In this document: in pieces, positions 1 through 64,000 of the stretch | Layout of the letters: every line of letters starts with the position of its first letter | Position numbering within the stretch: position 1 is the stretch's first letter | NCBI GenBank assembly: GCA_947646095.1 | Contig: CANSFI010000006.1 | Location: forward strand, 1 to 64,000 | Direction: 5' to 3' | Source: an uncultured Mycoplasmatota bacterium | GTDB lineage: Bacteria; Bacillota_I; Bacilli_A; RF39; UBA660 | DNA length: 64,000 nt | Made by a program: the position numbers and the translations under genes | The notes under the pieces: generated by a model | Seen by the model: only the letters and a program-made list of their open reading frames with translations | Databases searched by the model: none | What the model was told of the DNA's origin: nothing

Positions 1-262
1 TTAATGTATCAATTACTTGATGTGTTCCATTTTTATTATCTTTATAAGTTGTTTTTGTTACTCCTAAATTGTGTCCTCTTGTGTCAGTATATCCACAAGT
101 GTTACAATTTCTTCCTTCACCAGCATCACCAAGTGATACCCAATTACTCATTTTACAATCTTCAGTATCTTTATTAGTTGTAGTATAACCACATCCATTT
201 GCACAAGTTAATGTATCAATTACTTGATGTGTTCCATTTTTATTATCTTTATAAGTTGTTTT
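1..262. repeat. In-frame direct repeat (offset 207 bp) encoding KTTYKDNKNGTHQVIDTL
   Basis: ttaatgtatcaattacttgatgtgttccatttttattatctttataagttgttttt at 1 recurs at 208. Confidence 0.85.
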
Positions 263-1030
263 AGTTGTTTCTAAATGGCACTTTCTTCTTTCAGTGCTTC
301 CACATTTACTATCTTTTCGATATTCTCCACCTGCTCCATTTGATTTCCATTCACCATAACCACATTTTTCTGTTTTTTCATCTACTTTTTCTTTTCCACA
401 TTTTTTACATTTTTCTCTAGTAGTTGTTGTATGTGTTTTATTTCCATTATCTGTAATAATAGTTGATTCTTTTTCATAATCATGGAATATACAAATTATT
501 GGTTTTGGTCCATCATCTTCTGGCTTATCTGGTTTATCTGGTTCCTTTGATGGTTTATCATCTTCTTTATCACTTGAACCACTGCCAGTATTTAAACCAC
601 CAGGTTTATTTGAAGATCCATTTGGTACCCCTGGCATAACTGGAACATTTTCTTTATTAATAATAGAATTAATAAAGTCTTCTGGATTAAATATTAATGA
701 TTGTTCTGTTTCTTTTATTTCATCTTCTGTCCCTAAATTTTTAATTGCTTCATCAACTTCATCTAAAGTAGAACCAATAAATGAACCCTCGATTGCTCCA
801 ACTTTATCGCCATCATAAATAGGCTCATTATTTTCATCAATTTCATCACTTACACTAATAAATCCTATGGCATTTATTACATTTTTTATATCCTCACCAT
901 GTTTAGCTGTTGTTATAAGTGCAGCTGCTAAAGCAACAGGCACTGTAACTCTTCTAAGTCTTTTCAATACAAATTTGTTAGATTTGTTTAAATTTTTTTC
1001 TTTATAAATTTTATTAGTTTCTTTTTCCAT
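1..1030 (-). CDS. Repeat-containing surface/secreted-like protein with CxxC motifs, truncated at window edge
   Basis: Minus-strand frame open from ATG at 1030 to the window start (absent from ORF track because it has no stop): MEKETNKIYKEKNLNKSNKFVLKRLRRVTVPVALAAALITT..., then a P/D/K-rich linker and Cys-rich repeats. Confidence 0.75.
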   Translation of the reverse strand, partial: MEKETNKIYKEKNLNKSNKFVLKRLRRVTVPVALAAALITTAKHGEDIKNVINAIGFISVSDEIDENNEPIYDGDKVGAIEGSFIGSTLDEVDEAIKNLGTEDEIKETEQSLIFNPEDFINSIINKENVPVMPGVPNGSSNKPGGLNTGSGSSDKEDDKPSKEPDKPDKPEDDGPKPIICIFHDYEKESTIITDNGNKTHTTTTREKCKKCGKEKVDEKTEKCGYGEWKSNGAGGEYRKDSKCGSTERRKCHLETTKTTYKDNKNGTHQVIDTLTCANGCGYTTTNKDTEDCKMSNWVSLGDAGEGRNCNTCGYTDTRGHNLGVTKTTYKDNKNGTHQVIDTL

Positions 1031-1344
1031 TTTATTTCCCCCTTTTCAATTTATTTTTGAATATTTGCAAGCTTTTCTGGGTGTCAAAAATAAATTTGTA
1101 CAAATAAGATACACCTTTTATCAGAATTTGTCAAATTGATAATTTTTCCAATTTTGATGAAGCCTCATAAAAAGAAGACCATTGTTTTAAATATAATTAT
1201 CAATCTATTTAAATTAATCTTCTATTTTATATATTTATTATATCATAAAATCAGACAAAATTGTTAACTTTTTTTATTTTTTACATATTAATTATATATT
1301 ATTAAAATTAAAAAGGCTTTAAGCCTTTTATAAAATTTTTTTAA

Positions 1345-2430
1345 TTATTTTTGATATCTTGATATATTTAAAATAATACCTATTGCAAGAAACAATATCA
1401 TTAAACTAGACCCCCCATAGGAAATAAATGGAAGTGTTACGCCTGTTACTGGTATTAAACCTACTACTACCATTAAGTTAAGAATAGATTGGAAAGCTAT
1501 CCAAAATGTAATTCCAAATACTATATATTTACCAAATAGATCATTGCATTTAATAGCGATTTTAAAGCCAGTATAAATAATTGTTATAAATAAACAAGCT
1601 ACTATTAAAACTCCCATAAATCCAAATTCTTCACTTATTATAGAAAAAATAAAATCTGTTTGAGGTTCTGGTAAGTAAAAGTGTTTTTGTCTAGAGTTTC
1701 CTAAACCAAAGCCAAATAATCCACCTGGGCCTATTGCATATAAAGATTGAATAATTTGAAAACCACTACCAAGTGGATCTTCCCAAGGATTTAAGAAAGA
1801 CAAAATTCTTTTTAAACGATAAGGAGCAACTGCTATTAGTCCTACTACTCCTATTATACCTACTGCACCTATTTTAAGAAAAAAACTAAAATCTACCCCT
1901 GCTATAAATAACATTCCAACTATAATCATAACTAATACAACACCTGTTCCAAAATCTGGTTGCAACATAATAAGTCCAAAAACAATCATTACTAAACCTA
2001 GTATAGGAATAACACCTTTTTTTATATTTTTTAAATTCTTTTCATTATTATATAAATACTTAGCTGTAAAAATAATTAATATTAATTTAGAAAACTCACT
2101 TGGTTGAATTCCAAATGAACCAATTCCAAACCAACTACGACTACCATTTCTTACACTACCAATTCCAGGTATTAATACAAGAACTAATAATATTAAACTT
2201 ACTATTAAAAAGATATTGGCTTTTTCAAAATATATATGATAATCTATTTTACTTACTACTATCATTAATATAATAGATATACTTAAAAATAAAGCTTGAT
2301 GTTTAAAATATTTAAAAGGATCATTAAATTTATATTCAGCCCATATATAAGAAGATGAAGTTATCATAATAAGTCCAAAAATAGATATAGCTAAAATACT
2401 TATAAGTAGAACGATATTGATTTTTTTCAT
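1345..2430 (-). CDS. FtsW/RodA/SpoVE family lipid II flippase/polymerase
   Basis: Multi-TM; PQTDFIFSIISEEFGFMG and PFISYGGSS motifs; likely start MKKINIVLL overlapping mraY stop. Confidence 0.9.
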   Translation of the reverse strand: MKKINIVLLISILAISIFGLIMITSSSYIWAEYKFNDPFKYFKHQALFLSISIILMIVVSKIDYHIYFEKANIFLIVSLILLVLVLIPGIGSVRNGSRSWFGIGSFGIQPSEFSKLILIIFTAKYLYNNEKNLKNIKKGVIPILGLVMIVFGLIMLQPDFGTGVVLVMIIVGMLFIAGVDFSFFLKIGAVGIIGVVGLIAVAPYRLKRILSFLNPWEDPLGSGFQIIQSLYAIGPGGLFGFGLGNSRQKHFYLPEPQTDFIFSIISEEFGFMGVLIVACLFITIIYTGFKIAIKCNDLFGKYIVFGITFWIAFQSILNLMVVVGLIPVTGVTLPFISYGGSSLMILFLAIGIILNISRYQK

Positions 2431-3419
2431 AACCATACTCCAAATGCGATTGCTATCATTGCTCCAATAAGACCAATAACCCAAAATAATTTAACAATAT
2501 CGTTTTCCTTCCAACCTTCTTTTTCAAGCCCATGATGAATTGGTGCCATTTTAAAGAATCTTTTTTTAGTAAGTTTATAATAAATAATTTGAATTATACA
2601 ACTTAAAGTTTCTAATACAAATACTATACCTATAATTACCAACAATAATTCATGTCTAGTTAATATGGCAAGTGTTCCTAAAGTTGCTCCAAGAGATAAT
2701 GAACCTGTATCTCCCATAAATACTTTAGCTGGTTTTACATTAAATAATAAGAAGCCAAGTAATGAGCCTATTAAAATAAAACAAAATATAGCTATATCTT
2801 CATATCCTGCTAACCAACCTGTGTTCCAGGTAATAAGACCAAATGTTAGAAATGCTATAACTGATAAACCACCAGCTAGACCATCTAATCCATCTGTTAA
2901 ATTAACAGCATTACTACTAGCTACTAATATAAATAGAATAAATAATCCATAAAACCAACCTATATTAAGTTTAAAATTAAAAGTATGTATCCACAATAAT
3001 GGTTCATTTCCTGCTAACATAAATAAATAGAAAAATACTATTGCTATTACTATTTGCATTATCATTTTTTGATTTTCAGTAAGTCCTTTATTATTATGTC
3101 TTTTAATAATTAAATAGTCATCAATAAATCCTATTAATGAATAAGTTAAAAATGTAAAGATAACTATTAATAAGTTATAACTAAATACTATTTTTTTCAT
3201 TAAAAATAGTAAAACCATAGAAATAATAGTTGGAATTATAAATATTAATCCGCCCATAGTTGGTGTACCCTTTTTTTCTTTATGTCTTTCTTCTAAATAA
3301 ATACTTAGACTTTGATTTGCTTTTAATTTTTTTAATTTAGGTATTAATATTAATGCACATATTATAGAAAATATAAAACTAATCATCATTGCTAAAACTG
3401 ATTTTGTCATTATAAGCAT
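2427..3419 (-). CDS. mraY: Phospho-N-acetylmuramoyl-pentapeptide transferase
   Basis: GTPTMGGLIF, NAVNLTDGLDGLAGG, KVFMGDTGSLSLG, PIHHGLEKEGW motifs. Confidence 0.95.
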   Translation of the reverse strand: MLIMTKSVLAMMISFIFSIICALILIPKLKKLKANQSLSIYLEERHKEKKGTPTMGGLIFIIPTIISMVLLFLMKKIVFSYNLLIVIFTFLTYSLIGFIDDYLIIKRHNNKGLTENQKMIMQIVIAIVFFYLFMLAGNEPLLWIHTFNFKLNIGWFYGLFILFILVASSNAVNLTDGLDGLAGGLSVIAFLTFGLITWNTGWLAGYEDIAIFCFILIGSLLGFLLFNVKPAKVFMGDTGSLSLGATLGTLAILTRHELLLVIIGIVFVLETLSCIIQIIYYKLTKKRFFKMAPIHHGLEKEGWKENDIVKLFWVIGLIGAMIAIAFGVWL

Positions 3420-3429
3420 AATACACCTC

Positions 3430-5337
3430 CTAATTAGTAAGAAGTAGTCTTACTGTTTCTCCCTCATAAATTCTAGTACTAGCTATAGGTGATTGATAAG
3501 CAATACGTTCACCATTTCCTGAAAATTCTACTTTAAAACTTTTTAAATCCTTCATAGCTTGATCTACTGTTTTACCTACTACGTTAGGTATTTCTATATA
3601 TTTTTTATCTAAATAATTATATCTTTTTTCAGTGCCATCTTTTCTTTTTTCTACATTTAACGCTATTAAAGAATCATATAATACTTGTTTAACAATAGGG
3701 GCTGCTACTGTTCCTCCATATTGTGTTACTCCTTTAGCATTATCAATAGCTATATATACTACTACTTTAGGATCATCAGCTGGAGCAAATCCCATAAATG
3801 ATGTTATATAGTTTCCAACCATATAATGACCGTCTTGAACTTTTTGAGCTGTTCCTGTTTTCCCACCTACTCTATATCCATCTAAATAAGCTGGTCTTCC
3901 TGTTCCGAGTGAAACTACATTTTCTAAAGTTTGTCTTACCATACTACTAGTTTCTTCACTAATTACTTTTCTAACAACTTGTTTTTTATTTTCTTTAATA
4001 ACCGCATTAGTTTCTGGTTCATTTAGACTTTTTACAATATATGGTTTATATAAAATTCCTCCATTAATAGCAGCAGATACTGCTGTTATTTGTTGTATAG
4101 GGGTTACACTTACTCCTTGACCAAAAGAAGTAGTTGCAAGTTCTACAGGTCCAACATTATCCAAATTAAAAAGTATTCCTGCTCCTTCTCCATTTAAATC
4201 AACACCTGTTTTTTTTCCAAATCCAAATTTATCTATATAATCAAATAATTTCTCTTTTCCAAGTCTCTGACCTAAAATAACAAATCCTGGGTTACAAGAG
4301 TTTTGAACAACTTCCATAAACGTTTGTGAGCCATGGCCTCCAGCTTTCCAACATTTAATACGAGCATTTTCTACAGTTATACTACCTGAATCATGGTAAT
4401 TATCTTTTTCTAAATCAACTAGTTTTTCTTCTAAAGAAGCTGCTAAAGTAATTATTTTAAAAGTTGATCCAGGTTCATATGTCATCCAAACAGGTAGATT
4501 TCTATTTATTTCTTCTGTTGTATAATCTTGATAATTAGAAGGGGAAAAGTTTGGTCTTGATGATATTGCAAGTATTTCTCCACTTTGAGGATCCATTGCT
4601 ATTCCAAGTGCTTGATCTGGATTATATTTAAGCATAGCATTATCTAATTCTCTTTCAAGAGAAGTTTGGATATCATAATTGATAGTTAAGGTAACATTTA
4701 TTCCATTTTGAGGTTCTTCATATATTTCATTTAATTTTAATCTATTTCCTTTAGCATCACTAAAATATTTTATAGCACCATATTCTCCTGTTAAATAACC
4801 ATTATACATAAGTTCTAATCCACTTAATCCTTGATTATCTATTCCAACAAATCCTAATGTATGAGACATAAAAGTATCATAAGGATAATATCTTTTAGCC
4901 TCTTTAACTAAATAAACTCCTTCTAGTTTTAAATTATTTATTTTATCAGCTATTTCATAAGATAATCTTCTTCCCTCTGGATGAACCCTTTCAATAGATG
5001 TCCTTTTACTAACATGTTTATACATATCATCATAGGTAACATTTAGTATTTCACTTAACATCTCTGCTGTTTTTTCTTTATCTTTTATTTGATTTGGAAT
5101 TAATACTAGTGATGTTGTAGTTATGTTATCAGCAAGTACTACCCCATTTCTATCTGTTATTTTTCCCCTATTTGCTTCTAGTGGTAAATTTCTACTCCAA
5201 AGATTAGAAGCATAATTATTTAATTTATCATAATCTATTACTTGAATATAAAAAACTTTAGCTGTAATAAGTAAGAATAAGAATATTATTATTAATAAAA
5301 CTATTTTAATACGAGTATGTATATTTTTAAAAAACAT
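3430..5337 (-). CDS. Class B penicillin-binding protein with C-terminal PASTA domain (FtsI/SpoVD-like)
   Basis: N-terminal TM, EPGSTFKIIT (SxxK), GGKTGTAQ (KTGT), C-terminal PASTA; likely start MFFKN. Confidence 0.9.
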   Translation of the reverse strand: MFFKNIHTRIKIVLLIIIFLFLLITAKVFYIQVIDYDKLNNYASNLWSRNLPLEANRGKITDRNGVVLADNITTTSLVLIPNQIKDKEKTAEMLSEILNVTYDDMYKHVSKRTSIERVHPEGRRLSYEIADKINNLKLEGVYLVKEAKRYYPYDTFMSHTLGFVGIDNQGLSGLELMYNGYLTGEYGAIKYFSDAKGNRLKLNEIYEEPQNGINVTLTINYDIQTSLERELDNAMLKYNPDQALGIAMDPQSGEILAISSRPNFSPSNYQDYTTEEINRNLPVWMTYEPGSTFKIITLAASLEEKLVDLEKDNYHDSGSITVENARIKCWKAGGHGSQTFMEVVQNSCNPGFVILGQRLGKEKLFDYIDKFGFGKKTGVDLNGEGAGILFNLDNVGPVELATTSFGQGVSVTPIQQITAVSAAINGGILYKPYIVKSLNEPETNAVIKENKKQVVRKVISEETSSMVRQTLENVVSLGTGRPAYLDGYRVGGKTGTAQKVQDGHYMVGNYITSFMGFAPADDPKVVVYIAIDNAKGVTQYGGTVAAPIVKQVLYDSLIALNVEKRKDGTEKRYNYLDKKYIEIPNVVGKTVDQAMKDLKSFKVEFSGNGERIAYQSPIASTRIYEGETVRLLLTN

Positions 5338-5380
5338 ATAATCACCTATAAAATTATATGAAAAAAAAGACAAGTTATTA

Positions 5381-6055
5381 TTACTTTGTCCTACTATTAA
5401 ATACAATTTCATTATTAATCATGAAGATAAAGTTTTTATTTAAATAATGCGCTATTTTCTTTGGAATAGTTACACATTTTTCCCATTCCATTATAATATC
5501 TAAATTTAATATCCCATCGACTATATAATTTATTATTAGATTTTCTTTATCTATTTTAATATCTACTTTTTTTATTTTTTGAAATTCCTTATTTAATGTA
5601 TCTTGAATACTTGAATTTATAGTTCTATGATAAGTAACATCTAACTTATCAGCCAATACTAGTGAATATCCAATTGTTGATTTTATATTGTTACCATTAG
5701 AATGATCTTTTATAGCATCTTCTAATATTTTTTCTTCTTCTTTTGTTATATCAGTATCTTTTAAAAAGTTTCTAAATATTTCACTACTTTTTATAGCATG
5801 ATCTTTTTTAAAATCACTTATACTTAATCCAATATCATGTAGAAGAGCTGCGCATTTCCCAAGTTCAATTGTTCTTTCACCTTCACCTAGTTGCTTTAAA
5901 ATAATTTCTATATAACTTGCTACTCTTTTATAATGATTAAGTCCATGATCCCAATCCCATTTACCATTTGTAATAAATTTTATTTTTTCTATTTTGCCTA
6001 CTGTTTCTAAATACTTAGGATTATTTAAAATAACTTCATACATAAATACCATCAT
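5381..6055 (-). CDS. HD-domain phosphohydrolase
   Basis: H...LLHDIG...D HD signature. Confidence 0.75.
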   Translation of the reverse strand: MMVFMYEVILNNPKYLETVGKIEKIKFITNGKWDWDHGLNHYKRVASYIEIILKQLGEGERTIELGKCAALLHDIGLSISDFKKDHAIKSSEIFRNFLKDTDITKEEEKILEDAIKDHSNGNNIKSTIGYSLVLADKLDVTYHRTINSSIQDTLNKEFQKIKKVDIKIDKENLIINYIVDGILNLDIIMEWEKCVTIPKKIAHYLNKNFIFMINNEIVFNSRTK

Positions 6056-6108
6056 CCTTTATTTTTTTATCTACTAATCAATCTAAAACATTTATTTTTC
6101 GTATACCA

Positions 6109-7141
6109 TTAATCTACTTCAGGATCAATATCCATTGTTAATATAAATTTTGGATAATGATCATTTATAGATTCTAAAGCTGAAAGTTCTATTTCTAATG
6201 TTTTGCTATCTCTTACTGTATAAGCTACTTGAAAATATTGAACTCCTTTACTATTTTCAGCCACAAAATCAATTTCTTTATCACCAGATTTACCAATATA
6301 AACTCTATATCCTCTTCGCATTAATTCTAAATAAACTATATTTTCTAAAATATGTCCTAAATCAATGTTTTTCCTATCAAGTAAAGTATATCACATTGTA
6401 ATATCTGTTGCATAGTATTTTTCTCCACTTTGTAAATATTGTTTACCTTTTATATCATATCTATGAACTCTATTAAAAATAAAGCTTTCTACTAAAGAAT
6501 CTAAATAACTTTCAACAGTATGAACAGATATTGATCTACCATTAGAGGTTAAAGTGTCAGCTATTTTTTTCTAGTAACTATATCTTTAACTAATATTGTA
6601 TTATATATACTATCTAATTATTTATCTACTTCATCTTGACTCTCTAATTTTAATGCATATGGTAGTGAACTATTATTTATATACTTTAAATATAATTTTT
6701 CATCTCCATCCTGTTTATAGTAGTTAGCATATTCTTTAAGTGATAAAGGAAACATTTTAAATTCTATATATCTTCCAGATAAAAGATAAGCGTTTGAACC
6801 AGTTATATATTCATCTAAATTTTTCTTTATATATAATCCATCAACTGCTTTTTCAAATTCATAAACATTTTGAACCTCATCTAAAAATACACAATACATA
6901 TCATTGTCTTTTATTTTATTATTAACATAATTATAAAGTTTCATATAACCATTAAAATTATACTCTGGAGATTCAAGATTTAGTGATATTATACTTCTTT
7001 AACACCATTTTGTTTTAAATAATCAATAAAAAGTTCGAATAAGGTAGATTTACCACACCATCTTATTCCAGTTACTACTTTTATTAAATCCTTATCTTTT
7101 CACTTTTTTAAAACTTCAATATATTCATTTCTCTCTATCAT
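6109..7141 (-). pseudogene. AAA-family ATPase with DUF4143-like C-terminus, disrupted
   Basis: Fragments MIERNEYIEVLKK*KDKDLIKVVTGIRWCGKSTLFE... / CVFLDEVQNV... / ...ILENIVYLELMRRGYRVYIGK in different frames, with in-frame TGA (7102, 6391) and TAA (about 6618) codons. Confidence 0.85.
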
Positions 7142-7187
7142 CTTTTTAATTATATCATTTTGTTAAAATATTTGCATTCTTGTTATT

Positions 7188-9161
7188 CTAATCTTTAATA
7201 AATTCAATAATTTGATCAACTGTTTTTTCTATACCTTTTTTATCCACATTAATCATTAAGTCATAATTATCTAAGTTATACCAATCGCGATTAGTATAAT
7301 ATTTATAATGTTTTGCTCTTTGTTTATTTATTTTATTGATTTCTTTTAAAGCTTTTTTATCATCTAATCCATAGTATTTAATAGCTCTTTTTACTTTGGA
7401 TTCTAAATCACTATATAAAAATACTTTTATAACATTTTTGTTGTCTTTTAAAATATAATCTGAACATCTACCAACTATAACACAAGAATTTTTAGCTAAA
7501 TCTTTAATAACTTTTGATTCAGCTACAAAAAGTCTATCATCATTATTATTTTCTACTTTCATTGTTGTATTTTTTTCATCTATTTTTTCAATATATTCTT
7601 TAGATAATCCAGATTTTTCTGCACTAAGGTTTATAATTTTTTTATCATAAAAAGCGATATTTAATTTTTGTGCTAAGAGCTCTCCAACATATCTACCACC
7701 ACTACCATATTCTCTAGAAATAGTAATAACAATATGTTTTCCTTTATAATTATTTTGATTTATTATATCATCGTTTTGATAATCTTTTTTAACATCTTTT
7801 TTAGTTAATTTAAGATATTCAGATCCAAATATAAATATACATATAATAAAACAAATAGCATCTGATATTGCTCCTGCATATAAAACTCCATATATTCCTT
7901 TATTTAATACTAAACCTAATAAACAAGCTATTGGTATAAATAATATTATTTGTCTAATAAATGATACCATAGTTGCTTTTAATACATTTCCTAATGATTG
8001 AACTACCACACTAGTAGTTATTTCTAAAGCATTAAGCCCCATAAGTAGTGTGAATGAATGGCAAGTAAGAATAGCAAATTTAATAACTAAATCATAATTA
8101 GGATCACTTTTAGCAATAAATAAACTAGTTAATTCACTTGGGAATAAAACAAATATTAAATTGAAAACAATTCCTGTTATAAAGTTTATAATCAAAACTT
8201 TTTTTAATACTTCTCTAACTCTATCTTTATTTCCAGCTCCATAATTAAAGCCAATAATTGGTTGAGAGCCTATCGCAATTCCTAAAACAGATGAAATATA
8301 TAAACTATTTATTTTAGAAATTATTCCATAAACAGAAAGAGGTACATCAGCACCAAATTCAGTATCTATTCCTAATTTAGTTAACATATTGTTCATAAAA
8401 ACAAACAATACTAAAACAGTCATTTGAGTTATAAAACTAGATAATCCTAAACTAAGAATTCTAAATATTGATTTATTTGGTTTAAAATCTTTCTTTTCTA
8501 GTTTAATACTTTTAATTTTAGGAATATATAAAAGTGCGATAATACAAGAGATAATTTGTCCTATTATAGTTGCAAGTGCTCCACCTTTAACTCCCATATT
8601 AAAGTAAAAAATAAATATTGGATCTAAAATGATATTGATAATAGCTCCTATAAGCAACATAATCATCGAATATTTTGGTGATCCATCTGCTCTTATTATA
8701 TTAGATAGAGCTGTATAAATAATTACAAATGGTGCTCCTAAACAAATTATTTTTCCATATTCTAAGGCATATGGGTATACATTTTCTGTACTACCAAATA
8801 ATTTTACTAATGTTGGTAAAAAAATATAAGACATTATTCCAACTATAAATGAAATTATTGTAATAACAGTAATAGAACTTCCTAAAGATGCTTTAGCTTC
8901 ATCTTTTTTACCTTCTCCTAATTTAAGTGATAGATTAGCACTTGTTCCATTACCAATTAAAGATGCGATTGCTCCAAAGATTAAAACTAATGGAAATATA
9001 ACATTAGTAGCTGCATTACCAACTGTTCCAACACCCTTACCTATAAATATTTGATCTACTATATTATAAATAGAATTAACAAGCATACTAATTACACAAG
9101 GAATAGAAAATGCTAATAAAAGTTTATTTATACTATCTTTTCCTAAATCTAATTTTTTCAT
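7188..9161 (-). CDS. MATE-family transporter fused to C-terminal cytidylate kinase-like domain
   Basis: 12-TM MATE-like region followed by KGKHIVITISREYGSGGRYVGELLAQKLNIAFYDKKII...; ends at 7188. Confidence 0.85.
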   Translation of the reverse strand: MKKLDLGKDSINKLLLAFSIPCVISMLVNSIYNIVDQIFIGKGVGTVGNAATNVIFPLVLIFGAIASLIGNGTSANLSLKLGEGKKDEAKASLGSSITVITIISFIVGIMSYIFLPTLVKLFGSTENVYPYALEYGKIICLGAPFVIIYTALSNIIRADGSPKYSMIMLLIGAIINIILDPIFIFYFNMGVKGGALATIIGQIISCIIALLYIPKIKSIKLEKKDFKPNKSIFRILSLGLSSFITQMTVLVLFVFMNNMLTKLGIDTEFGADVPLSVYGIISKINSLYISSVLGIAIGSQPIIGFNYGAGNKDRVREVLKKVLIINFITGIVFNLIFVLFPSELTSLFIAKSDPNYDLVIKFAILTCHSFTLLMGLNALEITTSVVVQSLGNVLKATMVSFIRQIILFIPIACLLGLVLNKGIYGVLYAGAISDAICFIICIFIFGSEYLKLTKKDVKKDYQNDDIINQNNYKGKHIVITISREYGSGGRYVGELLAQKLNIAFYDKKIINLSAEKSGLSKEYIEKIDEKNTTMKVENNNDDRLFVAESKVIKDLAKNSCVIVGRCSDYILKDNKNVIKVFLYSDLESKVKRAIKYYGLDDKKALKEINKINKQRAKHYKYYTNRDWYNLDNYDLMINVDKKGIEKTVDQIIEFIKD

Positions 9162-9166
9162 AAACA

Positions 9167-9595
9167 TCACTTACTTTCTTTTATATCAATTAATTTTTTT
9201 AATAATTTATTTAATACAATTTTTTCTTCTTCTGTTAAATTACTTAAAAATTCTGTTTCTAATTTATCTATTTCCTTTTTTCCATATTCCAATTCCTTTA
9301 TTCCAAATTCTGTTATTATAATGCTTTTAAATCTTGCATTTTTCTTGCTTACAGTTCTTTTAATAAACCTTTTTTCTTCTAAACGATTTAATATTCCTGT
9401 AACAGTTGGATTTGTTAGATTAAAATTATTTTGAATATCAATTTGGTTGACCTCTAAATCCTTTTTATTTTGTTTTAAAGTATATAATAATACTTCTGCC
9501 TGTGAATTAGTTAGATTTCCATCCTTTAATCTATTATTTATCTTAGATTGAAATGAATTATTAATTAATTTAATTAATTTAGTCGTTGAATCCAT
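9167..9595 (-). CDS. MarR-family transcriptional regulator
   Basis: Winged-helix: LTNPTVTGILNRLEEKRFIKR; stop overlaps start of the MATE gene. Confidence 0.85.
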   Translation of the reverse strand: MDSTTKLIKLINNSFQSKINNRLKDGNLTNSQAEVLLYTLKQNKKDLEVNQIDIQNNFNLTNPTVTGILNRLEEKRFIKRTVSKKNARFKSIIITEFGIKELEYGKKEIDKLETEFLSNLTEEEKIVLNKLLKKLIDIKESK

Positions 9596-9717
9596 ATTTT
9601 ATACCTTCTTTTTGAGCACAAGTATCATTTTAATACATAGCATACTATATGTCAAATGAAAATTTTTTATTTTTACAGTTTTTTACAAATTAAAAACTTC
9701 TAGATTTCTCTAGAAAT

Positions 9718-10568
9718 TTATCCTACCCATTCTACGGAGGTTGCTCCCCAAGGAGATCCTGTAATACTTCCTTCTGGTTTTTCTATTGTTAATTTTAGAT
9801 TATTATTATTTTCAAATGCAGTTCTATCAATTGTTGTTACACTAGATGGTATTATTATACTTTTTAATTGATTATGAGAAAATGCATTCCACCAAATAGT
9901 CTTAACACCATTTGGTATTTCTACACTTGTTAGTTGATTTTTTTCAAATGCCAATTTTCCAATAGTTATAATACTATCTGGTATTATAACATTTATTAAA
10001 CCTTTTTCTCTAAATGCATTTTCTCCTATACTAGTTACTTTTTTTCCATCTATTTAGGTATTACTATATCTTTTTCTTCACATGTATAACCTGTTATTTC
10101 TATTTCCTTATCTGATAAATTATTTATTTCAAAACATTTATCATCTGTTGTTATAGTTTTTGCTGTACATTCATCTTTATATTTTGTTATTGTTATTTCA
10201 TTGGTATCTTTTTCTTTTATCGCACACCATTTTCCATTATTTACAGCAAGTATTATATCTCCTTCATCGGTTATTAATAAGCTTCCTTCTTTTGGTCTAT
10301 CTCCTTTTATATTTAATCCTTTAGCTTCTAGAAAGATAAATTATTTTCTTACTAAAATATTTCCTAACATATCTTGTTCTGAATAATACAAATCAACTGC
10401 TTCTACTATTCCATAAACTGAATCTTTAAATGATTCTTTTTTAGTATTATTTATTATCTTTTTTACTACTGGTACTGTTATTACTCCTATTACTCCAAGT
10501 AGTATTATTACTCTTATTAGTTCTATTAAAGTGAATCCTTTTTTATTTATTTTCTTCATTATTATCAC
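9718..10568 (-). pseudogene. Pilin-like N-terminus joined to BspA-like leucine-rich repeat protein, disrupted
   Basis: KKGFTLIELIRVIILL prepilin motif; downstream IPNGVKTIWWNAFSHNQLKSIIIPSSVTTI repeats; in-frame TAA after NILVRK and 1-nt frameshift near 10056. Confidence 0.75.
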
Positions 10569-10634
10569 CAGTTTTATTATATATTAAATAAAATTATAAT
10601 ATAAATTTTATAAACAAAAAAGACAAATTATTGC

Positions 10635-12068
10635 CTATTTATTAGTAAATTCTTTTATTTTTCTTTTTGCTCTTGTAGTTTGAACTTTATCTATCCAATC
10701 TTCTCTTGGACCATACGACATAACATCTGTAATAATTCTTACCCTATCTTTATTTTTTAATATATAATCAACATCTACTAATCTATCATTTACTACTGCT
10801 GATACCATTGTATTCCCTATATCGGAATGTATTTTATAAGCAAAATCAATTACAGTTGACCCAATTGGTAATTCAATAATATCGCCTTTAGTAGTATATA
10901 CATATATTTTATCTGTAAATAATTCTGATTTTACTTGTCTTACAAATTCTTGATTATCTCCGAAAACACTATTTATTTCTATTAAACTTTTAAAGAATTG
11001 ATATTTGCTTTTTAATTCTTCTTGCATTACATCTCTGGCATTACCTTTTTCAATATCCCAATAAGCAGTAAGTCCAAATGAAGCTATTTTATCCATATCA
11101 AACGTTCTAATTTGAGTTTGAACAAGTCTTTCATCTTCTCCAAATACAGTTGTATGAAGAGATCTATACATATTAGTTTTAGGATTATATATATAGTCTT
11201 TAAATTTATCATTAATAGGATGATATTTAGAATGAATTAATCCTAATGTTTGATAACAATTTTCAATATTATCTACCATTATTTTTAAAGATAATAAATC
11301 ATGAATATCAGATACTTTATGACCTTGATTAATTCTTTTATATATTCCATATATATTTTTGGTTCTTACTTTTATATTATGAGGTATATTTTTATTATTT
11401 AATAATTTATCAATAGTTATTAACATTTCTTGTAAAACTTTATTACTATCATTTTCTATTTGTAATTTAATTTCTTCAATTCTTTTATATTTATTAGGAT
11501 ATAGATATTGTAGTGACAAATCTTCTAATTCACTTTTTATTCGATATGCTCCAATATAATAAGCGAGTGGTACAAATATATCCATTGTTTCCATAGAATT
11601 TTCTTTTTGCTTAAATTCTGATTTAAATTCTAAAGTTCTCATATTATGAAGTCTATCTGCTAATTTAATGATTATTATTCTAACATCTTTAGTAATGCTA
11701 ACTATTATTTTTCTGGTATTAGCCATATTTTGATCTTGTTTAGTTGAAAAATTTAATTTACTTATTTTTGTTACTCCATCTACAAGTTTACCAACTTCTT
11801 GACCAAATTCTTCTATTATTTCTTCTTTAGTTATATTTGTATCTTCTAAAACATCATGTAATAAAGATGCACAAATAGTATCAGTATCAGCTTGCATTTC
11901 AGATAAAATATAGGCTACATTTAAAGGATGATTTATATAAGGTTCTCCACTTTGTCTAAATTGACCTTCATGTAATCCTTCTGCACAATAATAAGCTTTT
12001 TTTATTTTATTTATTCCTTCTTGATTATATTTTTTTACATTTTCAAGTAAATCATTTAATGATAACAT
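10635..12068 (-). CDS. rel: RelA/SpoT-type (p)ppGpp synthetase/hydrolase, short form (HD + synthetase + TGS)
   Basis: HD region SLLHDVLEDTNIT, synthetase YRSLHTTVFG, TGS VYTTKGDIIELPIGSTVIDFAYKIH; 477 aa. Confidence 0.9.
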   Translation of the reverse strand: MLSLNDLLENVKKYNQEGINKIKKAYYCAEGLHEGQFRQSGEPYINHPLNVAYILSEMQADTDTICASLLHDVLEDTNITKEEIIEEFGQEVGKLVDGVTKISKLNFSTKQDQNMANTRKIIVSITKDVRIIIIKLADRLHNMRTLEFKSEFKQKENSMETMDIFVPLAYYIGAYRIKSELEDLSLQYLYPNKYKRIEEIKLQIENDSNKVLQEMLITIDKLLNNKNIPHNIKVRTKNIYGIYKRINQGHKVSDIHDLLSLKIMVDNIENCYQTLGLIHSKYHPINDKFKDYIYNPKTNMYRSLHTTVFGEDERLVQTQIRTFDMDKIASFGLTAYWDIEKGNARDVMQEELKSKYQFFKSLIEINSVFGDNQEFVRQVKSELFTDKIYVYTTKGDIIELPIGSTVIDFAYKIHSDIGNTMVSAVVNDRLVDVDYILKNKDRVRIITDVMSYGPREDWIDKVQTTRAKRKIKEFTNK

Positions 12069-12086
12069 AAAACACCTCCTAAGAAA

Positions 12087-12119
12087 AACATGGCAAACTA
12101 ATAAAGAATGCCATGTTTA
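12087..12119 (-). terminator. Intrinsic terminator/attenuator between leader ORF and rel
   Basis: AAACATGGCA-ttctttattagt-TTGCCATGTTTTTC on minus strand. Confidence 0.8.
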
Positions 12120-12123
12120 ATAA

Positions 12124-12207
12124 TTAAATATTTTTTAAAGAAGAACAAAATAATAGTATGTTAAATTTTATTAAATTAAAAGAGCAGATTACTTTATTAA
12201 CTAACAT
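12124..12207 (-). CDS. Putative 27-aa leader peptide upstream of rel
   Basis: GGAGG-7nt-ATG; MLVNKVICSFNLIKFNILLFCSSLKNI*; stop immediately before terminator. Confidence 0.55.
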   Translation of the reverse strand: MLVNKVICSFNLIKFNILLFCSSLKNI

Positions 12208-12329
12208 ACATATTCCTCCTTCAATATATTGTTTTAAATTTACTACTTTTAATAATAAAAGTCAATGATTTTTAATAATTTTATTTTATAAATTAAAAAC
12301 TTCTAGATTTTTCTAGAAATTTTATCCTA

Positions 12330-12784
12330 TCCATTCTACTAATTTTGCTCCCCATAGGCTTCCTGTAATACTTCCTTCTGGTTTTTCTATTGTTAACTTT
12401 AAATTAGAATTAGTGGAAAATGCATCTTCTTCTATTTAAATATAATAAGTATTTTGTTACTTTCCAATTATCTAATTCTAAATATCCACCATCTGGTTTA
12501 CTTCCTTTAATAGATATATTTAGTTTTGTTCCATCACAATTTAAATTTCCATCTTCTTCTACATTACACCTTTTTGGATTAAAATTTTCATCTAAGTTTT
12601 TATTTGTTACATCTAATTCTACTTTGTTTATATATCTATTTATACTTTCTTCATCTGATGCATCTTTTACTTTTCCTATTATATTTATTATAAGGGGGAC
12701 TGCTATTAAGGTTATTATAGCTAGTATTATAATTACTGCTAAAAGTTCTATCAAAGTGAATCCGCATTTCTTCATATTTTTCAT
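12330..12784 (-). pseudogene. Pilin-like N-terminus with fragment of BspA-like C-terminus, apparently truncated by deletion
   Basis: KKCGFTLIELLAVIIILAIITLIAVPLI; 3' part matches 9718-9800 region (NLKLTIEKPEGSITGS). Confidence 0.65.
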
Positions 12785-12872
12785 TCTCCATTCTGTTTTT
12801 TATTATACAGAATTATTTTTGAGAATTATATTTACAACATAAATTTTAGACTAAAAAAAAGGCAATTAAACC

Positions 12873-14084
12873 CTATTCATTTTTCCAATAACCATTTTTA
12901 TAGTCATTATAATATCTTAAATCTTTTCTAAATAAAATATATTTTCTTTTAAATAAGTTATCTTTATAATATTTAATTGGATTAATATGACTTTTCCACA
13001 TACTTAATGCTTTCTTTTTATATTCATCATTTTTAATATATTTTTTAATAATATTTTTAGGTACAAAAGAAAGTAAGACTTCTTTATCTAAATATTCATA
13101 TTCTAAATCTTCTTTTTTAATTAAATCTTTTTCTAAAAGTTCAATTAAATTGCATCCAGCATGTGTTAAATAATAGCTAGATCTACCTTGTCTCGGATTT
13201 ATTTCTAAAACTTTAAATTTTTTATCACGATAGTCATACTTTAAATCAAATTCCCCAAAACCAGTAAAATTAATTGATTCAGCAAATTCTTTAACCATTT
13301 TGAGTACTTTTTCAGTACTATCAAACTGATTATAGCCATTAATTAAAACAGATGCATTACCAACTAGATTAAGTAAATGTTCTTGTAGTCCTATTTGAGC
13401 TAAAGTAATTCTTTTAACTTTACCCTTAGTATCAGAATAAATAACACTATCGAATAAATAACTATCATCACCTGGAATATATTCCTGAATAATTAAAGTA
13501 TTTTTATAACCACCTTTTTTAATACAATTAATAACTTCTTTTAATTCTTGTTCTGACTCTACTTTATATATTTTTTTCTTACCAACAAACTCCATATGTT
13601 TATAAGTTACTACATCAGCTGGTTTTACAATAGCAGGATAATCAAAATCAATTTTAATATCTCCATCAAAATTATAATATATAGTTTTAGGTAAATCTAT
13701 AATATTATTATTATAATAAGTTTTATAAAATAATTCTTTATTGGTTAATATATCTATTATATCTTTATTAGGATAATTGAAATAAAATTTATTTTCTAGT
13801 TTTTCTTTATTTTTAGAAATAACAGTAATATAGTATTCGGTTGATCCTACTAAAAGTATTTTTTCACTCTTATGTTCTTTATAAAATTCATCTAATATTT
13901 TTAGAAGTTCTTTTTCATTCCAGATATTAGGATAATATTTAGTATTAACTATTTTACTTAAATGTGTAAACCAAATAGGATTTTTACCTATCAAATAGGC
14001 TTTTTTACGATATTTTTCATGGTAACACCTAGCCATATAATAGGCATTGGCATCCATACCTAGTATTAATAATATAAAATCCAT
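12873..14084 (-). CDS. ATP-grasp carboxylate-amine ligase (D-aspartate ligase-like)
   Basis: ATP-grasp motifs YPAIVKPADV, FGEFDLKYD, LEINPRQGRSSYY; adjacency to alr/asnB/fem. Confidence 0.7.
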   Translation of the reverse strand: MDFILLILGMDANAYYMARCYHEKYRKKAYLIGKNPIWFTHLSKIVNTKYYPNIWNEKELLKILDEFYKEHKSEKILLVGSTEYYITVISKNKEKLENKFYFNYPNKDIIDILTNKELFYKTYYNNNIIDLPKTIYYNFDGDIKIDFDYPAIVKPADVVTYKHMEFVGKKKIYKVESEQELKEVINCIKKGGYKNTLIIQEYIPGDDSYLFDSVIYSDTKGKVKRITLAQIGLQEHLLNLVGNASVLINGYNQFDSTEKVLKMVKEFAESINFTGFGEFDLKYDYRDKKFKVLEINPRQGRSSYYLTHAGCNLIELLEKDLIKKEDLEYEYLDKEVLLSFVPKNIIKKYIKNDEYKKKALSMWKSHINPIKYYKDNLFKRKYILFRKDLRYYNDYKNGYWKNE

Positions 14085-14092
14085 AATTCCTC

Positions 14093-15268
14093 CTAATATT
14101 TAATTTCTGTCTTATTATCATTATAAATATGTACTCTTGGAATACGATTAGTAATAGACACTAATTCCTCATTAACATTTCTACCACTATTTAAAGCTAT
14201 ACTAGATATATTTAATTCTTCATCAATAATAGTAACTTTATCATTATTTTTTACACTTTCATCAACTAAAACCATAATAGCATCCATACATATAGCAATT
14301 ATTAAATATTTTTTATTGTTTATTTTAACATACTTATAATATTTAGTTATTCCATCTGCATATCCAATTGGAATAGTTGCGACTATACTATCTTTAGTAC
14401 AGATATACATCCCATGATAACCAACTGATTCACCTTTTTTTACATTTGCTATATTTACAACTTCACTATATAAATCAAATGCTTTTTTTAAATTTAAATG
14501 GTTATTTAAAGTTGTATCACTTATTTTTTTACCTTTTGTTTTAATAAATTTTTTTAAATTAAATATTATTTTTTTAATTCGTGATAATTGTTTAGAACTA
14601 GAAGAATATCCATACATAACAATACCTAATCTAACTCCATTTAAATAATCTAATTTTTTATGTTTAACTAAAGCTACTGAATCATAAGCATGAACAATTT
14701 CTATTTTATTTAAATCAATTAAACTAGTGAGTTCTAAAAATTTTTTTGTTTGTTTATCCCAAATAGTATCCAAAACACCAGTAGTTGCATAATGGGTATA
14801 AACTCCTTCTAAATTAATATCACTTTTTTCTAAAGTATCTACTACTTCTTTTACTTCTTCTTTAGTATTAAGACCTAATCTATTCATACCAGTATTAATT
14901 TTAATATGAACTTTTAAATTTTTTATATTTTCCTTAATTAATTGTTTAAAGTAATCATAAGAAATAATAGATATTGTAATATTATTATTTATAGCTATAT
15001 TTATATCTTTTATATTAATATAACCAAAACATAAAATAGGAATATCTTTATTATATTTTCTTATTTCTAAAGCCTCTTCTAGAGAAGAAACAGCTAAGTA
15101 ATTAATTCCACCATCAATTAATGATGATACTATATGCATACCATGACTATAAGCATTACCTTTTACCACTCCAAAATAATATTTATAGTCAGGATAATTT
15201 TTTCTAATATTTTCAATATTACTTTTTAAATTATTTTCATTTATTTCTACATATGTTTTTCTGTACAT
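14093..15268 (-). CDS. Alanine racemase-family PLP enzyme
   Basis: YFGVVKGNAYSHG PLP-lysine motif; INTGMNRLG; IPIGYADGI. Confidence 0.9.
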   Translation of the reverse strand: MYRKTYVEINENNLKSNIENIRKNYPDYKYYFGVVKGNAYSHGMHIVSSLIDGGINYLAVSSLEEALEIRKYNKDIPILCFGYINIKDINIAINNNITISIISYDYFKQLIKENIKNLKVHIKINTGMNRLGLNTKEEVKEVVDTLEKSDINLEGVYTHYATTGVLDTIWDKQTKKFLELTSLIDLNKIEIVHAYDSVALVKHKKLDYLNGVRLGIVMYGYSSSSKQLSRIKKIIFNLKKFIKTKGKKISDTTLNNHLNLKKAFDLYSEVVNIANVKKGESVGYHGMYICTKDSIVATIPIGYADGITKYYKYVKINNKKYLIIAICMDAIMVLVDESVKNNDKVTIIDEELNISSIALNSGRNVNEELVSITNRIPRVHIYNDNKTEIKY

Positions 15269-15274
15269 ATATTG

Positions 15275-17110
15275 CTACCCTTCTATAAAATATTTCTTAT
15301 ACCATAAAAGGAATACATAAATAATATAAATTTTTCGACCATTTGTTTTTCCTTTATAAAAATGATCATCCAATAATTTTAATAATTCTTTTTGATGAAA
15401 AAATTCATTTACATAATCTTGCTCAAATTCTTCTCTTACTTTTTTATAATATTTTTCTTCTTTAATCCAATAATGAAATGGTACAGGAAATCCCCATTTA
15501 GGTCTTTTTACCCACTCTTCTGGCAATCTTTCATAAGCACTTTTTCTAAACACATATTTAGTTGTTTCAGTAGTTACTTTATATTTATCTGGTATTTTTG
15601 ATGCAATAGACATAATAGTTTTATCCATAAAAGGAACTCTAAGTTCAATTGAATGAGCCATAGTCATTTTATCAGCTTTAAGCAAAATGTCTTCAGGAAG
15701 CCACAGATGCATATCTAAATATTGCATTTTAGTTACTTCATCTTTATCTTTTACCTTATCAAATATAGGTTTAGTTACTTCTTTAAATGTTTTACCAACT
15801 AAGTATTCATTTTTTACTACTTTTTCTTTTTCTTTTTCATTAAAGATAAAAGCTGAGCCTGTAAAATAATCTTCTAAAGGAAGTCCATTTCTAATTAAAA
15901 ACTTACGACCATGAAACCATGGAAGAGCATATGCTATTTTACCTAAGGGATATCTAATAAATTTAGGTAGTTTTCTATATATTAAGTCTTGTGCAGATAT
16001 TTCATAACAATTATATCCTGCGAATAATTCATCGGCCCCTTCACCTGATAGGACAACTGTTACATATTTAGATGCAATTTCTGATAAAAAGTAAAGAGGA
16101 ACTGCTGAAGGATTGCCTTCTGGTTCATCACAATAATACATAACATTTTCTAAACTATCAAAAAACTCATCTGGTTTTATTATTTTATTAATATTTTCTA
16201 TTTTTAACATATCTGATAATTCTTTAGCTTGATCTACTTCATTAAAATGTTCTCTTTCAAATCCTACTGAAAAAGTTTTATTTGGCATAAGTGTTGCGAC
16301 TATATAACTAGAATCAACTCCACCTGATAAAAAGGCACCTGATTTTACATCACTTCTTTTATGGTATTCTACTGATTCATCAACTAATTTTTGTATTTCT
16401 TTGGCATATTTTTCGATTGGTTTTTCAACAGAGTCAAATTTAACTTCAAAATATGATTTAATATCTAATTTACCATCTTTATAGTTAAAATAATGACCAG
16501 GTTTTAATTTAAATACACCTTTAAAGAAAGTTTCATTTAAAGCTGAAAATTGAAATGTTAAATAAGGTCTTAAAGCTTCTTTATTTACTTCCTTAATGAA
16601 ATCAGGGTGTTCTAGTAAAGCTTTTATTTCTGATGCAAACATAAATGTTCCATTCATATTAGGTGCATAATAAAATGGTTTTATTCCAAAATGATCTCTA
16701 GCTCCAAATAGGTTATTATTTTTAATATCCCAAATAACAAAAGAAAACATTCCTCTTAGCTTTTCAAGTATTTTATCACCATATTCTTCATAACCATGTA
16801 GTATTACTTCTGTATCAGTATCAGTACTAAAAATATGACCTTTTTTTTCTAATTGTTCCCTTAGTTCTAAAAAATTATAGATTTCACCATTAAAAATAAT
16901 TAGTTTATCTTTTTGTTCATTATAAATTGGTTGTGAACCACCATCTAAATCAATAATACTAAGTCTTCTAAAACCTAACCCTATATCATTAGATGCATAT
17001 ATTCCTTCACTATTAGGACCACGATGATATATTTTTTTAGTCATTTCTTTTAATATTTTTTCTTTATCCTTTTTATTTCTTTTATCTATAAATCCAACTA
17101 TTCCACACAT
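15275..17110 (-). CDS. asnB: Asparagine synthetase B-like glutamine amidotransferase
   Basis: MCGIVGF N-terminal nucleophile, SGGVDSSYI PP-loop. Confidence 0.9.
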   Translation of the reverse strand: MCGIVGFIDKRNKKDKEKILKEMTKKIYHRGPNSEGIYASNDIGLGFRRLSIIDLDGGSQPIYNEQKDKLIIFNGEIYNFLELREQLEKKGHIFSTDTDTEVILHGYEEYGDKILEKLRGMFSFVIWDIKNNNLFGARDHFGIKPFYYAPNMNGTFMFASEIKALLEHPDFIKEVNKEALRPYLTFQFSALNETFFKGVFKLKPGHYFNYKDGKLDIKSYFEVKFDSVEKPIEKYAKEIQKLVDESVEYHKRSDVKSGAFLSGGVDSSYIVATLMPNKTFSVGFEREHFNEVDQAKELSDMLKIENINKIIKPDEFFDSLENVMYYCDEPEGNPSAVPLYFLSEIASKYVTVVLSGEGADELFAGYNCYEISAQDLIYRKLPKFIRYPLGKIAYALPWFHGRKFLIRNGLPLEDYFTGSAFIFNEKEKEKVVKNEYLVGKTFKEVTKPIFDKVKDKDEVTKMQYLDMHLWLPEDILLKADKMTMAHSIELRVPFMDKTIMSIASKIPDKYKVTTETTKYVFRKSAYERLPEEWVKRPKWGFPVPFHYWIKEEKYYKKVREEFEQDYVNEFFHQKELLKLLDDHFYKGKTNGRKIYIIYVFLLWYKKYFIEG

Positions 17111-17118
17111 AAATCCTC

Positions 17119-18309
17119 CTATTTATTGTTTTTACGTAGTTTTGCTCTAACTAATTTTCTTCTAATTGGTATTATTAATTTATATAAAAAATTAATAAAT
17201 GGTTTTTGGATATAATCAAATTCACCAATAAATTCTGTATATTCCCCTCCAAATTTCTTTTTAAACTCATGTAATCCTATTAATTTATTAGTAGTATGAA
17301 CATCTCCAATTGTACCAAATTCATCAAATATTTCTATATTTCTTTTAAAAGCTTCTTTTATTTGAAAATCGAATAATTTATAATTTGATAAAGTCATTTT
17401 ATAATCTAAGTCATTAGCTCCATATAAATACCAAGCCTTATTACCATAGAAAACTGTTAAATAAGAACTAACATTTATCTCTTTATTCTTATTTTTTTCA
17501 AAAAATTTTAATTCTTCTTCTTTTTTCTCATTTGGTTCTTTTTTTATTTGTTCTTTTAATTTATCAACTATTTTTTTAGTATTTATTTTAGCAAGCATTA
17601 TTTCTACATGGTTATTTTCTTTAAAAGTATCATAAAACTTTTCATAATAACTTTCATCATGTGAATAAAAGTTTTGTCTTGTTTCAGTTAATTTCATTAG
17701 TCTTACAAATTCTTTTATATCATCTCTGTTTCCTATATAAGGTTCTGCTTCATAAAAGTTAGCTTTTTTTATAAAACGATGAACAGTTTTAGAATATCTT
17801 TTATCTATTGATTCTTCACTATCTAAATTAATTCTAAAAGTAAATCTAGGTTGCTCATTTTCAAAAAATTTATTTAATTTTTTTCTTTTAAAACCTATCT
17901 TATTTAAATTAGAAACTAATTTATAATTATTTTCACCTTCAATTACACTTGCTTCTTTATCAATAGTATGAAGTTTAATATCAGGATCTATTTTAAAAAA
18001 TAGTGATTTATGTTTTTTAGTAAACTCTTTTATATGATTGGTGAACATATTTAATAGTTCATAATCATTATAATCAATTGTATACCCTCTAGGTATATAA
18101 AAGTACGAATAATTAAAAGGTAGGCATTTTTTTAAAAGTAAAGCTGTACAAACTAATTTTTTATTCTTTTTTATTCCTACATAAAATGGAATCCAGCCCT
18201 TTAATTTAGATACCTCTCCCCATTCATATGATTTTAAAAAATGGCTATTAGGATTATTTTCTACAAATTTATTAAATTCCTGCTTTTCTATATTTTCTAC
18301 AAATTCCAT
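17119..18309 (-). CDS. FemX/MurM-like peptidoglycan bridge aminoacyltransferase
   Basis: FLKSYEWGEVSKLKGW, IPRGYTIDY; FemAB architecture with coiled-coil insertion. Confidence 0.85.
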   Translation of the reverse strand: MEFVENIEKQEFNKFVENNPNSHFLKSYEWGEVSKLKGWIPFYVGIKKNKKLVCTALLLKKCLPFNYSYFYIPRGYTIDYNDYELLNMFTNHIKEFTKKHKSLFFKIDPDIKLHTIDKEASVIEGENNYKLVSNLNKIGFKRKKLNKFFENEQPRFTFRINLDSEESIDKRYSKTVHRFIKKANFYEAEPYIGNRDDIKEFVRLMKLTETRQNFYSHDESYYEKFYDTFKENNHVEIMLAKINTKKIVDKLKEQIKKEPNEKKEEELKFFEKNKNKEINVSSYLTVFYGNKAWYLYGANDLDYKMTLSNYKLFDFQIKEAFKRNIEIFDEFGTIGDVHTTNKLIGLHEFKKKFGGEYTEFIGEFDYIQKPFINFLYKLIIPIRRKLVRAKLRKNNK

Positions 18310-18407
18310 AACTCACCTACTTTAGTATTAACTTGCTATATTAAGTATAGCATAACATTGTTTTATTTGGCAACTACATTTACTTAAGAAAAAAAGAAGA
18401 TAAGTGA

Positions 18408-18836
18408 CTATAAAAATTTTTTAACTCTCTTGGCACTTTCTTCTTGTAAAGTTACATATTCTTCAATTAACTCATTAACACTTCTATCTACTTCTTTGTG
18501 ATTTAATAGCTTTCTTCCTTCTGATATTCCCATATTAAATCCTTGAAATAAAATTTCGGCTAATTTAGAGGTAGTATGATCTGTTATCGTTTTTAGTTTT
18601 AGTGTATACCAGGTCATAACTTTATTCATAGTATTTGTTTTTTGGGGTTCCTCACTTCGATATTTTGAATAAACTTTATCAATTTTTTCTATCAAGTTTT
18701 GATATTTTTCTTGGTTAGTTTTCAAAAAACTCCTTAGTCCTTCATCTTTGGCTATATCTAAAATAAATTTAACAGCATCCAAACCCATATGAGCACCTTT
18801 ACTTAATTCATTTAAAGCTTTAATGTTATTTTCCAT
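18408..18836 (-). CDS. Hypothetical helical protein
   Basis: ORF with SD; ends in TAG. Confidence 0.6.
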   Translation of the reverse strand: MENNIKALNELSKGAHMGLDAVKFILDIAKDEGLRSFLKTNQEKYQNLIEKIDKVYSKYRSEEPQKTNTMNKVMTWYTLKLKTITDHTTSKLAEILFQGFNMGISEGRKLLNHKEVDRSVNELIEEYVTLQEESAKRVKKFL

Positions 18837-18920
18837 ATTTATCCTCCACTATTATTATTTACAAAAAATTAGTTTTTATTCTTTTGTTGAACTAATAAAC
18901 TCTTATTTTCATATACTATA

Positions 18921-19589
18921 TTGGTGATATTCATGGATAAAAAACTTGAAGGATTTACCTGTATTATGGTAATAGTTTTAATTCTTTTATTTTTCTATGA
19001 TGATGATAATGATGATTTTTATACTAATATAAAAGAAATAAAAGAGCCAAATGATTTAATTGTTTTAGTTAATAAGAATAATATTTTACCAAAAGATTAT
19101 ACACCTAATGATTTAAGATTAATTAATAATCGCTATGCCTTTGATAATAAGTATTTAAGGGAAGAAGCTGCTATTGCTTTTGAAAACTTAAGTGCAGATG
19201 CCTCTTCTTTAGGATATAAAATAATTGCAACTTCTACTTATAGGGATTACGAATATCAGGGTAAATTATTTAATGAGTATACTAATTCTAAAGGTTTAGA
19301 TTATGCCTTACTATGCTCTGCTAAACCAGGTCATTCTGAACATCAAACAGGTTTAGCAGTTGATGTGGAAGGTTCTAATGGTAATTATGATGATTTTGAA
19401 AAAAGTATTGAATTTAATTGGATGAAGGAAAATGCTCATAAATATGGATTTATTTTAAGATATCCTAAAGGTAAGGAACATATAACTGGTTTTAAATATG
19501 AACCTTGGCATTATCGTTATGTTGGTATTGAACATGCAACTAATATATATAATAAAAATATTACTTTAGAAGAATATAAAAAACAGTGA
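18921..19589 (+). CDS. VanY-like D-alanyl-D-alanine carboxypeptidase (M15)
   Basis: STYRDYEYQGKLFNEY, PGHSEHQTGLAVDVEG, EPWHYRYVG. Confidence 0.9.
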   Translation: MVIFMDKKLEGFTCIMVIVLILLFFYDDDNDDFYTNIKEIKEPNDLIVLVNKNNILPKDYTPNDLRLINNRYAFDNKYLREEAAIAFENLSADASSLGYKIIATSTYRDYEYQGKLFNEYTNSKGLDYALLCSAKPGHSEHQTGLAVDVEGSNGNYDDFEKSIEFNWMKENAHKYGFILRYPKGKEHITGFKYEPWHYRYVGIEHATNIYNKNITLEEYKKQ

Positions 19590-19606
19590 GTGAAAACTGT
19601 TTTTTA
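19580..19606 (+). terminator. Terminator hairpin overlapping the TGA stop of the VanY-like gene
   Basis: AAAAACAGT-gagtga-AAACTGTTTTTT. Confidence 0.7.
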
Positions 19607-19800
19607 TCTAATATAAAATAAACCAGGTAAAATATTAACTGCAATAAATGTATTAAAAAATAGTAAAAATAAATCAAAAGTAAATATTAAATAAAGTAAT
19701 ACACCTTTATATTTTTTAATCATTAAAATAATTGATGAAAAAAAGATAAATAATGATATAGATAAATTTAGTATTATTCCTAATATAAACATATCGATAC

Positions 19801-20244
19801 TTAAATTATAAGTAAAAAAGAGTCCAAACGAAGCAATAAATTAAAGTAAGTAAATTTAGTTGTTTTTAGTGGTTTCTGTTCTTTACAAAAAGCCAAATCC
19901 TTTTTAAAATATATCAAATATTTAATTGCATGTATTAAATGAAATAAACCTAATATAAAATAAATTATTCCAAACAATGATTTATCTATTAATATATTTA
20001 AAACCATAAAACTTCCTATAATAATTAATAACCTTCCTACAAACTTTTGATTTACTTTTCTATTACAAATTAAAATTATTAAAAATATTATAAGAAGAAT
20101 TAATTTAAAAAATATAGAAAAAGCCCCAAGTAATAAACTTACTATTGAAAATATAATTGATAATATAAGTAATGTTGTTTGATCTTTATTTAACATTTCA
20201 CGATAATATTTAGCATCCTTAATTTTTAACATAATATAAAACAC
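19801..20244 (-). CDS. Hypothetical membrane protein
   Basis: Multiple hydrophobic segments. Confidence 0.6.
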   Translation of the reverse strand: MFYIMLKIKDAKYYREMLNKDQTTLLILSIIFSIVSLLLGAFSIFFKLILLIIFLIILICNRKVNQKFVGRLLIIIGSFMVLNILIDKSLFGIIYFILGLFHLIHAIKYLIYFKKDLAFCKEQKPLKTTKFTYFNLLLRLDSFLLII

Positions 20245-20313
20245 CTCAATATTATTATATATATTTTTTTAGTGCTATGGGATTTATAACATAAAACTAA
20301 AAAAGATGGTAAC

Positions 20314-21345
20314 CTAATTATTTTTAGGTTTTTGAATAACCATCTCTTTGCCTTTTTCTTCTTTATTATTTGCTAAAGTAATAGATGAAGCATATTCTTT
20401 AGCTTCTATTAATTTATCATAAATTAATCCTATTTGTTCTATAGTTGGTTTTCCAACAACTGGTATACCACAAATCCAACCATCAAATCTTTCATTTACA
20501 GTATATTCTATAGAAATACGCTTTTTATCATCTCTTAATTCAATAATTTCGCTTTTACCCCAATCGTAATAATCAACAATTTTATGAATTAATTTTAAAT
20601 CATCAGTTGATAATTTATATTCAAATCCATCATAAAATCTACGATAACATACAAAACCATCAGAATTAATTTTTTCTATTTTAATTCTACATGCATCAAA
20701 ACTACCATATTCAGGATTAGGTGGGGGTGCGACAGATATTCCAATTTTAACTTTTTTTAAATAATTTTCGATATTATCTAATTCAATATTTGGATTCATA
20801 TATGGATTTACAGACATATCAAAATCATCTATAGCTTGTCTAAACATTTTCCCTAAAGTAGTCTCTTTTTCTTTAAAAATATTATCAAAAATAGATGAAC
20901 AATTCTTTTTATCTCTAAGTCATTCATAGCCAGAAAGTGATGGATTTAATTGCTTTAACATTTTAGAATATGTTTCGGTAATTAACTCATCGTATCTTTG
21001 GACTTCTGTTTCAGGTAAATTATTTTTTCTAGCTAAATAATCTTTTATTTCTGTTAAAAAAATTATTAATCTTTCCTTAAAATGTATACTAATCTTTAAA
21101 TATTCGATTCCTCTACCTATAATTTCATAAATTTTATTAGGATATTTATTATCAATTATTTTCAAAAAATCTAAAGGTATCTTTCCTTCAATCTCAGTAT
21201 CATCATCGTTACCATATTTAGGAAAAGATATCTTTAAATCATTTCAATAATAAATTTGGTCTTTATAAAAATACTTTTCTATAGCTTCTTCATGATTCTT
21301 TATTCCTAACACTTCCATTACTGTATTAAATTCTAAACGATTCAA
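20314..21345 (-). other. Single hypothetical gene interrupted only by two in-frame TGA codons (20920-20922 and 21244-21246)
   Basis: SD AAGGGAGG then TTG start; frame continues LNRLEFNTVMEVLGIKNHEEAIEKYFYKDQIYY[TGA]NDLKISFPKYGN...LSGYE[TGA]LRDKKNCSSIFDNIF...FRQAIDDFDMSV...KPKNN* with no frameshift. Confidence 0.7.
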
Positions 21346-21368
21346 ACTAAAACCTCCCTTAAAAAATA

Positions 21369-21734
21369 TTAAATTTCTTTTTTCCAAAGGCCATGAATAC
21401 TACAATATTCATAGATAGTAGAACCTTTTTTATAATCAAATATAACAACAGGCTCTTCATTTGGTTTTAAATTAACTCTAGTTATTTTATTGTTATTTAC
21501 TAAAGCTATAAACATAATATAATGATTATCTTCCATAGGATGTATTATTTCACCTATTGAAACTTTAACTTTATCATCTTTTATTTCACAATGTGGTACA
21601 TGTTTTTCTAAAGAAGCATCACTTACATTAGCTTCTAATAACTCCATTTCTCTACCACAACATTTTATAAATTTTGAATTATCATCTATTAATTCAATAA
21701 TATTTCCACATATAGGACATCTATAAAACTTCAT
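21369..21734 (-). CDS. Desulfoferrodoxin/superoxide reductase
   Basis: FYRCPICGN, EKHVPHCEI, HPMEDNHYI, EYCSIHGLWK. Confidence 0.9.
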   Translation of the reverse strand: MKFYRCPICGNIIELIDDNSKFIKCCGREMELLEANVSDASLEKHVPHCEIKDDKVKVSIGEIIHPMEDNHYIMFIALVNNNKITRVNLKPNEEPVVIFDYKKGSTIYEYCSIHGLWKKEI

Positions 21735-22097
21735 AACTACCTCCATTACTACTAAAATAATTTCCCCATTCTTCTTTTTTAAAACCTATTAAAATTTTAT
21801 TTTCTAAAACTAATAATGGTCTTTTTATAAGCATGCCATCACTAGAAAGTAATTTTATTTTTCTTTATCAGACATGTTAGTTAATTTTTCTTTTAAATTT
21901 AATTCTTTATATTTTAAACCACTTGTATTAAATAGCTTTTTTATTGGAATATTAAATTTACTAATCCAAAAATTTAATTCATCATAAGTTGGTGTTTTTT
22001 CTTTTATTTGTCTATCTTCATATTTTATTTTTCTATCATTTAACCAAAATTTTGCTTTTTTACAAGTTGAACATTTTGAATATTCGATAAATTGCAT
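21721..22097 (-). pseudogene. ArsC/Spx-family protein with 1-nt frameshift
   Basis: YSKCSTCKKAKFWL...LTNMSDKEK then, in another frame, IKLLSSDGMLIKRPLLVLENKILIGFKKEEW; frameshift in A-run near 21858. Confidence 0.85.
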
Positions 22098-22158
22098 ACT
22101 ATCACCAATTTAATTATAGCATAGTAAATATTTATTTTAAAGAAAAAAACAGATAAAA

Positions 22159-22437
22159 TTATCTGTTTACGAATCCAGAACAACTGCCACAATCATTATT
22201 TATAACTTCTGTTGATTCTGAACAGCTATATTCTGGAGTATAAGTATGAACGTAGTGAACACGGTTTACAGTATGATGATGAATAGGACATACATGAGGT
22301 ACTTCACAGTAGAAATCCTTTTGATCACAAGTTGTAATAGTTGGTTCAACTATTGGATTAGCCATACCTTGGTTTCCAAATTGTTGATTAAAACCCATGC
22401 CTTGTCTTCCACATCCACAATTTCTTTTGTTAAACAT
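22159..22437 (-). CDS. CotD-like His/Cys-rich coat-type protein
   Basis: VPHVCPIHHHTVNRVHYVHTYTPEYSC. Confidence 0.6.
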   Translation of the reverse strand: MFNKRNCGCGRQGMGFNQQFGNQGMANPIVEPTITTCDQKDFYCEVPHVCPIHHHTVNRVHYVHTYTPEYSCSESTEVINNDCGSCSGFVNR

Positions 22438-22517
22438 CTTTATCCCCCTTATCTACTCTTATCTTATGTAGGAAGATAAAAATTGAATATGTTAAACGCC
22501 TTGATATTTTAAATTAA

Positions 22518-23825
22518 CTAAAAAGGCATTTTTAAATTACCATTTTTTAATTGTTTCATCATTACTTTCATTTGATCAAATTGTTTAAGCAGTCTATTTA
22601 CTTCTTCAACACTTCTACCACTACCTTTAGCAATTCTTATTTTTCTACTAGCTTTAAGTGTTTCAGGATGTTTTCTTTCATATGGTGTCATTGATAGAAT
22701 AATAGCTTCAATATGAGCTATATCTTTAGGATTTATTTTAACATTATTTAAACCCATTTTTTTAGCTCCTGGTAGCATTTTAATAATATTTTCTAATGGT
22801 CCTAATTTTTTTATTTGCTTAAATTGAGTTAAAAAATCGTCTAAATCAAATTTTCCTTTTTCTAAATTTTTAGCTGTTTTTAAAGCTTCATCTTTATCAA
22901 TAACTGATTCTGCCTTTTCAATCATAGACATTAAATCACCCATGCCTAAGATACGAGTTGCCATTCTATCTGGATAGAATTCTTCCAATCCATCCATTTT
23001 TTCACTTACACCAATAAATTTAATTGGAATATTAGTTAAGTGTCTAATTGATAAAGCTGCTCCTCCTCTAGTATCACCATCTAGTTTAGTTAAAACAGCT
23101 CCTGTTATATTTAATCTTTCACTAAATCCAGTTATTACATTAATAGCATCTTGTCCAGTCATACTATCAACAACTAATAATATTTCATTAGGACTGACAC
23201 TGTTATTAATATTTTCTAATTCCATCATTAATTCTTCATCGATATGTAATCGTCCTGCAGTATCAATTAAAATATAATTAAAACTATTTTCTTTAGCATA
23301 TTTAATAGCATTATTTACTATTTCAACAGGGTTTTTATTACCTTCTTCATATACTTCGATATTAAGTTCTCGTCCTATTTGTTTTAATTGTTCTATAGCA
23401 GCTGGTCTATATACATCACAGGCAACTAATAAAGGTTTTTTATTATATTTTTTTCTAAGTAATAAACTTAGTTTACCAATAGTTGTAGTTTTTCCAGAAC
23501 CTTGCAAACCTACCATCATTAAGATACTAGGATTACCACTTGTATATAAATCTTTCTTTTCTCCACCTAATAATTCTACTAATTCATCTTTTAAGATTTT
23601 AACAAAAAGTTCTCCTGGTTTTAAACTTTTACTAACTTCTTCTCCTAAAGCTTTTTCTTTAACACTATTTATAAATTCTTTTACAACGACATAGTTTACA
23701 TCTGCTTCTAAGAGAGCTAATCTAATTTCTCTTATAACTTCACTTATATTTTCTTCAGTAATTTTGCCATAGCCTTTAATTTTATTTATAGCACGCTCTA
23801 ATCTATCGCCTAAACTTTCAAACAT
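22518..23825 (-). CDS. ffh: Signal recognition particle GTPase
   Basis: GLQGSGKTTTIGKL, DTAGRLHID, TKLDGDTRGGAA, Met-rich M domain. Confidence 0.97.
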   Translation of the reverse strand: MFESLGDRLERAINKIKGYGKITEENISEVIREIRLALLEADVNYVVVKEFINSVKEKALGEEVSKSLKPGELFVKILKDELVELLGGEKKDLYTSGNPSILMMVGLQGSGKTTTIGKLSLLLRKKYNKKPLLVACDVYRPAAIEQLKQIGRELNIEVYEEGNKNPVEIVNNAIKYAKENSFNYILIDTAGRLHIDEELMMELENINNSVSPNEILLVVDSMTGQDAINVITGFSERLNITGAVLTKLDGDTRGGAALSIRHLTNIPIKFIGVSEKMDGLEEFYPDRMATRILGMGDLMSMIEKAESVIDKDEALKTAKNLEKGKFDLDDFLTQFKQIKKLGPLENIIKMLPGAKKMGLNNVKINPKDIAHIEAIILSMTPYERKHPETLKASRKIRIAKGSGRSVEEVNRLLKQFDQMKVMMKQLKNGNLKMPF

Positions 23826-23890
23826 TTTATCACCTTATTCAATTATATAAAATTATTCAAAAAAAATCTAGATATACTAGATCTTTTTAA

Positions 23891-24650
23891 CTATTTCATT
23901 ATTATTTTTTCATATTTATTTAATTCATTAACACTACTATAGTTACCTGTTATTTCAACACCATTATAAACAATAATTGAAAAATCCATATTATAAAATT
24001 CATGTAAAGTATTATCCACGCAAGAAGCATATTGGCTTTCAATTATAATTTTATTAGCTTTTACATTAATTTCTCCATACTGTCCAGTTAAAATATCAGA
24101 TTTCCATATATATATCATTAGCTTCTACATTAATACCATTATCATTACAATCTTCATAAATTCTATTTGTTTTATGTTTTTCTATTATCAAAGAATTTTT
24201 TAATTTTTCCACTTAAAAATTTATTTTTACCATTCTTGGAAAAACCGAAATTATATTCATTATTTATTAAAGAAATATTATTTGCTGAATAAACTTGAAT
24301 TCATTCATTACAATAAAATTTACAATTATAAAAAACGATAATTGAAGATGATGATGTAATATTTATGCTCTTATGTCTCCAAAATAATACTCAAATTGTT
24401 TATTAAGTTTAAAATAATCAATCATTTCTTTGTCTTTTTGGTTGTCAATTCCATTACAATTTAATTCATAAAAATCCTTATTTTTATCCCTATTTAAGGA
24501 ACTTCTTTTATAAACATTACAAAATATTTCATGTTCATACTCTATAAGAGTACCAATTTTTTGTGTAACATGTCCTAAATATTTTGCTCTATCTCTTTTA
24601 TATTTTAAGTCTTTAATCATATTTGAAATATCCATAGTATAATCCACCAC
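23891..24650 (-). pseudogene. Hypothetical protein, disrupted by frameshifts and an in-frame TGA (24301-24303)
   Basis: ORFs 24363-24650 and 23891-24118 linked by readable frames ...FYNCKFYCNE[TGA]IQVYSANNISLINNEYNFGF... Confidence 0.55.
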
Positions 24651-24855
24651 TTAGTAGATATATTATCACATAAAATAATATTCGTGTTAACTGCTAACTT
24701 ACAAGGTTAATAATAATATAAACAAGTAAATATTTATTATCTCACCTTTTTTCTCTTATGTTTATTAAAACAAGGAAAATTATACCTTTTCTTGTATAAT
24801 CGCTCCCTGTTTTTTCTATTTTTATTTATTACTTTTAAGCAATTGCCATACTAAA

Positions 24856-26040
24856 TTATTTTAGTTTATTTTTCATTCCTTTTAAACCTTTAGTACCACC
24901 AAAATTACTTAAAACATTTGTCTCAAAAGAATATACTTTTTTAGATTTGTTTTTATAATTTTTAATTGATAGTGTAATCATATCATCTAAAAGTTCTTTA
25001 TAACTTTTACCTGTTGGTTCCCATAGATAAAAAGCTAGAGAACCTGGAATAGTATTTGGTTCATTAATATATAATTTTTCTGTTTTCTTATCAATTAAAA
25101 AATCAATTCTACAAACACCACTTAAGTTTAATACTTTAAATACTTGTTTAGATAATGTTTCTATTTCTTCTTTTATTTTTTCGCTAATTCTAGCAGGAAT
25201 AATACGATCTGTTGAAACCATTCCTTTTGATTTAGAACCTTTTGCTCCACCTACATATTTATCTTTATAAGTTAAAAATTCTTCAGTAGTCATTACTTCT
25301 TCTATAACACTTGTTTGTTGATATTCATAATTACCTAATACACTACAATTTACTTCAACTAAATTCTCGACCATTTTTTCTACTACTATTTTTGTATCAT
25401 ATGTTATAGCATCCATAATAGCTTCTTCTATTTCGTCTTCGCTTTTAACAACAGTGATTCCTACACTACTACCTAGGCTTGCTGGTTTAACAATAACTGG
25501 ATATCCTAGTTTTTTTATTTCCTTAGTAATTGTATCAGTATTATTTAAATACTCATAATCATAAAACCAAATGTAAGGAGAAATTGGTAATTTTTCTGAT
25601 TCAAATATTTGTTTCATAACTACTTTATCTTGTCCTAAAGCAGAACCTAAAACATTAGATCCTACATAAGGTATACCTATTGTATCTAAATATCCTTGTA
25701 ATGTTCCATCTTCTACATTTGTTCCATGTACAATTGGAAATGCTATATCTATTTCTTCTACTATTTTTTTTAAAAATCCCAATGATTGAAGATAAAATTT
25801 TCCATCTTTTTTTACAATAGTTACTTTTTTTGCATATCTTTTTAAATCATTAAAATCTTTATATATATCTATATCCATAAGCATTTTCCCTGTATAAAAA
25901 TTACGATCTTTACTGATGTATATAGGTATAATATCATATTTTTCAGCATCCATATAGTTCATAGCTTGAACAGCTGAAATAATACTAATTTCATGTTCAA
26001 CACTTACTCCACCATATATAACTCCAACTTTAATTTTCAT
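24856..26040 (-). CDS. ddl: D-alanine--D-alanine ligase
   Basis: VIYGGVSVEHEISI, ATP-grasp KPASLGSSVGI, NEPNTIPGS. Confidence 0.95.
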   Translation of the reverse strand: MKIKVGVIYGGVSVEHEISIISAVQAMNYMDAEKYDIIPIYISKDRNFYTGKMLMDIDIYKDFNDLKRYAKKVTIVKKDGKFYLQSLGFLKKIVEEIDIAFPIVHGTNVEDGTLQGYLDTIGIPYVGSNVLGSALGQDKVVMKQIFESEKLPISPYIWFYDYEYLNNTDTITKEIKKLGYPVIVKPASLGSSVGITVVKSEDEIEEAIMDAITYDTKIVVEKMVENLVEVNCSVLGNYEYQQTSVIEEVMTTEEFLTYKDKYVGGAKGSKSKGMVSTDRIIPARISEKIKEEIETLSKQVFKVLNLSGVCRIDFLIDKKTEKLYINEPNTIPGSLAFYLWEPTGKSYKELLDDMITLSIKNYKNKSKKVYSFETNVLSNFGGTKGLKGMKNKLK

Positions 26041-26055
26041 AATTACTCCTCTTTT

Positions 26056-27645
26056 CTATTTTTCATTAAATATGTCTGGTAAATCATTTTCTAAAAGGAC
26101 ATACGTTTCTTTATCTTTTAATTCTTGCATTAATTTAAAAGCTAATTTTACATCATTAATAATGTGTATGTTTTCTTTAGGATATTTTTTTTCTATAAGT
26201 CCATCATATATAGGTTTAGTCTGTGTTTCTCCAACTAGTATTACTTCATCACAAACCTCACTTATGTATTCACCAAATTTTTTATTTAATTCATACTGCT
26301 CATCACCTAGTTCAATCATACCAGGTGTTACAATGATTTTTTTACCAGGCATAAGCCCTAATACTTCAACTGCCATTTTAGAGCCTATTGGATTTGAATT
26401 GTAGGCATCATCAATAATATTAATATCACCATATTTTTTTAATTCTAAACGATGTTCAATAGATCTTACCTTTTTAACACCATATTTTAGTCTATCTATC
26501 TCAATACCAAAATAATTACCTAAAGCAATAGAAGCTAAAATATTATATATATTAGCTTTACCAAGTAATCTAGTTTCAAATTTATACTTATTTTTATCAC
26601 CTTTAAATATACAATCAAAGGACATTCCTTTATTTGTTTGTTTTATATTAGTTGCCATTACATCTGCTTCATTATCAATACCAATCCAAATAACTTTGCA
26701 TTTATTTTTTAATTTATATGATACTTGATATTCATCATCTCTATTTAATATAGCAACTCCATCTTCTGGTAATGATTCAATAAGTTCAAATTTGCCTTTT
26801 TGAATATTTTCTCTACTTCCAAAACTATCCATATGAGCAGTTCCGATACGAGTAAGAATTCCATATTTAGGATGAACTAAATCACATAATTCTTGTATTT
26901 CACCCATTTTAAAGGCACCCATTTCAGCTATAAATACATCATTAAATTTGTCTAAATAATTATTTATTGTAAGCATTAATCCATTAGTTGTATTATAATT
27001 TTTAGGACTTGGACAAGTATTATACTTAATACTTAATATATCATTTAATATATTTTTACTACTAGTTTTACCATAACTACCTGTTATACCTATAACTTTT
27101 AAGTTACTCATTTCATTTATTTTATTATAAGCTTTATAATAATAATACCTAAATACTGACTTTTCTATAGGAATATTAATAATATTAGTAATCATAATTA
27201 CAAAATAGTTTAAATATGTTAAAGCTCCCAATATTAGATAATAATATACAATTAAGTTTTTATCAAAATATAAAAACATAATTAATATTGGTATTAAATA
27301 AATAATAGTTGATGTTATTATTAATCTTTTAACTCTTTTAGTAAAAGATAGAGGTTTTTTTAATTGTTCTTGTTTTTTATTATGTAAAAAACTACTAATA
27401 CATAAAATATAAAATAAAATAAATAAAATCATACTTAAGTTCTTATCAATAAAGATTAAAAAGATAAATAAGATAAATAAAATATCTACTTGTAAAAATA
27501 CTTTAGATGGATTTGATATAATCCATTTTAAGTACCTATTACCATCGTTGTACCAATTTTGTTGTAGCATATGTAATGCTTTGGTATTTTTAATAAAATA
27601 ATAACAATAATTAATAATAATACTAAATACTAATAAGTACATCAT
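26056..27645 (-). CDS. murF: MurF-like Mur ligase with N-terminal TM segments
   Basis: GITGSYGKTSSKNIL, DDAYNSNPIGSKMAVEVL. Confidence 0.85.
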   Translation of the reverse strand: MMYLLVFSIIINYCYYFIKNTKALHMLQQNWYNDGNRYLKWIISNPSKVFLQVDILFILFIFLIFIDKNLSMILFILFYILCISSFLHNKKQEQLKKPLSFTKRVKRLIITSTIIYLIPILIMFLYFDKNLIVYYYLILGALTYLNYFVIMITNIINIPIEKSVFRYYYYKAYNKINEMSNLKVIGITGSYGKTSSKNILNDILSIKYNTCPSPKNYNTTNGLMLTINNYLDKFNDVFIAEMGAFKMGEIQELCDLVHPKYGILTRIGTAHMDSFGSRENIQKGKFELIESLPEDGVAILNRDDEYQVSYKLKNKCKVIWIGIDNEADVMATNIKQTNKGMSFDCIFKGDKNKYKFETRLLGKANIYNILASIALGNYFGIEIDRLKYGVKKVRSIEHRLELKKYGDINIIDDAYNSNPIGSKMAVEVLGLMPGKKIIVTPGMIELGDEQYELNKKFGEYISEVCDEVILVGETQTKPIYDGLIEKKYPKENIHIINDVKLAFKLMQELKDKETYVLLENDLPDIFNEK

Positions 27646-27648
27646 AAA

Positions 27649-28386
27649 TTAAACTCCCTCTAAAAAACTATGTAATACTTTAATAGTTTGATTTAAATTT
27701 TCTAAATAAGCATAATGAGTACAATTTTCATAAATAACTACACCTGAGTCTTGTATTAACTTTTCTAATTCATATGCTCTTTCAACTGGTACTGCCTCAT
27801 CTAAAGTTCCCCATACTATTAAGGTAGGGCATTTTATTTTTTTTACATCTTCTGTTATATCTAAATTAACTGTATTAACTAAAATTTTACGCATTGTATC
27901 AGTAGCATTTCTATAATCAACTGAACCAATATGTTTTTTAGCAAATCCTTCTAATTTATTCAAAATTGGTACTTTTTTTAAACCTTTTAAAATTTTAGTT
28001 TTAGTTGATAATTTTTCTATTTCACATTTAAATGGACTACCAAATAATACTAACTTCTCTACTTCATATCTAGATGAATAAAGTAGGCTTATTTTTCCAC
28101 CAAAAGAATGTCCAATTAAAATAGGTTTATCTATTTTTAATTCATCTAATAATTTTTTAATACAATCTACATAATCACTTACCTGCCAAGCATATGAAGG
28201 CTCACTACTACTACCATAACCAGGAAGATCAATAATTGTTATATTAAAATTATTTTTTAAAGCGTCTCCTATTGGTTTCATCATTTCTATATTTTGTCCC
28301 CATCCATGCAATAAAATAACATTTTTACCTGATTCTCTACCATATCTTATAAAGTTTATATCTACATCATTTATCTTTTTTTTCAT
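27649..28386 (-). CDS. Alpha/beta hydrolase
   Basis: LLHGWGQN, IGHSFGGKI, catalytic H near C-terminus. Confidence 0.85.
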   Translation of the reverse strand: MKKKINDVDINFIRYGRESGKNVILLHGWGQNIEMMKPIGDALKNNFNITIIDLPGYGSSSEPSYAWQVSDYVDCIKKLLDELKIDKPILIGHSFGGKISLLYSSRYEVEKLVLFGSPFKCEIEKLSTKTKILKGLKKVPILNKLEGFAKKHIGSVDYRNATDTMRKILVNTVNLDITEDVKKIKCPTLIVWGTLDEAVPVERAYELEKLIQDSGVVIYENCTHYAYLENLNQTIKVLHSFLEGV

Positions 28387-28500
28387 CGTATCACCATATA
28401 TTCATTATACAACAAAATTTCATTCAAAACAATTAATCTTTATTCTTTAACTATATTTTAACCAAAAATTTAAAAATTAGTATAATAAAAATACTTATTA

Positions 28501-29334
28501 TTAAGTATTTTCTTTAAAAAAATTAATTATAAGGTTTTGATAAAAACATAAACTTAGTATAATAAGTAATCCTACTTGAATATAAATATTAGTATTTATT
28601 ATTAATGGCATCAATAAAATAGTCGAAGTATTAATTATAATATGAGTTAAAATAGATAAATATATGTTATTTGTTTTATCATATATATAAATTAAATAAA
28701 ATCCTACTAATAATGTATATATTATTTGTGATAATTCAAAATGTAGAAGTGCAAATAATATAGTTGTAATAATAATAGCTGTTTTTTTAGAATTAAATTT
28801 TTTTAATTTATTATATACTAATCCTCTAAATATATATTCTTCTAAGATAGGGGCTAAAAAACCAGTAGTAAGAATTATATTGATTTTGATAGACATATTA
28901 TCATAACGATTAGTAATTGGTAATATAGTATTAATTAAATAAATTGTAATATTTAAAATGAGCGCTAAAAGACATGAATTTATAATTAATTTTGTTAGTT
29001 TATATGTTTTATTTTCTTTAATTTTTAATTTTTTATATGATTTTATTATTAAAGGTAAAACTATTATCATAAGAATTATAATAATAATTAAACTTCTAGA
29101 TCTTAAAAATATATTAAGTTCCTCTATATATTTATTAGTATTCATTATTTCATTAAATTTATTACTAATTTGAAAATCGGTTAAGTTTGGAAATTGTTTT
29201 TTTAAAGTAGCTATGTAATTCATATTAAAGAAGATGGTAAAAAGAATTATTAATAAAAATTGGCCTAATTCTAATAGAATTGGCCAAAATAATACTTTAA
29301 TAAAACTTTTGAGATAATCTAATTTGTACTTCAT
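28501..29334 (-). CDS. CPBP-family intramembrane metalloprotease
   Basis: PILEEYIFRGLVY, FALLHFE, HIIINT. Confidence 0.85.
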   Translation of the reverse strand: MKYKLDYLKSFIKVLFWPILLELGQFLLIILFTIFFNMNYIATLKKQFPNLTDFQISNKFNEIMNTNKYIEELNIFLRSRSLIIIIILMIIVLPLIIKSYKKLKIKENKTYKLTKLIINSCLLALILNITIYLINTILPITNRYDNMSIKINIILTTGFLAPILEEYIFRGLVYNKLKKFNSKKTAIIITTILFALLHFELSQIIYTLLVGFYLIYIYDKTNNIYLSILTHIIINTSTILLMPLIINTNIYIQVGLLIILSLCFYQNLIINFFKENT

Positions 29335-30230
29335 TATCTATTTTTTCTATCTTCTTTAAGCATTTCACTTATAGTTGTTCCAATAGTTGCAATATTTTGT
29401 AATTCTGATGGAACAATTATTTTTGTGGCGTTTCCATTAGCTACTTCTTTTAGAGCTTCAAAACTTTTTAATGTAAGTACTGCTTTATCTGCGCTAGCTT
29501 CTTTTAATAATTTTATAGCATCTGCTTCTGCTTGTTTTACTTTTAATAATGCTTCTGCTTCACCCTCAGCAGTTTTTATTTGTGCTTCTTTATGAGCTTC
29601 TGCTCTAAGAATAGCACTTTCTTTTTCACCTTCAGCTATTAAAATACTAGATCTTTTTTCTCCCTCTGCTTTTAATATAGCCTCACGTCTTTCACGTTCT
29701 GCTCGCATTTGTTTTTCCATTGCCTCTTGTATTTCTCTTGGTGGCAAAATATTTTTAAGTTCTACACGATTAATTTTAATTCCCCATGCATCAGTTGCTT
29801 CATCTAGAATAGCACGCATTTTAGAATTAATGATATCCCTTGATGTTAATGTTTGATCTAGTTCTAATTCACCTATAATATTACGTAGAGTTGTCGCTGT
29901 TAAGTTTTCTATAGCATTAATTGGATTTTCAACACCATATGTATAAAGTTTAGCATCCAAAATTTGAAAATAAACAACTGTATCTATCTGCATTGTAACA
30001 TTATCTTTTGTAATAACTGGTTGTGGATCGAAATCCTTAACAATTTCTTTTAAAGTAACATTATTAGCAACTCTGTCAACAAATGGAATTTTGAAGTGTA
30101 AACCATTTTGCCAAGTTGTATAATAAGAACCTATCCTTTCAATAACATAATTTCTAGCTTGTGGAACTATTTTAATATTTGGCAGAACAATAACTGCTAC
30201 TAAAATTAAAATTATTATTAAAATATCCAT
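29334..30230 (-). CDS. SPFH/band-7 membrane protein
   Basis: VPQARNYVIERIGSYYTTWQNGLHFKIPFVDRV; A/E/K-rich helical region. Confidence 0.9.
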   Translation of the reverse strand: MDILIIILILVAVIVLPNIKIVPQARNYVIERIGSYYTTWQNGLHFKIPFVDRVANNVTLKEIVKDFDPQPVITKDNVTMQIDTVVYFQILDAKLYTYGVENPINAIENLTATTLRNIIGELELDQTLTSRDIINSKMRAILDEATDAWGIKINRVELKNILPPREIQEAMEKQMRAERERREAILKAEGEKRSSILIAEGEKESAILRAEAHKEAQIKTAEGEAEALLKVKQAEADAIKLLKEASADKAVLTLKSFEALKEVANGNATKIIVPSELQNIATIGTTISEMLKEDRKNR

Positions 30231-30233
30231 ATT

Positions 30234-30656
30234 CTACTCATCCTCTTTCTCTTTAACCTTTAATTTGACACCATCGATTTCTAGAACTTCAATAGTGGTA
30301 TCAACTTTAATTTTTTTGTCAGCTAAAGCAGTCCATCTTTTTCCATCTACTTTAACCTCTCCATAATTTTTTTTAGTGATTTCTTCTGTCACAATTCCTG
30401 TCATACCAATGACTCTATCAGCATTGGTTCGGATATGCATTTGATTTAATTTATTTTGCAAAAATGATCTAGTTGTAATTAACAATATTATTCCAACTAT
30501 TACAAAAACAGCAAATTGAATTAAAAATACATCTGTTATAAAACTAATTATTATAGCAAGTATACCTGAAACTACAAACCAAATTGTTGTTAAATTAACT
30601 GTCATTACTTCAACTGCAGCTAAAAGTAAAACTATTCCTAACCATATATATACCAT
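30234..30656 (-). CDS. NfeD-like protein
   Basis: TM region plus OB-fold end GMTGIVTEEI...GEVKVDGKRWTA. Confidence 0.85.
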   Translation of the reverse strand: MVYIWLGIVLLLAAVEVMTVNLTTIWFVVSGILAIIISFITDVFLIQFAVFVIVGIILLITTRSFLQNKLNQMHIRTNADRVIGMTGIVTEEITKKNYGEVKVDGKRWTALADKKIKVDTTIEVLEIDGVKLKVKEKEDE

Positions 30657-30739
30657 TTAAATCACCTAATACAATTATACTATTATATAACAAATAATAC
30701 AACAAAAAATTAATCAAAAAAAATCACTTTTATAAGCAA

Positions 30740-31222
30740 TTATATATTATAATATATACCATTTAAGTTAAAACTATATTTAATGTTATTATAGTTTTTA
30801 AAAATATTTTTGATTTTTCCTAAATTTGAATAGATTAGAACTTTATTAATAACTACTCCATTTATTTGATATTCATTAGCTTCATTTGTCAAACCTATAT
30901 TTTTAAGTTTACTTATAAAATCATTTTTTATTTTTTCTAAATCATAATTATGGTTTTCCCAATTAAATTCATAATTATAATTAGCCTTTATTTTACCTGC
31001 ATAAATAGGATTAATATATGGATAAACCTTTAATACTTTTATATTTTTAAAAAAATCATTAAAATTATTAGTAGTTAAGTTTTTGTCCTCAAATAGCAAA
31101 TAAATTTGATTATATTCATTATCATTACTTATTTCATTATAGACTAATTTAGTCTTTTCATGAGAATTACTTGATAATATAACTAATAATATAATAGTTA
31201 AAAATATGATTGTTTTTTTAAA
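30740..31222 (-). CDS. Hypothetical exported protein
   Basis: Signal-like N-terminus MFKKTIIFLTIILLVILSS. Confidence 0.6.
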   Translation of the reverse strand, partial: FKKTIIFLTIILLVILSSNSHEKTKLVYNEISNDNEYNQIYLLFEDKNLTTNNFNDFFKNIKVLKVYPYINPIYAGKIKANYNYEFNWENHNYDLEKIKNDFISKLKNIGLTNEANEYQINGVVINKVLIYSNLGKIKNIFKNYNNIKYSFNLNGIYYNI

Positions 31223-31365
31223 CATAGTTTCACCTCTTAAAGATAGTTTGAACATTTTTTTATAATTTAACCTAAATTCGACATTTTATTTAAAAAAACT
31301 TATTTTATTAACTATTTCACATCAAATTTTATTTTGACTACATTAATATTCTTTCGCGAAATCTC

Positions 31366-31394
31366 TTGACATTTTGTTTGTAAAACTCTATAAT
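31366..31394 (+). promoter_or_regulatory. Consensus sigma70 promoter (TTGACA-N17-TATAAT) for small RNA
   Basis: TTGACA 31366-31371, TATAAT 31389-31394. Confidence 0.85.
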
Positions 31395-31399
31395 TATAC

Positions 31400-31501
31400 T
31401 AGCGTGATAATATCACGCGGATGTTCTTATGCAAAACTGGTATAAGAGCATTCAACCAAAACCCCCTGAAGGAGCACGATTAGTTGTGCTCCACTTTTTT
31501 T
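31400..31501 (+). ncRNA. Putative small RNA: two hairpins, C-rich single-stranded stretch, intrinsic terminator
   Basis: gcgtgataatatcacgc; tgttcttatgc/gtataagagca; AACCCCCTGAA; ggagcac-gattagtt-gtgctccactttttt; no ORF. Confidence 0.65.
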
Positions 31502-31552
31502 GCCCTTAATTTATAAGGGTTTCTCGAAAAACCAAAACTAAAAAATGTGCTT

Positions 31553-31574
31553 TAGGTAGCAATTAGGTAGCATT
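31553..31574 (+). repeat. Tandem arm-like repeat, left end of element 1
   Basis: t-AGGTAGCA-att-AGGTAGCA, 11-bp period, matched at 39758-39776. Confidence 0.7.
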
Positions 31575-31647
31575 TTTTAGTTTTTTGATTATTTAAAAGC
31601 ATAAAAAAATAAGGAACTTGGCATATTAACCAAATTCCTTATTTCTA

Positions 31648-32820
31648 TTATAAACTCATTTCAAAGTCATCTTTATTGTTGATATTATCACAATCAATAT
31701 TTTGTTCTCTAGTATCATTTAATTTATCAATAAGACCAATGATATTGTCTAGTTTGTTCTTAAACATATGAGAATAGGTGTTTAATGTTTCATCAATTTT
31801 AGAGTGTCCTAGATATTTAGCAACAAGTGTTATGTCTGCACCATTATTGATAAGCAATGAAGCACAGGAATGCCTAAAATCGTGGATTCGAATAACTTTA
31901 ACACCTGCCTCTTTACATTTATTGTTTTTTCTTCTTCTAATGACATCATCTCCAAGAGGGGTAGCATTACCAAATATAAACCATTCTTCTTGAAAATTAG
32001 TATAACTCATAGCATTTTTTTTCAACTCTTTTAAATCATTTACTAATTCTTTTGGTATAGGTAGTGTTCTATTGCTTGTTAGAGTTTTAGGGCTTGTAAT
32101 CGTGTATTTTTTCCTGTTTACATTATCGTTAAGCCCTTTATTTATTCTAATTGTATTATTTGTAAAATTAATGTCATTCCAATTTAATGCTCGTGCTTCT
32201 CCTTTACGAAGTCCACAAAAGTATAAAGTTTTAAATAAGCACTTGAAAGTTAAGTTATCTTCTTTAGCGATAAATTTGCTAAATTCATCATAAGTCCAAA
32301 ATTCCATTTCCTTTTTAATTTCATTTGGATCTGTGAAGTTTGTCATTTTAGGATAAATTTCATTAAAATTTAAACCATACCACTTTGTACCAAAATTCAT
32401 AATTGTTTTTAAGAATTTATAAATATAGTTCCTAGTTCTATTTGATAAGGGATATTCTAAAATCTTTTTTCTCCACATTTCAAAGTGTTGTAAACTAAAA
32501 TCTTTAACCTTGATATTATCTAAAAGAGCCATATATCGCATTCTATCTTTATAGGTATTTAAAGTAGTTTCTTTTACTTTATCTTTTTGATATTCATAAA
32601 AGGCAAGATATAACTCTTTGAAAGTCATATTATTATCAGGTCTATATTTATCAAATTCTAAAGCAAAAACTTTTTCTGCTTCTTGAGCCTCTTTTTTGTT
32701 AAGAAATTTTTTTGATTTATATTGTTTTGTTTTACCATTTAAGTCTTTGTATCGTGTATAAAAAATCCATTTGCGACCATCTTTAGTCCATTCTTTTTTA
32801 TTCAATAAAATAACTGCCAT
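31648..32820 (-). CDS. int: Tyrosine site-specific recombinase/integrase
   Basis: GLRKGEARALNW, HDFRHSCASLLI, YLGHSKIDETLNTYSH. Confidence 0.95.
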   Translation of the reverse strand: MAVILLNKKEWTKDGRKWIFYTRYKDLNGKTKQYKSKKFLNKKEAQEAEKVFALEFDKYRPDNNMTFKELYLAFYEYQKDKVKETTLNTYKDRMRYMALLDNIKVKDFSLQHFEMWRKKILEYPLSNRTRNYIYKFLKTIMNFGTKWYGLNFNEIYPKMTNFTDPNEIKKEMEFWTYDEFSKFIAKEDNLTFKCLFKTLYFCGLRKGEARALNWNDINFTNNTIRINKGLNDNVNRKKYTITSPKTLTSNRTLPIPKELVNDLKELKKNAMSYTNFQEEWFIFGNATPLGDDVIRRRKNNKCKEAGVKVIRIHDFRHSCASLLINNGADITLVAKYLGHSKIDETLNTYSHMFKNKLDNIIGLIDKLNDTREQNIDCDNINNKDDFEMSL

Positions 32821-32824
32821 ATTA

Positions 32825-33031
32825 TCACAACCTTTCCATTTCTAATTCATTTTTGTTAGTATTTTCTAAATTAAAAAGAACTTTTTTATGTTCTTCTAAA
32901 GCCATTGTATGGTATTTTATACTTTTTTCATCATTTCTAGCTTTATCTTCTTTAAGTGATAATTCTAGTGATTCAATTATCAATTTTTCTTTTTCAATAG
33001 TAGTGTTTTTATCAATAATAATTGCCATCAT
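32825..33031 (-). CDS. Small hypothetical protein of element 1
   Basis: Compact gene context between int and mob. Confidence 0.6.
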   Translation of the reverse strand: MMAIIIDKNTTIEKEKLIIESLELSLKEDKARNDEKSIKYHTMALEEHKKVLFNLENTNKNELEMERL

Positions 33032-33045
33032 ATAAATGCTCCTTT

Positions 33046-34479
33046 CTACATTCCAATTTCATAATCATCTTTGTCTTTATCGTTATTTTTGTTATAGTAA
33101 CCATAGTTAATTGCGTCAGCAATATCTTCATAATCTTCTAAACGTTCTTTTGGTTTATCTCTATCTAAAACTTTGTCGATTGCCTTACACATTTTTTTAA
33201 ATAAATTTTTCCATTTCTCAACTTCTTTTTCAAATTTTATTTTCAAATTATCAATAGTATTATTTAAAATATCTACTAATTCACTTAATCTACCAATCTC
33301 TTGCTCTTGTTCATTGATAGTAGATTTTTGCTCCTTAATGATTTTATTTTTCTTGATTAGTTCGCTGTTATTTTTAAAAGTCTTATTTTCTTTTGTTAAT
33401 TTTTCAATCATTAAATCTTTGTTATTATTATCAGTAGATAGAATAACAACTTTGTTTTCTAGTCCTTTGGTGTATTCTATAATTTTAGAAACATCATTTT
33501 CTTTGAATCCACCAAGTTTTCTTTTTATAGGATTTAGTAAATCATTATCAACCTCTTTTTCTAGGTTTTTAAGACCATTTTTGGAGTTTTCAATTATTTG
33601 TAAGGTATTTTCCTTTTCTTTGTTTAATTCTTCTAATTCAGCCTTTTTTTCGGCTATATCATACTCTAATTTAGATTGATTTTGTTTGTTTGCTCCAATA
33701 TCTCCTCGATAGAGATTAAATCCTTTTTCAGTTATAAATTTATTAAAGTCATTTTGCATTTGATGAAAAGATAATTTACCACCTTTTTGTTTCCAAAATT
33801 GATCGCAATTTAGAAATTTGCCTTTGACTTCCTCATAGACAATTTTACCTTTGCTATCACGAAGTAATTTTGGAACAATAGTAGTAGAACCATCTTTCTT
33901 TTTAACTTCTTCTTTAACAACATTCCCATCTTTGTCTTTGATATAGCATTTTCTTTTAACCATATCTACAACAGGCAGAAAATATGCTTGAAGATGGGGT
34001 GTATCTTCATCATAGTGGATTTGTGCAAGAAGTATGTTTTCTTCACCCACATAATCTTTTAGAAATTCCATACAGGAATCAAAAAAGAAAGATACAGCAT
34101 TTGGTATATCTTCCTTTGATTTGATTTTTGGTATCATAACTGCTTGACCTTTTTTATCTCCTGTATGATAAGTTCTACCACTATCTATAAATTCCATTCC
34201 TAGTGCTTGAAAAAATTCAGGACCACTCGTAAATGTTACACCATTTAATAGATTAGTTTTTGTTCTATCTAAATATTCTATTTTTCTTTTTTTTAAATTG
34301 TATTTCACTTCTTGATATAAATTATTTTGAGTAAGTGAAACATATTCTATATTATATTCTCTACGTTCTATATCATAATTACCTGTACCTTTTCGGTCTT
34401 TCATTTCTACACCGATATTATAGAGATCATCTTTTTTATATTGTGTTTCTACTCGTACAACTTGTTTGCCATCATACAT
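33046..34479 (-). CDS. mob: MobV/Pre-type plasmid mobilization relaxase
   Basis: ILLAQIHYDEDTPHLQAYFLPV HxDE..PH motif; long C-terminal coiled coil. Confidence 0.9.
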   Translation of the reverse strand: MYDGKQVVRVETQYKKDDLYNIGVEMKDRKGTGNYDIERREYNIEYVSLTQNNLYQEVKYNLKKRKIEYLDRTKTNLLNGVTFTSGPEFFQALGMEFIDSGRTYHTGDKKGQAVMIPKIKSKEDIPNAVSFFFDSCMEFLKDYVGEENILLAQIHYDEDTPHLQAYFLPVVDMVKRKCYIKDKDGNVVKEEVKKKDGSTTIVPKLLRDSKGKIVYEEVKGKFLNCDQFWKQKGGKLSFHQMQNDFNKFITEKGFNLYRGDIGANKQNQSKLEYDIAEKKAELEELNKEKENTLQIIENSKNGLKNLEKEVDNDLLNPIKRKLGGFKENDVSKIIEYTKGLENKVVILSTDNNNKDLMIEKLTKENKTFKNNSELIKKNKIIKEQKSTINEQEQEIGRLSELVDILNNTIDNLKIKFEKEVEKWKNLFKKMCKAIDKVLDRDKPKERLEDYEDIADAINYGYYNKNNDKDKDDYEIGM

Positions 34480-34509
34480 TTAATTCCTCCTTTGCTCTTG
34501 CTTCTTTGA

Positions 34510-34585
34510 GGGGAAGGTCATTTATTGACCTATCTCACTAGGGCATAGCCCACGTGAGATTAGGGAACTCCCTAATAACCCCTTG
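34510..34585. other. Candidate oriT region with nested inverted repeats
   Basis: ctcac-ta-gggc-ata-gccc-ac-gtgag and tagggaactcccta directly upstream of mob. Confidence 0.45.
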
Positions 34586-34818
34586 CTTGTTTAATCGCAA
34601 AACACCTAAACTATCGTAAAGGTGTAATGCTTATAAACAAGATTAAATAATAAGCACCTACTAGGTACTTATCATTTAATAAATTATGAAAGAGTAGTAC
34701 TTTTCATAATTGTAAAAATATTCACTATCGCCACTTTCATTGCTTCGCAACAAAACGTGCCTCGTTCATTTTTTACCTATAACTTTTTTAAAAAAAGTTA
34801 CAAAAACTTTAACGAAAA

Positions 34819-35772
34819 TTATTCATTTTCGTTAATTGGTTCTTCATATTTTGCATAATAATTACGTTTTTTCCCAACACGTTTTTCTTCAATATGAAGT
34901 CCTTCCTTTTCTAAAATATCTAGGTTTCCATTAATTAATTTCCCAAATACTGATGGAGTGATTTGTAAGTTTAACTTGCTTGTCATTTCACTCATGGTAA
35001 AGGAAAATTCTTTTTGTTTAATCGCATAATTTAGAAAAGTTAGTATATTATAATTTAAGTCATCGCTCTCGACTTCTGATAGTTCAAATAATAAATTTTC
35101 ATTTCGCTTAAGAACTAAATCTAATCCCTCATAGTCTCTACTTTCGTAATTTAAAAGTATTTTATTCTTTATGTTGGAATCTTGTTTTAAAGTGATTTTT
35201 CCATCAACCAATCCATCAATAGCAGTACTACCTAATGAAGTATTATTTTTATTCAAGTGATGGACTAGAAGAATAGTAAAATCATACTTTTTACATAATT
35301 CTCTAAATTTTGGGAAAACAACTTGTCCTATATCTTGATAGTTATTTAAGTCATAGCCATTGTTTAAATCAATGCCACTAAACATATCTATGATTACAAA
35401 GTGACCTTTGTAGTCATTAGAAAATGTTTGAAATTGTAGTTGTAAATCCATTAAATTTAGTTTTCTTTCACTTGGATTTTGTTCTATCATAACGAAATTA
35501 TCATCATTAAATTGTAAGTTCATCTTATCAATTCTATCAACTAATTGCGTAGAATTCATTTCTGTGCTAATATATAAGACAGGAGATGGACTTGTCCTAA
35601 ATCCTAAAAAATTTGTTCCTGTTGCAATAGAGTTGGCAAGTTGTAACGCCAATAATGACTTACCAACTTTTGGTCTAGCAACAAGACAATATAATCCTTT
35701 AGATTTCATTAGGTTATCAACTATGAAGTCTTTTTTTGTTGCTTCTTTTCTCATTTCACTTATTGTTTTCAT
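34819..35772 (-). CDS. RepA/RecA-like AAA ATPase (AAA_25 type)
   Basis: LVARPKVGKSLLALQLA Walker A; VIIDMFSGID Walker B; LLVHHLNK. Confidence 0.85.
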   Translation of the reverse strand: MKTISEMRKEATKKDFIVDNLMKSKGLYCLVARPKVGKSLLALQLANSIATGTNFLGFRTSPSPVLYISTEMNSTQLVDRIDKMNLQFNDDNFVMIEQNPSERKLNLMDLQLQFQTFSNDYKGHFVIIDMFSGIDLNNGYDLNNYQDIGQVVFPKFRELCKKYDFTILLVHHLNKNNTSLGSTAIDGLVDGKITLKQDSNIKNKILLNYESRDYEGLDLVLKRNENLLFELSEVESDDLNYNILTFLNYAIKQKEFSFTMSEMTSKLNLQITPSVFGKLINGNLDILEKEGLHIEEKRVGKKRNYYAKYEEPINENE

Positions 35773-35785
35773 TTAAAACTCCTTT

Positions 35786-36025
35786 CTAGTTAATAACTTC
35801 TTTTGCCATTTTTTGAAGATAACTTATATTTATTTTGAGATAACTTACAACTTCATCCATAGGAAGTAATTTGTTAGGAAGTAAATAGCCTTTGTTTTCT
35901 AAATCAATTCTTATTTCATTTTTCAACTTGATAGCATTATTTTTTCCTAGCCCTGTAAGTTTTCTTAAATCATTTAGATCACACCATTGTTTTGATATTA
36001 AATTTAAAGTCTCTCTTGCATTCAT
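35786..36025 (-). CDS. Small DNA-binding/DUF3173-like protein
   Basis: LRKLTGLGKNNAIKLKNEIRIDLENKG. Confidence 0.55.
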   Translation of the reverse strand: MNARETLNLISKQWCDLNDLRKLTGLGKNNAIKLKNEIRIDLENKGYLLPNKLLPMDEVVSYLKINISYLQKMAKEVIN

Positions 36026-36399
36026 TGATTCACCTCTCTTTCTCTATACTATTGATGGTTTTAGTGTTACCAACAACTCCCTTTAAGGATGTATATATAG
36101 TGATTAGCCATATATGTAACGAAGATTTTAGTTAATCTACAACTCTCGTGCCAATAGAGGTATTTTGCCTTGCATTTGTTTAACGAGTCGGCAGAGTATC
36201 GGCGATGTCCAACTCTATTTAATTGTCAAAGAACTATTGAGGTTGTAAAAATGTTAAAATTGCAACCTTTAAGTTAATAATAAATCAACAAAAATTATTT
36301 GTCAATAAAAAAGTCGCAATTTTTATTAAAAAATAACTAAAAAGTTGCAAAAAGAATTAAAATGTGTTATATTTATATTGCGAAAGGAGTTTTATTCGT

Positions 36400-36921
36400 A
36401 TGAAAGACAATAATGAGACTGTTGGGCAAATGATAGCTCGAGCAAGAGAAGAGAAACACTTATCTAAAAGAGAACTTGCTAGAATTGCTAAAATAAGTGA
36501 TACTGAACTTGCTAGAATTGAATCAGGAGAAAGAGAAATACCAAATCCAAAAACATTAAGAAAGATTAGTACACATATAGGAATAAACTACAATGATTTA
36601 ATGTATGCAGCAGGACTAGGTTTTCAAGTAACTTCTTTAAATCCGTTTTTAATTAACTACTACGAACATTTAAAAGGAGATCAAATTGTCGATGCCATTT
36701 TAAATACTACATCAATGATTAAAAATTGGGAAGAATTAGTAACTAATTTTAAAGAAAGATTAGAAAAGGAAAAACTAACTGATTCTGAAAGAGAGGTAAT
36801 TTCACAAACGATTGAAGATACCGAATATCAAATTGAAACAGCAAAAGAAATTGTAAATGTTTTAAATAGTGCAAGAAGAAAGGAGGCAGTTGAAAATGAT
36901 AAAAAAAAGCAAAAGGATTAG
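36400..36921 (+). CDS. XRE-family regulator of element 1
   Basis: REKHLSKRELARIAKISDTELARIESGEREIPNPKTLRKI; SD AAAGGAG. Confidence 0.9.
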   Translation: MKDNNETVGQMIARAREEKHLSKRELARIAKISDTELARIESGEREIPNPKTLRKISTHIGINYNDLMYAAGLGFQVTSLNPFLINYYEHLKGDQIVDAILNTTSMIKNWEELVTNFKERLEKEKLTDSEREVISQTIEDTEYQIETAKEIVNVLNSARRKEAVENDKKKQKD

Positions 36922-37360
36922 TATAGGTGCTTTGTTAGTAAATTTGATTTTATTAACGTTGGCAATTTTGTGTACTATTTTAAAGAAAGATATATTTTAT
37001 GCTTGGTATTGGATGTTGGTTACTTTAATGTTATTATTTGAAGTGTTATATGTGTTTATTTGGAGTAAAGTTGGAAGAAACCTTGATAAACATAAATCAA
37101 ATACTATTAACAGATCGTTTAATGATGTAACAGCAGTATCTATCGTTTTAAGTGGTCTAATATATTTAGTGGTATTATTTTGTGAATTTTACAATAAGAG
37201 TATAAGTGCAAGTTCCTATGCTATATGGAGTATGTATCTTCTTATGAGTGTTGCAGTATTATTTAATTATCTTGCAGTATATAATGCCAATAAAGAAACA
37301 AAAGAACTTGTTGAAAAAATGTTTAATAAGAAAAATGACAGGAATGACAGGAAAAAATAG
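36896..37360 (+). CDS. Small membrane protein
   Basis: Several TM segments; start MIKKSKRISIG overlaps upstream gene. Confidence 0.65.
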   Translation: MIKKSKRISIGALLVNLILLTLAILCTILKKDIFYAWYWMLVTLMLLFEVLYVFIWSKVGRNLDKHKSNTINRSFNDVTAVSIVLSGLIYLVVLFCEFYNKSISASSYAIWSMYLLMSVAVLFNYLAVYNANKETKELVEKMFNKKNDRNDRKK

Positions 37361-37560
37361 GAGTACCCCTCCCAAAATTTGCTGTCATGCTGTCATAGGT
37401 ATTTTAAAAGGAGCATAAAAATTGCTCCTTTTTGCATATATAATTTAACATTTTGTATATTATTTTTATATTTGAATATACTATCACTATGAGATAGTGA
37501 GTTTAAGCTATTTTCCTTAATTTGCTGATAAAATTTATATGGTGGTAGATGATGAGACTT

Positions 37561-37764
37561 AATATGAAAGACTATACCAAAGGCGAGGCTATTAGAATTA
37601 TACGTGAATGGACTAATCTTACTCAAAAAGACTTTGCTAAACGTATTGGAAAATCAAAGCGAACGATAGAACAATACGAAGCAGGTACAGTCAATTATGG
37701 AGTAGAGGTCTTAAAAACCATAGCCAAAGAGTTTGATATAGATATTATAATTGAGAAAAAATGA
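37561..37764 (+). CDS. XRE-family HTH protein
   Basis: IREWTNLTQKDFAKRIGKSKRTIEQYEAG. Confidence 0.85.
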   Translation, partial: NMKDYTKGEAIRIIREWTNLTQKDFAKRIGKSKRTIEQYEAGTVNYGVEVLKTIAKEFDIDIIIEKK

Positions 37765-38223
37765 TTATTTAGTAATTTTAATTATACTATAATAGTCTAG
37801 CAAAATATCAAATATTGTATCTAGTGTTTTTGAAGTATCTTCTTCGTTATATTTTTGTGGTAAAGAAGAAAGAGATTTAAGCAAAGTGGTTGTTGTGTTA
37901 CTACTTTGTTTATTTTTTATATCATCATTTACAATTTTAAAGCAATCTTCAATTAAGTCTTTACTAGGTTTATTGTAACAAAATGATTTATATATAATAA
38001 ATTCCATATCATCATCTGTAATACTTGCTGAAAGAATATGACAGAATTTTTCATATACCCCATTTATTATTTTATCGACAAATGGCATAAGTTCTTCTAA
38101 TCGACTTTCAGGAATAATAATTCCAAAATAGCCACCTAGTGCAGTTGCTTTAAGGTCTATTAACCCTGTTAAATCATTATATGCTTGATTTACTACTTGA
38201 TTGATTATGGTATTGTTATCCAT
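37765..38223 (-). CDS. Hypothetical protein
   Basis: ORF with plausible start and stop, convergent with 37561-37764. Confidence 0.55.
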   Translation of the reverse strand: MDNNTIINQVVNQAYNDLTGLIDLKATALGGYFGIIIPESRLEELMPFVDKIINGVYEKFCHILSASITDDDMEFIIYKSFCYNKPSKDLIEDCFKIVNDDIKNKQSSNTTTTLLKSLSSLPQKYNEEDTSKTLDTIFDILLDYYSIIKITK

Positions 38224-38351
38224 AAATCCTCCTTTCGCAATGTAGTGAAGTCACTACCATATAAGTATAACATAATTCAGTTAGTTAGGCACAAAAGGTT
38301 GCTTATTTATGAATTTTTTTCTTCTATAATTTTTATTAGGAGAGTGATATT

Positions 38352-38588
38352 TTGAATCAGTATGCTGACTTTAATGAAAATATTAAGGCTGTTATCTGTC
38401 AAAACATCAAAAAATATAGAAATGAAAAAGGTGTAAGATTGATGGATCTTGCTGAAAAATTAGATGTATCAGTTAATCATCTAAAACGTATTGAGTCGGC
38501 GAATGATAGAAATAACATATCACTTATGACTTTATACAAGATTTCTATAATATTAGGTGTTAGAATAGATAAATTTTTTGAAGAATAA
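38352..38588 (+). CDS. XRE-family HTH protein
   Basis: NEKGVRLMDLAEKLDVSVNHLKRIESANDRNNISLMTLYKISIILGV. Confidence 0.85.
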   Translation: MNQYADFNENIKAVICQNIKKYRNEKGVRLMDLAEKLDVSVNHLKRIESANDRNNISLMTLYKISIILGVRIDKFFEE

Positions 38589-38682
38589 GAGTAGAATCGG
38601 TTTAGATTTTGCTTTTTTAATGCTATAATGTATATATCAACGTGTTATTCTAATAATAGATTTTTGAAATGGAGGAGTGATT

Positions 38683-39714
38683 ATGAAAAAAATACTATTA
38701 TCAATTTTAATATGTGGGATTATGGTTTTGGGAGTTGTAGGTTGTGGAAAGAAAGAACAAGAAAACGATAAGAAAACAACAGAGGATTATGATAAGGAAT
38801 TAGTGCAATGTTTAGAAAGTCAATTAGGAGGCTATCTTGTAACTGAAACAGATGATTTAATAGAAATACCTTTAAGTGAAATAAAAAGTAATGATAAAGA
38901 AAAAATTTCCTATTATAAAGGAGTATATGCTAGTAATCATCCAAATAATATTTATGTAATGGTTTACCCAAAAAATGGGACTTATGAATCTAGTGTAATG
39001 AAAGATTTTGATAAATATTTCTATAACAAATTTTCTATATATCAAACATATGAAAGTCCTTTAACTCCTACTATTTATATTCATAATCAAGACAATGATG
39101 TTGATTTTAAAGATATTGTTAATAAGTGTGTAGTTAAGAATAGCGATGATGGTAAATCGTTTCCAAATAATACATTAGATAAAATAAATAATACTACAAA
39201 AATAGTTATAAAATCTAATCAAGAAGAATTAGGAACAATAAGTGACAAAGACAAATTAACAGAAATTTTAAATGCTATTTCAAGTAGTAAACAATATGGA
39301 GACGCGTGCTTACTTGATAATTATGCGTTTGAATTTGAAATGCATGATAACAATAATAAATTGATTGATACAATTTATGTTTGGGGAGATGGCAATAGGT
39401 TAATTCCAAAAGACACGAAAGGTTGTTATTACTCAATATCTAATGGTACAGATTTAAGAAAAATCATTGAAAAAGAAACAAAATATATATTTTATGGCAT
39501 TTTGGATTATAGAGATAATGATAATCAAAAAGAACAATTAATCTACAAAGATGATAAAAATAGTTATTATATAAAGAGTGATGACACTAATGAAATAGCA
39601 ATCAAATTTATGTTAAACAATCAAATTATGACTCTTAAATATGCTTTAGAAAACAAATATATTTCAGCAGAAAAAGTGGCAAAAGATTATCCTGATGTAT
39701 TGATAAAAAAATAG
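38683..39714 (+). CDS. Putative lipoprotein cargo of element 1
   Basis: Lipobox-like GIMVLGVVGCGKK. Confidence 0.75.
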   Translation: MKKILLSILICGIMVLGVVGCGKKEQENDKKTTEDYDKELVQCLESQLGGYLVTETDDLIEIPLSEIKSNDKEKISYYKGVYASNHPNNIYVMVYPKNGTYESSVMKDFDKYFYNKFSIYQTYESPLTPTIYIHNQDNDVDFKDIVNKCVVKNSDDGKSFPNNTLDKINNTTKIVIKSNQEELGTISDKDKLTEILNAISSSKQYGDACLLDNYAFEFEMHDNNNKLIDTIYVWGDGNRLIPKDTKGCYYSISNGTDLRKIIEKETKYIFYGILDYRDNDNQKEQLIYKDDKNSYYIKSDDTNEIAIKFMLNNQIMTLKYALENKYISAEKVAKDYPDVLIKK

Positions 39715-39756
39715 AGTTTTATTATAGTAAATTACAAGTTGTTATTTTTGAATTTT

Positions 39757-39780
39757 CAGGTAGCATTTAGGTAGCAAAAT
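39757..39780 (+). repeat. Tandem arm-like repeat, right end of element 1
   Basis: c-AGGTAGCA-ttt-AGGTAGCA-aaat. Confidence 0.7.
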
Positions 39781-39890
39781 TCTAAACTTTTATATTTATG
39801 ATTTAATTTATTTTAATCAAAATTGGGAAAAAATAAACAAAATACAAAGAAAAATAAAGTTTTTAAAATTAAATAAACCAAAATTTAATA

Positions 39891-39932
39891 GCCCCCTGAA
39901 GAGGACATTTAACCGTGTCCTCATTTTTTTGT
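39891..39932 (+). terminator. Probable displaced native 3' end of the small RNA at attR
   Basis: gCCCCCTGAAGaggac-atttaacc-gtgtcctcattttttt, same layout as 31462-31501. Confidence 0.55.
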
Positions 39933-40019
39933 CCTAAAATAAGGGGGTGCAATAAATTTTATTTTATATTATTATATAAAGCAAAAATATTGAATTGTTT
40001 TAAATGGAAGGTGATATTA

Positions 40020-40157
40020 TGACTGAGATTGAAGAAGATATTTTTGATATTGCTAAAATTGATGAGATAGATATTCGTCCTAAAACAATAAATGGATTGA
40101 TAAAACAGAAGGAATATAAGGAAATAATGCATAACATCAATTATGATTGGCTTTAAT
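40020..40157 (+). CDS. Small hypothetical protein (45 aa)
   Basis: GGAAGGTGATATTATG; MTEIEEDIFDIAKIDEIDIRPKTINGLIKQKEYKEIMHNINYDWL*; followed by terminator agattaccaa...ttggtagtctttttt. Confidence 0.5.
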
Positions 40158-40479
40158 TACAGTTTTTTGGGGGAGATTACCAAGTTAAAATTGGTAGTCT
40201 TTTTTGAAGTATAAAAAAAACAACTCTGTACTAGCAGTTGTTATAATTTGATAATTATTGAAAGCATTTTAAATATTTCTTTTTACTATTATATGTTCGA
40301 AATATAGATTCATAATTTGTATTAAAATATTTGGTGTCTTCTTCATAAAAATACTCTGATGTGTGTTTTTTTTCTATATTTGCTCATTTCAATATGACTA
40401 TTTATGAAAAAGTTATATAGTTTTTTGACTATCTTTTTATAAGTTCTTAAATGTCGTTATAACCTTTATTTATAAGCAT

Positions 40480-41769
40480 TTAAGACATTTTTATTTTTGG
40501 AAGATGTTCACATATATTTTTATAATTTCTTATATTTTCGCTTTCAAAAGTAGTAAATTCGTAGTAAAATTGCTTTTGTTGGTTTATTCTTTCCATCTCT
40601 GCTTTAGCCGACATATAAGTAGGGTGTGTATAATAACTTAATGTCATTGTAATATTTTTATGTCCCATGATATATTGTAATGTATGTGGGTTTATTCCAT
40701 CATTAGCCCAATTAGTACAAAATGTATGTCTTAATGTATGTGGTGTCATTTTTTTAGTTAGTTTTTCTTCATGACATTTATTATACTTTTTCACAATTCG
40801 ATTAAAAATACCATCGTACTCTATATTCGTTCTTGGGTTACCATTTCTATTTATAAATAAAAAACCACTATAACCATCAATAACAATCGTCTTTGTACTT
40901 TTACGATTATCTATTATACGCTTAAAAATTTCATACGCTTTGTCACTCATAGGTACTTTTCTTGTTCCACTATCGGTTTTAGTATCGTCAATATAATAAC
41001 CTCGTTCGCTATTTTTTAAAAGTTGATGGTCTATATTGATTAGTCTATTTTCAAAATCTAGGTTGGTGTCTATTAGTCCACAAAATTCCGATATACGAAG
41101 TCCCGTTTCTCTTATTAAAATAATATCGTCATAATATTTAGAACAAATTTTATCATTTTCTATAAAAGAATATAGGCTTTCTTCTTGCGTTGGTGTAAGT
41201 GGTATATTTTGTTTGGTGTCATTTTCTATTACATCATCAATTTTAAACTCAAATGGGTTTTTCCTTATGTAGTCGTCTTGTATTGCCATCTCAAACGCCG
41301 AATATAAGGAGCGCTTATCATTTTTAATTGTTTGGTAGGACATTCCTTTTTCTTTCATGCGTATAACCCATTCTTTAGCGTCCGACATCTTAACATTTTC
41401 AATAGAACAAGCACCAATTTTGTCTTCTTCTAGTAATTTCATAAGTCTATTGCGTCCTTTTATGGTGTTATCTTTAACATTTGGTCGTTGATTATTCTTT
41501 TTAGCATATAATTGACATACACTTATTTTTTTACCTATGGTGTCGATTCCATCGCTAATGTCCTTTAAAATTTCTTGTTCCTTTTCTCTTAAAGACTTGT
41601 CGTCGCGTTTCCCGTTTGGTGTTTTATCGGTTTGTACTAACTTCCAAGCGTATATAAATTGTGGTTTGCCGAAACTATCGGTATATTTGTAAACATATCT
41701 TCCATCTTTTCTTTGGCTCTCTCCGTTATGTAAAATACGATTTTTTTTATCGCGTCTTTTTTCTATCAT
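40480..41769 (-). CDS. int: Tn916-family tyrosine integrase
   Basis: EKRRDKKNRILHNGESQRKDGRYVYKYTDSFGKPQF; RETGLRISEFCGL; TPHTLRHTFCTNWANDGINPHTLQYIMGHKNITMTLSYYTH. Confidence 0.95.
   Translation of the reverse strand: MIEKRRDKKNRILHNGESQRKDGRYVYKYTDSFGKPQFIYAWKLVQTDKTPNGKRDDKSLREKEQEILKDISDGIDTIGKKISVCQLYAKKNNQRPNVKDNTIKGRNRLMKLLEEDKIGACSIENVKMSDAKEWVIRMKEKGMSYQTIKNDKRSLYSAFEMAIQDDYIRKNPFEFKIDDVIENDTKQNIPLTPTQEESLYSFIENDKICSKYYDDIILIRETGLRISEFCGLIDTNLDFENRLINIDHQLLKNSERGYYIDDTKTDSGTRKVPMSDKAYEIFKRIIDNRKSTKTIVIDGYSGFLFINRNGNPRTNIEYDGIFNRIVKKYNKCHEEKLTKKMTPHTLRHTFCTNWANDGINPHTLQYIMGHKNITMTLSYYTHPTYMSAKAEMERINQQKQFYYEFTTFESENIRNYKNICEHLPKIKMS
40545..40570 (+). repeat. Element 2 end/arm-type repeat, left copy (within the 3' end of int)
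   Basis: CAAAAGTAGTAAATTCGTAGTAAAAT. Confidence 0.75.
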
Positions 41770-41845
41770 ATTTTTTTGCTCCTTTCAATAATAGAAAGAG
41801 CCTTGATATGCAACATCATTATATCACATATAAGGCTCTTTTTCA

Positions 41846-42079
41846 CTAGATTACATTTAATGTATCAATAATTTTTTCAAATTGTTTTCTTTTTATTTGA
41901 ATTCGGTTGCCGTTCATTAAAACCCAATTTGCGTTTAGATTTTCTTCTGCTAGTTTACGAAGTTTATTTTCGCCGATACGAAAATACTTTGAGGCTTCTT
42001 CAATAGTTAGCGTATATTTTTCACTTATAGGAACATATATTTCACTTGTTTTATAAGTGTCTTGATAGTTCATATTCAT
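41846..42079 (-). CDS. xis: Tn916-like excisionase
   Basis: [57 protein letters not shown]. Confidence 0.9.
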
Positions 42080-42082
42080 TGA

Positions 42083-43273
42083 TTAACCCATCTTGCTCCT
42101 TATTTCGTTCATTATTATATTTTCTTCATCATCTCTTTTTATAACCCTAATTCGTGTTAAATCTTCTTCGCCATCTTGATAAACATAAGCCTCACCACAT
42201 TTATTTATTTCTTTTATTTGTGATTTATAATCTTTCAATAACATATCTTTTTGGGTTTCTTCTAAATTTCCAAAACATACTAGAGTTCTAAATTGGTGTT
42301 TGGCGTTTGGAAATGTGTTACTATATGCCTCTTGGTCTATAATGATGGGTATGATATTTTTACTTGCACCACTTCTTAATATTGCCCCAACTTTCTTTTG
42401 TAGTTCTTCTGCCTCTTTTTTTGGAAGTTCCGACAATAAAGTTGAGTATTCGTCTATAAGTAAGATTATAGTAGACCTATCATTTCTATTGTCTTTATTT
42501 TCTATTCTTTCCAACATAATAGAGTGAACTTTGTTTATTCCGTCAACTGCGTTCAAATACCCATAATAATTTTTGGTATCGGCTAATTCTATAAAGTCCT
42601 CATTTTTAAAATCGGCTATATAGATTTCTACTATATTATCAAAAGAAGATAATTCTTTTCCCATGTTAGCAAGTTGAATTTTTGCAAACACGGTTTTACC
42701 ACTTCTCGTTTTTCCCATAATCAATTCGTTTTTTATATTACGCAAGAAACTATCTTCCGAAAAGCCATACTCTTTAGGTTTTAGATACTTCATAGGTGTA
42801 CCATAAATAAGCACATATTTAGTTGTTCTAGGTGCGTATGTAATATAATCAATTTTAATATTATATACAGTTTCTAAATCGTCTTGTTTGTCTTGAAATC
42901 CCGTAAGTGGTACATTTCTTGTTTCTAATTTAATTACAATTCTATTATCTTTTGTCTTATCTTTAAATATTTTCTTTTGTCGTGGATATTCTCCGATAGA
43001 ATTTTTAAGTCCTATATTTACTATTCCTTTATTATTCTTTCTAGGGTTTATTAACTTAATTATAATTGCTATTAAAATAATCGTTAAAACTGCACCTAGA
43101 CCAAATACATAAACATAATATTGTATAGAGTTTTGTTTCACTTTCATTAAATCTAGTAGAACATATTCTTTACAATGCCATACTAATTGTGCTAATACTA
43201 TGTATAATTCTACAATTATAACCTTAATGTAATTTATCTTTTTTAATATATTCATTATTTTATTTTTCTTCAT
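42083..43273 (-). CDS. FtsK/TcpA-like DNA translocase/coupling ATPase
   Basis: ELIMGKTRSGKTVFAK Walker A; TIILLIDEYSTLLSEL Walker B; two N-terminal TMs. Confidence 0.85.
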   Translation of the reverse strand: MKKNKIMNILKKINYIKVIIVELYIVLAQLVWHCKEYVLLDLMKVKQNSIQYYVYVFGLGAVLTIILIAIIIKLINPRKNNKGIVNIGLKNSIGEYPRQKKIFKDKTKDNRIVIKLETRNVPLTGFQDKQDDLETVYNIKIDYITYAPRTTKYVLIYGTPMKYLKPKEYGFSEDSFLRNIKNELIMGKTRSGKTVFAKIQLANMGKELSSFDNIVEIYIADFKNEDFIELADTKNYYGYLNAVDGINKVHSIMLERIENKDNRNDRSTIILLIDEYSTLLSELPKKEAEELQKKVGAILRSGASKNIIPIIIDQEAYSNTFPNAKHQFRTLVCFGNLEETQKDMLLKDYKSQIKEINKCGEAYVYQDGEEDLTRIRVIKRDDEENIIMNEIRSKMG

Positions 43274-44249
43274 TTTCTAATTCCTCCAATTTTTTAGTCA
43301 TTTTATGCTCTATAATTGAGCCATCACTTTTGTACTCAATTATGTTATGAATTCTACGCAAAAACGCGTTCCAAACCTCTCTATATTTAAAACTATATTG
43401 TAGTTCATAATATTGCTCCTCTAGGGGAACATTTGAGGTTATATAGACATAAGTATAACAAGCCACTTTATCATTGTATCTAGCTGGTAGCATAAGGGGG
43501 TAGATGTCTAAATAGTTAAGCATATCGCCAATAGGTATTTGACTATGGAATTCTTCAAAAACAAGCGTATTCATTGTGCTTTTATAAGCGTCAAAATTCA
43601 CACCTCTACTGCCCGTATAGTTTGTGATACGACATACATTTTTAGCACCATGTCTTTTGTATATGTCACGCGTTTTTCCGCACCCTGTATGCCCAAAGAC
43701 ATATGTACAAACGATATTTCGGTTTTCTTTCATGTACTTGTCGGCTAGATATGTTTCCCTTATTAGGTCTATATCTCTTATTTTTAAAGCCCATTGTGGA
43801 CTATTTTCTATTATCTCGATGTTTGACTTCCCATCTTTTATATCTTCTAATAATTGCCCTATAACGGGGTCTTTTTCTTGTAATTCCGATGGTATCGTTC
43901 CATATTCTACGAAACTTCCCTCGATAGATGTTTCGGCTTTGTCTGTATTTTCAAACTTGCCCGTTTTTCTCACATAATCAATGTTGTCTTGTATAGTCCC
44001 GTAGGCTTTTTCTATGTGGGCTATTTTATTAAAGCGATGTTGTATGGTTGTAAAGCGAATCGGCGATTTTGAATAAATAAATATATGGATATGAAGTGTT
44101 TGAGTTTCGTTGCCAATTTCCTTACACATACAATAGTAGTCAAGAGCGAATTTTTGCAAAGTTTCTTTTATTACTTCATCCGTAAAGCCGTGTTCTAGTG
44201 GATTATTTATCGTTAGAGTCCATTTACGACTTTGGCTATTATCTGCCAT
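43260..44249 (-). CDS. rep: CRESS-virus-like Rep: HUH endonuclease + SF3 helicase
   Basis: Motif I RKWTLTINNP; II LHIHIFIYS; HIEKAYGTIQDNIDYVRKTG (III, YxxK); Walker A GHTGCGKT; Walker B NTLVFEEF; motif C YITSN. Confidence 0.92.
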   Translation of the reverse strand: MADNSQSRKWTLTINNPLEHGFTDEVIKETLQKFALDYYCMCKEIGNETQTLHIHIFIYSKSPIRFTTIQHRFNKIAHIEKAYGTIQDNIDYVRKTGKFENTDKAETSIEGSFVEYGTIPSELQEKDPVIGQLLEDIKDGKSNIEIIENSPQWALKIRDIDLIRETYLADKYMKENRNIVCTYVFGHTGCGKTRDIYKRHGAKNVCRITNYTGSRGVNFDAYKSTMNTLVFEEFHSQIPIGDMLNYLDIYPLMLPARYNDKVACYTYVYITSNVPLEEQYYELQYSFKYREVWNAFLRRIHNIIEYKSDGSIIEHKMTKKLEELENEEK

Positions 44250-44338
44250 GTTATCACTCCTATTTTTTATAGTTTAGATTATTATTAAATTTTCAAAGAA
44301 CTAATGCGCTAATACATATACTAGTTAATACACGCCCA

Positions 44339-44376
44339 TAAGTGGGGCGAGTGGCGTAGCCACTTAAGCCCCCACC
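44339..44376. repeat. Accessory inverted repeats beside the Rep origin
   Basis: AGTGGC-gta-GCCACT nested within gtgggg...cccccac. Confidence 0.75.
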
Positions 44377-44405
44377 ATATAAGGGCTAGTATTACCCCTT
44401 ATATG
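44376..44405 (+). other. CRESS-type replication origin stem-loop with nonanucleotide TAGTATTAC
   Basis: CATATAAGGG-CTAGTATTAC-CCCTTATATG: perfect 10-bp stem, nonanucleotide at 44387-44395. Confidence 0.9.
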
Positions 44406-44423
44406 TAGCATGTAGCATGTAGC
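44403..44423 (+). repeat. Three tandem 7-bp iterons next to the origin
   Basis: ATGTAGC x3. Confidence 0.85.
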
Positions 44424-44519
44424 AATAATTTTTATAAATTTACCTTAATGTTAATCTTGCTACTATTTAAAACAATAGCAAGATATAACAAATCGGTAGT
44501 TAATAAGTTAATTAGTAAC

Positions 44520-44810
44520 TTATTTTTTGCTTGTTTCGGTAGAGTCAACGAATTCTACAAAACTAACATTTCTATATTTATCATATAGGAATTCTTCTAT
44601 ATCTCTGCCAACAAGACTTTTGATTTCTGCTGTAGTTAACTCTTTACCAAAAGTTTTGGTTAAGACATTATATCTTACTTTAACTATAGAAACCTTTAGC
44701 CCATCGCTTTTATCTTTGTTGTCAAACTCTTCCGCACAATGAAAATTAATATTATGAAATGGTTTATCTTCATACATGCCAATTTTTTCTTCAATACCTA
44801 CAATTTTCAT
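44520..44810 (-). CDS. Small conserved-looking protein of element 2
   Basis: MKIVGIEEKIGMYEDKPFHNINFHCAEEF; located upstream of rep. Confidence 0.65.
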   Translation of the reverse strand: MKIVGIEEKIGMYEDKPFHNINFHCAEEFDNKDKSDGLKVSIVKVRYNVLTKTFGKELTTAEIKSLVGRDIEEFLYDKYRNVSFVEFVDSTETSKK

Positions 44811-44991
44811 GGTTTAATTTTTCCTCCTTTCTTAAATTTTGGTTATCAACGCCTCCTTTTCGCTGACATAATGGTTATAGGCGATTAAATTTTCCTAGTA
44901 AAAAAACACCCTTTAAAATAAAAGGTATTTTTTTACATACATAATAAAAAGCCGTATTTTAGTACGACTTTGTTTAAATATAGAAATATTA

Positions 44992-46248
44992 TTAAACTTT
45001 TTTTCTCTTTCTTTTTTTCTTTTGAGTTTGTAAAAAATCTTTTTCTTCTATACCAAATAATTCTAAAACTTTGTTACAATAAGCAATAGGGTATCCCTTT
45101 AAATTTTCTAAAATAAATGAATATGCCATGTGTGTTTTATCATTTTCTTTTAAATAACACCCACTTAATCTAATAAGTTTTTCTATTATATTAGTACTTA
45201 TTTTAAAATATATACCAAATGCTATTAGAGAAACTAAACTTGGGGATGGTTTACTAGATTTATAGTTTGTAAAACTGCTACCATCTAATTTTGTTGCCCT
45301 ACAAAACATTGATTCAGTTATACCTCTATCTTCACAAACCTTTTTGAAAAATTCCCCAAAAGTAGGATACATTGTACTTTCGTTATAATCATGAAAGAAT
45401 TTTGTTGAAAGTTCTTTAAAATCTTTTTCTTGTAAATCTTCATAATTTTCATATTGAGAAATTTTTTCGCCTTTTACTGATACATCAATGTTTTTCTTAC
45501 TTTCCTTAATAATCTCTTTTAATAAATTTTTCGTTATTCCATTTTCTATATTATAATATTCTTCTGACTGACGGAATAAACTATCCTTTAATTCAATATC
45601 TTTTTTTATTGCATAAATTCTTTGTCTAGTAGAGCCAAGCATTTTGGCTATTGTAGTAATATTATATTCTTTTTTTAAGAGATAGACACTTTTTTCGCCT
45701 TTAGTTAAAGTTCTAAAAAATGCTTTATCAATTCTCTCTTTAATTTTCAATTCTTCTTTTGCTATTAACTGCTCTTCGGGGTTCATAGAATTGTCCGCTA
45801 TAAAATCTGCCATAGTAGAGTTGCTTTCACTATCAATGGAATTTTCTAGTGAAACTGTTGGTTGAATTAGTTTTTTTATTTCACTCAATTTTTCTAATGG
45901 TATTTGCAATTTCTCGGCAAGTTCATTATCTGTTGGTGTTCGATTTAATTCTTGGGTTAATTCATTTTCGGCTCGTTTCACTTCAACTATTTGATTATTT
46001 CTATATCTTGAAAAACCTAATAATTGTGCCATACCTTTTTGGACATTGTATTTTATCCACGGCGTAGCATAAGTTGAAAATTTAACTCCTTTGTTGTTAT
46101 CAAATTTTTGTTTTGCTTCTAAAACTCCTATATATCCATATTGCTCTAAATCTTCTATATCTTCTGCTGATAATCCTTTTGGTGAATTCTTTTTAATAAT
46201 ACTTAATACTAAGCCTCTATTTTCTTCTATTAATTTATTGTCCTCCAT
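44992..46248 (-). CDS. Sigma-70 family factor with C-terminal XRE-like HTH extension
   Basis: Region 2 DIEDLEQYGYIGVLEAKQKFDNNKGVKFSTYATPWIKYNVQKGM; region 3 ELNRTPTDNELAEKL; region 4 LGSTRQRIYAIKKDIELKDSLF; then TFGEFFKKVCEDRGITESMFCRATKLDGSSFTNYKSSKPSPSLVSLIAFGIYF. Confidence 0.85.
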   Translation of the reverse strand: MEDNKLIEENRGLVLSIIKKNSPKGLSAEDIEDLEQYGYIGVLEAKQKFDNNKGVKFSTYATPWIKYNVQKGMAQLLGFSRYRNNQIVEVKRAENELTQELNRTPTDNELAEKLQIPLEKLSEIKKLIQPTVSLENSIDSESNSTMADFIADNSMNPEEQLIAKEELKIKERIDKAFFRTLTKGEKSVYLLKKEYNITTIAKMLGSTRQRIYAIKKDIELKDSLFRQSEEYYNIENGITKNLLKEIIKESKKNIDVSVKGEKISQYENYEDLQEKDFKELSTKFFHDYNESTMYPTFGEFFKKVCEDRGITESMFCRATKLDGSSFTNYKSSKPSPSLVSLIAFGIYFKISTNIIEKLIRLSGCYLKENDKTHMAYSFILENLKGYPIAYCNKVLELFGIEEKDFLQTQKKKRKRKKV

Positions 46249-46385
46249 ATAGATACCTCCTATTTAATCATAATATGATTATACCATTTTTTAGCCCATG
46301 TAATATATAGCAAAGCAAAAAAATAATTTTGGATCATAATTATTTATACCAAAATTATTTTGTTTATAATATCTACTTAATAATA

Positions 46386-47456
46386 TTAAAAATTATATGG
46401 TTTAAAATCAAAATCAAATCCCGTATAAGTCGAATGTTTTATGTTTAAATAGTTGTCTATATCTTCTTTTGCTTTTTTTGAAACTTCATTGATTCTAAAA
46501 ATTCCATTATCAGTTTTAGTTAGTGGAATAATATATCTTCTTTTTCCTTTTACACTAATACAATATTTTCCCTCTACTGGAACTTCACTTCCATAAACTG
46601 AAGTTGCATTTTGAAATTTCATAAAGTTTTCACTAATATATTTGTCTTCACAATTTATTATTTTATCTATTACTTCTTTCTCCGATAAATTATATAAATC
46701 ATCTATTGTTAAATAGCCTTTAGTATTCATTGATTTAACTATATCAGCTAAAAATTGCATTACTGTTCTATCTTTGTCGCTTACCCATTCTGGCCATAAT
46801 TTTGAAATAATATTTATGTACCTTTCACAAATATCAATATTATTAAATCCTAATTCTTCAATTCCATCTTCATTTTTTAAAATAACAACATCATTATAAA
46901 TTTCCTTTATGCTATCAAGTTCCCAAACTCTGTGAAATACTAGTCCACTTGAAAAAGTATATTCAAATCTATCAGCACTTAATTGTGGTGTATCATTGTC
47001 AGCAATAGGATAAATATGGTAATCTGACACTTCTTCTACTTTAATACCATCTCTTTTTAATAGACTAGTTATTTCTTTTGAATTTCTTATTATTTGTTCT
47101 GTTCTTTCTTCTGTCGACTCTTGATGCTCCGAATCGCCATTCATAAAGTCTATACAATGTTTAAAAGTTGGTGTTGCTATATCATGAAATAAACCTGCTA
47201 AAGTTTGTTTTTTATCTTTTGTAAAATGCCATATTATTAAGGCTACACCAACACTATGGTCTAAATTCGAATACCAATATCTAACATTAAATACTTTTGA
47301 GTAGTCGGTTCCACAACTCATACTTGTTCCATCTATTCTTTGCATTTCTGGTGTTTCAATATATTCTAACAACCAATCAGGAAATTCCGGAGATAATATA
47401 TCAAAATATTGTCTTATTTCTTCATTTAAATTTTCTAAATACTTACTACTCATTAA
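46386..47456 (-). CDS. HD-domain phosphohydrolase (dGTPase/SAMHD1-like fold)
   Basis: NLDHSVGVALIIWHFTKDKKQTLAGLFHDIATPTFKHCIDF. Confidence 0.8.
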   Translation of the reverse strand, partial: LMSSKYLENLNEEIRQYFDILSPEFPDWLLEYIETPEMQRIDGTSMSCGTDYSKVFNVRYWYSNLDHSVGVALIIWHFTKDKKQTLAGLFHDIATPTFKHCIDFMNGDSEHQESTEERTEQIIRNSKEITSLLKRDGIKVEEVSDYHIYPIADNDTPQLSADRFEYTFSSGLVFHRVWELDSIKEIYNDVVILKNEDGIEELGFNNIDICERYINIISKLWPEWVSDKDRTVMQFLADIVKSMNTKGYLTIDDLYNLSEKEVIDKIINCEDKYISENFMKFQNATSVYGSEVPVEGKYCISVKGKRRYIIPLTKTDNGIFRINEVSKKAKEDIDNYLNIKHSTYTGFDFDFKPYNF

Positions 47457-47581
47457 AAAATTCCTCCTTAATTTTTTATACATTCTAATTATACCATATT
47501 TAATCAAACAAAAACTATAATTATTATGAATTATATTATAAATACTTTTAGCATATCAAGACTCTTTATCAAAACTCTTCC

Positions 47582-47607
47582 AAAAGTAGTAAATTAGTAG
47601 TAAAATC
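47582..47607 (+). repeat. Element 2 end/arm-type repeat, right copy
   Basis: CAAAAGTAGTAAATTAGTAGTAAAAT. Confidence 0.75.
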
Positions 47608-47753
47608 ATTTTAAATTTTTATATATACGCCTTAAAATAAAGGCTTTTACTCAAAAACTAAACTTTTAATAAAAAATTTTATAAAAATGCTACCTAAAAT
47701 CATAAATATTGCTCATAAAATGATATAATGTTCATATAGATTGAGGCTTTACT

Positions 47754-48122
47754 ATGCTAGATAAATCTTTTCAAAAAATAACAAGTAATATTAAGAATGC
47801 AATTACTAAAACGCAACTTGAGATTATGACTAACGCAAATAAAAAATTAGTTAATTTGTATTATAATATAGGTAAAATATTAGAGGAAAATAGTAGTTGA
47901 GGAAATAAATTTATAGATAATGTTGCTATGGAATTGAAACTGTTATTTCCTAATTTAAAAGGATTTTCAGTTCGTAATTTAAAATATATGAAGGCATTTT
48001 ATAATGAATATAAAGACGATGAAGAATTTGTGCAACTGGTTGCACAATTACCAATAACAGTAAAAAGTAGCAGTACCTCTATGAAAAATTTAATAAGGAA
48101 GACAAATGTTAGAAGAAATTAA
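47754..48122 (+). pseudogene. DUF1016/YhcG N-terminal nuclease-family remnant with in-frame TGA (47898-47900)
   Basis: MLDKSFQKITSNIKNAITKTQLEIMTNANKKLVNLYYNIGKILEENSS[TGA]GNKFIDNVAMELKLLFPNLKGFSVRNLKYMKAFYNEY. Confidence 0.8.
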
Positions 48123-48269
48123 TAATAAAATAGTTGAACAAGACTAGTTAATCAAGCAAGAAATGATAATGATACATTACAATATAACTAAAAGTAGTTA
48201 AATTTAAACCTGAATTTATAAATAAAATTGGATTTATCCCAAACCCTAATGATATGAGGTGAAATTAGA

Positions 48270-48691
48270 ATGAAAGTAAAAGATATGAAACAAGCAGTAA
48301 AATTATTAGAAAATGAGTGGAATTTAGGAGAAAAAAATCTGGAGCACCAAGACATTTATGTGCATGGATTTATCTAATGGAAATACTTGAAGAAACAGAG
48401 CAATTTGTTTATTATAGAGAAAATGGCAAATTATTAGGCTTTTCAAATTATTCAAAATATAGTTCAAAGAAACATTTATTAAGAAAAAAATTGTTAAAAG
48501 AAGTATTTGAATTAGCAAAAAAAGACAATATGGAAAACTTACAAATATTAACAGATGAATCCTGTAATTGGCAAATATATGAAAAACTTGGTTGTAAAAG
48601 AATATACGAAACAATAGTAGAAAATAAAGAATATGACAAATTGGGAAATGTATTAATTGAAAAAGCATTTATTTATGAAAAAAAGTTATAA
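48270..48691 (+). pseudogene. GNAT acetyltransferase remnant
   Basis: GAPRHLCAWIYLMEILEETEQFVYYRENGKLLGFSNYSKYSSKKHLLRKKL then directly LKEVFELAKKDNMENLQILTDES; acetyl-CoA motif (R/QxxGxG/A) missing; frameshift near 48345. Confidence 0.7.
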
Positions 48692-48791
48692 ATAAAAACA
48701 AATAATGTATTGGTGGTAGAAGAAGCATGAATAATGCAATTGTAAAAGAAATAGAAAAAGTTGAAAATTTAATCTACGAGGAAGTGATACT

Positions 48792-49754
48792 ATGACAAAA
48801 TTAGAACAAGATTTACTTCTTGCTCATTCATTAATAGAAGATAAAGAAAAATATGTTGATTACTATTGGGAATTTTATAGAATGTGGCCATTTACAACAA
48901 TTAACATGAAAGAATATTTAAAACCATTTGATTTAAAAAATAAAAATTGTATGACAATTCAAGGAAGTTCTGATCATATATTTGAACTTTTCTTAAAAAA
49001 TCCTAAAAAAATAATAGGCATTGATACAAATCCACTAACAAAATACTACTGTTACTTAAAAATTGCAGCCTTCAATATATTAGATACTCCTAAAGAATTT
49101 CTAAATTTTTTTAAATATTATGATTATCCTAAGACTTTTAAAAAAAATTATAAAGTATTTGATAAAGATATTTTTCAAGAAATTTCAAAATACTTAAAAA
49201 ATGATATTAAAATTTTCTGGGAAGATTTATTTAAGAATTATGAACCAATTAAAATTAGATCAATGTTATTTAGTTCTGATGAAGATAATACTAAAGCACT
49301 TTATCAAGCATTAAATTATTTATCTTTAGAAAACTATGAATATATTAAAAATAATATAAATAAAATTGATTTTAGTTTTATAAATTCTGATATTAGAACT
49401 TTGCAAAATAAACTTAAAGAAAAACAAGACTTTATTGCTTTATCTAACCTTATTATTTATGCTCATAAAATGTATCCTGGCAAACCTCTTACTGGCTTTA
49501 AACACCTAATAGAAAATTTAGCTAAAATTTTAAATAATAATGGTCAAATTATAGTAGGATATTTATATGACATTGAAAACAATGATGATTATAGAGAAGT
49601 TTATAAACAAGAATTAAGGAATATTATTTTTAATGAACCTGAATATAGCTATCATTATGTAAAAAGAATGGAAGATCTACATCTTAACCAAACTTCAACT
49701 AATCATGATGCATGTTTAATATATACCGATAAAACTTTATCTAAAAAATACTAA
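48792..49754 (+). CDS. DUF3419/BtaA-like SAM-dependent protein
   Basis: MTIQGSSDHIFELFLKNPKKIIGIDTNPLTKYYCYLKIAAF; YAHKMYPGKPLTGFKHLIENLAKILNNNGQIIVGYLYD. Confidence 0.65.
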   Translation: MTKLEQDLLLAHSLIEDKEKYVDYYWEFYRMWPFTTINMKEYLKPFDLKNKNCMTIQGSSDHIFELFLKNPKKIIGIDTNPLTKYYCYLKIAAFNILDTPKEFLNFFKYYDYPKTFKKNYKVFDKDIFQEISKYLKNDIKIFWEDLFKNYEPIKIRSMLFSSDEDNTKALYQALNYLSLENYEYIKNNINKIDFSFINSDIRTLQNKLKEKQDFIALSNLIIYAHKMYPGKPLTGFKHLIENLAKILNNNGQIIVGYLYDIENNDDYREVYKQELRNIIFNEPEYSYHYVKRMEDLHLNQTSTNHDACLIYTDKTLSKKY

Positions 49755-49782
49755 AACTCTATTTAGTATTTTTTTCAAATAA

Positions 49783-50318
49783 CTATCTACCTACTCTACA
49801 TAAAGGGCATTTAAAATCTTCTGGTAATCCTTCACCATAATAAATATATCCACATACAATACATATTCAATATTTTCCCATTATCTGTTGTTATTTTAAA
49901 TAATTTATCTTTATTTTCTGATAATAGGAATAACTCATAGGTTCATCTTCACTAAAAATATCACTTTCAATTAAACAACCTATAAATAAAGAGTGGGTTT
50001 CATTATCAATAAAATCTATTATTTCACAAATCATGTATCCTAAAGAATCATTTATTATATTTAATCCATCTATAAAAATTGTTTCAACTTGTTTACATTT
50101 CTCATAAAATTTAAATTAAATGTTTCAATAATATTAGAATCTACATTTTTAGAAATAACAGAAATAGCAAATCGATTATTCATTTTCAATAATACGTTTG
50201 TATAACTTATTTTCATAACTGAAACAGCTATTAAAGGCTGTTCACTAGAACTAATTTGTGAACCAACATCCACTATACATCCTTTACCATCTGTAGTTAA
50301 AGTATACACTTCTTGCAT
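49783..50318 (-). pseudogene. Flavin reductase-rubredoxin fusion, disrupted
   Basis: YTLTTDGKGCIVDVGSQISSSEQPLIAVSV...; in other frames LNIINDSLGYMICEIIDF; and GKY[TGA]ICIVCGYIYYGEGLPEDFKCPLCRVGR (rubredoxin). Confidence 0.85.
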
Positions 50319-50353
50319 AATTTTTCGAGTTATTTTTAATTTTTTATATCAAA

Positions 50354-52351
50354 TTAATCTAAATCATTTGATTTTTCTATTACTTCTTTAATATAAGCAT
50401 ATTTAGAATCTTTATAATAATTGCTTTCTAAAAATTCTAAGCTATCTTCCTTAGCTTTTTTTAGTATATTGAAATCTTTTTTCATATCAGCTAAACTAAA
50501 AGACATATCACCACTTTGTTTTACGCCAAATAAATCTCCACTACCACGAAGTCTAAAATCTTCCTCACTTATTTTAAAACCATCTGTAGTTTTAGTTAAA
50601 ACATTTAATCTTTCAGTTTCTTTATTACTAATTAAAATACAATATGATTGCAGATCATTTCTACCTACTCTTCCCCTAAGTTGATGTAAAGCAGAAAGAC
50701 CAAATCTAAAAGCATCGAAAATAACCATCATAGTTGCATTAGCAACATCAACACCAACCTCAATTACAGTTGTACTGATAAGAATTTGAATTTCATTATT
50801 TTTAAATTTTTCCATTATTTCATCTTTTTCATTAGAACTCATTTTACCATGCATTACTCCAACATTATAATATTTACCAAAAGCTTTATTCATTTTCTCT
50901 TCAAGTTTATTAACATTTTCTAAATCTATTTTATCACTCTCTTCAATTAAAGGAGCTATTACATATATTTGATGATTACTTTTAAGTTCTATAAGCATTT
51001 TACTTAAAACATCAGTAATTTCTTGTTCTTTCCTTAAATAAGTTATAATTTCTTTTCGACCATTTGGCATCGTTTTAATGCTAGATATGTCCATATCACC
51101 ATATAAAGTTAAAGCATAAGTTCTAGGTATTGGAGTTGCACTCATATATAAAATATCAGGAGTAAGACCTTTATTTTTTAAGTTACCACGCTGATTTACT
51201 CCAAATCTATGTTGCTCATCTGTAATAACAAGACCTAAATTATTATATTTAACATCATCTTGTATTAATGCATGAGTTCCAATAATAATATCTATTTCAC
51301 CATCTTCTAAAGATTTATATATTTTTTTCTTATCTTTAGCCTTTGTTTTTCCTGTTAAAAGTTCAATACTAATATCATAATTTTCAAATAACTTTTTAAT
51401 ATTTGAAAAGTGTTGACTGGCAAGAATTTCTGTTGGAGCCATCAGTGCTCCTTGATAACCACTTAAATAATTAATATATAGAGATATTATAGCCACAATT
51501 GTTTTTCCACTACCAACATCCCCTTGTAAAAGTCTATTCATTCGTATTTTATCTATTAAATCATTATAAATATCTTCTACACTTTTTATTTGATCATCAG
51601 TTAATTTAAAAGGTAGTTTATCTATAAATTCCAATACCTTAGTATAATTAACATCTCTTTTCAATCCTATTTTATCATTTTTATTATTTTTAAGGTAATT
51701 CATTTTTAACATAAATATAAATAATTCTTCATATTTTAAACAATTTAAAGCTTGTTTAAATAATTTATAGTCTTTAGGATTGTGTACAATTCTAACACTT
51801 TCTTCTTTTGATAAAAAGTTATATTTTTCATTTAAATATTTTGGAATATAACTAGTTAAGTTTATATCTTCCTTTAATATTTCTTCTATATATAAATTTA
51901 AATGTTTACTGGTAATACCAGATATACTATGATAAACAGGTTCTATTGTTGGAATATCATTTAATCTTTCAAACCTTAATTCACTAGCTATTACACTATT
52001 ATGCTTTTTATCATATTTTCCTATTATTGTAATAGTTGTTCCAATACTAAGCTTATTTTTTAAAAATCCCCTATTAAAAATAGTTACATTTAATAAGTGA
52101 GTATTGGTATTTAATCTAAAAGACATCTTGTCTAATTTTTTATTAATATGAAAAACAGTTGGTTTAGTTTCTACTATACCATCTATAATAATCTTATCAT
52201 CCTGTTCAAGTTCATATATATTACTTCTTTTATAAATATCATAACGAAATGGAAAATAAGTTACTAAATCAAAACTATTATTAATACCTAATTTATTTAA
52301 TAAAGTTAAAGTCTTTGGTCCTACACCTTTTAAATCTGATAATTGTTTCAT
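50354..52351 (-). CDS. recG: ATP-dependent DNA helicase RecG
   Basis: LLQGDVGSGKTIVA, TDEQHRFGV, MSATPIPRT, QLRGRVGRN. Confidence 0.97.
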   Translation of the reverse strand: MKQLSDLKGVGPKTLTLLNKLGINNSFDLVTYFPFRYDIYKRSNIYELEQDDKIIIDGIVETKPTVFHINKKLDKMSFRLNTNTHLLNVTIFNRGFLKNKLSIGTTITIIGKYDKKHNSVIASELRFERLNDIPTIEPVYHSISGITSKHLNLYIEEILKEDINLTSYIPKYLNEKYNFLSKEESVRIVHNPKDYKLFKQALNCLKYEELFIFMLKMNYLKNNKNDKIGLKRDVNYTKVLEFIDKLPFKLTDDQIKSVEDIYNDLIDKIRMNRLLQGDVGSGKTIVAIISLYINYLSGYQGALMAPTEILASQHFSNIKKLFENYDISIELLTGKTKAKDKKKIYKSLEDGEIDIIIGTHALIQDDVKYNNLGLVITDEQHRFGVNQRGNLKNKGLTPDILYMSATPIPRTYALTLYGDMDISSIKTMPNGRKEIITYLRKEQEITDVLSKMLIELKSNHQIYVIAPLIEESDKIDLENVNKLEEKMNKAFGKYYNVGVMHGKMSSNEKDEIMEKFKNNEIQILISTTVIEVGVDVANATMMVIFDAFRFGLSALHQLRGRVGRNDLQSYCILISNKETERLNVLTKTTDGFKISEEDFRLRGSGDLFGVKQSGDMSFSLADMKKDFNILKKAKEDSLEFLESNYYKDSKYAYIKEVIEKSNDLD

Positions 52352-52439
52352 GTTTCACCTACTTTAGTTCAATTATAGCGAACTAATGTTTGAAAGTCAA
52401 TTAACTTTTTAATTTTTTTTAACTTTTTTATTATTTTAC

Positions 52440-52468
52440 TTGACAAATTAATCTTTTTGAATTAATAT
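52440..52468 (+). promoter_or_regulatory. Putative sigma70 promoter for small RNA
   Basis: TTGACA 52440-52445, N17, TAATAT 52463-52468. Confidence 0.6.
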
Positions 52469-52472
52469 ATAC

Positions 52473-52573
52473 AGTACCAATTCGAATTAACGGATTGGCA
52501 TGCTAGTATCACACTAGCCAACCCCTTTTTATTCTTTTATGGGACAGTTCTCAGGGGGACTGTTCTTTTTTGT
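52473..52573 (+). ncRNA. Putative small RNA: two hairpins, CAACCCC segment, terminator
   Basis: ccaattcg...cggattgg; gctagt-atcac-actagc; ccaacccc; ggacagt...actgttcttttttg; no ORF. Confidence 0.55.
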
Positions 52574-52808
52574 TTTATTTTAAATATCAATCCATCCTTA
52601 CTATAATCTATTTTATTATAGGTAGATTATAAGCTATTAATTATTAATCCATATTCATACTTTCACCTATCTATAATATAGTTTAAAAAAATTTCTAGAT
52701 TTCCTAGAAATTTTACTATTTTTGATAACTTTATAATTAATCGAGTTTCAAAGCAAAGACTATAACTAATAAAATCATTGATAAAAAGGTTAACTTAATT
52801 TATTTTAG

Positions 52809-55800
52809 TTAATTCTCCAAATTTTTATAAAATTCATATCTTTTAATCGCTTCTTCTTTTTGTTCTTCTAAAAGTAATTCTGCTCCTTTTGGATTTACTT
52901 TTTTTAACATACTATATCTTGTTTGACTTAATAGAAATTCTTCATATAAATCAAAATCAACTTTTTTACTATCTAAAGTAAATTTATCAATATCTGGGTT
53001 ATAACGAAAAGTTGGAAAATAACCACAGTTAGTAGCAAATTTTTCATAATTTACACTCATACCCATACCTTCTTTAATACCATGAGATATACAAGGGGTA
53101 TAGGCAATTATAATTGAAGGTCCATTATGAGCTTCTGCTTCTTTAAAAGACTTAATTACTTGCATCATATTAGCACCTAAACTAACCTGAGCTACATAAA
53201 CATTAGGATAAGAAAGCGCCATACGAGCTAAATCTTTTTTAGATACTTTTTTACCATTTGAAGTAAATGAAGCAATGCTCCCTTTTGGACTAGCTTTAGA
53301 TGACTGTCCACCTGTATTAGAATATACTTCAGAATTTAGAACTAAAATATTAACATTATCATTACTAGATAAAACATGATCAATTCCACTAAAGCCAATA
53401 TCATAAGCCCAGCCATCACCACCAATAGTCCAAATACTTCTTTTAACTAAATAATCTTTTAAATCTTTAATTTCGGAAGGTAGCGTTTCATAATCTAAAT
53501 TATTATATACTTCTTTAGTTACTTCATAATTATCCATATTATCTAACCATTTTTGAAAATAATCTCTATTAGGATTTTTCATATTACATAACATAATATT
53601 TTTAATTCTATTTCTTATCGTATTATTAGCGATTAACATTCCATAACCATATTCAGCATTATCTTCAAATAAGGAACTAGCCCAAGGAATTGTATAAGGC
53701 ATACTTGGAGTACTTGCTCCATATATAGATGAACAACCAGTTGCATTAGAAATTATCATATGTTCACCAAAAAGTTGCGTTAATAATTTGATATAAGGGG
53801 TTTCTCCACATCCAGCACATGCTCCACTGAAACAAAATTTAGATTCTTTAAATTGGCTACCTTTTATAGTACTAGTATCAATACCCTTATCAGTTATATT
53901 ATTAATTAAATAATCATATATTTCTTGTTCTTTTTTGTTCAAAGCTTCATCCAAAGAAGTAAAAGCTAAAGCCTTTTCGCCTTTTTTTCCAGGGCACGTA
54001 TTTATACAAACACCACAACCAGTACAATCTTTAACTGAAAAACTTAAAATAAATTTGTAATCTTTAATATCTGGAGTTAGTGGTGTTAGGCATAATTCTT
54101 TGATATAAGTTGGGGCATTTTCATATTCCTCTTCATTTAAAAGAAATGGTCTAATAACAGCATGAGGACATACTATTGAACATTGATTACACATAATACA
54201 ATTATTTCTAATCCAATTAGGAACTTGATTAGATATTGCTCTTTTATCTAATTTAGATGTACCTACTTCAAAAGTTCCATCAGCAATAGGTAATACATCA
54301 CTAACAGTAAGAAGATTTCCTTTTCGACTATTTATTTTGTAATATAAATCTTTCTTCTTATCTTCTTCTTCATTCCCATCTAAATCAAATATTTCAACTT
54401 CTTTTAAATATTCACTCGCTTTATCAATAGCATCATAATTAGCTTTAAGAACTTTTTCACCATGTTTATAATATCTTTTTTTAGCGTACAATTTCATATC
54501 TTCCTTAGCTTTTTCATAATCAATAATATTAGCTATATAAAGAATTATACTTTGCATAATTGTACTTATCTTACGACCAAGACCTATAGTGTCTGCAAGT
54601 TTATAAGCATCAATAGTATAAAATTTAATATTTTTATCTTTTAATACTTTTTTTATTTCTGGTTTTAATTCTTGGTTTAATTCGATAATACTTTTTTCAG
54701 TATTTAAAATAAATATTCCATTTTCTTTTATTTTATTTAAGACTTCAAAATCATTTAAATAACCATATTTTGTAACTACAACTATACTTGGATTTTCTAC
54801 ATAATAGGTTGATCTTATAATATCATTTGAAAATCTTAAATGTGAAACAGTAACACCGCCAGACTTTTTAGAATCATATTCAAAATAACCCTGTACATAT
54901 TTATCTGTATCATTACCAATCATTTTAATCATTGATTTGGATGCACTTACCATTCCATCACTACCATAACCATAGATTAAAAATTCTAAAGCATTTTCTA
55001 TTTTAAAGTTAGGATCTACTTCTAAACTTAAATTAGTTACATCGTCTGTAATACCAATTGTAAAATTATTTTTTAAATTTCCTTTAAGCATATCATAAAC
55101 AGCTTTTATTTGAGCAGGATTAGTATTTTTACTTGAAAGACCATATCTTCCACCTACTATTTCAATATTTTTTCCTTTCAAAGATTCTACAACATCTAAA
55201 TAAAGTGGCTCTCCACTACTTCCAGCTTCTTTAGTTCTATCAAGAACTGCTATTTTCTTAACTGTTGGAGGAATTACACTCATTAGATATTCTTTAGAAA
55301 ATGGGCGATATAAATGAACTTCAATTAAACCAACATTATATCCATCATTATTTAATACATCAATTACTTCTTTAATTGTTTCATTAACAGATCCCATTGC
55401 GACTATAATTTCTTCGGCTTTGAAACTTCCATAATAATTAAATGGTTGATAATTAGTAGTTGCTAGTTTATTTATTTTTTTCATATAATCATCAACTATT
55501 TTAGGAACGTTTTCATAAAACTTATTACGTGATTCTGTTACCTGAAAATAAATGTCATCGTTTTCAGCTGTTCCTTTTATAGTCGGTTTTAATGGATTTA
55601 AAGCTCTATCTCTAAATTTTTGTAAGGCTTTATAATCAATTAATCCTTTATAATCATTTTCTTCTAAAACAGTTATTTTATTTATTTCATGACTAGTTCT
55701 AAAACCATCAAAGAAATGCATAAAAGGAAGTGATGCTTTAATACTAGATAGATGAGCAACTGCAGAAAGTAGCGCTGCATCTTGAACTGAAGAAGATGCG

Positions 55801-56219
55801 AGCATACAAAAACCTGTACTACGTGTTGCATATATATCTTGATGGTCCCCAAAAATACTTAGAGCATGAGTAGATAAACTACGAGCTGCTACATGAATTA
55901 CACAGGGTAACATTTCCCCTGCTATTTTATACATATTAGGTATCATTAAAAGAAGTCCTTGACTTGATGTAAATGTTGTTGTTAAACATCCAGCTTGAAG
56001 AGATCCATGAACCATTCCAGCAGCCCCTGCTTCACTTTGCATTTCTACAACTTTTACTCTATTGTTAAAGATATTTAACCTATCATTATTACTCCATTCA
56101 TCAGATAATTCTGCCATTGGACTAGAAGGAGTTATCGGATATATACCTGCAACTTCTGTGAACATATAAGAAGTATTCGCACATGCTTCATTTCCATCAA
56201 TTGTTTTTATTTGTTTCAT
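52809..56219 (-). CDS. nifJ: Pyruvate:ferredoxin (flavodoxin) oxidoreductase
   Basis: Single-chain PFOR: YPITPSSPMAE; 2x4Fe-4S CIMCNQCSIVCPH and CTGCGVCINTCPG; GGDGWAYDIGFSGIDHVL. Confidence 0.97.
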   Translation of the reverse strand: MKQIKTIDGNEACANTSYMFTEVAGIYPITPSSPMAELSDEWSNNDRLNIFNNRVKVVEMQSEAGAAGMVHGSLQAGCLTTTFTSSQGLLLMIPNMYKIAGEMLPCVIHVAARSLSTHALSIFGDHQDIYATRSTGFCMLASSSVQDAALLSAVAHLSSIKASLPFMHFFDGFRTSHEINKITVLEENDYKGLIDYKALQKFRDRALNPLKPTIKGTAENDDIYFQVTESRNKFYENVPKIVDDYMKKINKLATTNYQPFNYYGSFKAEEIIVAMGSVNETIKEVIDVLNNDGYNVGLIEVHLYRPFSKEYLMSVIPPTVKKIAVLDRTKEAGSSGEPLYLDVVESLKGKNIEIVGGRYGLSSKNTNPAQIKAVYDMLKGNLKNNFTIGITDDVTNLSLEVDPNFKIENALEFLIYGYGSDGMVSASKSMIKMIGNDTDKYVQGYFEYDSKKSGGVTVSHLRFSNDIIRSTYYVENPSIVVVTKYGYLNDFEVLNKIKENGIFILNTEKSIIELNQELKPEIKKVLKDKNIKFYTIDAYKLADTIGLGRKISTIMQSIILYIANIIDYEKAKEDMKLYAKKRYYKHGEKVLKANYDAIDKASEYLKEVEIFDLDGNEEEDKKKDLYYKINSRKGNLLTVSDVLPIADGTFEVGTSKLDKRAISNQVPNWIRNNCIMCNQCSIVCPHAVIRPFLLNEEEYENAPTYIKELCLTPLTPDIKDYKFILSFSVKDCTGCGVCINTCPGKKGEKALAFTSLDEALNKKEQEIYDYLINNITDKGIDTSTIKGSQFKESKFCFSGACAGCGETPYIKLLTQLFGEHMIISNATGCSSIYGASTPSMPYTIPWASSLFEDNAEYGYGMLIANNTIRNRIKNIMLCNMKNPNRDYFQKWLDNMDNYEVTKEVYNNLDYETLPSEIKDLKDYLVKRSIWTIGGDGWAYDIGFSGIDHVLSSNDNVNILVLNSEVYSNTGGQSSKASPKGSIASFTSNGKKVSKKDLARMALSYPNVYVAQVSLGANMMQVIKSFKEAEAHNGPSIIIAYTPCISHGIKEGMGMSVNYEKFATNCGYFPTFRYNPDIDKFTLDSKKVDFDLYEEFLLSQTRYSMLKKVNPKGAELLLEEQKEEAIKRYEFYKNLEN

Positions 56220-56570
56220 AATATTCTCCTAACTATTTATCTAATAATAATTATATCACGAACAAACACTATTTATATTTATTTTTTAATAAAAAGAAAA
56301 ACTATATTACATATATTATCCTATTAATTCTAAATATTTATCTAAAATTTTATTTTCTTCTCTAACAATTAATTTAATAAAATCAGTATAGTCATATGTT
56401 GTCATCATCTTATTTAGGGCACCATAATATTATGTTCTGCTTGCAACTTACCCATTTTTCATAGCTCCTTTTATTAGCATATTAATCATCTTCTTTATAT
56501 ATTATACCATTAGTGGAATAATATATAAAATTAGTAAATTACAAATTAATTGTAAGTAAATAAATAATTT

Positions 56571-56720
56571 GACTAAACTGAGGAACTGTGTTACAATGTA
56601 TACAGATGGAGATAATTCCATATAATAAAAAAAGAGATACACTTGATATTCCCTTGTCAGATGTATACTCCATTCATAGGGTTACACCGTTTCAATGCTG
56701 ATTCGGTGTTTTCATTTAAA
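56571..56720 (+). ncRNA. Putative antisense RNA antitoxin with promoter and terminator
   Basis: TTGACT at 56571 and TACAAT near 56593; hairpin gagatacac...gtatactc; terminator ACACCG...CGGTGTTTTC; convergent with toxin-like ORF. Confidence 0.55.
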
Positions 56721-56820
56721 CTAGTCCTTTTTAAGGACTATGATAGTACAAAGTACAATAAAAGCAAACGCTAATACTAATTCCAAGGGAATTTATCCTT
56801 TCTATAATTGTTAAAATCAT
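56721..56820 (-). pseudogene. Type I (Fst/TxpA-like) small membrane toxin gene, apparently frameshifted
   Basis: GAGGTGATTTCT-ATG; MILTIIERINS in one frame continuing as LELVLAFAFIVLCTIIVLKKD* after a 1-nt shift at CCC near 56787. Confidence 0.55.
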
Positions 56821-56970
56821 AGAAATCACCTCAATTCTATCATTCAAAGATGAATAGAACAGAGTAAAACACCTAACTATCTTATGTATCTCATATTAAT
56901 TATATAATATTATGAGGTTAATTACAAGTAAATATAATAAAAATCAAATTAAAATACATAGGTTTATTTC

Positions 56971-57606
56971 CTATGTATTTTTTAATTCTTCTACAGTTTT
57001 ACTATAATCATCACTATTTGTAATATAACTACCAACTACAGCAATATCAACACCATTCAATTTATTTATATTACTAGCATTTATTCCGCCATCTATTTCA
57101 ATTAAATAATGATAATTATTATTTTTTCTTAAAGTATATAACTTTTCTATTTTATCTAAAGAATTATCAATAAAATTTTGTCCACCAAATCCAGGTTCAA
57201 CACTCATAACTAAAACCAAATCAATTAAATCTAAATAATCGATTAACTCATCTACCATTGTATTTGGTTTAATAGAAATTCCAACTTTAATATTTTTATT
57301 TTTAATATAATCAATTACTTCTTTTACATTATCTACAGCTTCTAAATGAAAAGTAATAAAAGCTGGATTTAATTTAGAATAATCATCAATATAACTAATT
57401 ACATCACTAACCATTAAATGAATATCTTTTAAAGTATTAATATCTTGTAATAATTCACTTATTTCATTAAAGTTTTTAGTAATATTTGGAACAAATATAT
57501 TATCCATGATATCGACATGAAGGTAATCGATACTACTATTATCTAATCTTTTAATATTTTCTTTTATATTTTCTTTAATAGCAAGAAAAGATGCAGATAT
57601 TTTCAT
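56971..57606 (-). CDS. rpe: Ribulose-phosphate 3-epimerase
   Basis: LHVDIMDNIFVPNITKN, VEPGFGGQNFI, EIDGGI. Confidence 0.95.
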   Translation of the reverse strand: MKISASFLAIKENIKENIKRLDNSSIDYLHVDIMDNIFVPNITKNFNEISELLQDINTLKDIHLMVSDVISYIDDYSKLNPAFITFHLEAVDNVKEVIDYIKNKNIKVGISIKPNTMVDELIDYLDLIDLVLVMSVEPGFGGQNFIDNSLDKIEKLYTLRKNNNYHYLIEIDGGINASNINKLNGVDIAVVGSYITNSDDYSKTVEELKNT

Positions 57607-57609
57607 ATG

Positions 57610-58440
57610 TCACCTTCTTATAAATTTAAGATAATTTTCATATCTACTTTTCATTATAGTATTATCTTTTACTTTATTTTTTACTTCACAAACATCTTCC
57701 AAATTATGCATACAGTCTTTATATTTACAATCATCTTTGTAATCATTAAATTCAATGAAATTATCTCTTATATCACTATTTTGCATATCTATAAACTCTA
57801 AAGCACTGAATCCTGGTGTATCAGCAATCCAACAAGAGCATACATTTATAAGTTCAGTATGTCTAGTTGTATGTTTACCTCTATTTAAAGCTAGAGATAT
57901 TTCATTTGTTTTAATATTTAAATTTATATCTAATTTATTAAGTAAAGTACTTTTACCTGCACCGCTTTGACCTGTAAATACATTTATTTTATCTTTCATA
58001 ATTTGTTTTAATTCTTCTAAATTTGTATTATTTAAAACTGTATATCCTATTTTCTTATAATAATCAATATAAGGTTTTATTTTTTTTAATTCTATTTCAT
58101 TTAGTAAGTCTAATTTAGTAATACATATAATTGGTCTTATATTGTTATATTCTAAAATACATAACATTTTATCTAATAGATTAGTATCAAAATCAGGATG
58201 TTTAACACTTGTTACTATTATAACCTGATCAATATTACTAACAGGTGGTCTTACTAAACTATTAGTTCTAGGAAAAATTTCTAAAATATAATTATTTTTT
58301 TCATCGATTATTACATTATCACCAACTAGAGGAATAAGTCCTAACTTTCTAAACTTTCCTCTAGCTTTACAAACATATTGTTTATTTTCAACCAAAACTG
58401 TATAATCATTACTAATATTTTTAATGATTTTTCCTTGCAT
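57610..58440 (-). CDS. rsgA: Ribosome small subunit-dependent GTPase A
   Basis: TGQSGAGKSTLLN, DTPGFSAL, C-terminal Zn motif. Confidence 0.95.
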   Translation of the reverse strand: MQGKIIKNISNDYTVLVENKQYVCKARGKFRKLGLIPLVGDNVIIDEKNNYILEIFPRTNSLVRPPVSNIDQVIIVTSVKHPDFDTNLLDKMLCILEYNNIRPIICITKLDLLNEIELKKIKPYIDYYKKIGYTVLNNTNLEELKQIMKDKINVFTGQSGAGKSTLLNKLDINLNIKTNEISLALNRGKHTTRHTELINVCSCWIADTPGFSALEFIDMQNSDIRDNFIEFNDYKDDCKYKDCMHNLEDVCEVKNKVKDNTIMKSRYENYLKFIRR

Positions 58441-60185
58441 TAATTAGTTTCCTCATCTGTTTTATCTACTGGTTCACTTGGGTTTACTGGTTCAGTAGGG
58501 TTTTCTGGAGCTTTAGCAACTATGATTTTTATTGTAGTTGGAGTAATTACTTTACTACCAGCTGCTCTATCTTGAGAAATAACAGTTCCTGGACTATAAT
58601 CAGTTGTTGTTAAATATTGAATATTTAAAGTAACTCCATTTTTTTCACAAAATTGTTTTACAGCATCAACTGTATATTTTTCAGTGACAAAATCTGGATA
58701 TTTAGTATATATATCAGGTATAGTTAAAGTAACTGTGTCGCCTTTTTTTACTTTTTCTCCAACGGCTGGTTGTTGCTCTAAAATAATATCTGCTTTAATA
58801 TCGTCTGAATTTTCTACTTCTTTTTTTACTATTTCAACTATAATTCCTTTTGCTTCTAGCATACCTTTTATTTCATAATAATTTTTGTTTTTATAATCTT
58901 CAATTAATATTTTATCTGTACCAACTGAAACAACTAATTTTATTTTAGTTCCTTTTTTTACAGTTCTATCTTTAGCTGGTGATGTACTTATTACTAAGCC
59001 TTCTTTTATTTCATCACTATTTTCTTCTTTTACTTCTGTATCTACTTCTAACCCCAATTTTTTTAGCTCTTTTTCAGCATCGACAACACTTTTTTCAGAT
59101 ACATCTGGTATTTTTACTTCCTTAGAATTAGTAAATTTAGGAATAATTATTACAAATAAACAAATTAAGAAAGCAAGAAGGATACATGCTCCTCCTGTAA
59201 TCCAAAGGGCAATGTTTATTTTTTTATCTTTTTTTTCTATTTCATTTAATTCTTGTTCAACTGCCTCATTTCTTTTTGTTCTAGTTAAATCAGGTATAAT
59301 TTTAGTATCTTCTAAATCATGTTCTGGAAATTTATAAGAAATACGAAGTTCATCTGAACGTTCTTTAGATAAAGCCGTTTTTAAATCCTCATTCATTTCT
59401 AATACACTATCATATCTATTTTTAGGATTTTTAGCACATGCTCTTAAAACTATATTTTCTACTGCTTGTGGTATATCTGGATTAATTTCACAAACAGAAG
59501 GTATTTGCTCTTTCATTTGTTTTAATGCAATTTCTACTGCATTATCACCTTTGAATGGAACTTTACCAGTTAAAAGCTCAAACATTAAAATACCTAATGA
59601 ATAAACATCACTTTTAATGGTTGCTCCATCACCATTAGCTTGCTCTGGAGGTAAGTAATGAACTGAACCCATTACTGAATTAGTTTGAGTTAAATCAGCC
59701 GCATTAGATGCGATTGCTATACCAAAGTCAGTTATTTTAACTCTACCATCATCAAGAATCATAACATTTTGTGGTTTAATATCACGATGTATTATATAAC
59801 TTTCATGAGCACAAGAGATAGCAGAAGTTAGTTGTAACATAATATCTATTACTTCTGGTAAAGTTAGAGCACCACGTTTTTTTATTAAACTTTTTAATGT
59901 TTTTCCATCGATATACTCCATGACTATAAAATTATTACCATCATCTTCACCTACATCATACATTTCAACAATATTTGGATGTACTAAAGATGAAGCTGAT
60001 ATCGCTTCTCTTTTAAAACGACGTACAAATTTTTCATCACCTGCTAAATCTCCTCTTAGAATTTTAACTGCTACATTTCTATTTAAAATAGTATCATAAG
60101 CTAAATAAACATTAGCCATTCCGCCTTCACCAATAGATCTAATAATTTGATAACGATCATTTATTTTTTGTCCTTTAATTATCAT
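58440..60185 (-). CDS. prkC: PASTA-domain Ser/Thr protein kinase
   Basis: GEGGMANVYLA, HRDIKPQNVM, TM then PASTA repeats. Confidence 0.95.
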   Translation of the reverse strand: MIIKGQKINDRYQIIRSIGEGGMANVYLAYDTILNRNVAVKILRGDLAGDEKFVRRFKREAISASSLVHPNIVEMYDVGEDDGNNFIVMEYIDGKTLKSLIKKRGALTLPEVIDIMLQLTSAISCAHESYIIHRDIKPQNVMILDDGRVKITDFGIAIASNAADLTQTNSVMGSVHYLPPEQANGDGATIKSDVYSLGILMFELLTGKVPFKGDNAVEIALKQMKEQIPSVCEINPDIPQAVENIVLRACAKNPKNRYDSVLEMNEDLKTALSKERSDELRISYKFPEHDLEDTKIIPDLTRTKRNEAVEQELNEIEKKDKKINIALWITGGACILLAFLICLFVIIIPKFTNSKEVKIPDVSEKSVVDAEKELKKLGLEVDTEVKEENSDEIKEGLVISTSPAKDRTVKKGTKIKLVVSVGTDKILIEDYKNKNYYEIKGMLEAKGIIVEIVKKEVENSDDIKADIILEQQPAVGEKVKKGDTVTLTIPDIYTKYPDFVTEKYTVDAVKQFCEKNGVTLNIQYLTTTDYSPGTVISQDRAAGSKVITPTTIKIIVAKAPENPTEPVNPSEPVDKTDEETN

Positions 60186-60919
60186 TTTACATCACCTCTT
60201 TTTAAGTATGCGATAGAAATGTTGTCATTTCCACCTCTATTATTACTTTTTAAAACTAATTTTGATAGTTTTTCTTGAACAGTATGATCTTCATTTAATA
60301 CTTTCATTATTTGTTCATCATCTAACATATTAGTTAAACCATCACTGCAAAGAAGAATTCCCTCGATATCAGTTTCAACATCAAAGACATCCATCTCAAC
60401 AGTAGTGGTTGCTCCTAAGGCCTTCATTAAAACATTTTTTCTAGGATGTTCCCTAGCAGCTTCCTCAGTTAATTCTCCTGATTTAACGAGTAAATTAACT
60501 AATGTATGATCAGTTGTTATTTTGTGTAGTTTTTTATTCTTAATTACATATCCACTACTATCACCAATGTTTCCAAATAAAAGATAATCTTTTGTTAAAA
60601 TTGCAAGTACTAAAGTTGTTCCCATCCCTTGGCTTTCAGGATTTTCATTAGTATATTTATATATAGATGTATTAGCTTCACTAACTATGTCTTTTATCCA
60701 AATTATAGCCTCATCTTTACTACCAATATTATCAATAGATGAAAAACTTTTAGCAACACTATTAATTGCTATACTAGATGCGATTTCTCCACCACGATGT
60801 CCTCCCATGCCATCAGCAACTGCAAGGAGTATTTCTTCATTTACATTTTTTACAATAGTTACACTATCTTCATTATGGGATCTAACTTTTCCAGGATCTG
60901 TTAAATAACCATATTCCAT
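60182..60919 (-). CDS. prpC: PP2C-family protein phosphatase
   Basis: RSHNEDSV, VADGMGGHRGGE, GGNDNISIA. Confidence 0.95.
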   Translation of the reverse strand: MEYGYLTDPGKVRSHNEDSVTIVKNVNEEILLAVADGMGGHRGGEIASSIAINSVAKSFSSIDNIGSKDEAIIWIKDIVSEANTSIYKYTNENPESQGMGTTLVLAILTKDYLLFGNIGDSSGYVIKNKKLHKITTDHTLVNLLVKSGELTEEAAREHPRKNVLMKALGATTTVEMDVFDVETDIEGILLCSDGLTNMLDDEQIMKVLNEDHTVQEKLSKLVLKSNNRGGNDNISIAYLKRGDVK

Positions 60920-61944
60920 TATTCTTCCTCCTCAATGCTTGACCTTAGTTGACCACAAGCTGCACTTACTTTAGAACCAAATTCTTTTCTGATAGTTACA
61001 TTTATTTTATTTTTTTTAAGTATATCATAAAATTTAAGTATTTTATCTTTAGAACTTTTTTCTAAATTGATATGACCAGTCTCATTATATGGTATTAAAT
61101 TTACATAACAATTTATTCCTTTTAAAAGATGAGCCAATTCTAATGCATGTTTTTCACTATCATTTACACCTTTTAACATGATATACTCAAATGTAACTCT
61201 TCTATTTGTTTTATCTACGTATTCTTTTATAGTTTTTAATAATTCTTCAATTGGATAAGCTTTATTAATAGGCATAATTTTATTTCTTATTTCATTATTA
61301 GGAGCATGAAGACTAATAGCAAGATTAACTTGCTTATCATAGTTCATAAATTCTTTTATTTTGGGAATAATTCCACACGTAGAAATTGTTATATGCCTTG
61401 AACCTAATTCTATTCCTTTATGATTATTAATTATTTCAATAAAATTAATAACATTATCATAGTTATCAAATGGTTCTCCTATTCCCATTAAAACTAAATG
61501 AGTAATACGAATATTTAAGTTTTCTTCTATTTTTATTATTTGCTCTACCATTTCATGACTTTTTAGATTTCTTACTTTTTTTAGCCTTCCACTTTCACAG
61601 AATGTACAACTCATATTACATCCAACTTGGGTAGATATACACAAACTATTACCATAATTATGTTTCATATAAACTGCTTCTATTTTATTATTATCTTCAA
61701 GTTCAAATAAATATTTACAAACATCTATATCTACTTGCTTTTTTATTAATTTTATGGTGGAAAAAGTATAATTTTGTTTTAAATATTCTATTAACTCTTT
61801 TTTTATATTTAACATGTCGTCAAAATTTTTAACCCGTTTTTTATATAGCCAATCATATATTTGACTAGCATTAAATTTTTTATAGCCTTTTTCTAGAAGA
61901 TCTTTTTCTAAGTTTTCTAGTGTAATATCATAAATATTTTTCAT
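60919..61944 (-). CDS. rlmN: 23S rRNA (adenine(2503)-C2)-methyltransferase
   Basis: Radical SAM CNMSCTFCESG; GIGEPFDNYDNV; RKEFGSKVSAACGQL. Confidence 0.95.
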   Translation of the reverse strand: MKNIYDITLENLEKDLLEKGYKKFNASQIYDWLYKKRVKNFDDMLNIKKELIEYLKQNYTFSTIKLIKKQVDIDVCKYLFELEDNNKIEAVYMKHNYGNSLCISTQVGCNMSCTFCESGRLKKVRNLKSHEMVEQIIKIEENLNIRITHLVLMGIGEPFDNYDNVINFIEIINNHKGIELGSRHITISTCGIIPKIKEFMNYDKQVNLAISLHAPNNEIRNKIMPINKAYPIEELLKTIKEYVDKTNRRVTFEYIMLKGVNDSEKHALELAHLLKGINCYVNLIPYNETGHINLEKSSKDKILKFYDILKKNKINVTIRKEFGSKVSAACGQLRSSIEEEE

Positions 61945-62033
61945 ACTTCCACCCTATCTTTAATTATATCAAAATAAAAGAAAAAATAATAGATAAGTTC
62001 TATTATTTTTAACAAAAAGTGTTTAGTATTTGT

Positions 62034-62246
62034 CTAGAAACCTATTATTAAACAAATTATAAAGAAAACAGAGCCTAGGAAAATAGTTAAACGGGTAATA
62101 ACCAACTCTCCTCCTCTTTCTTTACGATTTTTAAATAGGCTATCATTACCACCACTTATTACATTAGAAGCACTTTCTGCTTTTCCACTTTGTAATAAAA
62201 CAATAGCAATTAATAAAATTGATACAATTATTAATACTGTTTGCAT
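62034..62246 (-). CDS. secG: Preprotein translocase subunit SecG
   Basis: LLQSGKAESASNVISGGNDSLF, two TMs. Confidence 0.85.
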   Translation of the reverse strand: MQTVLIIVSILLIAIVLLQSGKAESASNVISGGNDSLFKNRKERGGELVITRLTIFLGSVFFIICLIIGF

Positions 62247-62393
62247 GAGTTTCCTCCTTTTGACTATTAATAGTTTACTACATTTTATTAATTAAATCAA
62301 TATATTTATTTTTGAGTTCGTTTTTTTATTATAATTATAATATTCAATCACTCTTTTGAAACCATTATAAATTTTATCTTTAAGAATTTTATA

Positions 62394-63704
62394 TTATAAA
62401 TCTTTAGATATTGTTATTACTGGTCTTAAACCATAACCAGATGAAGTAGATATATAATCTACAGTCGTAGTAATAATTGCAGTTGTATTAGAAGTAAAAC
62501 CTATAGCATATGAATTACCAGATAATCCCACAGCTGTAGACAACCAATAGCCTTTTGGATTTTTATTTCCATACACATTATCATATAAATATTTTGGACA
62601 GTATGCAGTGCCATCACATCCTACATTTTTAGCTTCTGTATATGTAAGAAGTCTTGCTCTTACATTTTCTACCTTAAATGATGGATATATATTCTCTTCA
62701 TTATTTTTCCCCATATCATCTTTTAATATATATGACATTAATGGAACATTATCCCAATTCCTTGTTCTTTCTTCTAAATTTTTTAAAGCAGTAAGGGGTC
62801 CTATATCAGCGTTTGGTAAAGTTCCATTTCTAAAGTTTGTACCTCCACCTTCTTTATAATCTTCTTTTGTTATCCACCGTATAACATCTCCTAGATTTCT
62901 ATCCATTATTAATGTTAAATCACTTCCTGTATCATTTATTACATAAAAATTATATGTTGTTGTTTTGTTCACTCTAACTGGTATTAGTGTTCCACTTGTA
63001 CACTTTCTATCTTCATCTCTTAAACAATTATCTGTTGCTTTAAATATCAAAACTTTTACATCTACTATTTGTTTTATATTACTTCCATCTAATGCTTCTA
63101 CTGTTACTTTTGCATCTCCTGGAGATACTCCTGTTATTAAACCATTATTACTGACACTTACAATAGGGGAATCACTACTTGTCCATTTTAATTTACTTTT
63201 ATCTATTTTTTCTAATTCTTCACTTAATTTTAAATTTACTTGTTCTTCAAAGTGTAACTTTATTCCAAAATCTTTTATTAGTTCTTTATTATTATTTTCA
63301 TCATTATTTCCAATATTACACTTATTTAAATTATTTTCTATAGTTATATCATTATCTTCATAGCTTTTGGTTATACAATATTTTCCATTACTTATAGCAA
63401 GTTCTATTTTTCCAGTTGTTGATATAATCATATTACCACTTGTAGATTTCTTTTCTTTTATTTCTAAGCCTTCTGCAGTTGAAAAAGTAAATGTTGTTTC
63501 TTTAATTCCATTTTGATCTAATCATTTATTAGAATAATACACCTCTCCTGCTTTTATTATTCCATATGCTGAATCTTTAAATGCACTTCTTTCTGCACGC
63601 TCTATTATATTAATTATTACTGGTACTGTAATTAAAGCTATTATAACTAATATTATTATGACTGCAAGTAATTCTATCAAAGTAAAACCTTTTTTATTTT
63701 TCAT
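62394..63704 (-). other. Pilin-like N-terminus + BIG2-like Ig domain + C-terminal domain; one gene interrupted by a single in-frame TGA (63522-63524)
   Basis: KKGFTLIELLAVIIILVIIALITVPVII...VYYSNK[TGA]LDQNGIKETTFTFSTAEGLEIK...ISTTGKIELAISNGKYCI...LKWTSSDSPIVSVSNNGLITGVSPGDAKVTVEA...GLRPVITISKDL. Confidence 0.75.
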
Positions 63705-64000
63705 CTTATTAATTTACTATATATGTATTTTTGGCTGTAATAATTTTACAATATAAATATTATTTTTATTATATATAATTGTTAATAGAAATTAAAATTA
63801 TAATATAAATTCACAAAAAAACACCTAAATTTTTAGATGTCTTTATTTTTTTTTAAGGGATTTACTATATAAGTTGTATAATTGTCTAAATTTATTGATT
63901 TAATTACTTCTTTCATTTCATCCATATTATATTTTTCAATAATTTCTATATCATCATTTAAAACTTTATTATACTTAACCACATTACTCATAATTTTACT

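Follow-up and report, generated by a model that had tools for sequence, protein, structure and literature searches.

An integrative and mobilizable element (IME) of 8,430 bp, element 1, has very probably recombined into the gene of a predicted small RNA, sRNA A, at the short core CCCCCTGAA, exchanging the terminator of the host gene for one borne by the element. In the proposed course of events, the tyrosine integrase would recombine an attP core CCCCCTGAA with the identical core in the chromosomal sRNA A gene, the exchange point lying between an unpaired C-rich stretch and the terminator hairpin. Because the element's terminator lies immediately 3' of its core, integration would retain the sRNA body and add an element-encoded terminator to it. 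The promoter, hairpins and C-rich stretch of sRNA A would thereby be kept in place and the RNA gene would stay whole, with the former host terminator left orphaned at the far, right-hand end of the element, by the same logic as in islands that restore the 3' end of their target tRNA gene. Catalysis is presumably due to the integrase of element 1 itself, the RNA would be made and would work in both states, and excision would be expected to restore the original arrangement.

Boundaries, gene content and class of element 1

In the window (the whole 64-kb stretch of DNA analyzed), the original prediction had placed two copies of CCCCCTGAAG, and both were recovered on the + strand at 31462-31471 and 39892-39901. 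By sequence comparison these are the two ends of element 1, which spans 31462/31471 to 39891/39901, each junction consisting of a 9-10 bp core followed by a terminator; the right-hand limit first given (39932) was about right. No further copy of CCCCCTGAAG was found elsewhere in the window or in the 1.38-Mb genome, and the number expected by chance is 0.01 per window. The features of the region are listed below, where the G344 copy is the counterpart of element 1 in a genome of another genus.

31366-31394, +: predicted sRNA A promoter, TTGACA-17-TATAAT, 12/12 matches to the sigma-70 consensus
31402-31418, +: sRNA A hairpin 1 (GCGTGATAATATCACGC), position and complementarity kept in relatives, stem letters changed
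31419-31453, +: sRNA A hairpin 2, 14-bp stem, stem letters varying in relatives with complementarity kept
31454-31470, +: unpaired conserved C-rich stretch AACCAAAACCCCCUGAA, putative seed (fold and alignment)
31462-31470, +: attL core CCCCCTGAA(G), left crossover region (core pairing and junction comparison)
31471-31501, +: predicted element-borne replacement terminator of sRNA A, the left end of element 1, which recurs elsewhere
Termini around the core CCCCCTGAAG: right end ...TTTAATAG before the core, left end GAGCACGATTAG after it
31552-31572, +: left integrase-arm-like repeats, TTAGGTAGCA twice with an 11-bp period, unit also at the right end
31648-32820, -: tyrosine integrase (Arm-DNA-bind_4, SAM-like and Phage_integrase domains)
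32825-33031, -: 68-aa ORF, kept in the G344 copy
33046-34479, -: MobV/Mob_Pre relaxase (Mob_Pre E 3.8e-10)
34819-35772, -: AAA_25 / DnaB-like ATPase (domain search)
35786-36025, -: 79-aa ORF, kept in sibling elements
36400-36921, +: Cro/CI-type HTH regulator (domain search)
36869-37360, +: putative membrane protein, start codon uncertain, kept in the G344 copy
37549-37764, +: small HTH regulator (domain search)
37765-38223, -: 152-aa ORF, function unassigned, kept in the G344 copy
38352-38588, +: small HTH-like ORF, kept in the G344 copy
38683-39714, +: cargo, lipoprotein-like protein, kept in the G344 copy
39758-39778, +: right integrase-arm-like repeats, AGGTAGCATTTAGGTAGCA, 11-bp period, unit shared with the left end
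39861-39891, +: right end of element 1 (...AAATAAACCAAAATTTAATAG), conserved among five junctions with a pairwise identity of 0.99 over 30 nt
39892-39900, +: attR core CCCCCTGAA(G), right crossover region (core pairing and junction comparison)
39901-39931, +: orphan terminator, either the one displaced from sRNA A or an older insertion's left end, no upstream + strand promoter-like site
50354-52351, -: recG, the usual upstream neighbor of sRNA A in relatives
52474-52571, + (conserved region 52440-52571): predicted sRNA B, divergent from recG, its terminator holding UCAGGGGG, complementary to CCCCCUGA of sRNA A

The integrase combines a Phage_integrase domain (E 1.7e-27) with the Arm-DNA-bind_4 and SAM-like domains, and the relaxase scored 78 bits with the NCBIfam MobV model, below that model's cut-off of 100. 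No conjugation-pore family was found among the ORFs tested between the cores, and the lipoprotein-like cargo gave no family match. Element 1 thus carries its own site-specific integrase and a relaxase without a mating-pore system, and has short direct repeats, CCCCCTGAA(G), at both ends; by gene content and site use it is classed as an IME with putative mobilization. Element 1 does not fit the Tn916 family, the integrase lacking PF02920 (the Tn916-type integrase DNA-binding domain), and its integrase is not of the integron (IntI) type, the integron-integrase model giving 55.7 bits, far below its cut-off of 265.

The tandem TTAGGTAGCA lies 90 bp inside the left end of element 1, and its repeat unit recurs 134 bp inside the right end. 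Several sibling elements have a private repeat unit of their own at both ends at similar offsets, as in the G344 copy (TTATGTAACA), L206 (AACTACCCAT) and L090 (CTACCCATCA); the same repeat test gave a tandem on the left only in L092, L205 and L089, and L085 and L075 have arm-like repeats at the right end only. A private repeat common to both ends looks like the arm-type sites of tyrosine integrases and may be bound by the integrase.

sRNA A and the exchange of its terminator

The left copy of the core had been described as attached to a promoter and 5' hairpins and the right copy as an orphan 3' end, each followed by a stem and T-tract of like layout and different stem sequence, and this description holds. 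On the left, the 12/12 promoter and two hairpins precede the core, and promoter-like sequence is found at the equivalent place in other copies of sRNA A. The 107-nt RNA starting at 31397 is predicted to fold at -40.6 kcal/mol (z = -7.4 relative to shuffles) into three hairpins with AACCAAAACCCCCUGAA unpaired, so that an unpaired CAACCAAAACCCCCUGA precedes the terminator. The left terminator has a 9-bp stem GGAGCACGA/TTGTGCTCC at 31471-31492 followed by ACTTTTTTT, and GGAGCACGATTAGTTGTGCTCC forms the present, element-side 3' end of sRNA A in the window. The right terminator has an 8-bp stem at 39901-39922 followed by ATTTTTTT, and no + strand promoter-like site for it was found in 39715-40260. 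Both terminators fold at z about -4.1, and the last G of GAAG is paired, so that the stems begin slightly differently from the notation first used. At the gathering score, neither sRNA A nor sRNA B had a match in Rfam (seven loci searched), the sole Rfam match in the window being the ssNA-helicase RNA; the two are predicted sRNAs that have not been described before.

A BLAST search with the left region first revealed sRNA A outside the window, and genomes throughout the GTDB family proved to have it, in most cases directly downstream of recG. On comparative grounds sRNA A is a gene of the host: 62 distinct copies were collected, and recG lies just upstream in 42 of the 52 copies with enough flanking DNA (the ten exceptions include the window). 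The sequence CCCCCTGAAG was invariant in 46 aligned copies, an invariance that is partly by construction as the copies were collected by that 10-mer. Structures were taken from per-sequence folding; MAFFT misaligns the variable stems, and RNAalifold and the covariance model R1, which was without pairs, were left unused. The terminator stems comprised 22 different sequences in 47 copies, with the layout, stem length and T run kept. Such very variable, element-borne stems would be compatible with a reprogramming of the sRNA upon integration, the element terminators altering its level or stability to the benefit of the element. The retention of layout, stem length and T run whatever the letters looks like conserved function and speaks against this reading, which is considered unlikely, and a replacement that leaves the RNA gene whole is preferred.

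Uninterrupted loci, in the order recG, sRNA A, one terminator and then ordinary genes, were found in six genomes of other species (L188 in G014, L192 in G027, L193 in G138, L194 in G062, L197 in G155 and L200 in G072), and neither a related integrase nor a second exact same-strand core was present in the 10-15 kb fetched downstream of each. No uninterrupted locus retaining both terminators was seen in the relatives examined. The original prediction had further expected that, in genomes free of the element, the 5' part of the sRNA would join directly to the right-hand terminator; relatives do present sRNA A with a single terminator followed by ordinary genes, but no locus was found in which the species' own 5' part continues into AGGACATTTAACCGTGTCCTC, the genus being represented by one other genome in which the contigs break at the site. 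In that genome (G001), one contig ends at the core of sRNA A (L004 / L230, end of C5) and an orphan core lies about 110 bp short of the end of a second contig (L237, end of C3), which suggests an unassembled element at the sRNA A site.

At occupied loci, an integrase homolog faces sRNA A on the opposite strand within 400 nt in 14 of 39 cases, often followed by MobV and AAA_25 genes. The closest counterpart of element 1, in G344 of a different genus, is 90% identical with the same gene order and almost the same length (8,427 vs 8,430 bp), and sits in the sRNA A gene of G344 with another sRNA 5' part and another right-hand terminator. These data bear on the converse arrangement, in which the sRNA would belong to the element with its promoter and 5' part, and the "orphan" would be the true chromosomal 3' end. 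The position of the window's sRNA A, away from recG in a block with the element that is inverted relative to relatives, would fit such an arrangement. It is nevertheless rated very improbable, given the recG-sRNA A loci of several genomes that have promoter and terminator without a related integrase or second core, and 5' parts that are host-specific while the region between the cores is 90% identical.

With sRNA A as the host gene, the junctions locate the crossover. Between the window and G344, identity drops from 95% to 41% across the right core. This was further observed for the five element-1-type right ends, whose 0.99 identity over 30 nt before the core falls to 0.45 after it, for another right-end family (n = 8; 0.85 before the core, 0.31 after) and, in the opposite sense, for one left-end family (n = 5; 0.46 before the core, 0.98 after). 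In G110 (L195) and G237 (L218), the left end of element 1 recurs attached to unrelated sRNA 5' parts. The base preceding the core is that of the sRNA on the left and that of the element on the right, and the terminator attached to the sRNA follows the element's left end rather than the host sRNA. At L206, the core on the terminator side reads CCCCCTGAAA, with A at position 10, and the right end of the element reads CCCCCTGAAG, with G; the crossover therefore lies 5' of position 10, within CCCCCTGAA. The left-end terminator of the G344 copy differs in its stem letters from that of the window, so left ends appear to evolve or recombine quickly and a change of stem need not mean an integration event. 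As orphan terminators of similar type (AGAGAGCATTTAACCGTGCTCTC) adjoin other elements, the orphan at 39901 could have belonged to the host gene originally or could be the left end of an earlier insertion. Neither a circular attP nor an excised copy was found in viral contigs searched with two right-end patterns.

Taken at its starting point, the prediction of an integration into the 3' end of the sRNA gene with a replacement terminator is borne out by these steps at the core, by the other genera and by a terminator that moves with the element, and the exchange can be read directly from the compared junctions. An explanation of the paired 10-mers by chance or by ancestral duplication of a terminator-proximal motif, with elements gathered there without site-specific recombination, is hardly credible. 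It could draw on the shortness of the core (9-10 bp) and its presence on the antisense strand of sRNA B, a 10-mer alone being no definition of an att site; against it stand the chance expectation given above, the occurrence of CCCCCTGAAG in 110 of 146 family genomes, far above the reversed control and often as same-strand pairs, and the change from conserved end to variable flank, which falls exactly at the core in several independent families. The notion that every 10-mer is an att site was rejected separately: about 17 copies among those fetched proved to be the antisense strand of sRNA B (terminator loop CUUCAGGGGG), and others sit inside other sequence. Site-specific recombination at the sRNA A core remains the favored account, and from the compared loci this core is a recurrent landing place, or integration hotspot.

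Other units at the hotspot and a possible role of sRNA B

Core-bounded units each starting with a terminator were also found at L203, L085, L080, L075, L084 and L077, many of them without an integrase of element 1's family and with defense-like genes. The defense-like cargo includes PDC-S02/DUF1016, AbiD, AbiE with a primase-helicase, an Ec107-like retron RT with an ATPase, an EcoRI-type methylase with a restriction gene, Tmn and an AbiL-like ATPase, as identified in a scan of twenty proteins picked by eye from which no enrichment is claimed. Together with L187 and L056, the same six loci hold defense-like genes in core-bounded units that lack an integrase of this family and follow either sRNA A or an orphan core. 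As L085 and L075 have arm-like repeats at the right end only, units of this kind may be immobile remnants or may have been moved in trans.

The second predicted sRNA, sRNA B, has its own promoter and terminator, and 129 of the 146 family genomes carry its signature; among the genomes of a class-wide draw, the 49 that had the signature all belonged to the family of the element's host. Among the B tails, 51 of 66 matching sequences hold at least TCAGGGGG, complementary to CCCCCUGA of sRNA A. The predicted duplex between the unpaired stretch of sRNA A and the window's sRNA B has an energy of -17.3 kcal/mol, which none of 500 mononucleotide shuffles of sRNA B reached. The G run of the window's sRNA B is partly paired within its own terminator hairpin, and the loop sequence is missing from some genomes. 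Pairing between sRNA A and sRNA B is thus a suggestion.

A broader reading that joins these observations is tentative and would have sRNA A serve as a modular accretion platform at CCCCCUGA, where units each place a terminator before one or a few genes, many of them for anti-phage defense, and where integrase-less units are moved in trans by the integrases of sibling IMEs. In the same reading, the C-rich stretch would be conserved because sRNA A pairs with the terminator loop of sRNA B (UCAGGGGG), and the elements would thus exploit an interaction site that the host cannot easily mutate.

Relation to known integration systems

In islands that target tRNA genes, the 3' part brought in by the island has to match that of the host. 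Element 1 is unlike these in that the part it supplies is conserved in shape only, its letters differing freely. The insertion lies inside an RNA gene that the element reconstitutes, as judged from sequence and predicted structure; the supplied 3' part is not identical to the displaced part, only 9-10 bp being shared and the stem letters differing. The use of an RNA gene as target, a crossover before the 3' end, an element-supplied 3' part and repeated accretion of variable cargo at one site are common to element 1, to tRNA/tmRNA islands and to tycheposons (PMC10872708).

IMEs are known to target the 3' ends of tRNA genes and of housekeeping protein genes (PMC5704250). Element 1 resembles the reviewed elements in having a single tyrosine integrase at one end, a MobV relaxase, no mating-pore genes, short direct end repeats and a specific insertion at the 3' end of a host gene (PMC5704250). 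It differs from them in its target, an sRNA outside Rfam, in the replacement of a whole terminator hairpin and in a core identity of 9-10 bp; sRNA targets are unmentioned in that review (PMC5704250). The use of sRNA genes as attachment sites is already known from enterobacterial prophages, a passage of PMC5502288 citing 17% of prophage sites in S. enterica as lying in sRNA genes. The present case differs in phylum, in involving IMEs and defense-bearing units, and in a terminator exchange traced across many genera. With Tn916-type elements, element 1 shares a tyrosine integrase with an arm domain and direct repeats resembling arm-binding sites near both ends; unlike Tn916, it has one specific target site, and its integrase falls outside the Tn916 DNA-binding family, whereas that of the neighboring element 2 falls inside it.

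Phrase searches of the literature, with most subscription papers outside their coverage, returned no comparable case. What is new is the small extent of shared target sequence, only 9-10 bp, with the remainder of the restored 3' end conserved in shape alone. The locus is a well-supported example of an interrupted RNA gene whose restored end need keep its shape and not its sequence, a terminator being able to act as an interchangeable end of an attachment site. The analysis also defines a specific integration hotspot and two predicted sRNAs in a large family of relatives within the class Bacilli, which have small genomes and are mostly uncultured, and marks the hotspot as a place to seek mobile defense genes in that family. 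The loci may further be used as natural exchange experiments, in which one sRNA body is joined to many terminators, for the study of terminator effects on sRNAs.

Further observations concern the surroundings of element 1. The window segment 31340-50353, in which sRNA A and the elements lie, has the opposite orientation to its counterpart in relatives, where the order is recG > A > island > g171 > NfeD > SPFH, and only short matches of low significance, with no long inverted repeats, were found at the ends of the inverted block (31.3k; 47.4-50.5k). Beside element 1, element 2 (40480 to about 47700) encodes a Tn916-type integrase (PF02920) with a Tn916 Xis, a Viral_Rep-type Rep, a sigma-70-like protein and an ORF that appears FtsK-like by eye with no Pfam family, and contains the ssNA-helicase RNA at 44375-44424. 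At about 47582-47676, a stretch of ~95 bp is repeated with 74-88% identity at five other places in the genome (twice on C1 and once each on C18, C19 and C37) and is perhaps the end of a multicopy element.
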